From Candidatus Gastranaerophilales bacterium (GTDB lineage Bacteria; Cyanobacteriota; Vampirovibrionia; Gastranaerophilales; Gastranaerophilaceae): DNA of 41,149 bases. Below, piece after piece: positions 1-41,149 of the stretch. Positions within the stretch are counted from its first letter, which is position 1. The number at the start of each line of letters is the position of its first letter. The DNA lies in the NCBI GenBank assembly GCA_944324285.1, contig CALUVR010000020.1, forward strand, positions 1 through 41,149, given 5' to 3'. The position numbers and the translations under genes were made by a program. The notes under the pieces are model-generated. The model was not told the origin of the DNA. It saw only the letters and a program-made list of their open reading frames with translations, and did no database searches.

Positions 1-1730
1 TCGTTGCAGGTACTAAATACCGCGGCGAATTTGAAGAACGTTTGAAAAAAATTATGGATGAAATTCGTCAGGCAGGAAATATTATCCTTGTTATTGACGA
101 AATGCACACTCTCATCGGTGCAGGTGCTGCTGAAGGTGCTATTGATGCGGCTAACATCTTAAAACCTGCTCTATCAAGAGGTGAAATTCAGGTTATCGGT
201 GCGACAACTCTTGATGAGTACAGAAAATACGTAGAAAAAGATTCTGCTCTCGAAAGACGTTTTCAGCCTGTTATGATTGAAGAACCAACTATTGATGAAT
301 CAATTGAGATTATCAAAGGTTTGAAACCAAAATATGAAGAACACCACAAACTTCTTATTTCTGATGAAGCAATAGTTGCGGCGGTTAAATTATCCAGTAA
401 ATATATTACCGACAGGTTCTTGCCTGATAAAGCCATCGACGTTATAGATGAAGCTTCTTCAAAAGTTCGTTTGAAAGTTTCTTCGCTTTCTCCGGAAGGA
501 AAAGAACTTGAAAAAGAATTGCGCGAATTAATTAAAGAAAAAGAAGATGCAATCCGCAATCAAGAATTTGAAAAAGCGTCACAACTCCGTGATGATGAGG
601 CTGATCTGAAAGACAAAATCCGCGAAATGGCACAAAAATACAGAGAAGAACACGAAGCAAACAAACCAACCGTTACGGCGGAAAACGTTGCGGAAGTAAT
701 TGCAACAATGACAGGTGTTCCTGTAACAAAACTGACAGAAGGAGAAAGCGAACGGTTATTAAAACTGGAAGAAACTCTCCACCAGCGTGTAATCGGACAA
801 AATGATGCGGTTGTCGCTATTTCAAAAGCAATAAGACGTGCAAGAGTCGGTTTAAAAAGTCCGAATAGACCTATCGGAAGCTTTATCTTCTGCGGACCTA
901 CAGGTGTCGGTAAAACAGAACTTGCCAAAGCTCTTGCTGAGGCTGTATTTGGCTCTGAAGACAATATGATAAGAGTTGATATGTCAGAATTTATGGAAAA
1001 ACATTCAACCGCAAAACTTATCGGTTCACCTCCGGGGTATGTCGGCTACGATGACGGCGGACATTTGACAGAACTTATCAGAAAGAAACCTTATTCTGTT
1101 GTTTTGTTTGACGAAATCGAAAAGGCTCACCCTGATGTATTTAACATCATGCTTCAAATCCTTGACGACGGTCGTCTGACCGACGCTAAAGGGCGCCATA
1201 TTAATTTTAAAAATACAATTATCATTATGACATCAAATGTCGGCGCAAGTATGATTACAAATACATCAAAACTCGGCTTCTCAACATCTGATGATGAATC
1301 AAAAGACAAATACGAAAAACTTAAAGAAACCGTTACGGAAGAAATGAAAAAAGCTTTCAGACCGGAATTCTTGAACCGTATTGATGAAACTATCGTATTT
1401 GCACACCTGACGCAGGAAGAAATCAGACAGATTGTAGATTTAATGCTGAAAGATTTATTCAAACGCCTTGAAGAAAGAGAATTATCCGTTGAAGTTACGG
1501 ATGAAGTGAAAGATCATCTTGCGAAAAACGGATACTCGGAAGCTTACGGTGCAAGACCTCTCAGACGCCTTATCCAGCGTAAGATTGAAGATAATCTCGC
1601 GGAAGAAATCCTCTCAGGGAAATACGCTCCAGGCGATACAATTAGGATTACCCTTATAGATGACAAAATCGCCTTTGAAAAAGCTCCTAAAAAAAAGGCT
1701 AAAGCAAAAGAAGAAGTTACTGCAGAGTAA
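1..1730 (+). CDS. clpC: ATP-dependent Clp protease ATP-binding subunit ClpC (3' part, truncated by window edge)
   Basis: AAA+ unfoldase that feeds substrates to the ClpP peptidase in the cytoplasm. The gene runs in from the left edge; the frame is open from base 3 ([13 protein letters not shown]). What remains is the end of the first AAA module (Walker B VIDEMHTL, sensor [15 protein letters not shown]), a UVR-type coiled segment ([19 protein letters not shown]), and the whole second module: Walker A GPTGVGKT, Walker [12 protein letters not shown], sensor 1 TSNVGA, sensor 2 GARPLRR. The UVR segment points to ClpC rather than ClpA, ClpB or ClpE. An LGF tripeptide (SKLGFST), the ClpP-docking type of motif, follows sensor 1, so a partnership with ClpP is likely. 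The tail is Lys/Glu rich. The Clp N domain and first Walker A lie outside the window. Confidence 0.95.
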
Positions 1731-1742
1731 ATTATAAACTTG

Positions 1743-1776
1743 AAAGAGCCGATTTTTAAAAGTCGGCTCTTTTTGT
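1743..1776 (+). terminator. intrinsic terminator after clpC
   Basis: Ten-base inverted repeat AAAGAGCCGA / TCGGCTCTTT around a ten-base loop, followed by further T residues, 12 bases after the clpC stop codon. Confidence 0.85.
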
Positions 1777-1820
1777 AAATCGAGGCGGAAGGTTGAAACT
1801 TCTGGCAGGCAAGGTATAAA

Positions 1821-3038
1821 ATGGCACAATATTTTTACAAGGCTTTAAAGAATAATAAAACGGAAGTTAAGGGCTATATTGAGGCTGAATCCCCAAAAGA
1901 GGCTCGCGATAAAATTCATAAAATGGGTTTTCTTCCGACAAATATTTATGAAGAATCTTTTGAAAAAAAAGCCTTCCCCTCAAACAAAGCCTCCAAAATT
2001 GAGTATCTTAGCCTTTCTGACAAAATATTTTTTACATCAGAACTTGAGGTGATGATATCCTCAGAAATATCAATTGCAGAAGCCTTAGAAACGCTGGAAA
2101 ATCACGCCCATAAACCTAAACTCATTATGCTTGCACGGGATTTAAAAGAAAAAATTTTAAGCGGTTCAACTTTTTCTGAGGCGCTAAAAAGTTATGAAAA
2201 AGTATTTGGCGGAATTTATTTAGGACTTTGCACAGCCGGAGAACAGTCCGGACAGCTTGACAAGACTTTTAAATACCTTTTAACAATTTTAAGAAAACAG
2301 GAGGATTTAAAATCCCGAGTTATAAACATGTCAATTTATCCTGCAATCACTGTTATAATTCTGATTGCGGTCTTTATTCTGTGCGGGAAATTCATATTCC
2401 CCGCGTTTACGAACAGCGCATATCTATCCCCTGAAGAAATACCTTTTATGGTGAATATAGTCACCGGAACCTGCGATATTATATTTAAATATTGGATGAT
2501 TATCATATTATTAATTGCAGCAGGAGGTTTTGCTGTCACAAAAATCTGGGAACAAAGCAGTATAAAAAAACATTTTGATAAACAAATATTAAAAATTCCG
2601 CTGGTCAGAGATTTTGTGCGTTACGTAAACCTTTCAGCTTTCTTTACAGTCCTGAATGTTGCGTATGAAGCCGGATTAACCATTGTATCTTCAATTGAAT
2701 TATCCGAAGAAACAATAAAAAATACAAAGATTAAAACGGAAGCCGAAAAATCAAGAAAACTCGTAACTGGCGGAGAATTGCTTTCCGAGGCATTTGTAAA
2801 GACCGAATTTCTGCCTCCTGTATTTAATACGCTTATTTTAACGGGTGAAAAAAGCGGAAAATTAGGGCAGATGTTCAGGGATATAGCGCTCGCAATAGAT
2901 AAGAAACTGGATATGGTTACAGACGCTCTTGCAAAAGCGTTTCAGCCGACGCTTACGGTTATAATCGGGCTGGTTGTCGGATATATAGTAATCGCGTTTT
3001 TCCAGTTATATACAACGGCAGTCGGCTCAATGTTTTAA
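1821..3038 (+). CDS. type II secretion/type IV pilus inner-membrane platform protein (GspF/PilC family)
   Basis: Polytopic inner-membrane platform protein of type IV pilus or type II secretion machines; it links the cytoplasmic assembly ATPase to pilin assembly. The 405-residue length is typical. The N-terminus (YFYKALKNNKTEVKGYIEAESPKEAR) is the usual GspF start, followed by two T2SSF repeats, each with a GE-rich helical motif (LCTAGEQSGQLDKTF near residue 137; ILTGEKSGKLGQMF near 342). Hydrophobic segments lie near residues 170-192, 222-243 and 378-398. A weak AAGG lies about 8 bases before the ATG. It sits 70 bases upstream of a pilin-like gene, which supports a pilus/pseudopilus role. PilC and GspF cannot be told apart here. 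Confidence 0.9.
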   Translation: MAQYFYKALKNNKTEVKGYIEAESPKEARDKIHKMGFLPTNIYEESFEKKAFPSNKASKIEYLSLSDKIFFTSELEVMISSEISIAEALETLENHAHKPKLIMLARDLKEKILSGSTFSEALKSYEKVFGGIYLGLCTAGEQSGQLDKTFKYLLTILRKQEDLKSRVINMSIYPAITVIILIAVFILCGKFIFPAFTNSAYLSPEEIPFMVNIVTGTCDIIFKYWMIIILLIAAGGFAVTKIWEQSSIKKHFDKQILKIPLVRDFVRYVNLSAFFTVLNVAYEAGLTIVSSIELSEETIKNTKIKTEAEKSRKLVTGGELLSEAFVKTEFLPPVFNTLILTGEKSGKLGQMFRDIALAIDKKLDMVTDALAKAFQPTLTVIIGLVVGYIVIAFFQLYTTAVGSMF

Positions 3039-3040
3039 AC

Positions 3041-3068
3041 TTGATAATAACTTAATATATGTTATAAT
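3041..3068 (+). promoter_or_regulatory. sigma70-type promoter for the pilin-like gene
   Basis: TTGATA (3041-3046), 16-base spacer, TATAAT (3063-3068). It lies between the PilC/GspF stop and the pilin-like start codon, 40 bases upstream of the ATG. Confidence 0.6.
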
Positions 3069-3107
3069 AAAAATGACAAAAATTAAATTGTAACAGAGGA
3101 GAAAAGC

Positions 3108-3841
3108 ATGAAAACTATTGATATGACTACATTTCAGAGAAGGGGGGGGGGCATAGTTTAAAGCTTGCATTTACTCTTGCCGAAGTTTTGATTACTTTAG
3201 GAATTATTGGTTTAGTCGCGGCTATGACATTGCCGGCAGTTGTTCTGAATACACAAAATAGAGCTTTGTATACTCAGTTGCAAAAATCTTATTCTGTATT
3301 ACAAAATGCCTTACAGCAAATGAATTATGAACAAGGGTTTGTGGCAAAACCTGGTGCTTACGGCACCAGTGAATTTTATCCTGTCTTTAAAAAGTATTTA
3401 ATGATTGCAAAGGACTGTAACTATAGTGATTGTGAATCCAAGTACGAAACTGCTGAAGATGGAAGCCAGCAATGGACAAATATATCATCTAACTATAAAA
3501 CATATTCAAATAAGCAAACGAACAACAACTTATTTGATGACGGACAGGGCATATTTTTAGATGGTTCAATGATACTTATTCAAAATGAAACAAGCAATGG
3601 CAGTGGTAGTATATTAATTACTGTTGATGTTAACGGAATTAAGAAGAAACCGAACCGCTGGGGCCATGATTTATTTACATTCCAGATAATGGATAATGGA
3701 AAGTTAATGCCTATGGGTGCCAAGGGTACAAGCTATAGCGAGGCATCTTGTTCTCCTTCTTCTGCTTCAACACTAAACGGTATTGGATGCACTTATAAAG
3801 CATTAACAGACAAAGACTTTTTCAAAAATCTTCCAAAATAA
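3108..3841 (+). CDS. type IV pilin-like protein, frame interrupted at a 10-G tract
   Basis: Pilin or pseudopilin with a class III signal. The ATG at 3108 has a good ribosome site (AGAGGAG, 3095-3101), but this frame reaches TAA after 17 codons. The rest of the protein is in another frame: SLKLAFTLAEVLITLGIIG, the classic prepilin N-terminus with Glu5, then a globular domain of about 190 residues ending in a Cys-containing region (EASCSPSS, GIGCTYKAL). The break is at the G run 3142-3151. One extra G (11) or two fewer (8) joins the two frames into MKTIDMTTFQRRGGGHSLKL and onward. Starting at the in-frame TTG at 3188 would delete the prepilin peptidase site, so that is unlikely. Either the gene is switched off by slippage or the tract is mis-assembled. 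Confidence 0.75.
3142..3151 (+). repeat. homopolymer run of 10 G inside the pilin-like gene
   Basis: Ten consecutive G directly after the codon for Arg12. The run length decides whether the start codon and the pilin body are in the same frame. Confidence 0.9.
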
Positions 3842-3867
3842 AAGCCTCTAAAAAGAGGCTTTTATTC
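3838..3867. terminator. bidirectional terminator between convergent genes
   Basis: Perfect stem AATAAAAGCCTCT / AGAGGCTTTTATT with a four-A loop. It overlaps the stop codon of the pilin-like gene and the last codons of the convergent TPR gene, and has A/T-rich flanks on both sides. Confidence 0.85.
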
Positions 3868-5265
3868 TTTATTGAAAAATCTCATAATTTTGTCAATCAA
3901 ACCTTCTTCCTGCTCCATTTGAATATTCTCAAGCTTTGCAAGTTTCTGTCTCACCTTTTCAGATTCAGGAGTTTCACCTGCGACAGACAAATATTTTTGG
4001 TAATATTTAACAGCTTCAGGTTTGCTTTTTAAACGTTCATAAATTCCCGCGATTTGTCTTATCAAGGAGGCGTTGCGTTTGTCCGTTTCAAGAAGTTTTT
4101 CTAAGTATTCTGCCTGCATAGCATAGTCCCCGATACTTTCCCTGAATGCCGCAAGTTTTTGGAGTGCAGTTCTATTCATCGGTTCCAGTTTATGCAGTTT
4201 TTCATAAAATTCAACGGCATGATTTTTTTCGCCCGTGCTTTCCAGCAATACTGCCAGGTTATTAACAAGGCTTGCGTCATCATCTTTTATCTGGTAAGCG
4301 TTTAGAAAATCATTGACAGCGATATCTTTATTGCCTCGTACAAGATTGTATTTGCCCCAGTTGACATAAGCATTAAAATCATCCTTTTTGCCTTCGTAGA
4401 TTAAAGCTTTCATCTGAAACCCAAGTGCGCTGTTTGGCTGAAATTTGTCATATTCCAGAACATTTTGAAGCGCATTATCGTATTCTTTTTCTTCATAATA
4501 ATACTGGGCTTTAATTACGTAAAAATCAGGTTTTCCTTTGTATTCAGCCTCGGCTTTTTGAATTTCTTTTAAGGCTTCATCCTTATCGCCTTCTGCGAGA
4601 AGGCATTTTATTTTCATCAAAGGGTCGCCTGTTATTTCTCTTGCTTTTTCAGGCTGATTATTTTTTAGATATAATTTTGCAAGACTTTCTTTTATATTGT
4701 CGCTTTTAAAGCCGTTATTTATCGCGCGTTCAAGAGTTTCTATAGCACTAGGCGTCGCATCTTCTGCAATATAAAGGTTTGCGAGTCTTAAGTAGATATC
4801 TTCATTATTATGTTCAAAATCAAGGATTTTTAAATATTCATCAATAGCTTTTGTATTATTGCCGAGTTGTTCATAGAGCGTACCCAGCACAAATCTTGTA
4901 GCGGTTTGTGCTTCGTGGTTATCAGCAACAAGGTTTAGAGCTTTTTTAAAGTCATTCACGGCATGTTCATACTGGTGGCTGATGTTGTGCATATTGCCGC
5001 GGTAAACATAGTATTTATATTTATCAGTTGTTACATAAATATCCATCAACTGTTCATAAGCCATAATATTTGTGGCATCCATTTGCAAAATAGCATTATA
5101 ATAATCCGCTGCCTCGTCTTTTTTATCCAGCATAACTGCAATATGTCCGAGGCGTTCAAGCAGACCTAAATCTTTCGGGTTTGAGGCATAAGATTTTTTA
5201 TATTCCTCGTACGCTTTTTCGTACTCTTCGTTTTCTTCGTATTGTTCTGCGAGTGCTATGCTCAT
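3862..5265 (-). CDS. tetratricopeptide repeat protein
   Basis: A 467-residue protein built almost entirely of TPR helices from residue 1 to about 440: recurring 34-residue units with the W/L-G-Y-A-x-P pattern, e.g. EYEKAYEEYKKSYASNPKDLGLLERLG, ALNLVADNHEAQ, ALGFQMKALIYEG. TPR arrays act as protein-docking scaffolds. There is no signal peptide and no catalytic domain. The C-terminus is an amphipathic helix (LIDKIMRFFNKE) that might touch the membrane. The start ATG has an AAGGAG site 11-12 bases upstream (minus strand). pth follows divergently spaced by 65 bases on the same strand, upstream. The partner cannot be named from sequence. Confidence 0.85.
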   Translation of the reverse strand: MSIALAEQYEENEEYEKAYEEYKKSYASNPKDLGLLERLGHIAVMLDKKDEAADYYNAILQMDATNIMAYEQLMDIYVTTDKYKYYVYRGNMHNISHQYEHAVNDFKKALNLVADNHEAQTATRFVLGTLYEQLGNNTKAIDEYLKILDFEHNNEDIYLRLANLYIAEDATPSAIETLERAINNGFKSDNIKESLAKLYLKNNQPEKAREITGDPLMKIKCLLAEGDKDEALKEIQKAEAEYKGKPDFYVIKAQYYYEEKEYDNALQNVLEYDKFQPNSALGFQMKALIYEGKKDDFNAYVNWGKYNLVRGNKDIAVNDFLNAYQIKDDDASLVNNLAVLLESTGEKNHAVEFYEKLHKLEPMNRTALQKLAAFRESIGDYAMQAEYLEKLLETDKRNASLIRQIAGIYERLKSKPEAVKYYQKYLSVAGETPESEKVRQKLAKLENIQMEQEEGLIDKIMRFFNKE

Positions 5266-5330
5266 TTAACTTATTACTCCTTTTTTATTTAATTATATCT
5301 TAAAAATTTTTTCTGTCTTGTCCGGTAGAC

Positions 5331-5888
5331 TTAATTATATTTGTTCTGAGTTTTTTCAATACCGTTATCAAGGTAGAACTTAACGGATTCTATTGCTCTA
5401 TCCAGAACCTCTTTTAATTCATCAAGCTGTTCTTTTGGAAAATTTTGAAGAACATAATTTTCTGACGGAATATTTGGCTGCGGTCCTATTCCTATTTTTA
5501 ATCTTGCAAAGTCTTTGGACCCTGTATGTTTTATGATTGATTTAATCCCGTTATGCCCGCCGTCGGAACCGTTAGCACGGTATCTTATACGCCCTAAATC
5601 AAGCGAAATATCGTCATATATTATTAAAATATCTTTTAAATCAATTTTGTAATAATCCATTATTGCGCGTACAGCTTCGCCTGACAAATTCATAAACGTA
5701 GTAGGTTTTGCAAATAAAACATCTTCTCCGTTGTATCTTATTTTCGATAAATAAGCTTTTAATTTGTTTTCACTTTTAAACGAAAAGCCTTCCGTGAGCG
5801 CCCATCTGTCAAGAACCATAAAACCTGCGTTGTGACGCGTCATGCAATATTTATCCCCGATATTTCCTAATCCTGCTATTAATTTCAT
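5331..5888 (-). CDS. pth: peptidyl-tRNA hydrolase
   Basis: Releases tRNA from stalled peptidyl-tRNA by ester hydrolysis, recycling tRNA in the cytoplasm. The 185 residues match the family length. The N-terminal signature GLGNIGDKYCMTRHNAGF contains the catalytic His (about residue 19) and the tRNA-contacting Asn. KPTTFMNLSG (near 60-70), IYDDISLDLG with the conserved Asp (near 91-100) and GSDGGHNGIKSI (near 107-118) are all present, so the enzyme should be active. It lies upstream of the TPR gene on the same strand and may be cotranscribed with it. Confidence 0.95.
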   Translation of the reverse strand: MKLIAGLGNIGDKYCMTRHNAGFMVLDRWALTEGFSFKSENKLKAYLSKIRYNGEDVLFAKPTTFMNLSGEAVRAIMDYYKIDLKDILIIYDDISLDLGRIRYRANGSDGGHNGIKSIIKHTGSKDFARLKIGIGPQPNIPSENYVLQNFPKEQLDELKEVLDRAIESVKFYLDNGIEKTQNKYN

Positions 5889-6000
5889 ATTTCTACCTTT
5901 TATATTTATTATTTTAACCTAAATAAAGATTACCGCCTTTGTTTACCATGTTTTCGCTTAACAAATTGATAAGAAAGGATTAATTTGATAATGAACTTAA

Positions 6001-6065
6001 CTAAAGCTGCAAACCGCCGCGCTATATGAGCAGGGACGCAGACATAGATTGTGAGGATAATAAAA
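6001..6065 (+). promoter_or_regulatory. 5' leader element resembling the leader at 15850
   Basis: This leader and the one at 15850-15914 align without gaps over 65 bases up to their ATGs. They share CTAAAGCTG-Y-AAA at the left and GCAGACAYAG at the right of a 47-base core (29 of 47 identical by hand). CTGC/GCAG could close a stem. It also holds GCAAACC and GGGACGC, strings seen in c-di-GMP-I riboswitch aptamers, but the second arm of that aptamer is not visible. Function unknown. Confidence 0.35.
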
Positions 6066-6635
6066 ATGAAATCAAAAGACAAACCCATAATACAGGAAAA
6101 GAGTTCCGAGAAGGTTGCAAAATTTTTAGAGAAAAACGGGCTTCACAAAAAAGATTTTGCAGAAATGATAGGGGTAACCCTTTCTTATGTATATAACCTT
6201 ATTGATGATACAATTCCGTTTTCAACAAGAGGAACGACGTTAGAACGGATTGCGACGGTTATGGAGATTGAGCCAGAAGAATTTGAAGAATATAAAATTC
6301 CGCAGGAACCTAGAGTGATTGACGATTTCGTTGAGTATTTACACTCGGAAATGAAACATAAAAAAATGTCGGTTGTGAATTTTCTAAAAGCTTTCCCGCG
6401 TAAAAAAAGGCTTGAAATTGTAGATATTCTGCGAGGTAACCTTCCGCTTCCGATTGATTATAAAGAATTAACTATGATTGCGCAGGTTCTTGAACTCAAT
6501 AAGGATGAAGTATACAACATGTGGGAACGCCGCATGAAAAACGTTCTTGAAACCAACGGCATGAATATTTATGCAAATGCCGCGTTAGTAAATGCCATGT
6601 TTGACTGCGCAAAAAAATATATCAGCTTAAAGTAG
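6066..6635 (+). CDS. XRE-type helix-turn-helix protein with two HTH-like domains
   Basis: A 189-residue putative transcriptional regulator. The ATG at 6066 was chosen because GAGG (6053-6056) lies 9 bases before it; an upstream GTG at 6051 would use up that site. Residues about 15-65 form a Cro/C1-type HTH (VAKFLEKNGLHKKDFAEMIGVTLSYVYNLI). Residues about 85-140 look like a second, degenerate HTH (MSVVNFLKAFPRKKRLEIVDILRG). The tail is helical. There is no sensory or enzymatic domain. It is preceded by an unusual leader (6001-6065) and converges on the polysaccharide pyruvyl transferase-like gene. The target is unknown. Confidence 0.75.
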   Translation: MKSKDKPIIQEKSSEKVAKFLEKNGLHKKDFAEMIGVTLSYVYNLIDDTIPFSTRGTTLERIATVMEIEPEEFEEYKIPQEPRVIDDFVEYLHSEMKHKKMSVVNFLKAFPRKKRLEIVDILRGNLPLPIDYKELTMIAQVLELNKDEVYNMWERRMKNVLETNGMNIYANAALVNAMFDCAKKYISLK

Positions 6636-7769
6636 CCCCCCCCCCCCCGAGCTAAAACCCTCTCCAGACAACGTTTTTGGCGGATTTTGTCCATCTAAAA
6701 AATTGAGAATTCCGGTATTTTGTCCGGATTCGCCTCCGTATTGTTTATCCTTTACGGAGGTTTTGATTTCTGGGGCATTTATAAATAATGAAGCTGTTGC
6801 TTTTAATTTTTTTGCATATTGTAAATATTTTTTACTGTTGATGACAAGTCCGTTCTTATCTTTTTCTATCTTATTAATTATAAATTTATGTCTGTCATAA
6901 CCTATAATATTTAACAGTTGAGTAAGTCCGTCATATCGCTTTTTGTCATATTTTTTCGGAATAACTAAAATTACCGGAGTTCCGAGGGCAAGACACGGAA
7001 GCGCACAGTGTATTCTTGTGGTTATAACAAGTTTTGCCCGTGCATATTTTTGCAAAAGTGTTTCTGCGGTTTTGAAGCACTCCTCTTCACTTAATCCAAA
7101 ATCATAAGAATGGTGTGTATATTCAATGGCTTCTTTATTATAGTTTTTCAAAACTTCCAGTAATTTTTTATCGATTTTTGTAGGTTTTTCTCTATTAATT
7201 TCATAATCGCAGAAAATTATCTTATCGTTTCTTTCGCTTTCAGAAACTTTATAATCTTTATCAAGAGTTGTTGTAAGACAGCTTGAAAAATATGCTTTTA
7301 CCCCCTCCAGCAGTAAAAAGTTTCTTGTTGTAAAGTCACGGCAGCCTATTGGTTCATATTTTTTCAGATAACTTAAAGTTTCTTGCTTTATATTTTTTAA
7401 GTTATTAATATGCATTGAAACAAATAATGGATTAATTTTATCAGAAAATACTTCATTCCCTTTACAGATTGCATACCAGCCGTTGGCAATTAAATTTACG
7501 GGTTCTCCATCATAGTATCTTGCACTGTCTCTATCCATCAGTATGGGGGTTTTATCCGGCAGATATTGTTTTGCAGCAAGACTCTGAATATAATCTCCAA
7601 TATTAATATACTTGGCTTCATACTGTTCATTTGTAGTGTAGGCATATTTATACACTGCACACCTGCGAACTCTGGATGTAAAATTTTTGGATTCTCGCTT
7701 TTCAAAAAAATTAAAGATATTTGTTATAATCTGTCTTTTAGCTAACCAACTGCATATAATATTATTCAT
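6627..7769 (-). CDS. polysaccharide pyruvyl transferase family protein with poly-G 3' end
   Basis: Members of this family (PF04230 type) transfer pyruvyl groups to cell-surface polysaccharides. The 380-residue protein has the family's features: an N-terminal region with NIGDYIQSLAAKQYLP, a middle region with SMHINNLKNIKQETLSYLKKYEPIGCRDFTTRN, and the C-terminal signature VITTRIHCALPCLALGTPVILV. The family fold seems to end near residue 330. The last 45 residues (GESGQNTGILNFLDGQNPPK, then SSGGGGLL) are low-complexity and are encoded by a repeat-like stretch ending in 13 G. The stop overlaps the 3' end of the convergent HTH gene by 9 bases. A GAGGA ribosome site precedes the ATG. The acceptor glycan is unknown. 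Confidence 0.75.
   Translation of the reverse strand: MNNIICSWLAKRQIITNIFNFFEKRESKNFTSRVRRCAVYKYAYTTNEQYEAKYINIGDYIQSLAAKQYLPDKTPILMDRDSARYYDGEPVNLIANGWYAICKGNEVFSDKINPLFVSMHINNLKNIKQETLSYLKKYEPIGCRDFTTRNFLLLEGVKAYFSSCLTTTLDKDYKVSESERNDKIIFCDYEINREKPTKIDKKLLEVLKNYNKEAIEYTHHSYDFGLSEEECFKTAETLLQKYARAKLVITTRIHCALPCLALGTPVILVIPKKYDKKRYDGLTQLLNIIGYDRHKFIINKIEKDKNGLVINSKKYLQYAKKLKATASLFINAPEIKTSVKDKQYGGESGQNTGILNFLDGQNPPKTLSGEGFSSGGGGLL
6636..6648 (-). repeat. homopolymer run of 13 C (13 G on the coding strand)
   Basis: It encodes the GGGG near the C-terminus of the pyruvyl transferase-like protein and starts immediately after the stop codon of the convergent HTH gene. Thirteen G gives ...SSGGGGLL; 12 or 14 would give different tails. 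Confidence 0.9.
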
Positions 7770-7801
7770 ATTTATATTCCTCTGTTTATTCTTAATTCCT
7801 T

Positions 7802-8743
7802 TTATACTAAAATCTGCAGTATACCCCCCACGATTATGCTAACGGCTAAAAGGATACTGATAATCAATATCGTGTCTTTTGTACAATCGTTTTTTTTCAA
7901 AAGAATTATCAACCCCAATCCTGCGCTGGAGGAAAGTCCTGCAATCACAGAGCCGAAACTTATTGCATGCTGAATGTAGAGCATTGTGATAAGTACAGAA
8001 ATTGCACAATTAGGGATTAAGCCGATTATGGCTGCAAGTGCCGGCTGGAGAGGTGATTGATATAAAAATACCTGTTCTATGTGCCCTTCTGTTTTTAATA
8101 AAATGAAGTTTAAAATCAATGTCACCAGAAGTATAAAGAAAAATATATTAATCGTGTGTTTCAGCGGATGAAGTATCAGAATTCGTTTTTTAAATCTGTC
8201 GTTTGAGATTTCGTGCTTGCAGCAGCCGTGTTCTGCAATTTCTATTTCTTCATTATTTTCCTCCGTCACAGGCTTCAAGATTGCATCTACTGCATAACCT
8301 GCAGCCACTGCCATTAAAAATTTTGTCCCTAGTATCGGCAAAATTGTTTTTATCATCTCAGGATGTGCCAGTAATACAGGAATTGCTTCATCAGAAGTCG
8401 ATATATAAACAGCAATAAGAGTTCCTCTTGTGATTAATCTTCTTACATAAAGCGTACTTGCAATTACCGAAAAACCGCACTGCGGCACAATCGCCGTAAG
8501 TGCGCCGAGAAGGGGACCGCTTACTTTTGTATGTTTTGATAAATTTTTTATCTTTTTAGAAAAATAAATTTCAAAAAGTTCTATAAAGAAAAATATTATA
8601 AACAGAAAAGGCACAAGATTTATGCTGTCAATTAATGCATCTTTTATAAAATCCGCAACAGGAAGTTTTTCAATAAGCGGATTGGACCACCCTAAAATAA
8701 AAGAATTGAACGTATTTATACTTCTGATAAATTCAATAAACAT
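7802..8743 (-). CDS. putative heavy-metal permease/exporter (ArsP_2-like, about 10 TM)
   Basis: A 313-residue polytopic inner-membrane protein. It is made of two similar halves, each with a small-residue motif around a conserved PQCGF/PNCAI (IVPQCGFSVIAS near residue 85 and LIPNCAISVLIT near 247), and the signature STSDEAIPVLLAHP. This matches the family described as putative 10-TM heavy-metal/arsenic exporter (PF11449 type). The cytoplasmic loop between the halves carries AEHGCCKHE, a Cys/His cluster that could bind metal. Substrate not determined. It lies 32 bases upstream of the pyruvyl transferase-like gene on the same strand. Confidence 0.7.
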   Translation of the reverse strand: MFIEFIRSINTFNSFILGWSNPLIEKLPVADFIKDALIDSINLVPFLFIIFFFIELFEIYFSKKIKNLSKHTKVSGPLLGALTAIVPQCGFSVIASTLYVRRLITRGTLIAVYISTSDEAIPVLLAHPEMIKTILPILGTKFLMAVAAGYAVDAILKPVTEENNEEIEIAEHGCCKHEISNDRFKKRILILHPLKHTINIFFFILLVTLILNFILLKTEGHIEQVFLYQSPLQPALAAIIGLIPNCAISVLITMLYIQHAISFGSVIAGLSSSAGLGLIILLKKNDCTKDTILIISILLAVSIIVGGILQILV

Positions 8744-8759
8744 CTAAACCTCTTGAATT

Positions 8760-9200
8760 AATTATAGCATGAATTTTCTGTGTAAAGCATATAAAAAAGA
8801 GTTGAAGTGGGGGCGTTTTTTTTTATTCATCGCTCTCTCCCCTGCCCAGCCCACTGCGGGAGAGGAAAGTTTTGAGTCATTGCGTGGAGCAAAGCGACAA
8901 AGCAATCCAGCCTTTTTTTAGTGAAGGGTGAAGAGTGATGGGTGAGTGGTTCAATAATAATAAGTCCATTCACGCTTCACACATCACTTTTCGCATTTCC
9001 AAAAGCTGGATTCTTTCGAGCATTATCCTCAGAACGACGAAAACAGAAATCCAATCCCTCCGGCGCTAATGCGCCACTTCCCTTTACAAGGTAGGTTTTG
9101 TGTCTTTTCACCACCTCATAAATGGGGGATTCTTGGGGCTGTCGGTTGGGCATACCTGCCCAACAACAGTTTTTCTAAGCTTCCGGAATTACATTTCTGT
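8760..9200. repeat. intergenic mosaic of dispersed repeats
   Basis: No gene is seen in this roughly 440-base gap. It holds pieces that recur elsewhere in the window: AATCCAGCCTTTT (8904-8916), its opposite-strand partner AAAAGCTGGATT (9001-9012), and the palindromic 20-mer GTTGGGCATACCTGCCCAAC (9145-9164), which is present as its exact reverse complement at 23381-23400. The rest is GC-variable low-information sequence of the same style. Confidence 0.7.
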
Positions 9201-9201
9201 A

Positions 9202-10326
9202 TTACGGCTCATATTTTTCGTAAAATTCCGGCGGTAATTCCCTTATCGGATTATACAATTCTGCAATTTCTTCTTTCTCAAATTTAGTCCGAGCTTGCAG
9301 TAAGTCAGAAAACCCTTCTTTTTCTATTTTATATAAACAATAAGGATTACATCTGCATCCGGTATTAGTTGCAGCGATTACGCAGCCTCCTTTGCAGATT
9401 GAGCCGTATATACAGTCTTTACAATATCCGGTGAGCATAGAGCAGTCAAAATGCCTGTTATATTGAAATGCATTCGGATCGTTCCAAATATCAATCAGTG
9501 AACGCTCTCTTACATTCCCTTCAATATATCTGTCCAGCTGCTGAGATAAACATCCTCTGACCGTTCCGTCCGAGCCGATACCGAGAACCTGCATTCCCGC
9601 CTGACAGCCATACCACGGTCCCTGAATACTTCTTGCAAAATCACTCATATAACCTGTAACATCAGACCCGGTTACGTCAATTTTTCCTGCATAATTCGTT
9701 TTTAAATCAAGTATAAATTTCGCAATTTCCCAGAACTGTCCTTCAGTAATCATAGATTCTCTTGGCATTCTTCCGATAAAATCAGCATACTGTATCTGCC
9801 AGTAATATACACCCAAATCAAGCAACAAGTCCCTTATCTTTGGAAGCTGTGAATAATTCAATTTGTGTACGGTTGTAACAATAGATGGAGCAATCCCCGC
9901 TTCCTGAAGTTTTTTAATTGATTCAATTACATGTTCAAAACAGCCCTTGTGCCCTCTAATGTAGTCGTGCATATAAGCATCGGCTGCGTCGATGCTTATC
10001 CCGAATACAACAGGATTAATTGATTTTAAAACTTTTATGGTATCATCATTGATAGCAAGTGCATTTGAGATAAACGCGACCTTCATCCCGTGTGATTTTA
10101 TAGCTGCTGCAATTGCCCCGAAATCTTCCCTTAACAACGGATCTCCGCCGGATAAAAAGATAACTTCCGTCCCAAGCTGCTTTAAATCCGCTACTATATC
10201 AAGACATTCGGCTGTCGTCAGTTGATTATCTTTCTCAACAGAAATACAGTCAGAACCGCAATGAATACATTTTGCATTGCATTTCCAGGTTATCTCCCAC
10301 ACAACCTTTTTTAGTGTATATCTCAT
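9202..10326 (-). CDS. radical SAM/SPASM peptide maturase
   Basis: A 374-residue radical S-adenosylmethionine enzyme, most likely modifying the repeat peptide encoded divergently next door. The CxxxCxxC cluster motif is C16-C20-C23 (KCNAKCIHC), SAM-binding SGGDP is at 59-63, and the TIM-barrel core runs to about 225. A Cys-rich SPASM domain follows (C241, C259, C295, C302, C305, C311, C315, C324, C326, C330) and should hold two auxiliary [4Fe-4S] clusters. SPASM enzymes of this size form thioether or C-C crosslinks in RiPP precursors, or act as anaerobic sulfatase/quinoprotein maturases; no sulfatase or amine dehydrogenase is nearby. No separate N-terminal precursor-recognition (RRE) domain is visible. 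A GGGAG site precedes the ATG. The shared upstream region is only 144 bases. Confidence 0.85.
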   Translation of the reverse strand: MRYTLKKVVWEITWKCNAKCIHCGSDCISVEKDNQLTTAECLDIVADLKQLGTEVIFLSGGDPLLREDFGAIAAAIKSHGMKVAFISNALAINDDTIKVLKSINPVVFGISIDAADAYMHDYIRGHKGCFEHVIESIKKLQEAGIAPSIVTTVHKLNYSQLPKIRDLLLDLGVYYWQIQYADFIGRMPRESMITEGQFWEIAKFILDLKTNYAGKIDVTGSDVTGYMSDFARSIQGPWYGCQAGMQVLGIGSDGTVRGCLSQQLDRYIEGNVRERSLIDIWNDPNAFQYNRHFDCSMLTGYCKDCIYGSICKGGCVIAATNTGCRCNPYCLYKIEKEGFSDLLQARTKFEKEEIAELYNPIRELPPEFYEKYEP

Positions 10327-10427
10327 GATATTTATTTCTCCCTTTTAGTTAATAATAGTTTAAATCTTATGGTAATGTCTAATCTGTTAAGAAATGAAAC
10401 AAGGTTATCTGATTTTGAAAAAAGTGG

Positions 10428-10433
10428 TATAAT
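10428..10433 (+). promoter_or_regulatory. candidate -10 box for the repeat-peptide gene
   Basis: TATAAT at 10428-10433, 37 bases before the ATG, with only a poor -35 candidate (TTATCT, 10405-10410, spacing 17). A second TATAAT at 10441 lacks a well-placed -35. Confidence 0.35.
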
Positions 10434-10470
10434 CATACGTTATAATATATATAAATATAAGGAGATTTAT

Positions 10471-11118
10471 ATGGTTGATAATATTGGATCCGGTAATAAA
10501 TTTGATGCCGCATGGAAAGAAGCTAAAGCTCAATTGATTAAGGATGGAAATTCAAAGCCTTCGACACAGGATATATTGCATTATCTTATAGATAAGTGGA
10601 AGCCTCAGAATAATGATCCAAACAAAATTGTAGTCCAGGGATTTCATTTAGAACACGACAGTACTCCGCAAGTTAATACCAAATACGGAGCAAACATCGG
10701 CTGCCAGCAGGACGTTCAGGAGGCTGTTACCAAATACGGCGCAAACATTGGATGCCAACAGGATGTTCAGGAAACCGTCACTAAATACGGAGCAAACATT
10801 GGCTGCCAGCAGGATGTTCAGGAAACCGTCACTAAATACGGAGCAAACATTGGCTGCCAGCAGGACGTTCAGGAAACCGTCACTAAATACGGAGCAAATA
10901 TTGGCTGCCAGCAGGGGGCGCAAGAAACTCCGGTCATTAACACAAAATACGGGGCAAATATTGGGTGCGGAGATAGAACTTTAAAAATAAACCCTGATTC
11001 TTTAGAAGCAATATTAGATCACTTTAATAACGGTAATAATACATTAAAAAACGGTACTTCCGTTTCGTATGACCGAACCACAGGAACTCTTCATATAAAT
11101 AGAGATAACAAAGAGTAG
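10471..11118 (+). CDS. probable multi-core RiPP precursor with six TKYGANIGC repeats
   Basis: A 215-residue protein likely to be the substrate of the divergent radical SAM enzyme. The ATG at 10471 is chosen because AAGGAG lies 6 bases upstream; an upstream in-frame ATG at 10369 lacks one. Residues 1-69 form a charged, helical leader-like region (FDAAWKEAKAQLIKDG, then ILHYLIDKWKPQ). Residues 70-154 carry five 17-residue units TKYGANIGCQQDVQETV, and a sixth TKYGANIGC lies at 158-166. The only cysteines are one per unit (78, 95, 112, 129, 146, 166), each preceded by Asn at -3 (N-I-G-C). Residues 167-215 form a follower (LKINPDSLEAILDHF) with no signal peptide. Asn-x-x-Cys equals the crosslinked motif of the streptococcal NxxC radical-SAM peptides. 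No peptidase or exporter gene is adjacent. Confidence 0.75.
   Translation: MVDNIGSGNKFDAAWKEAKAQLIKDGNSKPSTQDILHYLIDKWKPQNNDPNKIVVQGFHLEHDSTPQVNTKYGANIGCQQDVQEAVTKYGANIGCQQDVQETVTKYGANIGCQQDVQETVTKYGANIGCQQDVQETVTKYGANIGCQQGAQETPVINTKYGANIGCGDRTLKINPDSLEAILDHFNNGNNTLKNGTSVSYDRTTGTLHINRDNKE
10678..10968 (+). repeat. 51-base tandem coding repeat, five units plus a sixth core
   Basis: Units start at 10678, 10729, 10780, 10831 and 10882. The fifth is diverged at its end, and after a nine-base insert a partial sixth begins at 10942. Units 3 and 4 are identical over the TKYGANIGC part; the others differ there only at third positions. Confidence 0.95.
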
Positions 11119-11390
11119 AGGTTATATCCTATCTTTACTAAACAGTAAAATAGAGGAACAGCGCTGAATTTGTCGCCGTATTTCTGCTGGAGCTGGCTTA
11201 AGGCTATGCGGGCTTGAGAAGATATACTCTCATCAAAAGAGATTTGAGGATAACCCTTTTTGTAAATTTCTGCAAGCCGTTCCCTGCATTCCTGCGTCAT
11301 TTGGCGCGTAAGCTTTTGCAGTTCCTTAACATACCATCGCATAATACCTGCGTTCACATTCATGCGGTTTGAGGTTAGCTGGTTTTTCAT
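11091..11390 (-). pseudogene. fragment of a phage head-morphogenesis-like protein
   Basis: The first 77 or so residues (MNVNAGIMRWYVKELQKL, TQECRERLAEIYKKG, SSQARIALSQLQQKYGDKF) resemble the start of phage minor-head/portal-associated proteins as I know them from gut prophages. After KFSA (about 11160) the sequence turns into hydrophobic residues with no such character and runs into the 3' end of the convergent repeat-peptide gene, so the fragment looks cut. No ribosome site precedes its ATG. It lies with two other phage-like pieces next to a tRNA gene. Family recognition is from style only. Confidence 0.4.
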
Positions 11391-11476
11391 AAAAAATACA
11401 ATTCTATAAAAGAAACGCCACAGAATGGCGTTTCAGTGATACCTTTACTCGATTTATATAAATGAGCAATGTATAT

Positions 11477-11710
11477 TTAAATCTCTATCCCGTCGGCTAT
11501 GTCAAGTGAGGCCAATGTTATTACATCGGAATCTGTTTCGTTTTCTTCTTTGATAAAATCAATGAGTTTTTGCTTCTGACTATCGCCGGGTAAATCAACA
11601 AGACACCCTAAAATGAACTCTTTATCATCCCAAATATCAGTAAGCATTTTTACAAGCTGCTTTCCTGCATCAGTTTGTGATTTTTGTTCAATTAAAGCAT
11701 CTAAATTCAT
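11477..11710 (-). CDS. small acidic hypothetical protein
   Basis: A 77-residue acidic protein (MNLDALIEQKSQTDAGKQL, KEENETDSDVITLASLD) of unknown function. The AAAGGA ribosome site sits in the last codons of the preceding gene and the spacing between the two is 2 bases, so they are probably coupled. Its acidity, and its position after a basic protein with a phage-type linker, would suit an immunity protein for a toxin domain, but nothing in the sequence proves that. Confidence 0.55.
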   Translation of the reverse strand: MNLDALIEQKSQTDAGKQLVKMLTDIWDDKEFILGCLVDLPGDSQKQKLIDFIKEENETDSDVITLASLDIADGIEI

Positions 11711-11712
11711 TT

Positions 11713-12219
11713 TTAAATTTCCTTTTTGCTTACTATACGATAGTTATTAAAGCCTTTATTTTCGATTTTATAGATATGATTTCCGATAGCTTTAGTAATA
11801 GATTTCTTTTTGCGTTGTTCCTTAGTCAGATTGGTGTTTAATTCACTCATAACCCGTGCATATTCATCCTTCGGAAGCTGAACTTCTTTACGGGTTCTTT
11901 TTCTTATTTTATCACTTCTTTGTGATTTTTCAACCTTGCCGGAACTTCCGCCCTCGCCAAACTGTCCGTTTTCTTTGCGCGGGTGTTTGCTTTCCTCCCA
12001 CTCGTCAGAGTTAAAAAAATTGGTGCTGTTTTCGCCGTCTTGGATTTGCTCCCCCGCCCCGCTATTGGCGGGAGCGGGCACAGAGTTTCGCATTTGCGAC
12101 CTTACCGCAGTATGCTCAATCTGTTCGCTATCCGGACTCGTTTCACTCCGTCCGTCCGCAAATCCGCCGAACGCGCACAAGGCGTAAGCCTTGTTAAAGC
12201 GTTCGGCAAATCCTGTCAA
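11713..12219 (-). CDS. phage-derived protein, probably 5'-truncated
   Basis: The open frame gives 168 residues from a TTG at 12219, but it stays open back through the terminator and tRNA. The upstream part is therefore probably a cut gene, and translation may begin at ATG 12093 (AAGG 6-7 bases upstream), giving 126 residues. Residues about 75-95 (EWEESKHPRKENGQFGEGG) look like the flexible linker found in phage head proteins that carry C-terminal effector domains. The basic C-terminal 70 residues (KEVQLPKDEYARVMSELN, then KSITKAIGNHIYKIENKGF) form a compact domain I cannot name. The 5' half is far richer in GC than its neighbours, which suggests transfer. Confidence 0.5.
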   Translation of the reverse strand: MTGFAERFNKAYALCAFGGFADGRSETSPDSEQIEHTAVRSQMRNSVPAPANSGAGEQIQDGENSTNFFNSDEWEESKHPRKENGQFGEGGSSGKVEKSQRSDKIRKRTRKEVQLPKDEYARVMSELNTNLTKEQRKKKSITKAIGNHIYKIENKGFNNYRIVSKKEI

Positions 12220-12226
12220 AACAAAT

Positions 12227-12262
12227 AAAACAGAGGATAGGTTAAAACCTATCCTCTGTTTT
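12227..12262 (-). terminator. intrinsic terminator after tRNA-Lys
   Basis: Perfect stem CAGAGGATAGGTT / AACCTATCCTCTG with A-run on one side and TTTT then TTTGTTTT on the other. It lies two bases beyond the tRNA 3' end on the minus strand. Confidence 0.85.
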
Positions 12263-12263
12263 A

Positions 12264-12336
12264 TGCGCTTGGCGCGATTCGAACGCGCGACCTATCCCTT
12301 AAAAGGGGAGTGCTCTACCTGCTGAGCTACAAGCGC
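12264..12336 (-). tRNA. tRNA-Lys (anticodon TTT)
   Basis: A 73-base cloverleaf on the minus strand: acceptor GCGCTTG pairs with CAAGCGC, discriminator A. D-stem GCTC/GAGC, anticodon arm CTCCC-CTTTTAA-GGGAT (first pair C-U mismatched), T-arm GCGCG-TTCGAAT-CGCGC. The 3' CCA is not encoded. Phage fragments begin just past its terminator. Confidence 0.95.
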
Positions 12337-12447
12337 ACAATTATTAACTTGTTACGGGGTCTTTTATTATTCTAACCTTGATAAACTTTCGTTTTATCTG
12401 TCGTGTGCTCCAACTTCCACACCCGACCGGCTAGTCCCAGTAAGAAC

Positions 12448-12476
12448 AATTTAACAAGAACAAAATTCATTGTCAA
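12448..12476 (-). promoter_or_regulatory. promoter for tRNA-Lys
   Basis: On the minus strand TTGACA (12476-12471), 17-base spacer, TAAATT (12453-12448). It lies about 110 bases upstream of the tRNA 5' end; the leader between them is GC-richer than its surroundings. Confidence 0.6.
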
Positions 12477-12498
12477 TAGTTTTTACTAAAAAATTTTC

Positions 12499-15400
12499 TT
12501 ATCCGATTTTTGTAAATGTCTTTTCTTCTACCGGCTTGTTATATCCCATTTTTTTCTGGTGTTTTTTGAAGAAATAATACCCGCCGCTCGCGATTGCTGC
12601 TACACCGAGAATACTGAAGGTTACAATCTTGCCGAGTTTGGATTTTGATGCAGTTTCAGCACCGCTTTCTGCCTCTATAACTATTTTTTGAGTCGCAATC
12701 CCAAATTTTTCAACAAGTCGCTTCATCGGTTTTTTGTTACGTGCTTCCATGCCTTTGTCCCGTTCAAAGATTTCGTTCATGTAGCGTTCGTTTGCTGTTT
12801 TTCCGTTATTGTAATCTGCGTTTTGATGCCAATCCATTTTATCTTGCTGTAAACCGGCGTTCTGCGCCATTTCTCTGTACGGATGAATTGTCTTATTTTT
12901 TAATTCTTCACTCAGTTGGTCGTGGATTGCCTTTTTAAAGTCCTCATCACTTGCCTGCATTGCCATCACCAGACAATCTTTAAGTTCTAATGTCGCATTC
13001 TTCCATCTTGCACCGTCTATGGCTTTAAAATCTTTACCATCAAGTTTCTCGCCTAAAATTTCTTCAAGTCTTTCTTTTCTTAGAAGATAAGGATTCTTAG
13101 TTAACAATCCGCGCATATCATTGATGAAATCAGGTGCACCTCCTGTATTAATTGAAATACAAGGAGTTGCAGAGGCAAAGGATTCTAAAGGCGTAATTCC
13201 GCAAGGTTCAAATCTTGAAGAGAATAATGTCCAGGTCGCACATCCTACAAGTCTGTTTGCAAAGAAATTGTTTACATACATTACGTTACCAACGTATTTG
13301 CCATTGTCAATTTTTGGAAGCTGAACTTCTATTAAATCTTTCACCCATTTGTAATCATCAGCAGTGGAATCCCATACACCTGCACCAAAAATGGCTTTTG
13401 TACGAAGCTTTAATTCATCAGGAATATTTTTGTCTTTCAAAAATTCAAAGTATTCCTTAATCGCACCGACAGATGTAGGATAACCTTTCTGCGGATCAGG
13501 ACGCCCCCATCCCATGAATAATTTGTCACCTTCTTTGTAGCCGGAAAGGTGACCGATTACAGTAGCACCAGTTGAAACCTGGGCATCACTACAGAATACT
13601 TTTGTTACACCCTGCTGTCCTCCGTGCTGATATGCATGGTCTATTATGTTTAAAAGCCATTTTGTATTGTTTTCTTTTGCTTTTATTACATCATCAATAT
13701 TATCTTTTACTATTTTTCCGTCTTTATCTAGCTCATATTCGTACTTGTATGTTTGGAATCCTCGTTTGAGTTTTGATAAAATATTCGGATGCCCGGATCT
13801 GTGGAACCCTGCTTTAGGATTATCCAGCTGAAGATTGGCAGGCGTGCTGCCGTTTGTAACATCATGCGTTTCTATTTCATTCAGTTTTTTGGTTAACCCG
13901 AGAGCAATATCAGGAGTATCAGGATTTTTCATCTCCTTGCCGTAATTCATGGAAACAGTACCTGCTTTGTTGTTTTTCCCGTCAATTTTAGAGGCAGCAA
14001 CCGGCGTCATTGTTATGTTATAAGTATTAAAATCATCCATAAAGTTTTTGAAGAACGGATCAAAAATTTGTTTGATAAATATCGCTTCAGGTTTTAGCGG
14101 TTTTCCGTCTTGCGGAGCGAATTTATGCCAATTTTTTTCAATATATTTTATCTCTTTTAACTGCGGATGATTTCTCAATTCTTTAACATCTTCTTCTGAT
14201 GCTACAAGTCTAAAGAATTCAAAAGGGTTATTCATCCAGCCTTGATAATCTCTCCCCGGATTATGGAAACTCCCGTGGGAAATTATACCTCCGTTGTAAT
14301 ATTCATCCCCGGCTGCAGACTTATCTATAATACTATTCATTATTAAGAATGCAGGTCGGTCATGCAGCCACCAGTTTGCAGGGTTAAAATTACCATGCTT
14401 TTCAGTATTTAACTGAGGTAAAGCTTCAACAAGGGCACGGTTACTGTCTGCATAGAAAGTGTTGGTGCTGACATGACGAATTCCGTCCTCAGTTCCCATG
14501 GTTCCATAGGCACCTGTGGTTCCGTATGCACCAGTACTATAGGCACCGCCGTATGCTCCGTATACACCGCCTCCCTGCTGGTTTACCCCGTATGCGTTTG
14601 TAAACTTTGCAAGATCTTTTGTATGAATAAAATATGCAGAGTTTCTTTCATTCACAGCAGGAGCTGCAGCAGCCTGTATTTTTTGAAGTCCGTCTTTATA
14701 TTCTTTAGTTTCTTTTAGTTCTTTTAATTTTTGTTCAATTTCTGCTTCATGTTTTTTTAATTCTGTATTTATTTTTTCTGCATATTCTTTTTCAAGTTTT
14801 TCTATTTCAGGGTTCGGCTCAAAACGAAACATGTCTTTTTTGAATTTTAGTTCATCCTCATCGTTGAGGGTTTTGAGTCTTTCTTCATATTTATTTTCTT
14901 TTTCCAGAGCTTCTTTAATCTGTTTTACAAAAGGTTCAGTTACTCTGCTTCTTGCCTGTTGTGCATACTTATTTTCAGCCTCAACAACAGGATCGCTGAT
15001 ATATGAATCCTTTGCACGGAAGAGTCTATAGGTAACTTCTTTTAATTTATCGACAGATTCATCCGAAACAGCTTTAAAAGAGCCTGAAACGCCTGTATCC
15101 TCCAGCTGAATGTATGAACATAACCCCTTAGCGTCGGGTTCAGTCTGGATAACATAGGCAAGATTTTTAACCTCTTTATTTAACCTTTTGGCAACATCCT
15201 CAAGAGATTCCATCTGACCTGCAGGATGAAAGTTTTTCTTGGAAAGCCTTGCTTTAGGCTGCCCTTTTTCATCGTATTCAAGTTCTACAACTTTCACACC
15301 GCCATCCGGGTTTGCATAAGAATGATAAGGCGAGAAATCTCTGACATCTGCACCTTCATGGATTCTCCAACTTTCAGGACCTTCTTGTGCGACAACGCCG

Positions 15401-15678
15401 AGCCCGCCTAAATTATATGAATTGATTTTATACCTTTTATTTTCGGGAGCATAAGATAAAAACTGGTTGATATTCTTGTCTCCGCCGGTAAATGTTAAAT
15501 GAATATGTGGAGTCTGCTCGGTTCTTGAAAGCCCTTTGAGATAAACAGGCGCAGTATAATTCAACGAATTAATCTGTCTTTGACTTATATAATTTGCAGG
15601 GCTGTTTGCCTGAATATTGTTGGTGTGTTCTCTCAAATTAACCGCATAAGTTTGCGGCATTACCGAAGTGATACGCAT
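12499..15678 (-). CDS. large starch/glycogen synthase-like glycosyltransferase (GT5 type) with C-terminal membrane anchor
   Basis: Predicted alpha-glucan synthase using NDP-glucose. The ATG at 15678 is chosen because AAGGGG lies 5 bases upstream; an ATG at 15699 lacks a site. The protein has 1059 residues, about twice the usual GT5 length. GGLGVVAQEGPESW (91-104) is the donor-loop/N-domain motif with K-T-G-G-L-G degenerate to N-L-G-G-L-G. SRFEPCGITPLESFASATP followed by TGGAPDFI (about 815-850) is the C-domain signature containing the conserved Glu. Insertions explain the size: a Lys/Glu coiled coil at about 229-329, and a Gly/Tyr-rich run (GAYGGAYSTGAYGTTGAYGT) near 365-390. Residues about 1018-1036 form a transmembrane helix followed by KKHQKK. 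The N-terminal 66 residues end in LTFTGG, like two other proteins here. Confidence 0.7.
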   Translation of the reverse strand: MRITSVMPQTYAVNLREHTNNIQANSPANYISQRQINSLNYTAPVYLKGLSRTEQTPHIHLTFTGGDKNINQFLSYAPENKRYKINSYNLGGLGVVAQEGPESWRIHEGADVRDFSPYHSYANPDGGVKVVELEYDEKGQPKARLSKKNFHPAGQMESLEDVAKRLNKEVKNLAYVIQTEPDAKGLCSYIQLEDTGVSGSFKAVSDESVDKLKEVTYRLFRAKDSYISDPVVEAENKYAQQARSRVTEPFVKQIKEALEKENKYEERLKTLNDEDELKFKKDMFRFEPNPEIEKLEKEYAEKINTELKKHEAEIEQKLKELKETKEYKDGLQKIQAAAAPAVNERNSAYFIHTKDLAKFTNAYGVNQQGGGVYGAYGGAYSTGAYGTTGAYGTMGTEDGIRHVSTNTFYADSNRALVEALPQLNTEKHGNFNPANWWLHDRPAFLIMNSIIDKSAAGDEYYNGGIISHGSFHNPGRDYQGWMNNPFEFFRLVASEEDVKELRNHPQLKEIKYIEKNWHKFAPQDGKPLKPEAIFIKQIFDPFFKNFMDDFNTYNITMTPVAASKIDGKNNKAGTVSMNYGKEMKNPDTPDIALGLTKKLNEIETHDVTNGSTPANLQLDNPKAGFHRSGHPNILSKLKRGFQTYKYEYELDKDGKIVKDNIDDVIKAKENNTKWLLNIIDHAYQHGGQQGVTKVFCSDAQVSTGATVIGHLSGYKEGDKLFMGWGRPDPQKGYPTSVGAIKEYFEFLKDKNIPDELKLRTKAIFGAGVWDSTADDYKWVKDLIEVQLPKIDNGKYVGNVMYVNNFFANRLVGCATWTLFSSRFEPCGITPLESFASATPCISINTGGAPDFINDMRGLLTKNPYLLRKERLEEILGEKLDGKDFKAIDGARWKNATLELKDCLVMAMQASDEDFKKAIHDQLSEELKNKTIHPYREMAQNAGLQQDKMDWHQNADYNNGKTANERYMNEIFERDKGMEARNKKPMKRLVEKFGIATQKIVIEAESGAETASKSKLGKIVTFSILGVAAIASGGYYFFKKHQKKMGYNKPVEEKTFTKIG

Positions 15679-15849
15679 CTTTACCCCTTTTCTTTTCACA
15701 TGCTGCAGAAAATATTATCTTCTGCCTTTATAGTAAAATGCTGACAAATTTTTTTTCAACACTAAGCACTCGAAATATTAAGAAACATTAAGTAAATTTT
15801 TTTCAATATTAAGAGTTTTTTAAATACGTTTAAAGTAAAATTAAATATG

Positions 15850-15914
15850 CTAAAGCTGTAAAGTTTCGAAGCAGAAGCCTATGGCGGCAGACACAGTGAA
15901 AATTAAGGATATTT
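15850..15914 (+). promoter_or_regulatory. 5' leader element resembling the leader at 6001
   Basis: It shares the CTAAAGCTG-Y-AAA head and GCAGACAYAG tail with the leader of the HTH gene at 6066, at exactly the same distance from the ATG (65 bases from first base to the base before ATG). It contains hairpins GCC-TAT-GGC and TTCGAA. No purine, preQ1 or other riboswitch consensus is evident. Confidence 0.35.
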
Positions 15915-17195
15915 ATGGATAGATTTTTTGGAATTTTTGGTATTATTTTTATATTTTTAATATGCTTTTTAATGTCTAATAATAAAAAACACATTAATTA
16001 TAAAACGGTCGGTATGGGATTTTTATTACAAGTAGGGCTAGCCGTTTTTATATTTAAGGTTCCTCTCGGACGGTCATTATTTATGAACGTCGGCATGTTT
16101 ATCCAAAAAATTCTTGATTTTGCAAAAGAGGGCGGAAGCTTTGTGTTTGGACCTTTAATTGATAATGAAAAGCTGAATTTAGTTTGGGGTTTAGGGGCAA
16201 ATGTTTTTGCGCTACAGCTGATTTGTTCGTTGATTTTCATGATGATAATCGTGAATATTCTCTATTATTACGGAATAATGCAGAGGATTGTCCCCCTTTT
16301 CGGAAAGGCTATGAATAAAATTATGTCTGTAAGCGGTGCAGAAGCTTTATCTAACGTTGCAAGTGCTTTTCTCGGGCAGATTTCAGCCCAGATTATGATA
16401 AGACCTTATCTGGAAAAATTAACAAGATCCGAACTTCTTGCATCAATGGCAGGGAGTATGGCTTGTATTTCCATGGCAACAATGCCTATATATATTGGGC
16501 TTGGAATTCCGGCGCACTACCTTCTCGCGTCATCGTTTATGGCAGCACCTGGTGCGCTTGTAATCTCAAAAATTATGTATCCGGAAACTCATACCCCTGA
16601 AACAAGCGAGAATTTTAAAATTACCTACAGCAAACGCAAACGCCCTTATATTAACGTGTTCGACGCAATATCCGCGGGAGCCTCTGAAGGTATGAAGGTT
16701 GCAATAAATGTTATTGCAATGATTTTGGCATTAGTTGCGCTGGTTGCAATGATTGACTGGTTTTTGAAAGGTTTTGGAATTTTATTTGTTAAATATCTGC
16801 ATATAAATTTTGCCTCATTTGATATGACTCAATTATCATTAAGAATGATTTTAGGTAAAATATTTGCAGTTTTTGCATTCTTTATGGGGGTTCCTCTTCA
16901 CGAGGCTACCACTGTCGGAAGCCTTATGGGGACAAAACTTGTCTTAAATGAAATGGTGGCTTACGTTGATTTGAGCAGCCTCCCTCAGAATTTATCCGAT
17001 AAAAGTTACTTAATCGCGTGCTTTGCATTATGCAGTTTCGGGAATTTCGGCTCTATTGCGATACAATTAGGCGGCATCGGAGAACTCGCGCCAAACCAGC
17101 GTAAAAACCTTGCAAGACTTGGAGTTAAAGCGCTAATTGCCGGAACCTTAACATGCTATATGTCAGCAGCAATCGTCGGCGTTCTATTTAATTAA
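15915..17195 (+). CDS. concentrative nucleoside transporter (CNT/NupC family)
   Basis: Inner-membrane importer of nucleosides driven by a cation gradient; 426 residues is a typical length. The family order is intact: N-terminal TM pair, Gate-type central region (RPYLEKLTRSELLASMAGSMA at about 176-196, MAAPGALVISKIMYPET at about 214-230) and C-terminal region (NEMVAYVDL, CSFGNFGSIAIQLGGIG). The C-terminal Glu, Asn and Ser that bind nucleoside in characterised CNTs are present. The TM4 motif normally written GQTEAPL is here GQISAQI, losing the T and E that contact the base, so the substrate may differ. AAGGA lies 5 bases before the ATG. It diverges from the GT5 gene and is monocistronic. Confidence 0.85.
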   Translation: MDRFFGIFGIIFIFLICFLMSNNKKHINYKTVGMGFLLQVGLAVFIFKVPLGRSLFMNVGMFIQKILDFAKEGGSFVFGPLIDNEKLNLVWGLGANVFALQLICSLIFMMIIVNILYYYGIMQRIVPLFGKAMNKIMSVSGAEALSNVASAFLGQISAQIMIRPYLEKLTRSELLASMAGSMACISMATMPIYIGLGIPAHYLLASSFMAAPGALVISKIMYPETHTPETSENFKITYSKRKRPYINVFDAISAGASEGMKVAINVIAMILALVALVAMIDWFLKGFGILFVKYLHINFASFDMTQLSLRMILGKIFAVFAFFMGVPLHEATTVGSLMGTKLVLNEMVAYVDLSSLPQNLSDKSYLIACFALCSFGNFGSIAIQLGGIGELAPNQRKNLARLGVKALIAGTLTCYMSAAIVGVLFN

Positions 17196-17204
17196 ACTTA
17201 TACC

Positions 17205-17380
17205 ATCGCCTTTTGTGGAAGGCGAACATATTATCACTGCCAAGGTGTAAGGTCAAGGTCTTTAGTGTCATTGATGGGCTTTAGCCGAAGCAATCCAGCT
17301 TTTTCTATATGGGGTGTGTAGAATGAGAAGTGATATATTCAATAAGAATGAGTGCATTCCCGCCTCTCCTCACAGTTCCG
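17205..17380. repeat. short intergenic stretch with dispersed repeat
   Basis: It contains AATCCAGCTTTTT (17292-17304) in the context AGCCGAAGCAATCC, matching copies at 8904, 23337 and 23489, plus a small hairpin CGCCTT-TTGTGG-AAGGCG (17208-17225). No gene seen. Confidence 0.55.
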
Positions 17381-17381
17381 T

Positions 17382-17693
17382 TTATTTCGGCAGATGATCC
17401 GCCCAGTGTTCATCTAAGTTTCGGATAAATCTGTGCGCGTCTATAACATCATCGTAAGTTATAGGCTCCGGACCTTCCTGAACTTCAAGTGCCAACGAAC
17501 TTTCATCTTTAACTTCAATTCCGGAAAAGCCAAGAAAAGCTACTCCAAAGTTTTTCCCGCAGTGTTTGCACACAAGATGAGTTACTGTCAAGCCCGGTTC
17601 CTCTCTTTTTATAACGAATGAATCTTCATCAAATCCGTTTTTGCAGACTGAGCAGCATAGATTTTCAAACAGTGCTTTTAGTTTCTTTTCCAT
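17382..17693 (-). CDS. zinc-ribbon-type hypothetical protein
   Basis: A 103-residue protein. The ATG at 17693 has AGAGGA 6 bases upstream and is preferred over an upstream start at 17735. Two knuckles, CCSVC and CKHCGKNFGV, spaced about 30 residues apart, should bind one zinc. The C-terminal half contains a conserved-looking DVIDAHRFIRNLDEHWADHLP. No enzymatic motif; it could be a nucleic-acid or protein adaptor. Stands alone between repeat-filled DNA and the small membrane peptide gene. Confidence 0.65.
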   Translation of the reverse strand: MEKKLKALFENLCCSVCKNGFDEDSFVIKREEPGLTVTHLVCKHCGKNFGVAFLGFSGIEVKDESSLALEVQEGPEPITYDDVIDAHRFIRNLDEHWADHLPK

Positions 17694-17812
17694 TTTGTTC
17701 CTCTTTCTTCTTATTATATATAAAAATATTTTCAAATTATAAATTATCTTTTAATACTGTGTTAAATTTTCTACATACATGGGCATAATATACATGTAGA
17801 CATGGGTGTACT

Positions 17813-17836
17813 GTGAGCGCTCAAGACAGCGCACAC
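17813..17836 (+). promoter_or_regulatory. hairpin in the leader of the 31-residue membrane peptide
   Basis: GTGAGCGCT-CAAGAC-AGCGCACAC, one mismatch in nine pairs, 17 bases before the ribosome site. Just upstream are two ACATGGG direct repeats (17777-17783, 17800-17806) and an inverted CTACAT/ATGTAG pair (17771-17776, 17794-17799). Confidence 0.35.
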
Positions 17837-17865
17837 TACGACACCGGATTATAGGAGATGTTCTA

Positions 17866-17961
17866 ATGGAAGCTATCAACTTAATTCTTTTCGGGTTTAT
17901 TGTTTACACTGCATTAATTGTAGTTCCAAGCATCTGGGAAGAATTAACTGCAGAGGGTTAA
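17866..17961 (+). CDS. 31-residue single-TM small membrane protein
   Basis: Too short for routine gene calling but well supported. AGGAGA (17853-17858) lies 7 bases before the ATG. The peptide starts MEAINLILFGFIVYTAL and ends IVVPSIWEELTAEG: a single hydrophobic helix of about 20 residues with a short charged tail. Size and shape resemble the small single-helix subunits of membrane complexes, but I do not recognise the family. It stands alone on the plus strand between two minus-strand genes and has its own leader with hairpin and repeats. Confidence 0.6.
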   Translation: MEAINLILFGFIVYTALIVVPSIWEELTAEG

Positions 17962-18089
17962 TCCTTACAAGAATACAGACGATTTGAAGTGTTGATTTGT
18001 TTCAAATTTTTTATCGCCAATTAAGAGTGTGTGGTCTTTAAAAAGTGTTTAATATACGCTTGTTCATCAGGCGTAGGATGTCGTATACC

Positions 18090-19451
18090 TTATTCAGGTA
18101 AAACTTCTAAAAGGCATTCTAGTGCGACATCTGTTACAAAATCCATATCCTCGCGGCTTATTATCAATGGCGGGTTGAAATAAATTACATCACCGAGCGG
18201 TCGGAGAAGCACGCCTTTTTTCAGAGCTTTTTTGTAAATCTGATAGCCTGTTCTGAGTCTGGAATCTAGCGGTTCTTTTGTCTGCGTATCTTTTACCAGT
18301 TCTATTGCGTTAATTAATCCTATATGTCTGATATCTCCCACATTTTTATGTGAGGCAAGTTTTTCTTTTATTATTCTGTTGAAATAAATGGCGTTTTCAT
18401 TTGCTTTTTTTAGGATACTGCCATCCTCCAATAAGTCTAGTACGGCATTTGCCGCGGCGCATGCAAGCGGGTTGCCGCTATAGGTGTGTGAGTGCATAAA
18501 GGCTTTGTGTGTATTGTATTCATCATAGAATGCGTCGTAAATCTTTTGTGTAGTTACAAAAAGCGCGCACGGCATATAACCGCCTGTTAAACCTTTAGAC
18601 AGGCACATTATATCAGGAGAAACTCCTGCATATTCAAATGCAAACATCTTGCCAGTCCGTCCGTAACCTGTTGCAATTTCATCCGCGATTAAGTGGACAT
18701 TATATTCATCGCACAAGTCACGTAATTTCTTCAGATATAAAGGAGGATAAACCTTCATACCGGCAGACCCTTGTAATAAGGGTTCCACCAAAAGTGCAGC
18801 AGTTTCTTTTCCGTATTTTTTAAATGTTTCTGCGGCTTTTTGTGCACATTCACAAGCGCAGTGTTCTCTATCTTTGCCGTAAGGACAGCGGTAACAGTCA
18901 GGGCCTTCTATTCTTACTATATCCATTAATATCGGTTTATAAAGTTTCGTGTAAAGGTCGCAGTCTCCGACTGAAAGCGCGCCGATTGTCTCGCCGTGGT
19001 AAGCGTCTGTTAATGCCATGAATTTTGTTTTTTGAGGTCTCCCTGTCTGCTGGTGATACTGGAAACTGACTTTCATCGCGGCTTCTATGGCAGAAGAGCC
19101 GTTATCCGTGAAATTAAATTTACACAAACCTTCCGGCAGAAGGTTTGACAATCTTTCACATAGTCGGATTGCCTGCTTATTGGAAAAATTTGCAAAAATA
19201 ACATGTTCAAGAGAATCCAGTTGTTTTTTTATTTCTTCATTAATATGCGGATTGCAGTGCCCTAAAAGGTTGCACCACCACGAACTTATGACATCCGCAT
19301 AACGATTCCCGTCTACATCATAAAGGTATAAACCTTCACCATGGTCGATTACAATAGGCGGAAGTTCCTCGTAATCCTTCATCTGGGAACATGGATGCCA
19401 GATGTACTTTAAATCTGTTTTTGACCAGTCTTTATTTTCACAAATCGTCAT
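18090..19451 (-). CDS. bioA: adenosylmethionine-8-amino-7-oxononanoate aminotransferase
   Basis: Third-last step of biotin synthesis: transamination of KAPA to DAPA with PLP. The 453-residue length fits. Motifs: YIWHPCSQM near the N-terminus, SSWWCNLLGHCNP (about 56-68), DAYHGETIGALSVGD (about 145-159), ADEIATGYGRTG with the PLP-binding Asp, and CLSKGLTGGYMP with the Schiff-base Lys. All are intact. AAGGAGA precedes the ATG inside the end of bioD, 3 bases apart, so bioD and bioA are cotranscribed and probably translationally coupled. bioF and bioB are not in the window. Confidence 0.95.
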   Translation of the reverse strand: MTICENKDWSKTDLKYIWHPCSQMKDYEELPPIVIDHGEGLYLYDVDGNRYADVISSWWCNLLGHCNPHINEEIKKQLDSLEHVIFANFSNKQAIRLCERLSNLLPEGLCKFNFTDNGSSAIEAAMKVSFQYHQQTGRPQKTKFMALTDAYHGETIGALSVGDCDLYTKLYKPILMDIVRIEGPDCYRCPYGKDREHCACECAQKAAETFKKYGKETAALLVEPLLQGSAGMKVYPPLYLKKLRDLCDEYNVHLIADEIATGYGRTGKMFAFEYAGVSPDIMCLSKGLTGGYMPCALFVTTQKIYDAFYDEYNTHKAFMHSHTYSGNPLACAAANAVLDLLEDGSILKKANENAIYFNRIIKEKLASHKNVGDIRHIGLINAIELVKDTQTKEPLDSRLRTGYQIYKKALKKGVLLRPLGDVIYFNPPLIISREDMDFVTDVALECLLEVLPE

Positions 19452-19454
19452 TTG

Positions 19455-20141
19455 TTATATCTCCTTAAAAAGTTTTAAAAGGGTATCTTTACTTATTTGC
19501 AGGTCTTTTTCGCCTTCTTTAACAACCGAAAGCACACTTTCGCCTGTCAAATATTCTATTTGTAATTTATTGTCACGTTGCATTAAGTCATTTTCGTCAT
19601 AATGATTAAGAATAAATCCTTTTGATTTAATGCCGTGGTTTTTAATGTATTCTGACGTCAATACAGCATTATTTATTGAGCCTAATTCGGCATTTGCAAC
19701 TATTACGACATTGAGTCCAAGCAATTTAATAACATCAGGGAGAAGGATTTTTTCATCTCTCAGATTGAAAGGACAGATAATTCCTCCCGCGCCCTCTACT
19801 ATAAGATAATCAAATTCCTGCTTCTTTTTCTTAAAATCTGAAATGATTTTTTCTTTTTTAATTTCAACACCTTCAATCTCAGCTGCTAGATGCGGCGAAA
19901 CAGGAGTTTTGAATATATAAGATGCAAAATCTGCAGGATTTGCAGTTATTCCTGCCGTTTTTAAGACGTATTCACAGTCGCCTGGTATAATTTCCCCTCC
20001 TCTTAATTCAGCACCACTTAACGCCGGTTTAAAATACCCGCAATTTAATCCAAAATCACGCAACTTTTTTACCAGTAGCGCTGATATAAAAGTTTTTCCA
20101 ACATCTGTTCCCGTTGCTGTTACAAATAATCCTTTTGGCAT
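19455..20141 (-). CDS. bioD: dethiobiotin synthetase
   Basis: ATP-dependent ring closure of DAPA with CO2 to dethiobiotin. The 228-residue length is normal. Walker A is GTDVGKT (about residues 11-17), VEGAGGIICPF is the switch/substrate motif (about 115-125), and ANAELGSINNAVLT and ILNHYDEND follow. GAGGAA precedes the ATG. First gene of a bioD-bioA pair. Its start lies only about 13 bases after the terminator of the upstream porin gene, so it either has a promoter inside that hairpin region or depends on read-through. Confidence 0.95.
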   Translation of the reverse strand: MPKGLFVTATGTDVGKTFISALLVKKLRDFGLNCGYFKPALSGAELRGGEIIPGDCEYVLKTAGITANPADFASYIFKTPVSPHLAAEIEGVEIKKEKIISDFKKKKQEFDYLIVEGAGGIICPFNLRDEKILLPDVIKLLGLNVVIVANAELGSINNAVLTSEYIKNHGIKSKGFILNHYDENDLMQRDNKLQIEYLTGESVLSVVKEGEKDLQISKDTLLKLFKEI

Positions 20142-20153
20142 ATTTCCTCATAA

Positions 20154-20195
20154 AAAAATAACACCTTCAAGTCTAAAACCAAAGGTGTTATTTTT
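20154..20195 (-). terminator. terminator after the TPS/Omp85 gene, abutting bioD
   Basis: Stem AATAACACCTT / AAGGTGTTATT with A and T runs on the outer sides, loop of about 14 bases. The minus-strand T run fits termination of the porin gene. Confidence 0.8.
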
Positions 20196-20239
20196 CAAGT
20201 TATTGTTTAGTTATTTATTAAAGAACCGTTCCTGATACA

Positions 20240-22222
20240 CTACAGGGATCCGCCGCCGCCATCATTGAAGTAATCATAGTGACGGATATCATCATAGTTG
20301 TTAACCGGTTCTGCCGGCGGCAACGGTTGTGCCTTAACAGCTTTAGCCGTTGAGCGGTTTCTCAACAACGCATCAAAGTTAGGTTCCATAGTCAATTCAA
20401 AGTGGAAACGTCCGACTTTTCTATCTTGATCAAAGTATGTACTGTTGATTAACGGGTAGCCCCAGTATAAACGACCTGTTAAATCACCAGGAAGTTGTAC
20501 TCTTAAGCCCATACCGATAGAAGCCATAAAGTAGGAACCGTGGTGTCCAGGAAGTTTATAGTAATCTTCATCAACCTGCGGGAACACACCGCCAAAGTCA
20601 GCGAATACTGCACCTTTAACATATTTTCCGATAAACGGAATTTTTTCTTTAGAGCGAGGGCTTGTGATTTCACGAGGTAATAACGGGAACATCAATTCGT
20701 TATTAATATAGAACCCGTTTTTACCAATCATCTGACCTTCAGCGTAGCCTCTAACAGTTGCAAGACCGCCAGCCTGGAACTGGTCAATATACGGAATATG
20801 TTTGTTGTTAGGGATTACCTGATAGTTAGCTCTCATCTGACCGATAAAACCGTGAGAGAAGTCATGCAATCTGACCGCACCACCGGAAATTTTTACGTAG
20901 TTTGAATCATTATCAAAGATAGGAGCAGCATAGCTTACACCCTGGTTCAAATACCATATACCATACTTGGTATCTTTACGCATATTCAATGCTACATCAA
21001 CACTTGTTACCTGATCCAGACCGAGTTCATCATCAAGACCAAAGTCTTTTAAAAGTCCCATTGTGGTTCTGGCACGTTTATAATTTAAAGCTGTATAAGT
21101 TTTCAACTCAAAGCCAGGTTTTCTGATAATCGGTTGAGTATAGTAGAGGGAATACATATACGCTTTACTTCTCAAGTCAAAGTCTTTGAATTCACCGTAT
21201 CTGATTTTAGATAAACCTGATGAGAACAGGAATCCGACACGACCGTCTTTTCTGTTAACAGGGAAGTTATAATCAACAAACGGGCTGACAGAACCACCGC
21301 TGAAATAAGACCCGATGGATAACTTATCTCTGTTATGGAAAAGGCTGTCTGCGTAAATCATAGCGCCGCCTCTTAAGTGACCTGTAGTATAACGACCTGC
21401 GTTATCCATAACACCGACGAGGTGGAACGGGAAATTTTCATGTGCCGTAATTTCAATATCGGTAGTTCCGTCAGCTTCACCTGCTTTAAGGTTTGCAGTC
21501 AGGTTAACACCTTCATTGTATCTGTTGAAATCAAGGATATCTTTTTCTAATTCTACGATATCAAACAAATCGCCTTTTTTCTGCGGTAATCTGTCTGTAA
21601 TATATTTATCTCTTGTATACTTATTTTCGTTTACAGTAATATTACCTACACGGCTTTCAATAAGTTCAATATAGATATTGCCGTTAGTAACCGTTTGTTC
21701 CGGAAGAAAAGCTTTTGCAGTAACAAAACCTTTTGATGCATACAACTGGTTAATTTGGTTAACAACGCTTGTAATATCTCCTATAAAGACGTTTTTACCG
21801 ATAAGAGGTCTTATGATATTATCAATTTCTTCCTTCGTTAAGATTTCGGAAGGTGATACTTCAACGGAATTTACATAAACTCCTTTTGTATCAATATCCT
21901 CAACCTGAGCTTGCATTAAGGCACCGTTAGGGTCGTAATTCTTAATAACCTGGTTTTCTTTACTCGGGTTTTCTATTGAGTTTTTACGTCTTTCATAACG
22001 ATTGTAGTCGTCGTTAATATACTGTTGCTCGCGTTTAAATTCCAAAGAATCTGTATTATGTTTGTAGTTCATACCGCCTTCCATCTGGAGTTGATTTAGA
22101 ATAGGGATGTCGGGAGCGGCAAAACCTGGGGTAACAGATGCAGGAATAGCAAGGGCAAGACCGGCACATAAGCCCAGTAATGCCTTTGAAAAATTAATTC
22201 TTTTTTGATTCTTTTCCATCAT
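20240..22222 (-). CDS. two-partner secretion/ShlB-FhaC type outer-membrane transporter (Omp85 superfamily)
   Basis: Outer-membrane beta-barrel that exports a TpsA-type partner, or works as another Omp85 transporter. 660 residues. A signal peptide ends near FAAPDIP (about residue 36), then a charged linker. A POTRA domain follows (VYVNSVEVSPSEILTKEE, then GKNVFIGDITSVVNQINQLY, about 95-185) and a second, ShlB-like segment. The barrel runs from about 265 to the C-terminus and contains the superfamily signature LATVRGYAEGQMIGKNG (VRGY) near 490. The last residues (HYDYFNDGGGGSL) do not end in the usual aromatic. No TpsA gene is in the window. OmpH/Skp, a periplasmic chaperone for such barrels, diverges from it. 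Confidence 0.85.
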   Translation of the reverse strand: MMEKNQKRINFSKALLGLCAGLALAIPASVTPGFAAPDIPILNQLQMEGGMNYKHNTDSLEFKREQQYINDDYNRYERRKNSIENPSKENQVIKNYDPNGALMQAQVEDIDTKGVYVNSVEVSPSEILTKEEIDNIIRPLIGKNVFIGDITSVVNQINQLYASKGFVTAKAFLPEQTVTNGNIYIELIESRVGNITVNENKYTRDKYITDRLPQKKGDLFDIVELEKDILDFNRYNEGVNLTANLKAGEADGTTDIEITAHENFPFHLVGVMDNAGRYTTGHLRGGAMIYADSLFHNRDKLSIGSYFSGGSVSPFVDYNFPVNRKDGRVGFLFSSGLSKIRYGEFKDFDLRSKAYMYSLYYTQPIIRKPGFELKTYTALNYKRARTTMGLLKDFGLDDELGLDQVTSVDVALNMRKDTKYGIWYLNQGVSYAAPIFDNDSNYVKISGGAVRLHDFSHGFIGQMRANYQVIPNNKHIPYIDQFQAGGLATVRGYAEGQMIGKNGFYINNELMFPLLPREITSPRSKEKIPFIGKYVKGAVFADFGGVFPQVDEDYYKLPGHHGSYFMASIGMGLRVQLPGDLTGRLYWGYPLINSTYFDQDRKVGRFHFELTMEPNFDALLRNRSTAKAVKAQPLPPAEPVNNYDDIRHYDYFNDGGGGSL

Positions 22223-22405
22223 ACACCTTCTGTTTTATTGTATATTCAGATTATTCCAATTGTGATACTTAGATAATAAAATAAAAACAAAATCTAAATT
22301 TTTATTGCGATATATTTACAAAAATTTATAAACTAGCAACTTTTGGAATTAACCTGTTATTATTATAGAGGATTGTTATGGCGTTGTAAAGATTCTTATA
22401 AAAAG

Positions 22406-22434
22406 TTCACATTTTTAAATGAGCGTATTATACT
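22406..22434 (+). promoter_or_regulatory. sigma70-type promoter for the OmpH/Skp gene
   Basis: TTCACA (22406-22411), 17-base spacer, TATACT (22429-22434), 55 bases before the start codon. A second TATAAT occurs at 22443. Confidence 0.55.
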
Positions 22435-22488
22435 AAAATCATTATAATAGAGTAAATCCATTAGAGTAGATTACAAAGGAGGATACAA

Positions 22489-22953
22489 ATGAAAAAATTA
22501 GGAATGGTTACATTGGGTCTGGCTGCATTTGTTATAGGTATGTCAGTAAATAATTTCGCAATGTCAGATGTTCCGCCAAGCTACAAAATTGCAGTGGTTG
22601 ATGTAGGTAAGGTAGTTGCATCATCTTCACAGGTTAAAGCTTTAAAGAAAGACCAGCAGGCTAAGGCTACTGAAATCGTTAAATATGTTGAAAATGCTAG
22701 AAAAGATGTAGCTTCTGTTACAGACGCCAAGAAGAAAAAAGCTCTTGAAGATAAATATTCAAAAGAGTTAATGACGAAAAGACAGAAATTGGAAAAAGAA
22801 TATACAGCTAAGTTAACAGCTATTGATTCTAACATTTCAAAAACAATTACAGCACAGGCTAAAGCTAAAAATTACAACATAGTTTTGGCTAAAGGTGTAG
22901 TTCTTTACGGCGGCGATGATATCACAGCTGACATCATCAAAGTTGTTAAGTAG
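22489..22953 (+). CDS. OmpH/Skp family periplasmic chaperone
   Basis: Holdase that escorts unfolded outer-membrane proteins across the periplasm. 154 residues: signal peptide (MKKLGMVTLGLAAFVIGMSV, cut near Ala24), the family beta-strand IAVVDVGKVVASSSQVKAL (about 33-51), a long Lys/Glu coiled coil (55-125), and the closing YNIVLAKGVVLYGGDDITADI strand. A strong AAAGGAGG lies 6 bases before the ATG. It diverges from the Omp85 porin, a fitting client. A pair of GC-rich repeat elements begins exactly at its stop codon. Confidence 0.9.
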   Translation: MKKLGMVTLGLAAFVIGMSVNNFAMSDVPPSYKIAVVDVGKVVASSSQVKALKKDQQAKATEIVKYVENARKDVASVTDAKKKKALEDKYSKELMTKRQKLEKEYTAKLTAIDSNISKTITAQAKAKNYNIVLAKGVVLYGGDDITADIIKVVK

Positions 22954-23081
22954 CGCGAGCGAGCTGAGGGCGGAGGAACTTACTTTGAAGCAAGCGAAGC
23001 TTGTGAAAAGGAAGTCCGTAGTCCCGTTAATTGCGAGCGAGCAAGACGCGCGAGCGAGCTGAGGGCGAAGTTCGGCGGGAC
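22953..23081. repeat. paired GC-rich element GCGCGAGCGAGCTGAGGGCG
   Basis: Two exact copies (22953-22972 and 23048-23067), 95 bases apart, immediately after the OmpH gene. The second lies within an outer inverted repeat GTCCCG (23021-23026) / CGGGAC (23076-23081). A related string (GCGAGAGCAGAGCGGGAGCG) sits in the hairpin at 30412. Confidence 0.7.
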
Positions 23082-23155
23082 ATTGTATCTGTGTAGCGCT
23101 GAAGTAAGCTGATTTTATAAAGAGTGAAGCCGCGTTAGTAAATAAAAACAAGGAT

Positions 23156-23195
23156 AAAAAACGAGATGGTGACATAAGTCAGCATCTCGTTTTTA
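23156..23195 (+). terminator. intrinsic terminator downstream of OmpH
   Basis: CGAGATGGTGAC-ATAA-GTCAGCATCTCG (one mismatch) followed by TTTTTATTT; preceded by an A run, so it could act in both directions. Confidence 0.75.
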
Positions 23196-23199
23196 TTTG

Positions 23200-23760
23200 C
23201 TATATAAGAAGGATGCTGCTTATTTCACCCTCTCACCTTGCGGGAGAGGGGTAGGGGTGAGGGGTAAGAAAAAGGTTGTTAGACACTAGGGCGCTAAGAA
23301 AAATTTTTACGTCATTCTGAGGGCGCAGCCCGAAAGAATCCAGCTTTTGGAAGTGTGATGAGTGAATCGTGAGGATTGTAGTTGGGCAGGTATGCCCAAC
23401 CTACTTTTACCGGCTTTTGGAATGTGAAGAGTGAAGGGACTTATTATTGTAGAACCCCTCACTCTTCACCCTTCACGCTTCACTTCTCAAAAGGCTGGAT
23501 TGCTTCGGCTGACGCCTCGCAATGACGTCACATCCCCCGCCACTTGAGGAATACAAGGGAACCGCTTAGCTATGCGAAGCGAGCGACCCTGTATACCTTG
23601 TGCTGATGGTGTCCACAGGACCGGTGAAGGTGTGAGAAAACCCTCCGGCGCTTCAAACCCCTTGTAAGGGAGGGCTTTAATTAATTCCCTCTCCCCTTGA
23701 GGGAGAGGGGGAGGGGTATAATACACATTATAGCTGTCCAAGTAGAACACACTCCCTAAT
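23200..23760. repeat. intergenic mosaic of dispersed and palindromic repeats
   Basis: Over 550 bases without a convincing gene. It contains AATCCAGCTTTT (23337-23348) and, inverted, AAAAGGCTGGATT (23489-23501). GTTGGGCAGGTATGCCCAAC (23381-23400) is the exact reverse complement of 9145-9164. GAAGAGTGAAGGG and its inverse CCCTTCACGCTTC, and two GGGAGAGGGG-type segments, are also present. An open frame across it is just repeat sequence. Confidence 0.7.
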
Positions 23761-23772
23761 ATTGCCTTAAAC

Positions 23773-23808
23773 AAAAGGCGCCTGAGTTTTTTACTCAGGC
23801 GCCTTTGA
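23773..23808 (-). terminator. strong intrinsic terminator after hydA
   Basis: Fourteen-base perfect stem AAAGGCGCCTGAGT / ACTCAGGCGCCTTT with a five-T loop, 14 bases beyond the hydA stop. Confidence 0.85.
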
Positions 23809-23821
23809 ATTTTAGAAATTA

Positions 23822-25579
23822 TTAGATGTCCTTATACGATCCCGCAAACTTATTTGCATAAGTTGTATGCAAAAGCTCATGCGCTTTATGCGAGCCCGGG
23901 TGTTCCAGATATTCCTGATAGAGCTTCTGGATAGAAGGGTTCATGTGGGATTTACGCTGAGGGAGTTCACTGTCCTCTTTGTAAAGCCCTTCTGCACGCT
24001 CAGCCTTAATTCTGCTGTCATCGCAGCTTCTAGGCTGTCCGCCGCCGTTGACGCAGCCGCCAGGACACGCCATAACTTCAAGCATCTGAAAATCAGCTTT
24101 ACCTTCTTTAATTTCTCTAATGGCCTTTTCAGCTTCTTTCAGTGTTGAAACTACTCTTACAACGAGTTTTGTACCTTTGAGATCAAGTTCAACCGTTTTT
24201 GAGCGGTTAGAAGTTCCTCTCATTTCTTTAATATCAACATCTTTAAGCTGTTCGCCCGTTGCAAATTCGTAAGCGGTACGGACTGCAGCTTCCGCAACAC
24301 CGCCGGATGCCCCGAAGATTGTACCTGCACCGGTGTATTCACCGAACGGAGAATCATGATCTTCCGGCTCAAGCGCGTTAAAGTTAATACCGGCTTCTTT
24401 AATCATTCTGCCGAGTTCCTGAGTTGTTAATACATAATCTGTGTCCGGATGTCCGTTTCTTGCAAGTTCAGGACGTTTGCACTCGTATTTTTTAGCGGTG
24501 CAAGGCATAATTGCAACAACAACAAGGTTTTCTCTTTCAATACCAAGCTGTTTTGGAACTAAATCAACTAGAACCGGCGACAGCATTGACATTGGGGATT
24601 TGCAGCTTGATAAGTGTTTCAGCATATCAGGGTGCTGATCTTCAAGATATTTTACCCATGCAGGACAGCAGGAAGTAAATAACGGAAGGTTTTGCCCTGA
24701 TTTTAGTCTTTCCAGAAATTCGGTTGCTTCTTCCATAATGGTTAAGTCTGCCGAGAAGTTGGTATCATAAACCTTGTCAAACCCGATTTTTCTGAGAGCT
24801 GCGTTCATTAAACCGATAGTGTTAGCGCCCGGTTTTAAACCGAACATTTCACCTAAGGCAACACGTGTTGCAGGCGCCATCTGAACTACAACGGTTTTAT
24901 CTTTGTTTGTAATCTCGCCCCAGACTCTTTCAATATCAGTTTTGATAGTTAAAGCGCCTGTCGGGCAGACTGCAGCACACTGACCGCAGTTTACGCAATC
25001 CACCTGACCGAGCGGTCTGCCGTTCATCGGTTGGACTACGGTTTTAGAACCTCTGTTTGCGAAACCGAGAACTGCATGTCCCTGAAATTCCGCGCAGGCT
25101 CTGACACATGCCCCACATAGAATACATTTGTTAGGGTCGCGGACAAGTGACGGGCTGCTGTCATCTATTGGAAGATATTCTTCCAGCGGTTTTTCAGCGT
25201 AGCGGATTTTTCTTATTCCGTACTCTTCCGCGTATTGCTGGAGTTCGCAGCTTCCTGATTTTTCACAGGTTAAGCATTCTTTGTCGTGGTTTGCAAGAAG
25301 AAGTTCAAGAACGGTTTTTCTAATTCTTCTTGTTTTTTCTGTATTAAGATGGATTTTTAATCCGTTTTCAGGCGGCATTGTGCAGGAAGATTGAATGCCG
25401 CGGCCTTCAACTTCGACAACACACATTCTGCATGCACCGAATTGTGTTAAGTCCGGACGGTAACAGAAAGTCGGAACATTCATGCCTGCTTTTCTGATTA
25501 CTTCAAGCAGGTTAGGTTCCGTTGTAAATTCAACTTCTTTACCGTCTATGAATAATGTTTTTTTATCTGTATCTGTCAT
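23822..25579 (-). CDS. hydA: [FeFe]-hydrogenase catalytic subunit (HydA, NADH-linked trimeric type)
   Basis: Evolves or oxidises H2 in the cytoplasm. 585 residues. Domain order: N-terminal [2Fe-2S] domain (CYRPDLTQFGACRMC), a His-Cys3 cluster (HDKECLTCEKSGSC), two [4Fe-4S] sites (CILCGACVRAC and CVNCGQCAAVCP), then the H-cluster domain. All three H-cluster signatures are intact: FTSCCPAWVKY, MPCTAKKYE and EVMACPGGCVNGGGQP. The C-terminus carries the small-subunit-like segment IQKLYQEYLEHPGSHKAHELLHT. With HydB and HydC upstream this is the trimeric type; whether it bifurcates electrons between NADH and ferredoxin cannot be read from sequence. A 112-base repeat-bearing gap separates it from hydB. 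Confidence 0.95.
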   Translation of the reverse strand: MTDTDKKTLFIDGKEVEFTTEPNLLEVIRKAGMNVPTFCYRPDLTQFGACRMCVVEVEGRGIQSSCTMPPENGLKIHLNTEKTRRIRKTVLELLLANHDKECLTCEKSGSCELQQYAEEYGIRKIRYAEKPLEEYLPIDDSSPSLVRDPNKCILCGACVRACAEFQGHAVLGFANRGSKTVVQPMNGRPLGQVDCVNCGQCAAVCPTGALTIKTDIERVWGEITNKDKTVVVQMAPATRVALGEMFGLKPGANTIGLMNAALRKIGFDKVYDTNFSADLTIMEEATEFLERLKSGQNLPLFTSCCPAWVKYLEDQHPDMLKHLSSCKSPMSMLSPVLVDLVPKQLGIERENLVVVAIMPCTAKKYECKRPELARNGHPDTDYVLTTQELGRMIKEAGINFNALEPEDHDSPFGEYTGAGTIFGASGGVAEAAVRTAYEFATGEQLKDVDIKEMRGTSNRSKTVELDLKGTKLVVRVVSTLKEAEKAIREIKEGKADFQMLEVMACPGGCVNGGGQPRSCDDSRIKAERAEGLYKEDSELPQRKSHMNPSIQKLYQEYLEHPGSHKAHELLHTTYANKFAGSYKDI

Positions 25580-25594
25580 ATTTTTGTTCCTTTA

Positions 25595-25690
25595 CTTTTT
25601 AGTGAATGGTGAATTGTTAATAGTGAGTTGTTCATTAAACCGGCTTTGCAGGTATGTTGGTCTATTCACTACTTCACTCTTCACTGTTCA
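25595..25690. repeat. imperfect palindromic repeat between hydB and hydA
   Basis: GTGAATGGTGAA ... TTCACTGTTCAC arms flank TTGTTCATTAAACCGGCTTT. The stem is imperfect. The TTCACTCTTCAC-style strings recur in the intergenic mosaics at 8940-8990 and 23440-23485. Confidence 0.5.
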
Positions 25691-25691
25691 C

Positions 25692-27554
25692 CTATTCTAA
25701 AACTATTGCTTTGAACGGGCAGTTGGTCAAGCAGGCTTCACACTTAATACATTTTTCCTGATTAATGTGGTGAGGCTGTTTAACAGTACCCTCAATAGCC
25801 CCGACAGGGCAGGTTCTTGCACATTTTGTACATCCTTTACAGAGTTCCGGCTGAATAACGATTTTCTTCATTGCCGTACAAACTCCTGCAGGACATTTTT
25901 TATCTTTAATGTGTGCAATATATTCATCTCTAAAGTATTTCAAAGTTGAAAGTACAGGGTTTGGAGCTGTTTTACCGAGTCCGCAGAGTGAACCTTCTTT
26001 GACTGATAAAGCGAGTTCTTCCAGCAACTCAAGGTCTTTCATTTCACCTTTACCTGCAACGATTTTTTCTAAGATTTTAAGCATATTTTTAGTACCTTCA
26101 CGGCAAGGAACGCATTTACCGCAGCTTTCATGCTGTGTAAAGTTCATAAAGAATCTTGCGACCTCAACGATACACGTATCCTCCGCCATTACGACAAGAC
26201 CGCCTGAACCTACCATTGCGCCTGCTTTTATAAGACTGTCATAGTCCATAGGAAGGTCTAAGTGTTCTTCTGTCAAACATCCGCCTGACGGACCGCCGAT
26301 TTGAACAGCTTTAAATTTTTTGCCGTTTCTTATGCCGCCGCCGATGTCAAATACGATTTCGCGTAATGTTGTTCCCATCGGAACTTCAATAAGACCTGTA
26401 TTGTTAACTTCACCTGTAAGTGCAAATGTTTTTGTGCCTTTTGAAGTTTCGGTACCTAAAGATGCAAACCAGTCAGCGCCTTTAAGCATAATTACAGGAA
26501 CGTTTGCAAGAGTTTCAACGTTGTTAATCAAAGTCGGACGTCCGAACAAGCCTTTATTTGCAGGGAACGGAGGTTTTGGTCTAGGCATACCGCGTTCGCC
26601 TTCAATTGATGCGATAAGAGCGGTTTCTTCACCACAGACAAATGCACCGGCGCCTTCTTTAATATGAATTGTCAGAGAAAAATCGCTTCCCATAATATTT
26701 TTGCCGAGGAAGTTTCTTGCTTCCGCATCAGCGATAGCTTTTCTGAGGCGTTTAATAGCAAGCGGATATTCTGCACGAACATAGATATAACCTTCATCAG
26801 CACCGATTGCGAATGCTGCAATTGCCATACCTTCAAGAAGTTTATGCGGGTCACCTTCCATAACGGATCTATCCATAAATGCCCCAGGATCGCCTTCGTC
26901 ACCGTTACAAACGATATATGATTTTCCGCCTCTGTTGGCTGCAGTAAATCTCCATTTTCTGCCGGTCGGGAAGCCGCCGCCCCCTCTTCCGCGTAATCCT
27001 GATTTTTCGATTTCCGCAATTACCGCTTCAGGATCGTTTTGTTCAAGAACATTCGCTAAAGCTTCATAACCTCTTACTGCAATTGCTTCATCAATACATT
27101 CAGCGTTTATGTGTCCGCAGTTTGCAAGCGCTGTTCTTGTCTGTTTTGCATAGAAATTAATTTCTTCTGCTTTATGTACATGTTCATGAGTTTTCGGGTC
27201 TGTGTAGAGAAGTCTTTCTACCGGTCTATCATTTTTAATGTGACTTTCGTAGATTTCTTCAACATCTTCCGGTTTAACCTTTACATAGACAACGTGTTTA
27301 TCCGGGATAAGAACAAGAACACCCTGTTCACAGAAACCGTGGCACCCTGTCGGGACTATCGTCATTTTATCATAATCAGTGAGAGGAGATACGTCAGCGC
27401 CGAGTTCTTTGAACTTTTCAATAACTTTCAACGAACCGTTTGCGACACATCCTGTTCCCGCGCAAACAAGAACTCTCAGTCCCTGTTTTTTGATTTCATC
27501 TTGAGCCTTTTGCTGCTCTTGTTTTATATCAATTTTTAATGCTGTTTTTTCCAT
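25692..27554 (-). CDS. hydB: NADH-binding subunit of the [FeFe]-hydrogenase (HydB, NuoF-like)
   Basis: Diaphorase subunit passing electrons between NAD(H) and HydA. 620 residues. N-terminal thioredoxin-like [2Fe-2S] domain (LVCAGTGCVANGS, PTGCHGFCEQG). FMN/NADH fold with GLRGRGGGGFPTGRKW and CNGDEGDPGAFMDR. SLBB-like region. [4Fe-4S] site ESCGKCVPCREGTK. A C-terminal bacterial ferredoxin pair (CKGCTKCARTCP and CIKCEACLTNCP). The extra ferredoxin domains are typical of hydrogenase HydB rather than complex I NuoF. AGAGGA precedes the ATG, with one base between this start and the hydC stop. Confidence 0.95.
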   Translation of the reverse strand: MEKTALKIDIKQEQQKAQDEIKKQGLRVLVCAGTGCVANGSLKVIEKFKELGADVSPLTDYDKMTIVPTGCHGFCEQGVLVLIPDKHVVYVKVKPEDVEEIYESHIKNDRPVERLLYTDPKTHEHVHKAEEINFYAKQTRTALANCGHINAECIDEAIAVRGYEALANVLEQNDPEAVIAEIEKSGLRGRGGGGFPTGRKWRFTAANRGGKSYIVCNGDEGDPGAFMDRSVMEGDPHKLLEGMAIAAFAIGADEGYIYVRAEYPLAIKRLRKAIADAEARNFLGKNIMGSDFSLTIHIKEGAGAFVCGEETALIASIEGERGMPRPKPPFPANKGLFGRPTLINNVETLANVPVIMLKGADWFASLGTETSKGTKTFALTGEVNNTGLIEVPMGTTLREIVFDIGGGIRNGKKFKAVQIGGPSGGCLTEEHLDLPMDYDSLIKAGAMVGSGGLVVMAEDTCIVEVARFFMNFTQHESCGKCVPCREGTKNMLKILEKIVAGKGEMKDLELLEELALSVKEGSLCGLGKTAPNPVLSTLKYFRDEYIAHIKDKKCPAGVCTAMKKIVIQPELCKGCTKCARTCPVGAIEGTVKQPHHINQEKCIKCEACLTNCPFKAIVLE

Positions 27555-27555
27555 A

Positions 27556-28050
27556 TTATCTGTCCTCTTTCAAAAGGGTATCCAAAACAATTGTGATGGC
27601 GTCTGACGTCATCTGCGGATATACCTTTCCGTTTATAACTACAACAGGTGCAAGACCGCATGCGCCAAGACAGCTTACTGTTTCTAAAGAGAACATACCG
27701 TCCTCGGTTGTCATTTTGCCGTCTTTCAAATCTAATCTTGCTTTAATAGCGTTAAGAACAGGCATTGAACCTCTAACGTGGCAGGCTGTTCCGTCGCACA
27801 CTTTAATCTCAAATCTACCCTTCGGCTCTAATGAAAATTGTGCGTAAAAAGTTGCAACACCGTATACGGTTGCAGGGGATAATCCCTCAATTTTTGTACC
27901 GATATAAATCAAGGCTTCCTCAGGCAGGTACCGGTAAACCTCCTGAACCTTTTGTAGTATCGCAATCAAATTGGACTTCTTACTTTCGTAGGAATTGATA
28001 ATCTCATCCAGCTTTGATGTGTCGATTTTGTGAGGATTATCTACTGTCAT
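27556..28050 (-). CDS. hydC: [2Fe-2S] subunit of the [FeFe]-hydrogenase (HydC, NuoE-like)
   Basis: Thioredoxin-fold [2Fe-2S] electron carrier of the trimeric hydrogenase. 164 residues. N-terminal helical bundle (SNLIAILQKVQEVYRYLPEEA) and cluster ligands in CDGTACHVRGS and CLGACGLAPVVVING. First gene of hydC-hydB-hydA. A strong AGGAGG ribosome site lies 8-9 bases before the ATG. Confidence 0.95.
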   Translation of the reverse strand: MTVDNPHKIDTSKLDEIINSYESKKSNLIAILQKVQEVYRYLPEEALIYIGTKIEGLSPATVYGVATFYAQFSLEPKGRFEIKVCDGTACHVRGSMPVLNAIKARLDLKDGKMTTEDGMFSLETVSCLGACGLAPVVVINGKVYPQMTSDAITIVLDTLLKEDR

Positions 28051-28084
28051 CTCACACTCCTCCTATATATGTTATTAACACTCT

Positions 28085-28118
28085 GATTGTATTTTTAACC
28101 CAAAAACAAGTACAATCT
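28085..28118 (-). promoter_or_regulatory. candidate promoter/operator of the hydrogenase operon
   Basis: On the minus strand TTGTAC (28115-28110), 18-base spacer, TACAAT (28091-28086). A perfect inverted repeat GATTGTA / TACAATC (28085-28091, 28112-28118) overlaps both boxes and could be an operator. Weak support. Confidence 0.35.
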
Positions 28119-28158
28119 TAGTGAAATTATCGCATAAGGAGGGTTGAAAATCAAGCTT

Positions 28159-28659
28159 TTAAGATTTTTTGCCTTTTACTGCATTTGTAAGATTGGCAAT
28201 ATTTCTGTAAAGCATTTTTAAAAAGTTATCATCATGGCTGATATATCCTGTATGAATATATTCTGTTCCGGCTTCAGTATTTTCCAGCATTCTTGTATTT
28301 GACCGCGTATAAATATATGTTTGTTTTGTATCTGCAGGCATTATTGCATCTTTAGCTTTGCCTGTCAGCATGTCTGATACCCTTATTGTAATACAGTCAT
28401 CTGCTGATTTTGCAAATTCCGGAATAATGTGCTGTGCTCTGCTGATTGTTGATGAGGTATCAAATATATCAACACTCACTGTATTCTTTTTTGCAAAATT
28501 AGCAATTGTTTCTTTTGCTAATGCAATTTCATTATATGCATCTATATGCTTTTTTAAACCTGTTGTATCTACCAGACGATTTAATTCTTTCTTATGTTTT
28601 TCATATCTGCTTAGTGCAATTTTGTTTTGAATTTTACCGAAAATTTTGCTGATTCCCAT
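28159..28659 (-). CDS. hypothetical protein
   Basis: A 166-residue soluble protein I do not recognise. N-terminal basic helical part (SKIFGKIQNKIALSRYEKHKKELNRLV), a middle alpha/beta-looking part (VSVDIFDTSSTISRAQHII), and a Tyr/Thr-rich end (YIYTRSNTRML). No Cys pairs, signal or membrane segments. AAAGGA lies 8 bases before the ATG. It is the last gene after nth on the same strand, 64 bases away. Confidence 0.6.
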   Translation of the reverse strand: MGISKIFGKIQNKIALSRYEKHKKELNRLVDTTGLKKHIDAYNEIALAKETIANFAKKNTVSVDIFDTSSTISRAQHIIPEFAKSADDCITIRVSDMLTGKAKDAIMPADTKQTYIYTRSNTRMLENTEAGTEYIHTGYISHDDNFLKMLYRNIANLTNAVKGKKS

Positions 28660-28723
28660 AATTTTAATTCCTTTTTGGTTTTACATTTGCTTCTATAAAA
28701 ACAGGTAATAAAAATTTTTGCTA

Positions 28724-29371
28724 TTATATTAACTTTCTGCAATAATCTTTTATCGGACAAATGCCGCACATCGGTTTAATTGGTTTACAAACATTTTGAC
28801 CGTGGGTTACGAGAAGAGTATTTATATCAATCCAGTGCTTGACGGGAAGTTTTTCTCTCAGCGCAAATTCGGTCTCTTCCGGAGTTTTCGTTTTTACGTA
28901 ACCCAGTCTGTTAAAAATTCTATGAACATGTACATCCACACAAATCGCAGGTTTATTAAAACCTCTGCTCATGACAAGGTTTGCGGTTTTTCTGCCGACA
29001 CCTTTGAATTTTGTCATTTCTTCTATTGATTCAGGAACTTTTGAATTGTATTTTTCAACGAGGTCTTTTGAAAGTTCAACAATCTGTTTTGCTTTATTCG
29101 CATAAAATCCGACAGGATAAATAGCTTTTTCCAATTCTTTTACATCGCATTTTGCAAAATCTTCAGGAGTCCGTCCAAGTTCCAGCATCCTTAATGTCGC
29201 AGGGTATGTGGTTTTATCATTGGTTCTGAGGCTCAATATACAGGCAATTAATACAAGATAAGGATCATTAAAAGAATCCATTAAGTGAACAAAATCGCTT
29301 CTCGGCTGTTCCGCCTCTTTTAACAATCTTACGATTTCGTCTATGTTATCTTTCTCTTTCAATTTTGCCAT
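28724..29371 (-). CDS. nth: endonuclease III
   Basis: Base-excision DNA glycosylase/AP lyase acting on oxidised pyrimidines. 215 residues. The helix-hairpin-helix FKGVGRKTANLV contains the catalytic Lys, VDVHVHRIFNRLG the catalytic Asp. A C-terminal [4Fe-4S] loop C-x6-C-x2-C-x5-C (CKPIKPMCGICPIKDYC) is present. The start overlaps the end of lpxK by 26 bases with GAGGAA upstream, so the two are cotranscribed. Confidence 0.95.
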   Translation of the reverse strand: MAKLKEKDNIDEIVRLLKEAEQPRSDFVHLMDSFNDPYLVLIACILSLRTNDKTTYPATLRMLELGRTPEDFAKCDVKELEKAIYPVGFYANKAKQIVELSKDLVEKYNSKVPESIEEMTKFKGVGRKTANLVMSRGFNKPAICVDVHVHRIFNRLGYVKTKTPEETEFALREKLPVKHWIDINTLLVTHGQNVCKPIKPMCGICPIKDYCRKLI

Positions 29372-30386
29372 TCAAAAGTTCCTCAACATTTATATCTGTT
29401 TTTAATTTTAAAGCATAAATATTGTCTTGGTTGAATTTTTTCAATTTTACCGCGTCTTTTTCTGTCGTGACGATTACGCCTTTTATATTTTCAATATCAC
29501 TCAAAACATACTGATGATGATCGTCAAACGGAATCATTTCCTTTATTGTATAATTTTCCAGAAAATCAAAGAACTGTCCCGGCTGCCCTATTGCGCAGAG
29601 TGCAGTGATTTCCGTATCCGGAGGAAGAAGTTCTCCGGTTTTAATATTATAAACGATATCAGGCTCGGTTTTACAGACAAATGTTTGAATTTTCATACGC
29701 TTTTCCATAATTTTAGCTATTTTTTCAGCGCGGGTATGGTCGAGATTTTTGCTTACAACAACAAGTCTGTCAACCCGTTTGAAGGCTTCAGGTCCTTCTC
29801 TCAAAGGTCCTGCCGGAAGTAATTTTTCGTTCCCGAAACCTTTTTCGCTATCCATTAATACGATATCTAAATCCCTGTATAATTTTCTGTGCTGAAAACC
29901 ATCATCAAGGATTATATTAGTTACGCCAAATTTTTCAATTGCGTATTTTGCAGCTTCATAACGATTTTTAGAAGTTACGACAATTGCACCTTTGACGTTT
30001 TCTGCAAGCCAGTAAGGTTCATCGCCTGCAAGGTTTGCGTTATAGTAAATCTTTTCGCCGTCTGATATGAGATTAATCTGTTTATTAGAGAGTTTTCCGC
30101 CGTAGCCGCGGGAGATTATTGCGGTACGCTTGCCTTTTTCTATAAAATATTTTGCGATTTCAGCAACCACAGGCGTTTTCCCGACGCCGCCCGTTGTAAT
30201 ATTACCGACAGAAACAACAAAAGCATCGACTTTTTTCGGTTTCACGTAACCTCTGTCATATAGAATATTTTTTAATCCGCTTCCTATTCCGTAAAAAATC
30301 GAGGCAAATTCAAGGATTTTCACATAAGCGCCTTTTGCCTCTTTATCGTAATGTATTTTAGTTATTTCTGTTTTTAAATTTTTCAT
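29346..30386 (-). CDS. lpxK: tetraacyldisaccharide 4'-kinase
   Basis: Phosphorylates the lipid A disaccharide 1-phosphate at the inner membrane, the sixth step of lipid A synthesis. 346 residues. N-terminal hydrophobic helix (ILEFASIFYGIGSGL). P-loop VGNITTGGVGKTPVV (about 61-75). ISRGYGGK and the family marker ILDDGFQHRKLYRDLDIVLMD (about 160-180) are intact. It shows the organism makes lipid A and so has an outer membrane. Preceded by a hairpin-bearing gap (30387-30504). Confidence 0.95.
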   Translation of the reverse strand: MKNLKTEITKIHYDKEAKGAYVKILEFASIFYGIGSGLKNILYDRGYVKPKKVDAFVVSVGNITTGGVGKTPVVAEIAKYFIEKGKRTAIISRGYGGKLSNKQINLISDGEKIYYNANLAGDEPYWLAENVKGAIVVTSKNRYEAAKYAIEKFGVTNIILDDGFQHRKLYRDLDIVLMDSEKGFGNEKLLPAGPLREGPEAFKRVDRLVVVSKNLDHTRAEKIAKIMEKRMKIQTFVCKTEPDIVYNIKTGELLPPDTEITALCAIGQPGQFFDFLENYTIKEMIPFDDHHQYVLSDIENIKGVIVTTEKDAVKLKKFNQDNIYALKLKTDINVEELLNGKIERER

Positions 30387-30411
30387 GAATTTTATACTTT
30401 TGCTATTACCA

Positions 30412-30492
30412 GGAGATCAGGTGTGTTTGTTTTCGAAACGATAGCGAGAGCAGAGCGGGAGCGTGTTGAGAAAATAAATACACCTGTTCTCC
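30412..30492. repeat. long imperfect hairpin between mlaD-like gene and lpxK
   Basis: GGAGATCAGGTGTGTTTGTTTTC at 30412-30434 pairs with the stretch at 30470-30492 (GAAAATAAATACACCTGTTCTCC) apart from a few mismatches or bulges. The loop is GC-rich (GATAGCGAGAGCAGAGCGGG). Confidence 0.6.
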
Positions 30493-30504
30493 TTAATTAT
30501 TATT

Positions 30505-31869
30505 CTAAAACATCAACCTGAACAGTAAAAATCTCTTATTCAGTTTTTCCGAGAATTGTCTTAAGTTGCAGGCAGTCGCGGAAGTTTCTTCCAGCAGTGT
30601 CTGCAATTGTGTTTTATTTTCAGGTGTAACCTGATTTACTGTAGCAAGTGTTGTCGTTATTTGAGCCATTGCGCTGTTTGCGTTATCAACGGTCATTGTA
30701 AGTTTTCGTTTCAGGTTTGTATCTTTTGTCATTGAATTTACAAATTCGCTGATTTCATTTATGTTATGCGCAATAGTTCTAATATCAGACGCCATTTGTT
30801 CGGCTTCTTTTTCATTACCCATAATCTTATTCAAATTCTTTGCAAGCTGGTCTACTGAATTTGAGGTTGAATAGAGAGTTTCCTTAAACTGCGGATCTCC
30901 TATAATGTTATTGATATTTATAGATAATTTATTAAAGTCGTTCGTAGCCTGAGTCATCAACGCCATTAATTCATCTATATCATCTCTTGAATCATCAAGA
31001 AGCTTGTTTACTTTTTCAACAGTTGAGGAAGCCTGAGCCGTTATATCATTAAGGTTAAGAACCGTGCTTTTTAAATCGGCAATCATTTGATCAGACAGAA
31101 GCATATTAATTTTCTGGTTAGTTTCAGTGAGCGTTTCTGCTGCTTTATACTGCCATTCCATAAAATCTGCAATACGCATCGGCTCAATTATTGTATACGG
31201 CGAATCCTGCTGCGGAAACGGCAATACAGTATCGTCAAGGGTTGCTATTCTGAGTTTTTTTGTTCCATCTTTCAGGGTAACAGTTTTACCTTTTACAAAT
31301 TCAGGAAGAATAAGCCCCGGAAGGGTTACCGTATAATCTATTTTATACGCATATTTTGTCTTAATTCTTTCTCTGTCTGCAGATGGAATAGCTTCCGTTG
31401 AAACAGTTTCTATGTTCTTAATTACACCAACATCCCTGTATTCATCATCAAGCTTCATATCAACCAGATCATCTTTATAAAGAATATCTTTGTTAAACAT
31501 CGGGATATAAAGAGTTTTTGTCTTTGGCGGTGTAATTTCAAGGAAAAGTTCTCCTATTAACCCTGACTGCTGAATACTGAATAATGATGCAGGCGGAATT
31601 TCAATGTCAGGTTCCGTGATTACGAATTTTACTCTGACATAATTATTTTCGCCGTTGATAACAGGGGTAATCTCTTCTACCTGCCCGACTTTCAAACCCA
31701 TCATTTGTACGGCGGAACCGGGACGCATGCCGTTTACATCCTGAAACTTAATTTCTATCCTGTCGGCTGATGATATTGCACGTCCTTTTACCCTCACAAC
31801 TATTCCGAGAAGCAAGACTATTGCAATAAGAGTTAAAAGCCCCACTTTAAATGATGATGAAAATTTCAT
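30505..31869 (-). CDS. MlaD/MCE-domain protein (lipid transport)
   Basis: Inner-membrane-anchored periplasmic component of a lipid transporter between the membranes. 454 residues. N-terminal TM (FKVGLLTLIAIVLLLGIVV, about 7-25). MCE domain about 38-115 (EIKFQDVNGMRPGSAVQMMGLKVGQVEEI, then SGLIGELFLEI). A longer insert and then a long helical region 240-454 with heptad-like spacing (AQASSTVEKVNKLLDDSRDDI), as in MCE proteins that build a tube or needle. The permease and ATPase partners are not in the window. Confidence 0.85.
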   Translation of the reverse strand: MKFSSSFKVGLLTLIAIVLLLGIVVRVKGRAISSADRIEIKFQDVNGMRPGSAVQMMGLKVGQVEEITPVINGENNYVRVKFVITEPDIEIPPASLFSIQQSGLIGELFLEITPPKTKTLYIPMFNKDILYKDDLVDMKLDDEYRDVGVIKNIETVSTEAIPSADRERIKTKYAYKIDYTVTLPGLILPEFVKGKTVTLKDGTKKLRIATLDDTVLPFPQQDSPYTIIEPMRIADFMEWQYKAAETLTETNQKINMLLSDQMIADLKSTVLNLNDITAQASSTVEKVNKLLDDSRDDIDELMALMTQATNDFNKLSININNIIGDPQFKETLYSTSNSVDQLAKNLNKIMGNEKEAEQMASDIRTIAHNINEISEFVNSMTKDTNLKRKLTMTVDNANSAMAQITTTLATVNQVTPENKTQLQTLLEETSATACNLRQFSEKLNKRFLLFRLMF

Positions 31870-31938
31870 ATAGCCCTTTCCTTAATAAAACGATTTAATA
31901 AATTTATTGTATCAAAAACCGTTTATTAATGCAAAAGG

Positions 31939-32679
31939 TTACAGATAATTTGCGAGGATATTTTTTACATAATTCTGTGTTTCAGGGTACGGCGGAACTC
32001 CGTCATATTTGTCAACAGCTCCCGGACCTGCATTGTATGCGGCAAGAGCTAAAATTATATTACCGTTATATTTATTAAGCATTGATTTTAAATATCTTAC
32101 ACCGCCGTCGACGTTTTGGAGCGGATTATAGGCGTCCTGAACTCCTAAACCTTTCGCCGTCGCAGGCATAAGCTGCATTAGACCCATCGCGCCTACTTTT
32201 GATGTTGCGTTTGCATTAAATCCGGATTCCTGTTTTATCAACGCTTTTACTAATTTTTCATCAACTCCGTGTTTTTCACATACTTTTGATATCATACTTA
32301 AAATCTGGGATTTTGAAGTTCCTGTTGTTTGTGAGGCTTTTTGAACTGCATTTGCAGAATTTATCTCATTTACCGCATTTGTTAGGGTTTGAGCCGGAGC
32401 ATTTTTTATAATATTCGCCTTTACATTCATTGCCTGAGGACCGAGCAGGAGGCTTCCAAAATCAGATTTGGCACTCTCCATCAGGACATTTTCAAAGTTT
32501 GGCAAATTCTTTTTATTAGCAGGATAAATCGTATCTATAGGATTTTGAGCAACCTGCTGTTCAGGTCCGTGAATTTGCTCATTTATGCTTCTCACCTGAT
32601 TGCTTAAGGCAGCATAACGCTGCATGGCAGCAGCCTTGCCGCTTGATGACAACAAATTCTGTATCATTTTTGAAAACAT
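31939..32679 (-). CDS. lytic transglycosylase (SLT/GH23 domain)
   Basis: Peptidoglycan-cleaving enzyme. 246 residues. The C-terminal SLT domain (about 130-246) has the catalytic Glu in [12 protein letters not shown] and the family motifs [13 protein letters not shown] and [12 protein letters not shown]. The N-terminal 130 residues lack a clear signal peptide and are helical and Gln/Asn-rich ([20 protein letters not shown]), ending in NFENVLMES, a style seen in enzymes exported through dedicated machines such as flagellar or pilus systems; the export route is unknown. Confidence 0.85.
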
Positions 32680-32766
32680 AATTACTCTACCCTTGTCCTG
32701 ATAAACCTATTATAGGTTTAAACTTCTACCCTGATATCATATAAACTAATGATTTTTATCAGAATG

Positions 32767-33549
32767 TCAACCTATCGGATTTGGCTGAAGTTCCTGTTTA
32801 TTTGTATAATTTACGAGAGCTTTAAATACAAACGGGTGCATTTTTCCGTCCTGTACATCTTTGTAGATAATTGTTAGTGCGGTTTCTCTATCAAGCGGGT
32901 CTTTGTAAGCTCTTTTTTCTGTCAATGCCGAATATTTATCAGCCATCGCCACAATTTGAAGGTTTAAGTCGGCATTGAAATTCTTATCTGCAAACGGGTA
33001 TCCTGTTTTCTTCGCATTCTGGTGGTGATTTTTTATTATATTAAGCGTTGTTTTATCTATTGAACTGTTTTTTAAAAGTTCATAACTAAGGAGAGAGTGT
33101 CTGTGCATAATTTCAGTTTCAAAAGGTGTAAGTTTTCCGTGTTTATTAAGGATTTCATCAGGGATTAATGCTTTCCCGATATCGTGAAGATAAGCAGCAT
33201 CTGATACGGCTTTTGCATTGACCTTATTTTTTAGCGAGAATGGAAGATTTTCAATAATCCCTTCTGCAATTTTTTTTGTATCTGATGCGTGGTTTTTAAG
33301 GAGATTATTTAATTCTGACATATTCAGTTTGACAGGAGCATTGACTTCCGTCAAAATTTTAGTAATCTGCGGGTTTGTCTGAATTGCTTTTCTTAAATAG
33401 AATTCCGAAGTGTAACGGTTCGGGGAAGAACTTTCAAATCTGTCATTTGAAACATCGCCGCCAAAATTTACCCGCGTTCTATAGGTGTTAACCCCGTTTG
33501 CCGGCGAAACTGCATTTATATTCTGAAATTTAAGAAATTCTATTACCAC
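32767..33549 (-). CDS. HD-GYP-like phosphohydrolase domain protein
   Basis: Probable metal-dependent phosphohydrolase; HD-GYP proteins hydrolyse cyclic di-GMP. 260 residues from a GTG directly after an in-frame stop; no better start is available and no ribosome site is clear. The first 50 residues are disordered with RVNFGG (26-31). The HD domain has LHDIGKALIPDEIL (about 121-134), MHRHSLLSYELL, NHHQNAKKTGYPF (the HHExxDGxGYP motif with degenerate centre) and MADKYSALTEKRAYKDPL (about 202-219). Metal ligands are kept, so activity is plausible. Confidence 0.75.
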   Translation of the reverse strand: MVIEFLKFQNINAVSPANGVNTYRTRVNFGGDVSNDRFESSSPNRYTSEFYLRKAIQTNPQITKILTEVNAPVKLNMSELNNLLKNHASDTKKIAEGIIENLPFSLKNKVNAKAVSDAAYLHDIGKALIPDEILNKHGKLTPFETEIMHRHSLLSYELLKNSSIDKTTLNIIKNHHQNAKKTGYPFADKNFNADLNLQIVAMADKYSALTEKRAYKDPLDRETALTIIYKDVQDGKMHPFVFKALVNYTNKQELQPNPIG

Positions 33550-33795
33550 TTATTCTACGCACCAAACCTAATCTTGTGTCGCCGCTTTTCACCGGCTCAA
33601 CGCCGCCGAGCAACGGTTCACCGTTTCATATACTACTCGAAAATCTCGCTTTTCTGCCGGATGCGAAATTTTCTCGGACAACTATTGACACACTGCCTGT
33701 ATATTTTTATAAAGTATTTTTTTCTCGCAGGATTTACAGTTTGTGTAGAAATTTTAACAAATGTTTGAATATTAACGGGAAAAGCTGATGTTTGA

Positions 33796-34602
33796 TTACA
33801 AAACATGTTCAAGAAAATATTTGTAAATATTTTCTGCTGTTGAAATTACCCGTTGCTTTAGATTTTCATCAGTATAAGTCGAATTTTTATAATATTCCAT
33901 ATCATCTTTTAAAATGTGGTAGGTTTCAACTTTACATGTATTTGCCGCATCAGTCCCCAGTTTTGCAATATCATCTTCTGCGTAAACAACAGTTCTGAAG
34001 GTATCATATAGAGATTCAGGATTATAATATTCAGAAATTTTCTCTCCATGCCAGCCCGTTTCATTTACATCATTGATGTCTTTCAAAAGTTTTACGAGTT
34101 TATCCTGCTTTTCCACCGGTAATGCAGCAAAAGCTTCAAGAGGTTTTGCTGCAATATTAAGTTCATTCTGGGCAAATTCCAAAATTGCAAACCTTTCATC
34201 TTCAGGACGCCCTGCGGTTAGATTTAATACTCTTTTCAAAAATTTTCTATCCGGGGATTTGCCGTATTCTTCGCTTTCCAGACTAAAAATTTCTTTTAAT
34301 ACATTAGTTTTATTCTCGGGATTTTGCTCTTTTCGTAATGAACCGAGCATATCCGTAATATCAAATTCGTCAAACTTACGGCATCTGTGTTCGCGCACTT
34401 TTCTCAGAATTTGAATACACTCAGCCTCAAAAGCATCTTGAGCTTTGGCAAGTGAACCGAAATATACATTTGTTCCTTTTGTATTGTATATAGATGTTTC
34501 AAAAATTTTTTCGTTTCGTGAGTCACTGCTAGAAGCAGACTCTATCCTGCCTGCTTGCGTTGTCTGGTAGTTTTTTACTGATGAAACCGGATATATATTC
34601 AT
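33796..34602 (-). CDS. hypothetical protein with N-terminal VYFG motif
   Basis: A 268-residue protein of unknown function. The first 45 residues are Ser/Thr/Asn-rich and probably disordered, followed by NVYFGS (45-50). The rest is helical and charged (AFEAECIQILRKVREHRCRK, ITDMLGSLRKEQNPENK). AGGAAA lies 8 bases before the ATG. The N-terminal plan matches the HD-GYP-like neighbour and the GT5 protein. No catalytic motif seen. Confidence 0.6.
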   Translation of the reverse strand: MNIYPVSSVKNYQTTQAGRIESASSSDSRNEKIFETSIYNTKGTNVYFGSLAKAQDAFEAECIQILRKVREHRCRKFDEFDITDMLGSLRKEQNPENKTNVLKEIFSLESEEYGKSPDRKFLKRVLNLTAGRPEDERFAILEFAQNELNIAAKPLEAFAALPVEKQDKLVKLLKDINDVNETGWHGEKISEYYNPESLYDTFRTVVYAEDDIAKLGTDAANTCKVETYHILKDDMEYYKNSTYTDENLKQRVISTAENIYKYFLEHVL

Positions 34603-34694
34603 GCTTTTATTTCCTGATATTAGTTCCGGAATAGATAAAAATCGTGAAGGTTTATGATTGCCTTTTTATAAGATATTGTTAACAAATATTAATA

Positions 34695-34724
34695 TAAAAA
34701 GCGGTCTTTATATGACCGCTTTTT
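34695..34724 (-). terminator. terminator after the fprA-linked small gene
   Basis: AAAAAGCGGTC-TTTATAT-GACCGCTTTTT, two bases beyond the stop codon of the small gene on the minus strand. Confidence 0.85.
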
Positions 34725-34726
34725 AG

Positions 34727-34909
34727 TTATTTATTATCTTTATTTTCCGTTTTTTCGGAGGCGGTAAATGTATCTTTTTTAGGTGATCTTACAAGTTTAT
34801 CCGGAGCTTTTTCCGTGTAATTATTTGAGGCTGCATCCTTTTTTACTCTTGAGGTTTCCCCGATGTGAGTATCTTTTTTGAGTCCCAATTTCACCATAAT
34901 GTCTGACAT
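34727..34909 (-). CDS. 60-residue hydrophilic hypothetical protein
   Basis: The ATG at 34909 is chosen because GGGAGG lies 5 bases upstream; a GTG at 34933 would overlap the fprA stop. The peptide starts MSDIMVKLGLKKDTHIG and is then Lys/Ser/Asp-rich with no fold evident. Immediately downstream of fprA (23 bases) and followed by a terminator, so it is the last gene of that unit. Function unknown; a small partner or assembly factor is possible. Confidence 0.55.
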   Translation of the reverse strand: MSDIMVKLGLKKDTHIGETSRVKKDAASNNYTEKAPDKLVRSPKKDTFTASEKTENKDNK

Positions 34910-34932
34910 AATTTCCTCCCTATTGTTTGACA

Positions 34933-36117
34933 CTAAACTAAATTTAACGACTTATGATTATTATATATCGTTTCAATTAATATATCAAGTTTTTCATAAT
35001 CTTCTTTTTTCGGTTTACCTTTAACAAGAACCGGCTCTATTGATTCAACTTTTAATCCTGAAAGCATCTGAGATAAAGTTCCGAAAAGGTTTCCGCCCCA
35101 GCCGTAGGAACCGACAAAGGTTGCGAATTTTGCTTTAGGTTTAAGAATATTTGCAAGATATGCTACATTCACAGCCATCGGGTGCGGTCCTGCAAGAACC
35201 ATTGAACTTCCGAGAACTATTGTTGTTGCATCAACAAGTCCCATTGCAAGGTCGCCGAGATCTCCGGTTACGATATCAAATACCTGCGTGTTAATACCTT
35301 TTTCATTCAGTTTTTTAGCAATATAATCAATCATTTCTTCAGTGCTGTTGTACATTGAAACGTACGGTAGAAGAACTAAATTTTTACCTTCATCGGCAGT
35401 CCAATCTTCGTACAAATCAAGAATAAAATCTGGGTTTTTATAAATAGGACCGTGGCTCGGCAAAATCATATCAGGATTTAATTCCTTAACCTGTTTTGTG
35501 TATTTTTTACAAAGATTTCTAAAAGGCATCATAATTTCTGCGTAGTAACGTTTTGCACTGTGTTCCACTTCTTTTGTATCAGGGCAGAAGATTTCATCAA
35601 AGGTATAATGTGCCCCTAAAAAGTCGCAGGTGCAAAGAAGATTGTCTTCCGCTATATGAGTAAACATTGTATCCGGCCAGTGAACCCCCGGTGCAATTAA
35701 AAATTTTAAAGTTTTATCCCCGAGCGAAAGTTCGTCGCCGTTTTTTACAACCTGAATTTTTTCTTCCGGAACCAGAAGCATTTCCATTATGTTGCCCTTA
35801 CAAATAGCATTTGTTACAACAACCGCCTCTGGGTATTTTTCTAGCAATTTAGGAATTGTGCCTGTGTGATCCTGCTCGCCGTGGTTTGCTATAATATAAT
35901 CAACTTTTGTAATCCCGTTTTCATCAAAGTTTTTTAAATATTCATCAGATTTCGGCGGGTACATTGTATCAATAATTGCAGTTTTTTCACTCCCTTTAAC
36001 GAGGTAAGAATTATAAGTTGTACCGTGTTCGAGCGGAATAAGTTCATCAAAAATTCTTCTTTCGCAGTCATTTAATCCGCAGTAAAAAACATTATTCTTA
36101 ATTTCACGAAATTTCAT
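34933..36117 (-). CDS. flavodiiron protein (A-type, oxygen/NO reductase)
   Basis: Reduces O2 to water (or NO to N2O) in the cytoplasm of anaerobes. 394 residues. N-terminal metallo-beta-lactamase-like diiron domain with ligand motif NHGEQDHTGTIP (H-x-E-x-D-H, about 79-90), HWPDTMFTH, CDFLGAHYTF and LPSHGPIYKNP. C-terminal flavodoxin domain (about 250-394: VSMYNSTEEMIDYIA, GSYGWGGNLFGTLSQML). All diiron ligands appear present. AAGGAG precedes the ATG. It lies in a run with rubrerythrin, rubredoxin and perR, which supplies both electron donor and regulator. Confidence 0.93.
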   Translation of the reverse strand: MKFREIKNNVFYCGLNDCERRIFDELIPLEHGTTYNSYLVKGSEKTAIIDTMYPPKSDEYLKNFDENGITKVDYIIANHGEQDHTGTIPKLLEKYPEAVVVTNAICKGNIMEMLLVPEEKIQVVKNGDELSLGDKTLKFLIAPGVHWPDTMFTHIAEDNLLCTCDFLGAHYTFDEIFCPDTKEVEHSAKRYYAEIMMPFRNLCKKYTKQVKELNPDMILPSHGPIYKNPDFILDLYEDWTADEGKNLVLLPYVSMYNSTEEMIDYIAKKLNEKGINTQVFDIVTGDLGDLAMGLVDATTIVLGSSMVLAGPHPMAVNVAYLANILKPKAKFATFVGSYGWGGNLFGTLSQMLSGLKVESIEPVLVKGKPKKEDYEKLDILIETIYNNHKSLNLV

Positions 36118-36249
36118 AATTTTCTCCTTGTATATTTATTAAATTAATCGGGGCGATATTTTTTGCGGAAGCCTTTGTACACCGCATGCCTGCACCCTTA
36201 AAAATCCCTAAACCTTTAACATACTTTCAGCGTATTAATTTTAACATAA

Positions 36250-36285
36250 AAAAGCGGCTTTGCAAGTTTTGAAAAGCCGCTTTAA
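36250..36285 (-). terminator. terminator after rubrerythrin
   Basis: AAAGCGGCTTT-GCAAGTTTTG-AAAAGCCGCTTT with T run on the minus-strand 3' side. It separates the rubrerythrin unit from fprA. Confidence 0.8.
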
Positions 36286-36289
36286 TTTT

Positions 36290-36832
36290 CTAGTAATTTT
36301 TCGCTTTCATGAAGAAATAAGCTTGCGGATGTTTACACACAGGGCATAGTTCCGGAGCTTTTTCTCCTTCAAAAGTGTGTCCGCAGTTTGCGCATTCCCA
36401 CACTACTGCAGACGGCTTTTCAAAAACTGTATTATTTTTTATGTTTTCGAGAAGTTTTCTGTAACGTTCTTCGTGTTCTTTCTCGATTTTACCTACCATT
36501 TCAAAAAGGATTGCGAGAGTGTCAAATCCTTCTTCTTTTGCTTCTTGTGCAAAACGTGCGTACATATCGGTCCATTCGTAGTTTTCACCGTTTGCTGCAT
36601 CTTCAAGGTTTTTAATTGTTTCGGGAATCTTATTTCCTTCATGCAAATATTTAAACCAGATTTTTGCGTGTTCTTTTTCGTTATTTGCGGTTTCTTCAAA
36701 AATTTTACTTATCTGAACAAACCCTTCTTTTTTTGCTTGTGAAGCGTAGTAGGTATATTTGTTTCTTGCCTGAGATTCTCCTGCGAAAGCCTCAAGAAGA
36801 TTCTTTTCCGTCTTTGAGCCTTTTAATTCCAT
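36290..36832 (-). CDS. rbr: rubrerythrin
   Basis: Peroxide-reducing diiron protein. 180 residues. Ferritin-like domain with two ligand helices ([19 protein letters not shown] and [12 protein letters not shown]; then [18 protein letters not shown] and [11 protein letters not shown]). A C-terminal rubredoxin-like FeS4 domain has [10 protein letters not shown] and [11 protein letters not shown]. Preceded by AAGGAG. Neighbour to rubredoxin and fprA, together a complete anaerobic peroxide/oxygen detoxifying set. Confidence 0.95.
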
Positions 36833-36893
36833 TAAACTTTCTCCTTATTTTTTAGATATGGCGGATTATTTTCACACTGGAAAATCCGCTGCG

Positions 36894-37037
36894 TTATCCT
36901 TCGTATTTTTCAAACATATCTTTGCCTACGTGGCATAATGGGCAGGTGTAATCTTCCGGTAAATCTTCAAATTTTACATTGTCATTTTCTGCAGGATCAT
37001 AGATGTAACCGCATACTGTGCATTGAAATTTTTCCAT
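36894..37037 (-). CDS. rubredoxin
   Basis: A 47-residue electron carrier below usual length cut-offs. It begins [19 protein letters not shown] and ends [15 protein letters not shown]: the Cys pairs are CTVC and CPLC, with the Gly after the second pair of most rubredoxins replaced by His. AAAGGAG lies 7-8 bases before the ATG. Placed between perR and rubrerythrin, it should donate electrons to rubrerythrin and/or the flavodiiron protein. Confidence 0.93.
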
Positions 37038-37048
37038 AATTTTCTCCT

Positions 37049-37423
37049 TTACTTATTGCAGTCTTTACAAATTCCGTGGAATACAATATCCGAACCGTTT
37101 ATTGTAAAACCTGTTTCTTCCTGTGCTTTTTTCACCAGATCCGGTGCGACATCCGCACTAATGTCGTATACTTTCTTACACTTATCGCATATAAAATGAT
37201 AATGTTCATGCGTATTGTGGTCATAATGTGAGGACGATTCCAGTCCGTCAATCTTTTTTATTATACCGTTTTCAGCCAACTGGTTAAGATTTCTGTATAA
37301 AGTTGCTAGACTGATTGTAGAATTTGATTTTTTTAATACGTCATACAGATATTCGGCTGTCGGATGGACAACATTTTCTTTTAAAGTATTCAGAATAATT
37401 TCTCTTTGCTTTGAGTAATTCAT
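37049..37423 (-). CDS. Fur-family peroxide/iron regulator (PerR-like)
   Basis: DNA-binding metal-dependent repressor. 124 residues from ATG 37423 ([11 protein letters not shown]); a TTG at 37447 would add eight residues that fall inside the operator. Winged helix with the recognition helix around [19 protein letters not shown]. Metal-site residues in [17 protein letters not shown] and a second CxxC at the C-terminus (HGICKDCNK), giving a structural Zn site. PerR identity is inferred from the neighbouring rubredoxin, rubrerythrin and flavodiiron genes; Fur cannot be excluded. A Fur/PerR box overlaps its own transcription start, implying autoregulation. Confidence 0.88.
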
Positions 37424-37438
37424 TATTCTCGCTAAACT

Positions 37439-37453
37439 TGATAACAATTCTCA
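37439..37453. promoter_or_regulatory. Fur/PerR-type operator (7-1-7 inverted repeat)
   Basis: TGATAACAATTCTCA; its complement TGAGAATTGTTATCA matches TGATAATnATTATCA at all but two of the defined positions. It starts at the last base of the -10 box of the perR promoter. Confidence 0.65.
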
Positions 37454-37481
37454 TTTTATTTGATATTAATTTATTTGTCAA
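37453..37481 (-). promoter_or_regulatory. sigma70-type promoter of the perR unit
   Basis: On the minus strand TTGACA (37481-37476), exact 17-base spacer, TAAAAT (37458-37453). Confidence 0.75.
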
Positions 37482-37576
37482 GCTTTTAGAAAATATAAAT
37501 GAAGTAATATTAAGTATCTATTGAAGAAATTTTAAACATACCGCAATTTTTGAGAGTTTTTTGTTTTAATAAAAGT

Positions 37577-37858
37577 ATGACAGGTAGTGTTCAAAATAGC
37601 GTTGTGAATAATTATACAAAACCTCAGGGGCTTCATATCGGTGTAATATCTCCTCCCGAAAAGTTTCAAAAAGTTGTTTTATATTCTGATGCTGACGCAA
37701 CGCAGCAGTTCAAACAGTTGAATAGAGATGTCTGTACTATGCAAAAGAAAGTGAGTTTTGAAGAAACTAAAAAAACTCCAAAATCTGTCTTAATCGTATT
37801 AGGGGCAGGTATTTTGACAGCCGGCGGCTTTCTTATCAAAAAACTGCTGAAAAAATAA
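37577..37858 (+). CDS. small protein with C-terminal membrane anchor
   Basis: A 93-residue protein from ATG 37577 (MTGSVQNSVVNNYTKPQGL); no strong ribosome site. Residues 1-60 are polar. The end is KTPKSVLIVLGAGILTAGG followed by FLIKKLLKK, a Lys-flanked TM helix that would anchor it with its N-terminus in the cytoplasm or periplasm. The same C-terminal plan (single helix plus KK) occurs on the GT5 protein. Function unknown. Confidence 0.5.
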   Translation: MTGSVQNSVVNNYTKPQGLHIGVISPPEKFQKVVLYSDADATQQFKQLNRDVCTMQKKVSFEETKKTPKSVLIVLGAGILTAGGFLIKKLLKK

Positions 37859-37965
37859 TTTTTACATTTCTTTAAAATCTCTTTTAAAAATACTGAACTT
37901 ATATTTTTATTGTAAAATGTAATTGTGCCCGCAAGGGGGTATTTTTTTTACGGAAAGAGGTACGA

Positions 37966-38301
37966 ATGAATTCAGCAGTAATCGTAGGACGCGTAGGCAG
38001 AGATGCCGAAATAAGATATTTTGAATCCGGCAAAGTTAAGGCAAATTTTTCTGTTGCTGTGAACCGCTGGGATGCAAAAACAAAATCAGAAATTGCAGAC
38101 TGGTTTAACATTGATGTTTGGGACAAACAGGCAGAATTTGCAGGAGAATATGTAAAAAAAGGAATTCAGGTTGCAATTGACGGAAGAATTGCCCAGAATA
38201 AATGGACTGATAAAGCAACCGGTAATGAAAGAGAAAGTTTTCTTATTGTTGCAAACAGCATAAGATTACTTGGCTCAAAGAGAGATGCTGAAGTATTATG
38301 A
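37966..38301 (+). CDS. ssb: single-stranded DNA-binding protein (short form)
   Basis: OB-fold protein coating ssDNA in replication and repair. 111 residues: MNSAVIVGRVGRDAEIRYFESGK, then ANFSVAVNRW, DWFNIDVWDKQAEFAGEYVKKG and VAIDGRIAQNKW, matching SSB strands. It stops shortly after the OB fold and lacks the acidic D-D-x-I-P-F tail that recruits partner proteins, so it is either a secondary SSB or of the short cyanobacterial kind. AGAGG lies about 6 bases before the ATG. A small CCC-GCAA-GGG hairpin followed by eight T lies in the leader (37927-37950). It overlaps the next gene by 4 bases (ATGA). Confidence 0.85.
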   Translation: MNSAVIVGRVGRDAEIRYFESGKVKANFSVAVNRWDAKTKSEIADWFNIDVWDKQAEFAGEYVKKGIQVAIDGRIAQNKWTDKATGNERESFLIVANSIRLLGSKRDAEVL

Positions 38302-39605
38302 TAATTAATTCCAATGTAGTCGGGATCGTTGCAGACGATCTTACTGGGGCAAATGACACAGCCTTGCAGTTTCATTTAAAAGGCGCGAATACACAGATTC
38401 TTCTTGATGAAGATTCAGCTCCTATAAATTTGAAAACAACTCAGACATGGGCTATTTCAACAGAAACTCGTAATATTGAACCTGATGAGGCTTTTGAAAA
38501 AACAAAATCTGCGGCGAATTTTATAAAAGAGCAAATTAATCCAGATTACTACTATAAAAAAATAGACTCAACTGTAAGAGGTCATATCGCGGTTGAAGTG
38601 TTAGCAATGATAGTGGCTCTCGGGTTTGATGCAGCAGTCATTGTGCCGGCTTTTCCTCTGGAAGGGAGGGTCACCGTCGGCGGCTACCACCTAATGAGAG
38701 GGGTGCCGATTGAAAGAACTGAAATGGCAAGAGATCCGCATTCCCCTATTTTTGAATCGCACTTGCCTACACTTTTAAAATCTCAATTAAGTGATGAAAA
38801 TAAAGAACTGGTTGCCTCTGTTGAATTAAAAACAGTTATGAAGGGCGCAGGTCCTATTTTAATGCAGCTTAAGGAATTAATTTCAGCAGGTAAAAAAATT
38901 ATTGTAATGGATGCGGTGTCTACTGTTGATATTGAGCAGATTGTACTTGCTATCGGGAAATCCGAGTATAATATTCTGCCAGCAGGAACCGCTGCAACAG
39001 CTCAGGTTTTGAGTGATTTATGGCTTCCGGATTTAAATCCTCAGCACTTTGCAAAAACTTTTCCGGAATTGCCAAAACTTGTTATTTCCGGAAGTGCAAC
39101 GCAAATTACCTCCAATCAGATTTCAAGACTGGAAGAATCTGACGATTTTGAAAATGTTCTTGTAATTCATCTTGATATGAAAACTGTTCTGGCGGGAGTT
39201 TCTGAGGAACTGGCGGAAAGAGTAGTCACTAATCTTGGCTCAAACAATGTAGTTGTTGTGCATACTTCAGATTTAATACGTGATTTCGACGGTTTTTCTG
39301 AAGATTCACTTAATGCTGAACTCACAAAGTCCGGCATGGCAAACAGAGTGACGGATTTTTTAGCGGAACTCACAAAACAGGTTGTTGCAAGAAAAGATGT
39401 AATTCTTATTACACTCGGCGGTGAAACCTCCTACAAATGCTGTGAAGCAATAGGTGCCAACCAGCTGCAGCTAATTGATGAAGTTGCGCCTGCAATTGCA
39501 TTGAGTATGGATCATAACGCACGCTGGATTGTCACAAAATCCGGTAACCTCGGCGGAGTGAATACGCTTGTTGATATTTTAAAATACTTTGAAAATCATG
39601 AGTAA
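38298..39605 (+). CDS. DUF1537-family four-carbon acid sugar kinase
   Basis: Kinase family shown to phosphorylate D-threonate, erythronate or related acids. 435 residues. N-terminal motif VVGIVADDLTGANDTALQF (about 7-25), KKIDSTVRGHIAVEV (about 86-100), and C-terminal ATP-binding part with VISGSATQITSNQI and LITLGGETSYKCCEAIG, then SGNLGG. The start overlaps the ssb stop (ATGA) and the next gene overlaps its end by 8 bases. Pairing with a PdxA-type dehydrogenase is the known D-threonate/erythronate catabolic pair (kinase, then 4-phosphate dehydrogenase, yielding DHAP). The exact substrate is not resolved. Confidence 0.85.
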   Translation: MIINSNVVGIVADDLTGANDTALQFHLKGANTQILLDEDSAPINLKTTQTWAISTETRNIEPDEAFEKTKSAANFIKEQINPDYYYKKIDSTVRGHIAVEVLAMIVALGFDAAVIVPAFPLEGRVTVGGYHLMRGVPIERTEMARDPHSPIFESHLPTLLKSQLSDENKELVASVELKTVMKGAGPILMQLKELISAGKKIIVMDAVSTVDIEQIVLAIGKSEYNILPAGTAATAQVLSDLWLPDLNPQHFAKTFPELPKLVISGSATQITSNQISRLEESDDFENVLVIHLDMKTVLAGVSEELAERVVTNLGSNNVVVVHTSDLIRDFDGFSEDSLNAELTKSGMANRVTDFLAELTKQVVARKDVILITLGGETSYKCCEAIGANQLQLIDEVAPAIALSMDHNARWIVTKSGNLGGVNTLVDILKYFENHE

Positions 39606-40527
39606 TTATAATGATAAAATTGCGATTACAACGGGTGACCCGAACGGGATTGGGGCTGAGATTACAATCAAAGCTTTAAACAGACTCGATCTGCCCGAGG
39701 ATAAAATCGTTCTTGTCTCAAATAAAAGAATTCTTGACTTCTACGGAAATTTGAAACGGAATTATGAAATAGTTGAAGTTTCGTATGATGGTGAAATTGA
39801 AGCCGGAAAGGTTACAAAAGCAGCAGGAGAATTTTCTTATCAATCATTAAAAAAAGTTTGCGAAATGAAACCGAAAGCTATAGTCACGGCACCTGTTGCC
39901 AAAAATGCGCTTCACCTTGCAGGGCACATTTTTAACGGACAGACTGAAATTTTACAGAATTTTCTCTCTCATAACGGGCAGCTTGCAGAGATGTTATTTG
40001 TTGCAAGAGATTTCAGGGTACTTTTATTGACCCGCCATTGCGCATTAAAAGAAATTAATCTCACTAAGGAAATAGTTGAAGAAAAAGTTTTGAATTTGCA
40101 AGAATTTTTCCAGAAGCATTTTGGAATTGACGCGCCAAAATTTGCATTGTGCGGATTTAATCCGCATTCAGGCGAGGACGGAATTCTGGGCAGAGAAGAA
40201 ATTGAAATTTTAAATCCGGCAGTCAAAGAACTTCGCAAAAAAGGTATTAATATAACAGACCCGCTTCCGGCGGATACGCTTTTTGTAAAAGCCGGCAAGG
40301 GGTTTTTTAATGAGGAAAAATGTCCTTATGACTGCTATATAGCGAATTATCATGATCAGGGATTGATACCGATAAAAACCGTTGCAGGTGATGAAACCGT
40401 CAATATGACAATCGGGCTTGATATAATAAGAACCTCCCCTGGTCACGGAACCGCGTTTGATATATCAGGAAAAAATATTGCCTCAGAAGAAGGAATGGTA
40501 TCTGCCATAAAAGCAGTGCTGAAATAA
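39598..40527 (+). CDS. PdxA-family 4-phospho-acid dehydrogenase (PdxA or PdxA2)
   Basis: NAD-dependent oxidation of 4-phosphohydroxy-L-threonine (B6 synthesis) or of 4-phospho-D-threonate/erythronate (PdxA2). 309 residues from ATG 39598, overlapping the kinase by 8 bases. Signature ITTGDPNGIGAEI (about 11-23); metal-binding His motifs LLTRHCALKEI, CGFNPHSGEDG and NYHDQGLIPIK; end motif TSPGHGTAFDISG. All are present. Coupling to a DUF1537 kinase favours PdxA2, but the only PdxA of the genome could serve both; other pdx genes are not in the window. Confidence 0.88.
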   Translation: MSNYNDKIAITTGDPNGIGAEITIKALNRLDLPEDKIVLVSNKRILDFYGNLKRNYEIVEVSYDGEIEAGKVTKAAGEFSYQSLKKVCEMKPKAIVTAPVAKNALHLAGHIFNGQTEILQNFLSHNGQLAEMLFVARDFRVLLLTRHCALKEINLTKEIVEEKVLNLQEFFQKHFGIDAPKFALCGFNPHSGEDGILGREEIEILNPAVKELRKKGINITDPLPADTLFVKAGKGFFNEEKCPYDCYIANYHDQGLIPIKTVAGDETVNMTIGLDIIRTSPGHGTAFDISGKNIASEEGMVSAIKAVLK

Positions 40528-40539
40528 AAGATTCAATCC

Positions 40540-41149
40540 ATATATTTGCGGGTTGTTTAAGCTTGAGGTATGTATATGATGAGTAAAGAAGGAAGTTCGT
40601 CATTCCGGAAGCGTAGAACATCTAATTGAGCCATAAGGTGAAATTTGGATTTTCAAGCTATGCGGAATCGCATTATCATCGACGGTAACGATTATGCGAT
40701 CCCGGGTCGTAGCCCGGGATGACGTAATTTTCTACCTTCTCCCCCGGGCGGGAGAAGGTGGCACTCAGTGCCGGATGAGGGGGATTTAATATTCTTAAGG
40801 GAATAGACTAGTGCGCAAAAGGCACTAGATTCTTGTATGTTCATTTCTTTCTCTTTTATTGCGAGTAAAAGAGAAAGAAACGAACCAAAGAAAGATAAAA
40901 ACGCAAAAGTTTACAGCGTCGCTGCGCGCCGCGGAATCAAATGGAAGTAGTTGAAGGCAAAGCCTTCAACCTTTTAAGGTGTGCTATCGTGCTAACGCAC
41001 ACGCACACCTTACCGGCCGTGAGGCAGGGTGCCAAACGTGCACGAAGTGCAATAGTGAGGCTGAAAGGTTAAATGCGTCAGCATTTAACGACATCCATTC
41101 GGTCTTGCGCTGCAAAGCAGCGCTGTTATATAGCGTGTTTTTCTTTCTT
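40540..41149. repeat. gene-free region with dispersed repeats and a hairpin array
   Basis: No coding signal after the pdxA-type gene. Features in order: GATCCCGGG...CCCGGGAT palindrome (40699-40721); a GGGAGAAGGTGG-type segment (40740-40790); a 16-plus base inverted repeat TTCTTTCTCTTTT / AAAAGAGAAAGAA (40840-40884); then perfect hairpins GTTGAAGGC-AAA-GCCTTCAAC (40950-40970), AAGGTGTG/CACACCTT (40976-41011), GTTAAATGC-GTCA-GCATTTAAC (41068-41089) and GCGCTGC-AAA-GCAGCGC (41107-41123). Confidence 0.7.

Follow-up and report, generated by a model that had tools for sequence, protein, structure and literature searches.

A radical SAM/SPASM gene faces a six-repeat protein gene

The window, by which we mean the whole 41,149-nucleotide stretch analysed (contig CALUVR010000020.1), comes from a 2.0 Mb Gastranaerophilales genome and contains a radical SAM/SPASM gene and, divergent from it, a gene for a protein with six near-identical units; near-identical loci are present in Gastranaerophilales metagenome-assembled genomes. 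The features of the pair are as follows, with the basis of each in parentheses.

9202..10326, minus strand: radical SAM/SPASM enzyme, 374 aa, proposed stand-alone splicease, a tyramine-excising maturase (PF04055 and PF13186, tree)
9337..9606, minus strand: SPASM region with seven auxiliary-cluster cysteines, C241, C259, C302, C305, C311, C315 and C330 (alignment)
9790..9801, minus strand: W176-Q-I-Q179 signature, common to PlpX-type enzymes (alignment)
10258..10281, minus strand: radical SAM motif C16-x3-C20-x2-C23, which binds the SAM [4Fe-4S] cluster (alignment)
10327..10470, no strand: divergent intergenic region, 144 bp (sequence)
10471..11118, plus strand: six-core precursor/substrate protein, 215 aa (ORF, repeat analysis)
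10471..10680, plus strand: leader, residues 1-70 (comparison with L047 and L130)
10681..10704, plus strand: core unit 1, KYGANIGC, predicted splice site K71-Y72-G73 (repeat analysis)
10732..10755, plus strand: core unit 2, KYGANIGC, predicted splice site K88-Y89-G90 (repeat analysis)
10783..10806, plus strand: core unit 3, KYGANIGC, predicted splice site K105-Y106-G107 (repeat analysis)
10834..10857, plus strand: core unit 4, KYGANIGC, predicted splice site K122-Y123-G124 (repeat analysis)
10885..10908, plus strand: core unit 5, KYGANIGC, predicted splice site K139-Y140-G141 (repeat analysis)
10945..10968, plus strand: core unit 6, KYGANIGC, predicted splice site K159-Y160-G161 (repeat analysis)
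10969..11115, plus strand: follower, residues 167-215 (conserved in G005; L003 and L014 compared)

The 374-residue SPASM radical SAM gene claimed in a preliminary description of this DNA is present, with matches to PF04055 (E 7.5e-26) and to the SPASM domain PF13186 (E 1.2e-8). No NCBIfam model passed its cut-off on this enzyme. The best score, from the GDL-peptide maturase model TIGR03913 (188 bits; cut-off 592), was far below threshold, as were those of the second-best, TIGR04103 (186.8 bits; cut-off 725), and the third-best, the lipoprotein-associated SPASM model TIGR04133 (173 bits; cut-off 425). The window enzyme is therefore outside the curated TIGR04103 equivalog. Among solved structures there was no close homologue (best SkfB, 55 bits), and Foldseek with an AlphaFold model of moderate quality (pLDDT 66) returned the radical SAM/SPASM enzymes PqqE, SuiB and SkfB, matches that are generic for SPASM enzymes, such that the modelled fold leaves the chemistry undecided.

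The facing gene likewise agrees with what had been described: a 215-residue divergent protein across 144 bases, with six units, Asn/Cys pairs at residues 75/78, 92/95, 109/112, 126/129, 143/146 and 163/166, no Cys outside the units, and CQQD in four of them. Its units begin at residues 71, 88, 105, 122, 139 and 159. We favour the ATG at 10471 over an alternative in-frame ATG at 10369 (which would yield 249 aa), because a ribosome site, AAGGAG at 10459-10464 on the plus strand, precedes it. In 2000 shuffles of the precursor, no 6-mer occurred more than twice; the repeat pattern is thus far beyond chance. At the DNA level the gene is a 51-bp tandem array (91% matches), of which a regularly repeating 91-aa antisense ORF (10648-10923, minus strand) is a by-product and not a gene.

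The precursor belongs to no known family, with only chance matches in NCBIfam and Pfam. The Nif11 leader model TIGR03798 did not match the window precursor, while it matched a control precursor (L054) at 1.3e-15. The window leader does share a stretch, GNKFDAAWK...LIKDGNxKPSTQDI, with two Cys-free precursors (L047 and L130), and the end of the follower (..VxYDRxTGTLH) is also present in a fragment from G011. Conserved neighbours of the pair include neither a protease nor an exporter. Elsewhere in the window (20240-22222, minus strand) lies an FhaC/ShlB-type outer-membrane transporter (POTRA_2 and ShlB domains), with no obvious large exoprotein beside it in the ORF list.

The pair stays together within the genus and its units keep an Asn-x-x-Cys motif

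We found the KYGANIGC protein in 3 of 13 genomes of the genus, and the enzyme is present in all three; a repeat protein in a genome lacking the enzyme, which the preliminary description had named as evidence against its reading, was not seen. In a fourth genome (G010), a PLYGVP protein (L021) takes the place of the KYGANIGC protein beside the enzyme. Gene order around the pair varies while the pair stays joined: in the sister species G005, the DNA from the pair to the left end of the window differs, and the pair and its right flank are kept. In G011, the array is split over two contig ends (L002 at the C13 end, L014 at the C1 start) with at least 8 full units summed over both. Short-read assembly probably miscounts such arrays, and thus the number of units is untrustworthy. 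Weak precursor matches in other genomes (L005-L013 and L016; E 0.005-0.4) look unrelated and were set aside.

Across the 21 units from the genus, the Asn at Tyr+3 and the Cys at Tyr+6 are invariant, while other positions vary (G005 has NIGC, NVGC, NADC and NAGC). Thus, comparison of the units indicates that selection probably holds the N-x-x-C motif within the genus. CQQD is absent from G005.

Enzyme relatives adjoin Tyr-centred repeats

Neighbouring genes were gathered for enzyme homologues in 146 relatives, in 383 family genomes and in a separate collection of contigs, and ORFs facing or next to each enzyme were read for repeats. The closest enzymes adjoin units of KYGVPYP (enzyme 76% identical to that of the window), TKYGINTP (74%), TKYMPPI (74%) and LYGVPPE (72%), followed by PVYGIVTP (67%), AMYAAPVRP (67%), MVYGIQQD (66%), PLYGVPVD (66%), VYAYIPPE (65%), MVYGICTP (61-63%), PLYGVISPP (62%) and AMYGITL (61%). 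In the 49 units outside the genus beside enzymes 60-76% identical to that of the window, Tyr is preceded by V, L, M or K and followed by Gly (37 units), Ala (9) or Met (3). What is constant among the substrates is the Tyr, with K, L, M, V or R before it and mostly Gly after it; Tyr+2 varies (A, V, I, P, Y), as does Tyr+3 (N, P, I, C, T, V, Q, R, K, S).

The preliminary description had read the units as up to six small thioether rings, in which the enzyme links the Cys sulfur to the Asn beta-carbon, with C-x-x-D in CQQD as a second crosslink geometry. Ranthipeptide and streptococcal N-x-x-C thioether systems do combine a SPASM enzyme with an N-x-x-C peptide, as the window does, and the invariance of Asn and Cys in 21 of 21 genus units amid variable neighbours, as well as SuiB and SkfB among the closest folds, would fit such chemistry. 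However, the fold match is generic, and N-x-x-C occurs in 0 of the 49 outside-genus units, including those of the two Cys-free precursors that share the window leader (L047 and L130). Only 4 of the 49 have a Cys at all (VYGIC), at a position where sister units have Arg. The window motif, unlike that of the known systems, is limited to one genus and dispensable for close relatives of the enzyme. Moreover, a Cys-Asp crosslink is at odds with the lack of CQQD even in the sister species. We therefore rejected N-x-x-C and C-x-x-D thioethers as the main chemistry and consider them improbable here: close homologues adjoin Tyr-centred repeats without N-x-x-C, so the thioether reading is unsupported. 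Enzyme homologues without a KYGANIGC protein, which had been put forward as telling against the original proposal, are indeed what we found. Its broader part, a multi-core RiPP-like substrate facing a SPASM maturase, stands; N-x-x-C thioether formation by this enzyme is not supported.

To the eye, 20 of 22 close loci have a Tyr-unit protein (excluding two at contig ends, L048 and L141), and no Tyr-repeat protein was seen near the other two, in G464 (L144) and at a tandem pair in G059 (L122). We also applied an automatic rule, in which an ORF no more than 1.5 kb from the enzyme must contain the same YGx or YAx tripeptide two or more times. The rule fired at 15 of 30 Gastranaerophilales genes, 17 of 26 PlpX-type genes and 0 of 20 other SPASM genes of the phylum (Fisher P = 8e-5 for Gastranaerophilales against other SPASM genes; 2e-6 for both groups together). 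The rule counts too few of the single-unit and YM precursors; at one locus (L080) it fired spuriously, although a real four-unit ORF there overlaps the end of the enzyme gene.

These counts bear on whether the two genes are neighbours by chance, with the repeat protein left unmodified in some structural or metal-binding role. Repeat proteins are common, and this one has no known family; however, Tyr-unit proteins adjoin this enzyme class in many genera and none of the 20 other SPASM genes, and within the genus the repeat protein keeps to enzyme-bearing genomes and to its partner through changes in the surrounding gene order. We regard a chance pairing as very improbable and a true maturase-substrate relation as very probable.

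The enzyme is kin to PlpX-type spliceases

In a maximum-likelihood tree of 61 rows, the Gastranaerophilales enzymes (98/96) and the PlpX-type enzymes (100/99) each group together, and a 100/97 branch separates both, along with L111 and L120, from other SPASM enzymes; L111, L120 and L041 are long branches whose placement is unsure. The tree set did not knowingly include Pleurocapsa PlpX, and cyclophane and known N-x-x-C thioether enzymes were left out of it. Full-length phmmer matches agree, with PlpX-type enzymes at 135-177 bits and other SPASM enzymes of the phylum outside the branch at 78 bits or less, although identity between the window enzyme and PlpX-type enzymes is only ~28-30%.

All ten cluster cysteines are conserved in the Gastranaerophilales and PlpX-type enzymes: C16-x3-C20-x2-C23 is invariant across aligned relatives and PlpX-type enzymes, as are the seven auxiliary-cluster cysteines. 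Thus the window enzyme has the CX3CX2C motif and full auxiliary set expected of a splicease. W-Q-x-Q is found in 27 of 29 Gastranaerophilales rows, 16 of 16 PlpX-type rows and 0 of 16 comparison SPASM rows, and the combination of W176-Q-x-Q179, G225-Y226 and G240-C-x-x-G occurs in both groups and is absent from the 16 comparison rows. The most divergent row, L041, has neither W-Q-x-Q nor a Tyr-repeat neighbour, and no Tyr repeats were seen near the TIGR04133-like L111. The two groups share descent, and among characterised classes the cyanobacterial splicease type (PlpX/TIGR04103) is nearest to the window enzyme by tree and signature. We take IPR026482, the PlpX class, to be the same as TIGR04103.

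The natural sites of PlpX are MYG and LYG, and several splicing events are possible per precursor (PMC10533398, PMC11002830, PMC10373908). Cyanobacterial TIGR04103 enzymes adjoin Nif11-leader precursors with QPLYGV/MYGV units, and the PlpX splice tag PIRPLYGLPI (PMC10533398) is nearly the same as VRPLYGVPIG (L022) and IKPLYGVPVD (L021). The window pair resembles the PlpX/PlpY system of Pleurocapsa sp. PCC 7319 in its SPASM class, cluster cysteines, W-Q-x-Q and G-Y signature and X-Tyr-Gly sites (six K-Y-G in the window), and in belonging to one tree clade; it differs in its low identity, in a leader that is not Nif11, and in units that have Lys before Tyr, come in six near-identical copies and carry N-x-x-C after each site.

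It differs also in that PlpY was not found. PlpX works with PlpY as partner, and PlpXY has been published for protein labelling (PMC10533398). All 21 loci above the TIGR04103 cut-off have a small ORF (55-95 aa, LLPRSAWNSQ..YLR..FRAKKALDRIE), which we take for PlpY. A PlpY query found the gene in two cyanobacterial controls (G296 and G290) and found none in the window genome (G000), G005, G011, G642, G109 or two PlpX-like genomes (G146 and G180), with only a chance-level match in G053; a remote or unrecognisable PlpY-like partner is possible. PlpX-like loci below the TIGR04103 cut-off (L072, L073 and L080) likewise have no PlpY found, and PlpX-like loci can be multi-copy (PKYGLPMP five times, APMYGMP seven times). 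L072 even has Lys before Tyr, in five QPKYGLPMP units. In contrast to the window enzyme, these three lie inside the PlpX clade, apart from it, and their units are Cys-free after the site.

A proposed stand-alone splicease acting at Lys-Tyr-Gly sites

Together these comparisons suggest that the pair is probably a new spliceotide variant, with PlpX-like action predicted, outside the TIGR04103 equivalog and with no PlpY found. Our preferred reading, to which we assign a probability of roughly 0.72, is a spliceotide-type maturation pair in which a stand-alone enzyme converts up to six Lys-Tyr-Gly sites to lysine ketoamides. In the six-core protein, the leader, the repeats or both would serve as the recognition element for the SPASM enzyme, whose 5'-deoxyadenosyl radical would abstract a hydrogen at every Lys-Tyr-Gly. 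Excision of the tyramine part of Tyr (C8H9NO, ~135.07 Da per site) would follow, and with the Tyr and lysine carbonyls joined, the backbone would contain an alpha-keto-beta-amino residue (a lysine ketoamide) at up to six sites per protein, all without a PlpY partner. Protease inhibition has been described for spliceotide products (PMC10373908, PMC11117315). As Lys would adjoin the ketoamide and occupy the cleavage-side position, we predict a product that inhibits trypsin-like serine (or cysteine) proteases. We infer the splicing reaction, the use of all six sites and the inhibitor role. Against splicing count the ~28-30% identity to PlpX-type enzymes, the TIGR04103 score (187 against 725 bits) and the lack of a PlpY match.

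A different Tyr-centred reaction, in which the Tyr ring is crosslinked to a nearby residue (a cyclophane, for example to Ala or Asn at +2/+3) or Tyr is changed in some other way without splicing, would suit a Tyr that is constant while the next residue is G, A or M. For other radical SAM enzymes, motifs of the form aromatic-x-x-Asn are proposed cyclophane substrates (PMC9062424). However, Tyr+2 and Tyr+3 offer no fixed partner residue, and the closest characterised class is the splicease in a tree from which cyclophane enzymes were left off; we consider such a reaction unlikely.

Simple splicing leaves the invariant Asn and Cys unexplained. As N-x-x-C is probably under selection, a further Cys-dependent step is possible, in which the thiol adds to the ketone, a disulfide forms, metal is bound or a second, genuine crosslink is made. 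Specifically, each unit might undergo two linked events, single-enzyme splicing of Lys-Tyr-Gly to the ketoamide and then Cys attack or an Asn/Cys crosslink, to give six small rings, each based on a beta-amino acid; the attacking Cys would be genus-specific, five residues after Gly. We think this an outside chance; to our knowledge, such a peptide class is undescribed so far.

Returning to splicing as the preferred reading, it would mean that a large and varied set of partner-free splicease-like systems exists in non-photosynthetic relatives of cyanobacteria from gut and rumen, with substrates from K-Y-G to R-Y-A-G-P and K-Y-M-P-P. A lysine ketoamide from a gut bacterium would point to a trypsin-like protease target and a possible ecological role, and a single-protein splicease would simplify PlpXY protein labelling (PMC10533398). 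The literature searched yielded no paper on spliceotides in Gastranaerophilales, though such loci may have been described earlier. More generally, predictions of radical SAM chemistry are better guided by the substrate residue conserved across relatives than by one genome's striking motif.

Substrate variants and enzyme expansion in relatives

Since relatives include YA, YM and PLAG variants, the family is wider than X-Y-G, and its chemistry may be broader than splicing. Sister-clade precursors have [KR]YAGPE repeats (up to 11 units; L148:687-1427, L150:1045-1488, L151:1011-1379), in which Ala replaces Gly after Tyr and which, if spliced, would widen the X-Tyr-Gly rule. Repeats of PLAG[VLI]IA.P, a unit without Tyr, occur in proteins (L031:1017-1466, L032:2539-2874, L033:2503-2844) beside enzymes of a deeper subclade, 41-43% identical to that of the window, possibly a substrate switch inside one enzyme family. 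Deeper homologues at L036-L039 have precursors with an N-terminal secretion-signal-like stretch and TKYGV[YF]F.DDI units; at L037-L039 a second radical SAM enzyme adjoins.

G059 has two tandem enzyme copies (L050 / L122), 58% identical to that of the window, among several small radical SAM/SPASM-like genes and with no Tyr-repeat protein within ~8 kb. Several genomes of genus g41 each have 19-40 first-look candidates, which suggests that such enzymes have expanded. On a contig assigned to an Acinetobacter metagenome-assembled genome (L048, CAMORE010000074.1), probably through a binning error, lies a Gastranaerophilales-type enzyme 63% identical to that of the window, and the ORF downstream of it recurs in G615 (L141).

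Follow-up and report, generated by a model that had tools for sequence, protein, structure and literature searches.

The locus

The window, that is, the whole 41,149-nucleotide stretch of DNA analyzed here, derives from a Gastranaerophilales bacterium and carries on its minus strand a gene that runs from an ATG at 15678 to a stop codon at 12501-12499, encoding a protein of 1059 aa. An alternative GTG start lies seven codons upstream; the ATG is considered likelier due to the sequence AAGGGG five bases ahead of it. The gene is under purifying selection, with dN/dS values of 0.05-0.10 in the comparisons with four of five congeners (where dS is close to saturation; for the fifth it is saturated), and a scan of genome contigs found 93 relatives; the intact 1059-codon frame, the low dN/dS and these relatives indicate more than chance, and a spurious ORF is ruled out. 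The features of the locus are as follows:

15915-17195, plus strand: divergent neighbor, Na+-dependent nucleoside transporter (context; Pfam PF07662/PF01773)
15684-15689, minus strand: Shine-Dalgarno-like AAGGGG, five bases ahead of the ATG (read from sequence)
12499-15678, minus strand: CDS for a GT5-like glycosyltransferase of 1059 aa with a hydrophobic anchor near the C-terminus (translation, homologues, fold)
15484-15678, minus strand: leader, residues 1-65 (MRITSV...LTFTG), mostly of low confidence (pLDDT below 50 over 1-11 and 20-66; aligned leaders)
15484-15492, minus strand: Phe63-Thr64-Gly65, conserved F-x-G directly ahead of the first N-lobe strand (alignment)
15397-15414, minus strand: NLGGLG, residues 89-94, counterpart of E. 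coli GlgA KTGGLA, with Asn89 in place of the donor lysine (alignment)
14644-15009, minus strand: helical, coiled-coil-like N-lobe insertion, residues 224-345 (model and alignment)
14473-14592, minus strand: Tyr/Gly-rich loop of low confidence, residues 363-402, starting at Tyr363, the counterpart of E. coli Tyr95 (alignment and model)
13486-13503, minus strand: Arg726 and Lys731, counterparts of E. coli Arg300 and Lys305, invariant in 81 homologues (alignment)
13183-13218, minus strand: SRFEPCGITPLE, residues 821-832, in which Glu824 is the counterpart of E. coli Glu377 and Glu832 completes an EX7E spacing, both invariant in 81 (alignment)
12568-12627, minus strand: predicted transmembrane anchor, Lys-flanked, residues 1018-1037 (hydropathy; low AlphaFold confidence)

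A relative of the transporter gene is found within 2 kb upstream, in opposite orientation, at 49 of 80 loci, or at 48 of the 72 loci that hold at least 1.5 kb of upstream sequence. No glycogen gene cluster was recognized among the 21 conserved neighbor groups, which were judged by reading the opening residues of a single member per group; eight ORFs of the window were also family-searched.

Fold and added regions

A preliminary description of the gene, made from the sequence, proposed a double-length GT5 starch/glycogen synthase, a reading that the lack of a GT-B fold or of a sugar-nucleotide pocket would contradict. Through AlphaFold2 modeling with an alignment of 70 homologues the protein is confidently predicted to have a GT-B fold (pLDDT 85.4, pTM 0.83), and most of the pocket residues are present; by fold it falls within the broad GT5-type starch/glycogen synthase superfamily. 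The length stands as described, at approximately 2.2 times the 480 aa of the genome's own GlgA; a true duplication with two catalytic domains is ruled out, as a single GT-B fold spans residues ~69-980. The extra length consists of the leader, an enlarged N-lobe, the helical insertion, the Tyr/Gly loop and the C-terminal tail.

The best solved matches of the model are starch and glycogen synthases. The top match is the cyanobacterial GBSS 6gnf from Cyanobacterium sp. CLg1 (Z 26.3, 487 residues, 3.7 Å, 16% identity), tied with the Cyanophora GBSS (Z 25.8); 6gne, Arabidopsis SS4, also matches (Z 24.9, 468 residues, 4.7 Å); the GlgA proteins of E. coli and Agrobacterium score Z 22.6-23.9 over 451-455 aligned residues, and 1rzu gives Z 23.9 over 455 residues at 3.0 Å. 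Glycogen phosphorylases (GT35) also match, entering at rank 3 in Foldseek and at rank 10 in VIA. The solved chain of 6gnf has 514 residues compared to 1059 and aligns with model residues 71-979 only; the anchor therefore lies outside the match.

The coiled-coil insert noted earlier is a helical insertion modeled with high confidence at ~224-345, with helices at 230-262, 264-281, 290-308, 311-322 and 325-337; an insertion of at least 60 aa occurs in 19 of 81 homologues. The GAYG-type Tyr/Gly repeat is located within 363-402, where pLDDT is below 50 over 366-401. At the end of the leader, the Phe of F-x-G is kept in 80 of 81 homologues (one gap) and the Gly in 76, with Ala in four and one gap. 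Sequence and hydropathy display no hydrophobic signal stretch in the leader. An N-terminal tag, M[RK]IxxV ... [VI]xFxG, seemed to be shared with unrelated proteins of the genome (9/18 vs 51/310 genes in a first sample, Fisher p 0.0016), however the motif was picked after inspection of that sample and some among the nine resemble chance hits; with the pattern fixed, a second sample gave 3/8 vs 37/253 (p 0.11), and a shared tag is not established.

Of 80 relatives, 13 have in the leader a G or C run of 9-12 bases, a hint of phase variation in those 13. The frame stays open across every one of these runs, and no run of at least seven was found within 250 bases ahead of any start among the relatives, so that no off allele was seen. 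Phase variation of the window gene itself is rejected, as it contains no G or C run of eight or more.

Family assignment and active site

The protein scores 30.9 bits against the GlgA equivalog TIGR02095, far below the curated cut-off of 328.45, and has no match to the starch synthase catalytic domain PF08323 at E values up to 1; in alignment A2, where GlgA itself is among the 27 members, PF08323 matches 21. Its length and conserved hydrophobic C-terminus also differ from the soluble, ~480-residue form typical of the equivalog. The C-lobe matches PF00534 (Glycos_transf_1; E 2e-7, 31.1 bits vs a cut-off of 26.4) and carries the EX7E spacing, a combination that characterizes GT4. EX7E is found in many GT4 enzymes; however, the best folds are GT5 enzymes, the GT5 acceptor residues are kept, and PF00534 also matches the genome's own GlgA and so does not separate GT4 from GT5. 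Due to the missing Lys15 of the KxGG[LM] loop, the protein is filed as GT5-like rather than as a standard GT5 member.

The nucleotide-sugar contacts described for E. coli GlgA include Lys15, Gly18, His161, Asn246, Val297, position 298, Arg300, Lys305, the adenine-side positions 354-360, Glu377 and Thr382, with Arg300, Lys305 and Glu377 contacting phosphate; the glycogen-binding residues given are Glu9, Leu19, Tyr95, which stacks on glucose +2, Asp137 and Tyr165 (PMC6210743). GT5 hallmarks had been reported at both ends of the fold, and they are found as NLGGLG (89-94), HN....YQG (472-480), NG (609-610), GRPDPQKG (725-732) and SRFEPCGIT (821-829). The protein retains the counterparts of Gly18, His161, Asn246, Arg300, Lys305, Glu377 and Thr382, as well as all five glycogen-binding residues. 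Across the homologues, the counterparts of Tyr95, His161, Asn246, Arg300, Lys305 and Glu377 are invariant (81/81), Glu9 is kept in 80/80, Tyr165 in 80/81 and Asp137 in 72/81; compared to GlgA, Trp138 is replaced by Arg in all 81, and the position of Glu832 is Tyr in E. coli GlgA and Ile in the genome's own GlgA. The donor loop is degenerate, as first described: Lys15 corresponds to Asn89, and of 80 homologues 19 retain the lysine and the other 61 have many different residues in its place. Val297 and position 298 become Gly723 and Trp724; on the adenine side, where the alignment is less sure, the counterparts are Asn804, Phe805, a gap and Ala807. A donor pocket is thus present with most contacts kept, but with Lys15 and the adenine-side positions changed the donor may differ, as had been suggested. 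A separate clade keeps Lys15 in eight of nine members and has Cys for Asp137 and Gln for Cys379; 4 of 12 distant relatives, none from the protein's own family, have Ala in place of Glu377.

A probable C-terminal membrane anchor

The hydrophobic C-terminal helix with a KK tail is present as described, with IVTFSILGVAAIASGGYYFF at residues 1018-1037 followed by KKHQKK. In all 80 members tested, the most hydrophobic stretch lies within the last 110 residues and is flanked by Lys or Arg. A strict hydropathy test that allows no other stretch of 1.0 or above is passed by 70 of the 80, compared to 3 of 107 other genes of at least 400 aa; the next-best stretch of the protein reaches 0.85. The segment between flanking charged residues is Gly-rich, with a median length of 20 and a maximum of 24 (80 members; the lower limit of 19 follows from the hydropathy window used), and the mean net charge of the flanks is symmetrical at +2.9 before and +3.05 after, favoring neither orientation in the membrane. 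A single hydrophobic span near the C-terminus and none at the N-terminus is the layout of a tail-anchored protein; by these sequence properties, the helix is probably a membrane anchor.

Distribution and the glycogen pathway

Large GT5-like proteins of this kind form a family specific to the lineage: of 130 genomes sampled from the window's family (Gastranaerophilales, gut Melainabacteria), at least 110 carry an ORF of at least 740 aa that matches the protein. No description of this protein family was recognized among the literature matches listed on glycogen in Gastranaerophilales, on glycosyltransferases in Melainabacteria and on membrane-anchored GT5 enzymes or glycogen synthases, and no paper matched on starch synthase in Melainabacteria. 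The gene is dispensable, as two congeners, G001 and G010 (92% and 99% complete), have no match to it; G010 (1.6e-28) matches only as strongly as GlgA does.

The presence of a normal GlgA and branching enzyme had been named as a check. The genome's own GlgA scores 509 bits to TIGR02095 (cut-off 328), and GlgC and a GT35-type phosphorylase are also encoded; a CBM48-type branching enzyme was sought in the genome and not found, its place being filled by a GH57 branching-enzyme homologue (511 bits, under the 1000-bit equivalog cut-off). The protein is thus a second isoform alongside canonical GlgA, GlgC and the GH57 homologue, and a role as stand-in for an absent GlgA is ruled out.

Proposed function and alternatives

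It is proposed, at about even odds (roughly 0.5), that the protein is a second, membrane-tethered isoform with the starch/glycogen synthase fold that faces the cytoplasm and places or starts α-glucan. The GT-B core (~69-980) would probably act as a retaining transferase that takes glucose from nucleotide-glucose and adds it to the non-reducing end of an α-1,4-glucan bound against Tyr363, Asp440 and Tyr478. Fixed to the cytoplasmic membrane by the C-terminal helix, the enzyme would start or extend glucan chains at that site and leave bulk elongation to soluble GlgA; holding the chain or bringing copies together may fall to the helical insertion and to the Tyr/Gly loop beside the acceptor site. 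In favor of this reading are the computed fold, the kept residues, the hydrophobic C-terminus common to the members, the normal glycogen pathway in the genome, the wide retention of the gene under purifying selection and the precedent of plant SS4; activity, product, donor, membrane insertion and the positioning role are inferred. Against this reading stand the loss of the ADP-glucose-contacting Lys15 and the altered adenine side, the GlgA score missed by far and the absent PF08323 match, conserved neighbors among which no glycogen gene was recognized, the dispensability of the gene, and an anchor helix of low AlphaFold confidence with lysines on both sides. The leader G/C runs of the relatives also count against it; phase variation is commonly a property of surface structures and less so of storage glucan, and switching by such runs is seen in surface-glycan genes. 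Due to these runs the tethered isoform is weighed lower, and a change of donor or acceptor higher.

Under that less likely alternative, the protein is an active GT-B transferase gone from α-glucan storage to another nucleotide sugar or to another acceptor, for example an envelope polysaccharide or a glycolipid of the membrane. The varied replacements of Lys15, the changed adenine side, the invariant Glu832 of EX7E, the Arg for Trp138 and the clade that keeps Lys15 with Asp137 and Cys379 altered all point in this direction, as does the suggested switching, and a membrane anchor would suit a lipid-linked acceptor; however, every listed glycogen-binding residue is kept, and the solved structures that match best belong to starch and glycogen synthases. 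The lost Lys15, the large disordered and helical additions and the soluble GlgA in the genome could instead indicate a non-catalytic scaffold or regulator that holds glycogen at the membrane via its glucan-binding site. This is unlikely, since invariant counterparts of Arg300, Lys305 and Glu377 would be unexpected after loss of activity, and the Glu377 to Ala change is confined to distant relatives.

The preliminary description also raised a tie of glucan synthesis to the cell surface, with the protein acting outside the cytoplasmic membrane. The predicted anchor, followed by lysines that suit a cytoplasmic C-terminus, and the possible phase variation in relatives would fit, however nucleotide sugars are cytoplasmic, the leader has no hydrophobic signal stretch and the protein's next-best hydrophobic stretch reaches a mere 0.85; the idea is not supported and is considered highly improbable. 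It is also very unlikely that the hydrophobic C-terminus binds protein partners or a lipid monolayer and does not span the membrane: the positive charge on both flanks, the Gly-rich segment and the low model confidence would allow it, but a span-like length is kept across the 80 members while the sequence varies.

The tethered isoform could be extended to self-priming, although this is a long shot. The self-glucosylation site of glycogenin is a tyrosine. Glycogenin glucosylates itself (PMC11046441); by analogy, the loop from Tyr363 might be glucosylated on its own tyrosines, so that one chain would act as anchor, primer and synthase and set the site and number of glucan particles, with expression in relatives perhaps switched by the leader G/C runs.

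Comparison with known systems

The protein is similar to GlgA (GT5, TIGR02095) in its GT-B fold and in the retention of Arg300, Lys305, Glu377, His161, Asn246 and the acceptor residues; it differs in its greater length, the lost Lys15, the second Glu of the EX7E spacing, the hydrophobic anchor, the F-x-G leader, the Tyr/Gly loop and the helical insertion. To our knowledge, the start and placement of bacterial glycogen particles are far less worked out than in plants. In plants, the site of granule initiation is described as set by a membrane anchor that carries coiled coils, in that SS4 is steered by MFP1, a thylakoid-anchored coiled-coil protein (PMC10801857). The protein shares with this system the catalytic fold, the status of a further synthase isoform and a layout with membrane anchor and coiled coils; however, it combines anchor, helical insertion and catalytic core in one chain whereas SS4 is brought by MFP1, and for the added parts the likeness is one of layout. 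If the tethered isoform is correct, it would be a one-protein counterpart of SS4/MFP1, common in a sister lineage of cyanobacteria, and in a non-photosynthetic gut relative of cyanobacteria it could fix the site at which glucose polymer is built. The family also provides a natural series of active sites in which Lys15, or Asp137 and Cys379, are changed in separate clades while the rest is fixed; the clades with differing donor and acceptor residues occupy the same genomic place, and the series helps in reading GT5 specificity.

Gene and Distribution

The GT5-like protein is encoded on the minus strand by a single long ORF running from an ATG at 15678 to a stop at 12501-12499; its translation gives the 1059 aa of the preliminary description, and AAGGGG can be read five bases upstream of the ATG. 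The genome comprises 2.03 Mb in 55 contigs, of which the window is one entire contig of 41,149 bases. When public genomes were scanned with a family alignment of 17 sequences, 93 relatives were found, of which 80 were retained; their lineage labels, where given, are mostly Candidatus Gastranaerophilales, Melainabacteria or Cyanobacteria, with one Candidatus Scatousia, and many give no more than "bacterium". Two further labels, Fusobacterium sp. and Brachyspira (one each), probably belong to mislabelled bins. A broader alignment that includes GlgA itself matches 149 of 292 genomes of the phylum at an E-value of 1e-20, and an ORF of at least 740 aa matching it is present in at least 110 of the 130 genomes listed for the window's family, a hand-counted lower bound that takes in distant subfamilies too. 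One listed genome outside this family but in the same order carries such an ORF; outside the order 20 genomes match, with best E-values of 1e-20 to 1e-22. Searching with the window protein alone matches 35 of 59 relatives, weak matches to other glycosyltransferases included, and gives no match in two of 12 congeners (G001 and G010), which speaks against a universal presence. The dN/dS of the window gene is 0.05-0.10 against four of five congeners, with dS near saturation.

Fold and Added Parts

The general family PF00534 is the sole Pfam family above cut-off, and NCBIfam gives sub-threshold matches only, with GlgA at the top. An AlphaFold2 model of the window protein, made with 69 homologues, has a mean pLDDT of 85.4 and a pTM of 0.83; Foldseek ranks rice granule-bound starch synthase highest against it (E 3.5e-12), and glycogen phosphorylases appear starting at rank 3. 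Re-scoring of Foldseek's own matches by VIA-align gives the highest score to a cyanobacterial granule-bound starch synthase (Z 26.3 over 487 residues at 3.7 Å), tied with the Cyanophora enzyme (25.8); Arabidopsis SS4 (24.9) and the GlgA proteins of Agrobacterium (23.9) and E. coli (22.6) follow, and phosphorylases start at 20.7. Given the confidence of the model and these matches, the protein is predicted to have the GT-B fold whose absence was looked for, consistent with the proposed likeness to starch and glycogen synthases.

The model leaves most of the N-terminal leader unstructured, with pLDDT below 50 at residues 1-11 and at 20-66; the leader ends in F-x-G, where Phe is found in 80 of 81 members and Gly in 76. 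The stretch aligned to residues 118-223 spans 89-124 residues in 80/81 (L079 is cut off), compared with 34-41 in three GlgA proteins; a helical insertion of at least 60 residues occurs in 19/81. A loop starting at Tyr363, with at least 20 residues and three Tyr, is present in 32/81, 27 of these being Tyr/Gly-rich by reading and five of other composition. The C-terminus has about 20 uncharged residues between Lys/Arg flanks, whose net charge is alike on both sides; the helix is of low confidence in the model. The best hydrophobic window lies within the last 110 residues in 80/80 members, and a strict hydropathy test is passed by 70/80, compared with 3/107 other long genes (L123, cut by a contig end, was dropped; L101 reaches a contig end, helix included); a threshold of 1.6 is reached by 48/81. 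The fold and chemistry are already known; as far as the searches show, the enlarged isoform with its predicted anchor, here almost confined to this lineage, is new.

Active Site and Mechanism

Residue positions were assigned by alignment with E. coli GlgA, whose numbering is used here, and residue roles follow tables in PMC6210743. The census covers 81 proteins, the window protein and one family protein for each of 80 loci; it leaves out L099_20 (a weak match of 43 bits), takes L079 without its N-terminal part, and holds two pairs that are near-identical by tree (L084/L085 and L122/L123). The equivalents of Tyr95, His161, Asn246, Arg300, Lys305 and Glu377 are invariant (81/81), with Glu9 in 80/80 and Tyr165 in 80/81; position 137 is Asp in 72/81 and Cys in nine, and position 379 is Cys in 72/81 and Gln in nine. 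Lys15 is retained in 19/80, its place being taken by Asn (16), Tyr (13), Ser (12) or Asp (7) among others. Judged by sequence, the acceptor side of the window protein resembles that of a glucan synthase, since Glu9, Leu19, Tyr95, Asp137 and Tyr165 are all retained. On the donor side Lys15 is gone, in keeping with the degenerate donor-loop motif reported in the preliminary description; Gly stands at Val297 and Trp at position 298, and the adenine-side positions 354-360 differ from E. coli GlgA in a region where the alignment is less sure.

The protein is predicted to be a working retaining GT-B enzyme, which would act on α-glucan while held at the membrane. A dead scaffold is less likely, as the catalytic set is invariant; the chief rival is an enzyme with a changed donor or acceptor, made somewhat likelier by the G/C runs in the leaders of relatives described below. 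In plants the membrane-anchored coiled-coil protein MFP1 steers SS4 and sets the site of starch granule initiation, as described in PMC10801857; the window protein, in contrast, would combine a predicted anchor, a helical segment and a synthase in one chain, and the likeness is one of layout only.

Four of 12 distant relatives, L059 and L060 among them, align Ala with Glu377 and Glu with Gly380 (the motif in L059 and L060 is SRFAPCELT); their leader is of the same kind as the family's, and by sequence they are possibly inactive paralogues.

Clades, Locus and Glycogen Pathway

In a FastTree phylogeny of 828 columns rooted on GlgA, members lacking Lys15 fall mostly in one large clade that includes the window protein. 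The loss is not clean by clade, as Lys is present in L112, L136 and L139 within the large clade and absent from L142 and L144 outside it. The proteins with Cys for Asp137 and Gln for Cys379 (L143, L145, L147-L152 and L154) form a separate clade, with Lys15 in 8/9 and absent from one. At 49/80 loci, including 5/5 window-type congeners tested and 9/9 of the Cys/Gln clade, a divergently oriented nucleoside transporter is found no more than 2 kb upstream; because they share this genomic place, the two active-site versions are likely orthologues.

A canonical GlgA, the presence of which had been raised as a check, is found elsewhere in the genome (480 aa, TIGR02095 at 509 bits), together with GlgC (497 bits), a GT35-type phosphorylase (563 aa) and GH13 proteins. 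For the branching enzyme, also proposed as a check, a GH57 homologue is present, but CBM48 has no match in the genome.

Homopolymer Runs

Homopolymer runs of G or C are a known basis of slipped-strand phase variation. Within codons 12-52, the leader of the GT gene has 9-12 consecutive G or C in 13/80 relatives (L143, L078, L147, L083, L100, L097, L119, L084, L085, L093, L088, L089 and L092): eleven have exactly ten C, one has twelve G and one nine G, and base and frame vary between clades. In the relatives the rest of the gene, 17 times the leader's length in bases, has no such run, and neither does any part of the window gene. All 13 runs keep the reading frame open, so the GT gene shows no off state among these relatives; the runs may reflect phase variation or programmed slippage. 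The window's genome has 16 runs of at least nine G or C in 795,385 bases examined, about 36 times the roughly 0.4 (0.44) expected from base composition. Two runs within the window are:

6636-6648: G/C run at the 3' end of a polysaccharide pyruvyl transferase-like gene (6627-7769, PF04230), encoding its Gly-rich tail
3142-3151: run of ten G in a pilin-like gene (3109-3841, plus strand)

Across its run the pilin-like gene does not stay in frame; the frame from the ATG at 3109 stops shortly past the run, and the pilin signal FTLAEVLITLGIIG runs on in another frame. This may be an assembly error or a phase-variable gene in its off state.

Other Features

An N-terminus resembling the GT protein's leader (a start of about M[RKN][IV]xx[IV], a polar linker and [VI]xFx[GAS]) is also seen on unrelated proteins, including an HD domain protein by family search and AAA-like, HAD-like and other proteins by reading; in two of them the C-terminus, too, is a hydrophobic helix with Lys flanks. 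With the pattern fixed, a second gene sample gave p 0.11, and it is therefore not established as a shared tag. The proteins are:

33799-34602, minus: leader-like protein in the window
32770-33549, minus: leader-like protein in the window
C3:76895-78052, C3:68183-69700, C3:70390-72366 and C7:31315-32826: leader-like proteins on two contigs of the same genome

A further pair of genes in the window resembles a RiPP precursor of the repeat type and its maturase:

9202-10326, minus: radical SAM/SPASM protein, divergent to the following ORF
10369-11118, plus: 249-aa ORF holding a tandem repeat
10681-10915: the tandem repeat, 4.6 copies of a 51-base unit, about TKYGANIGCQQDVQETV
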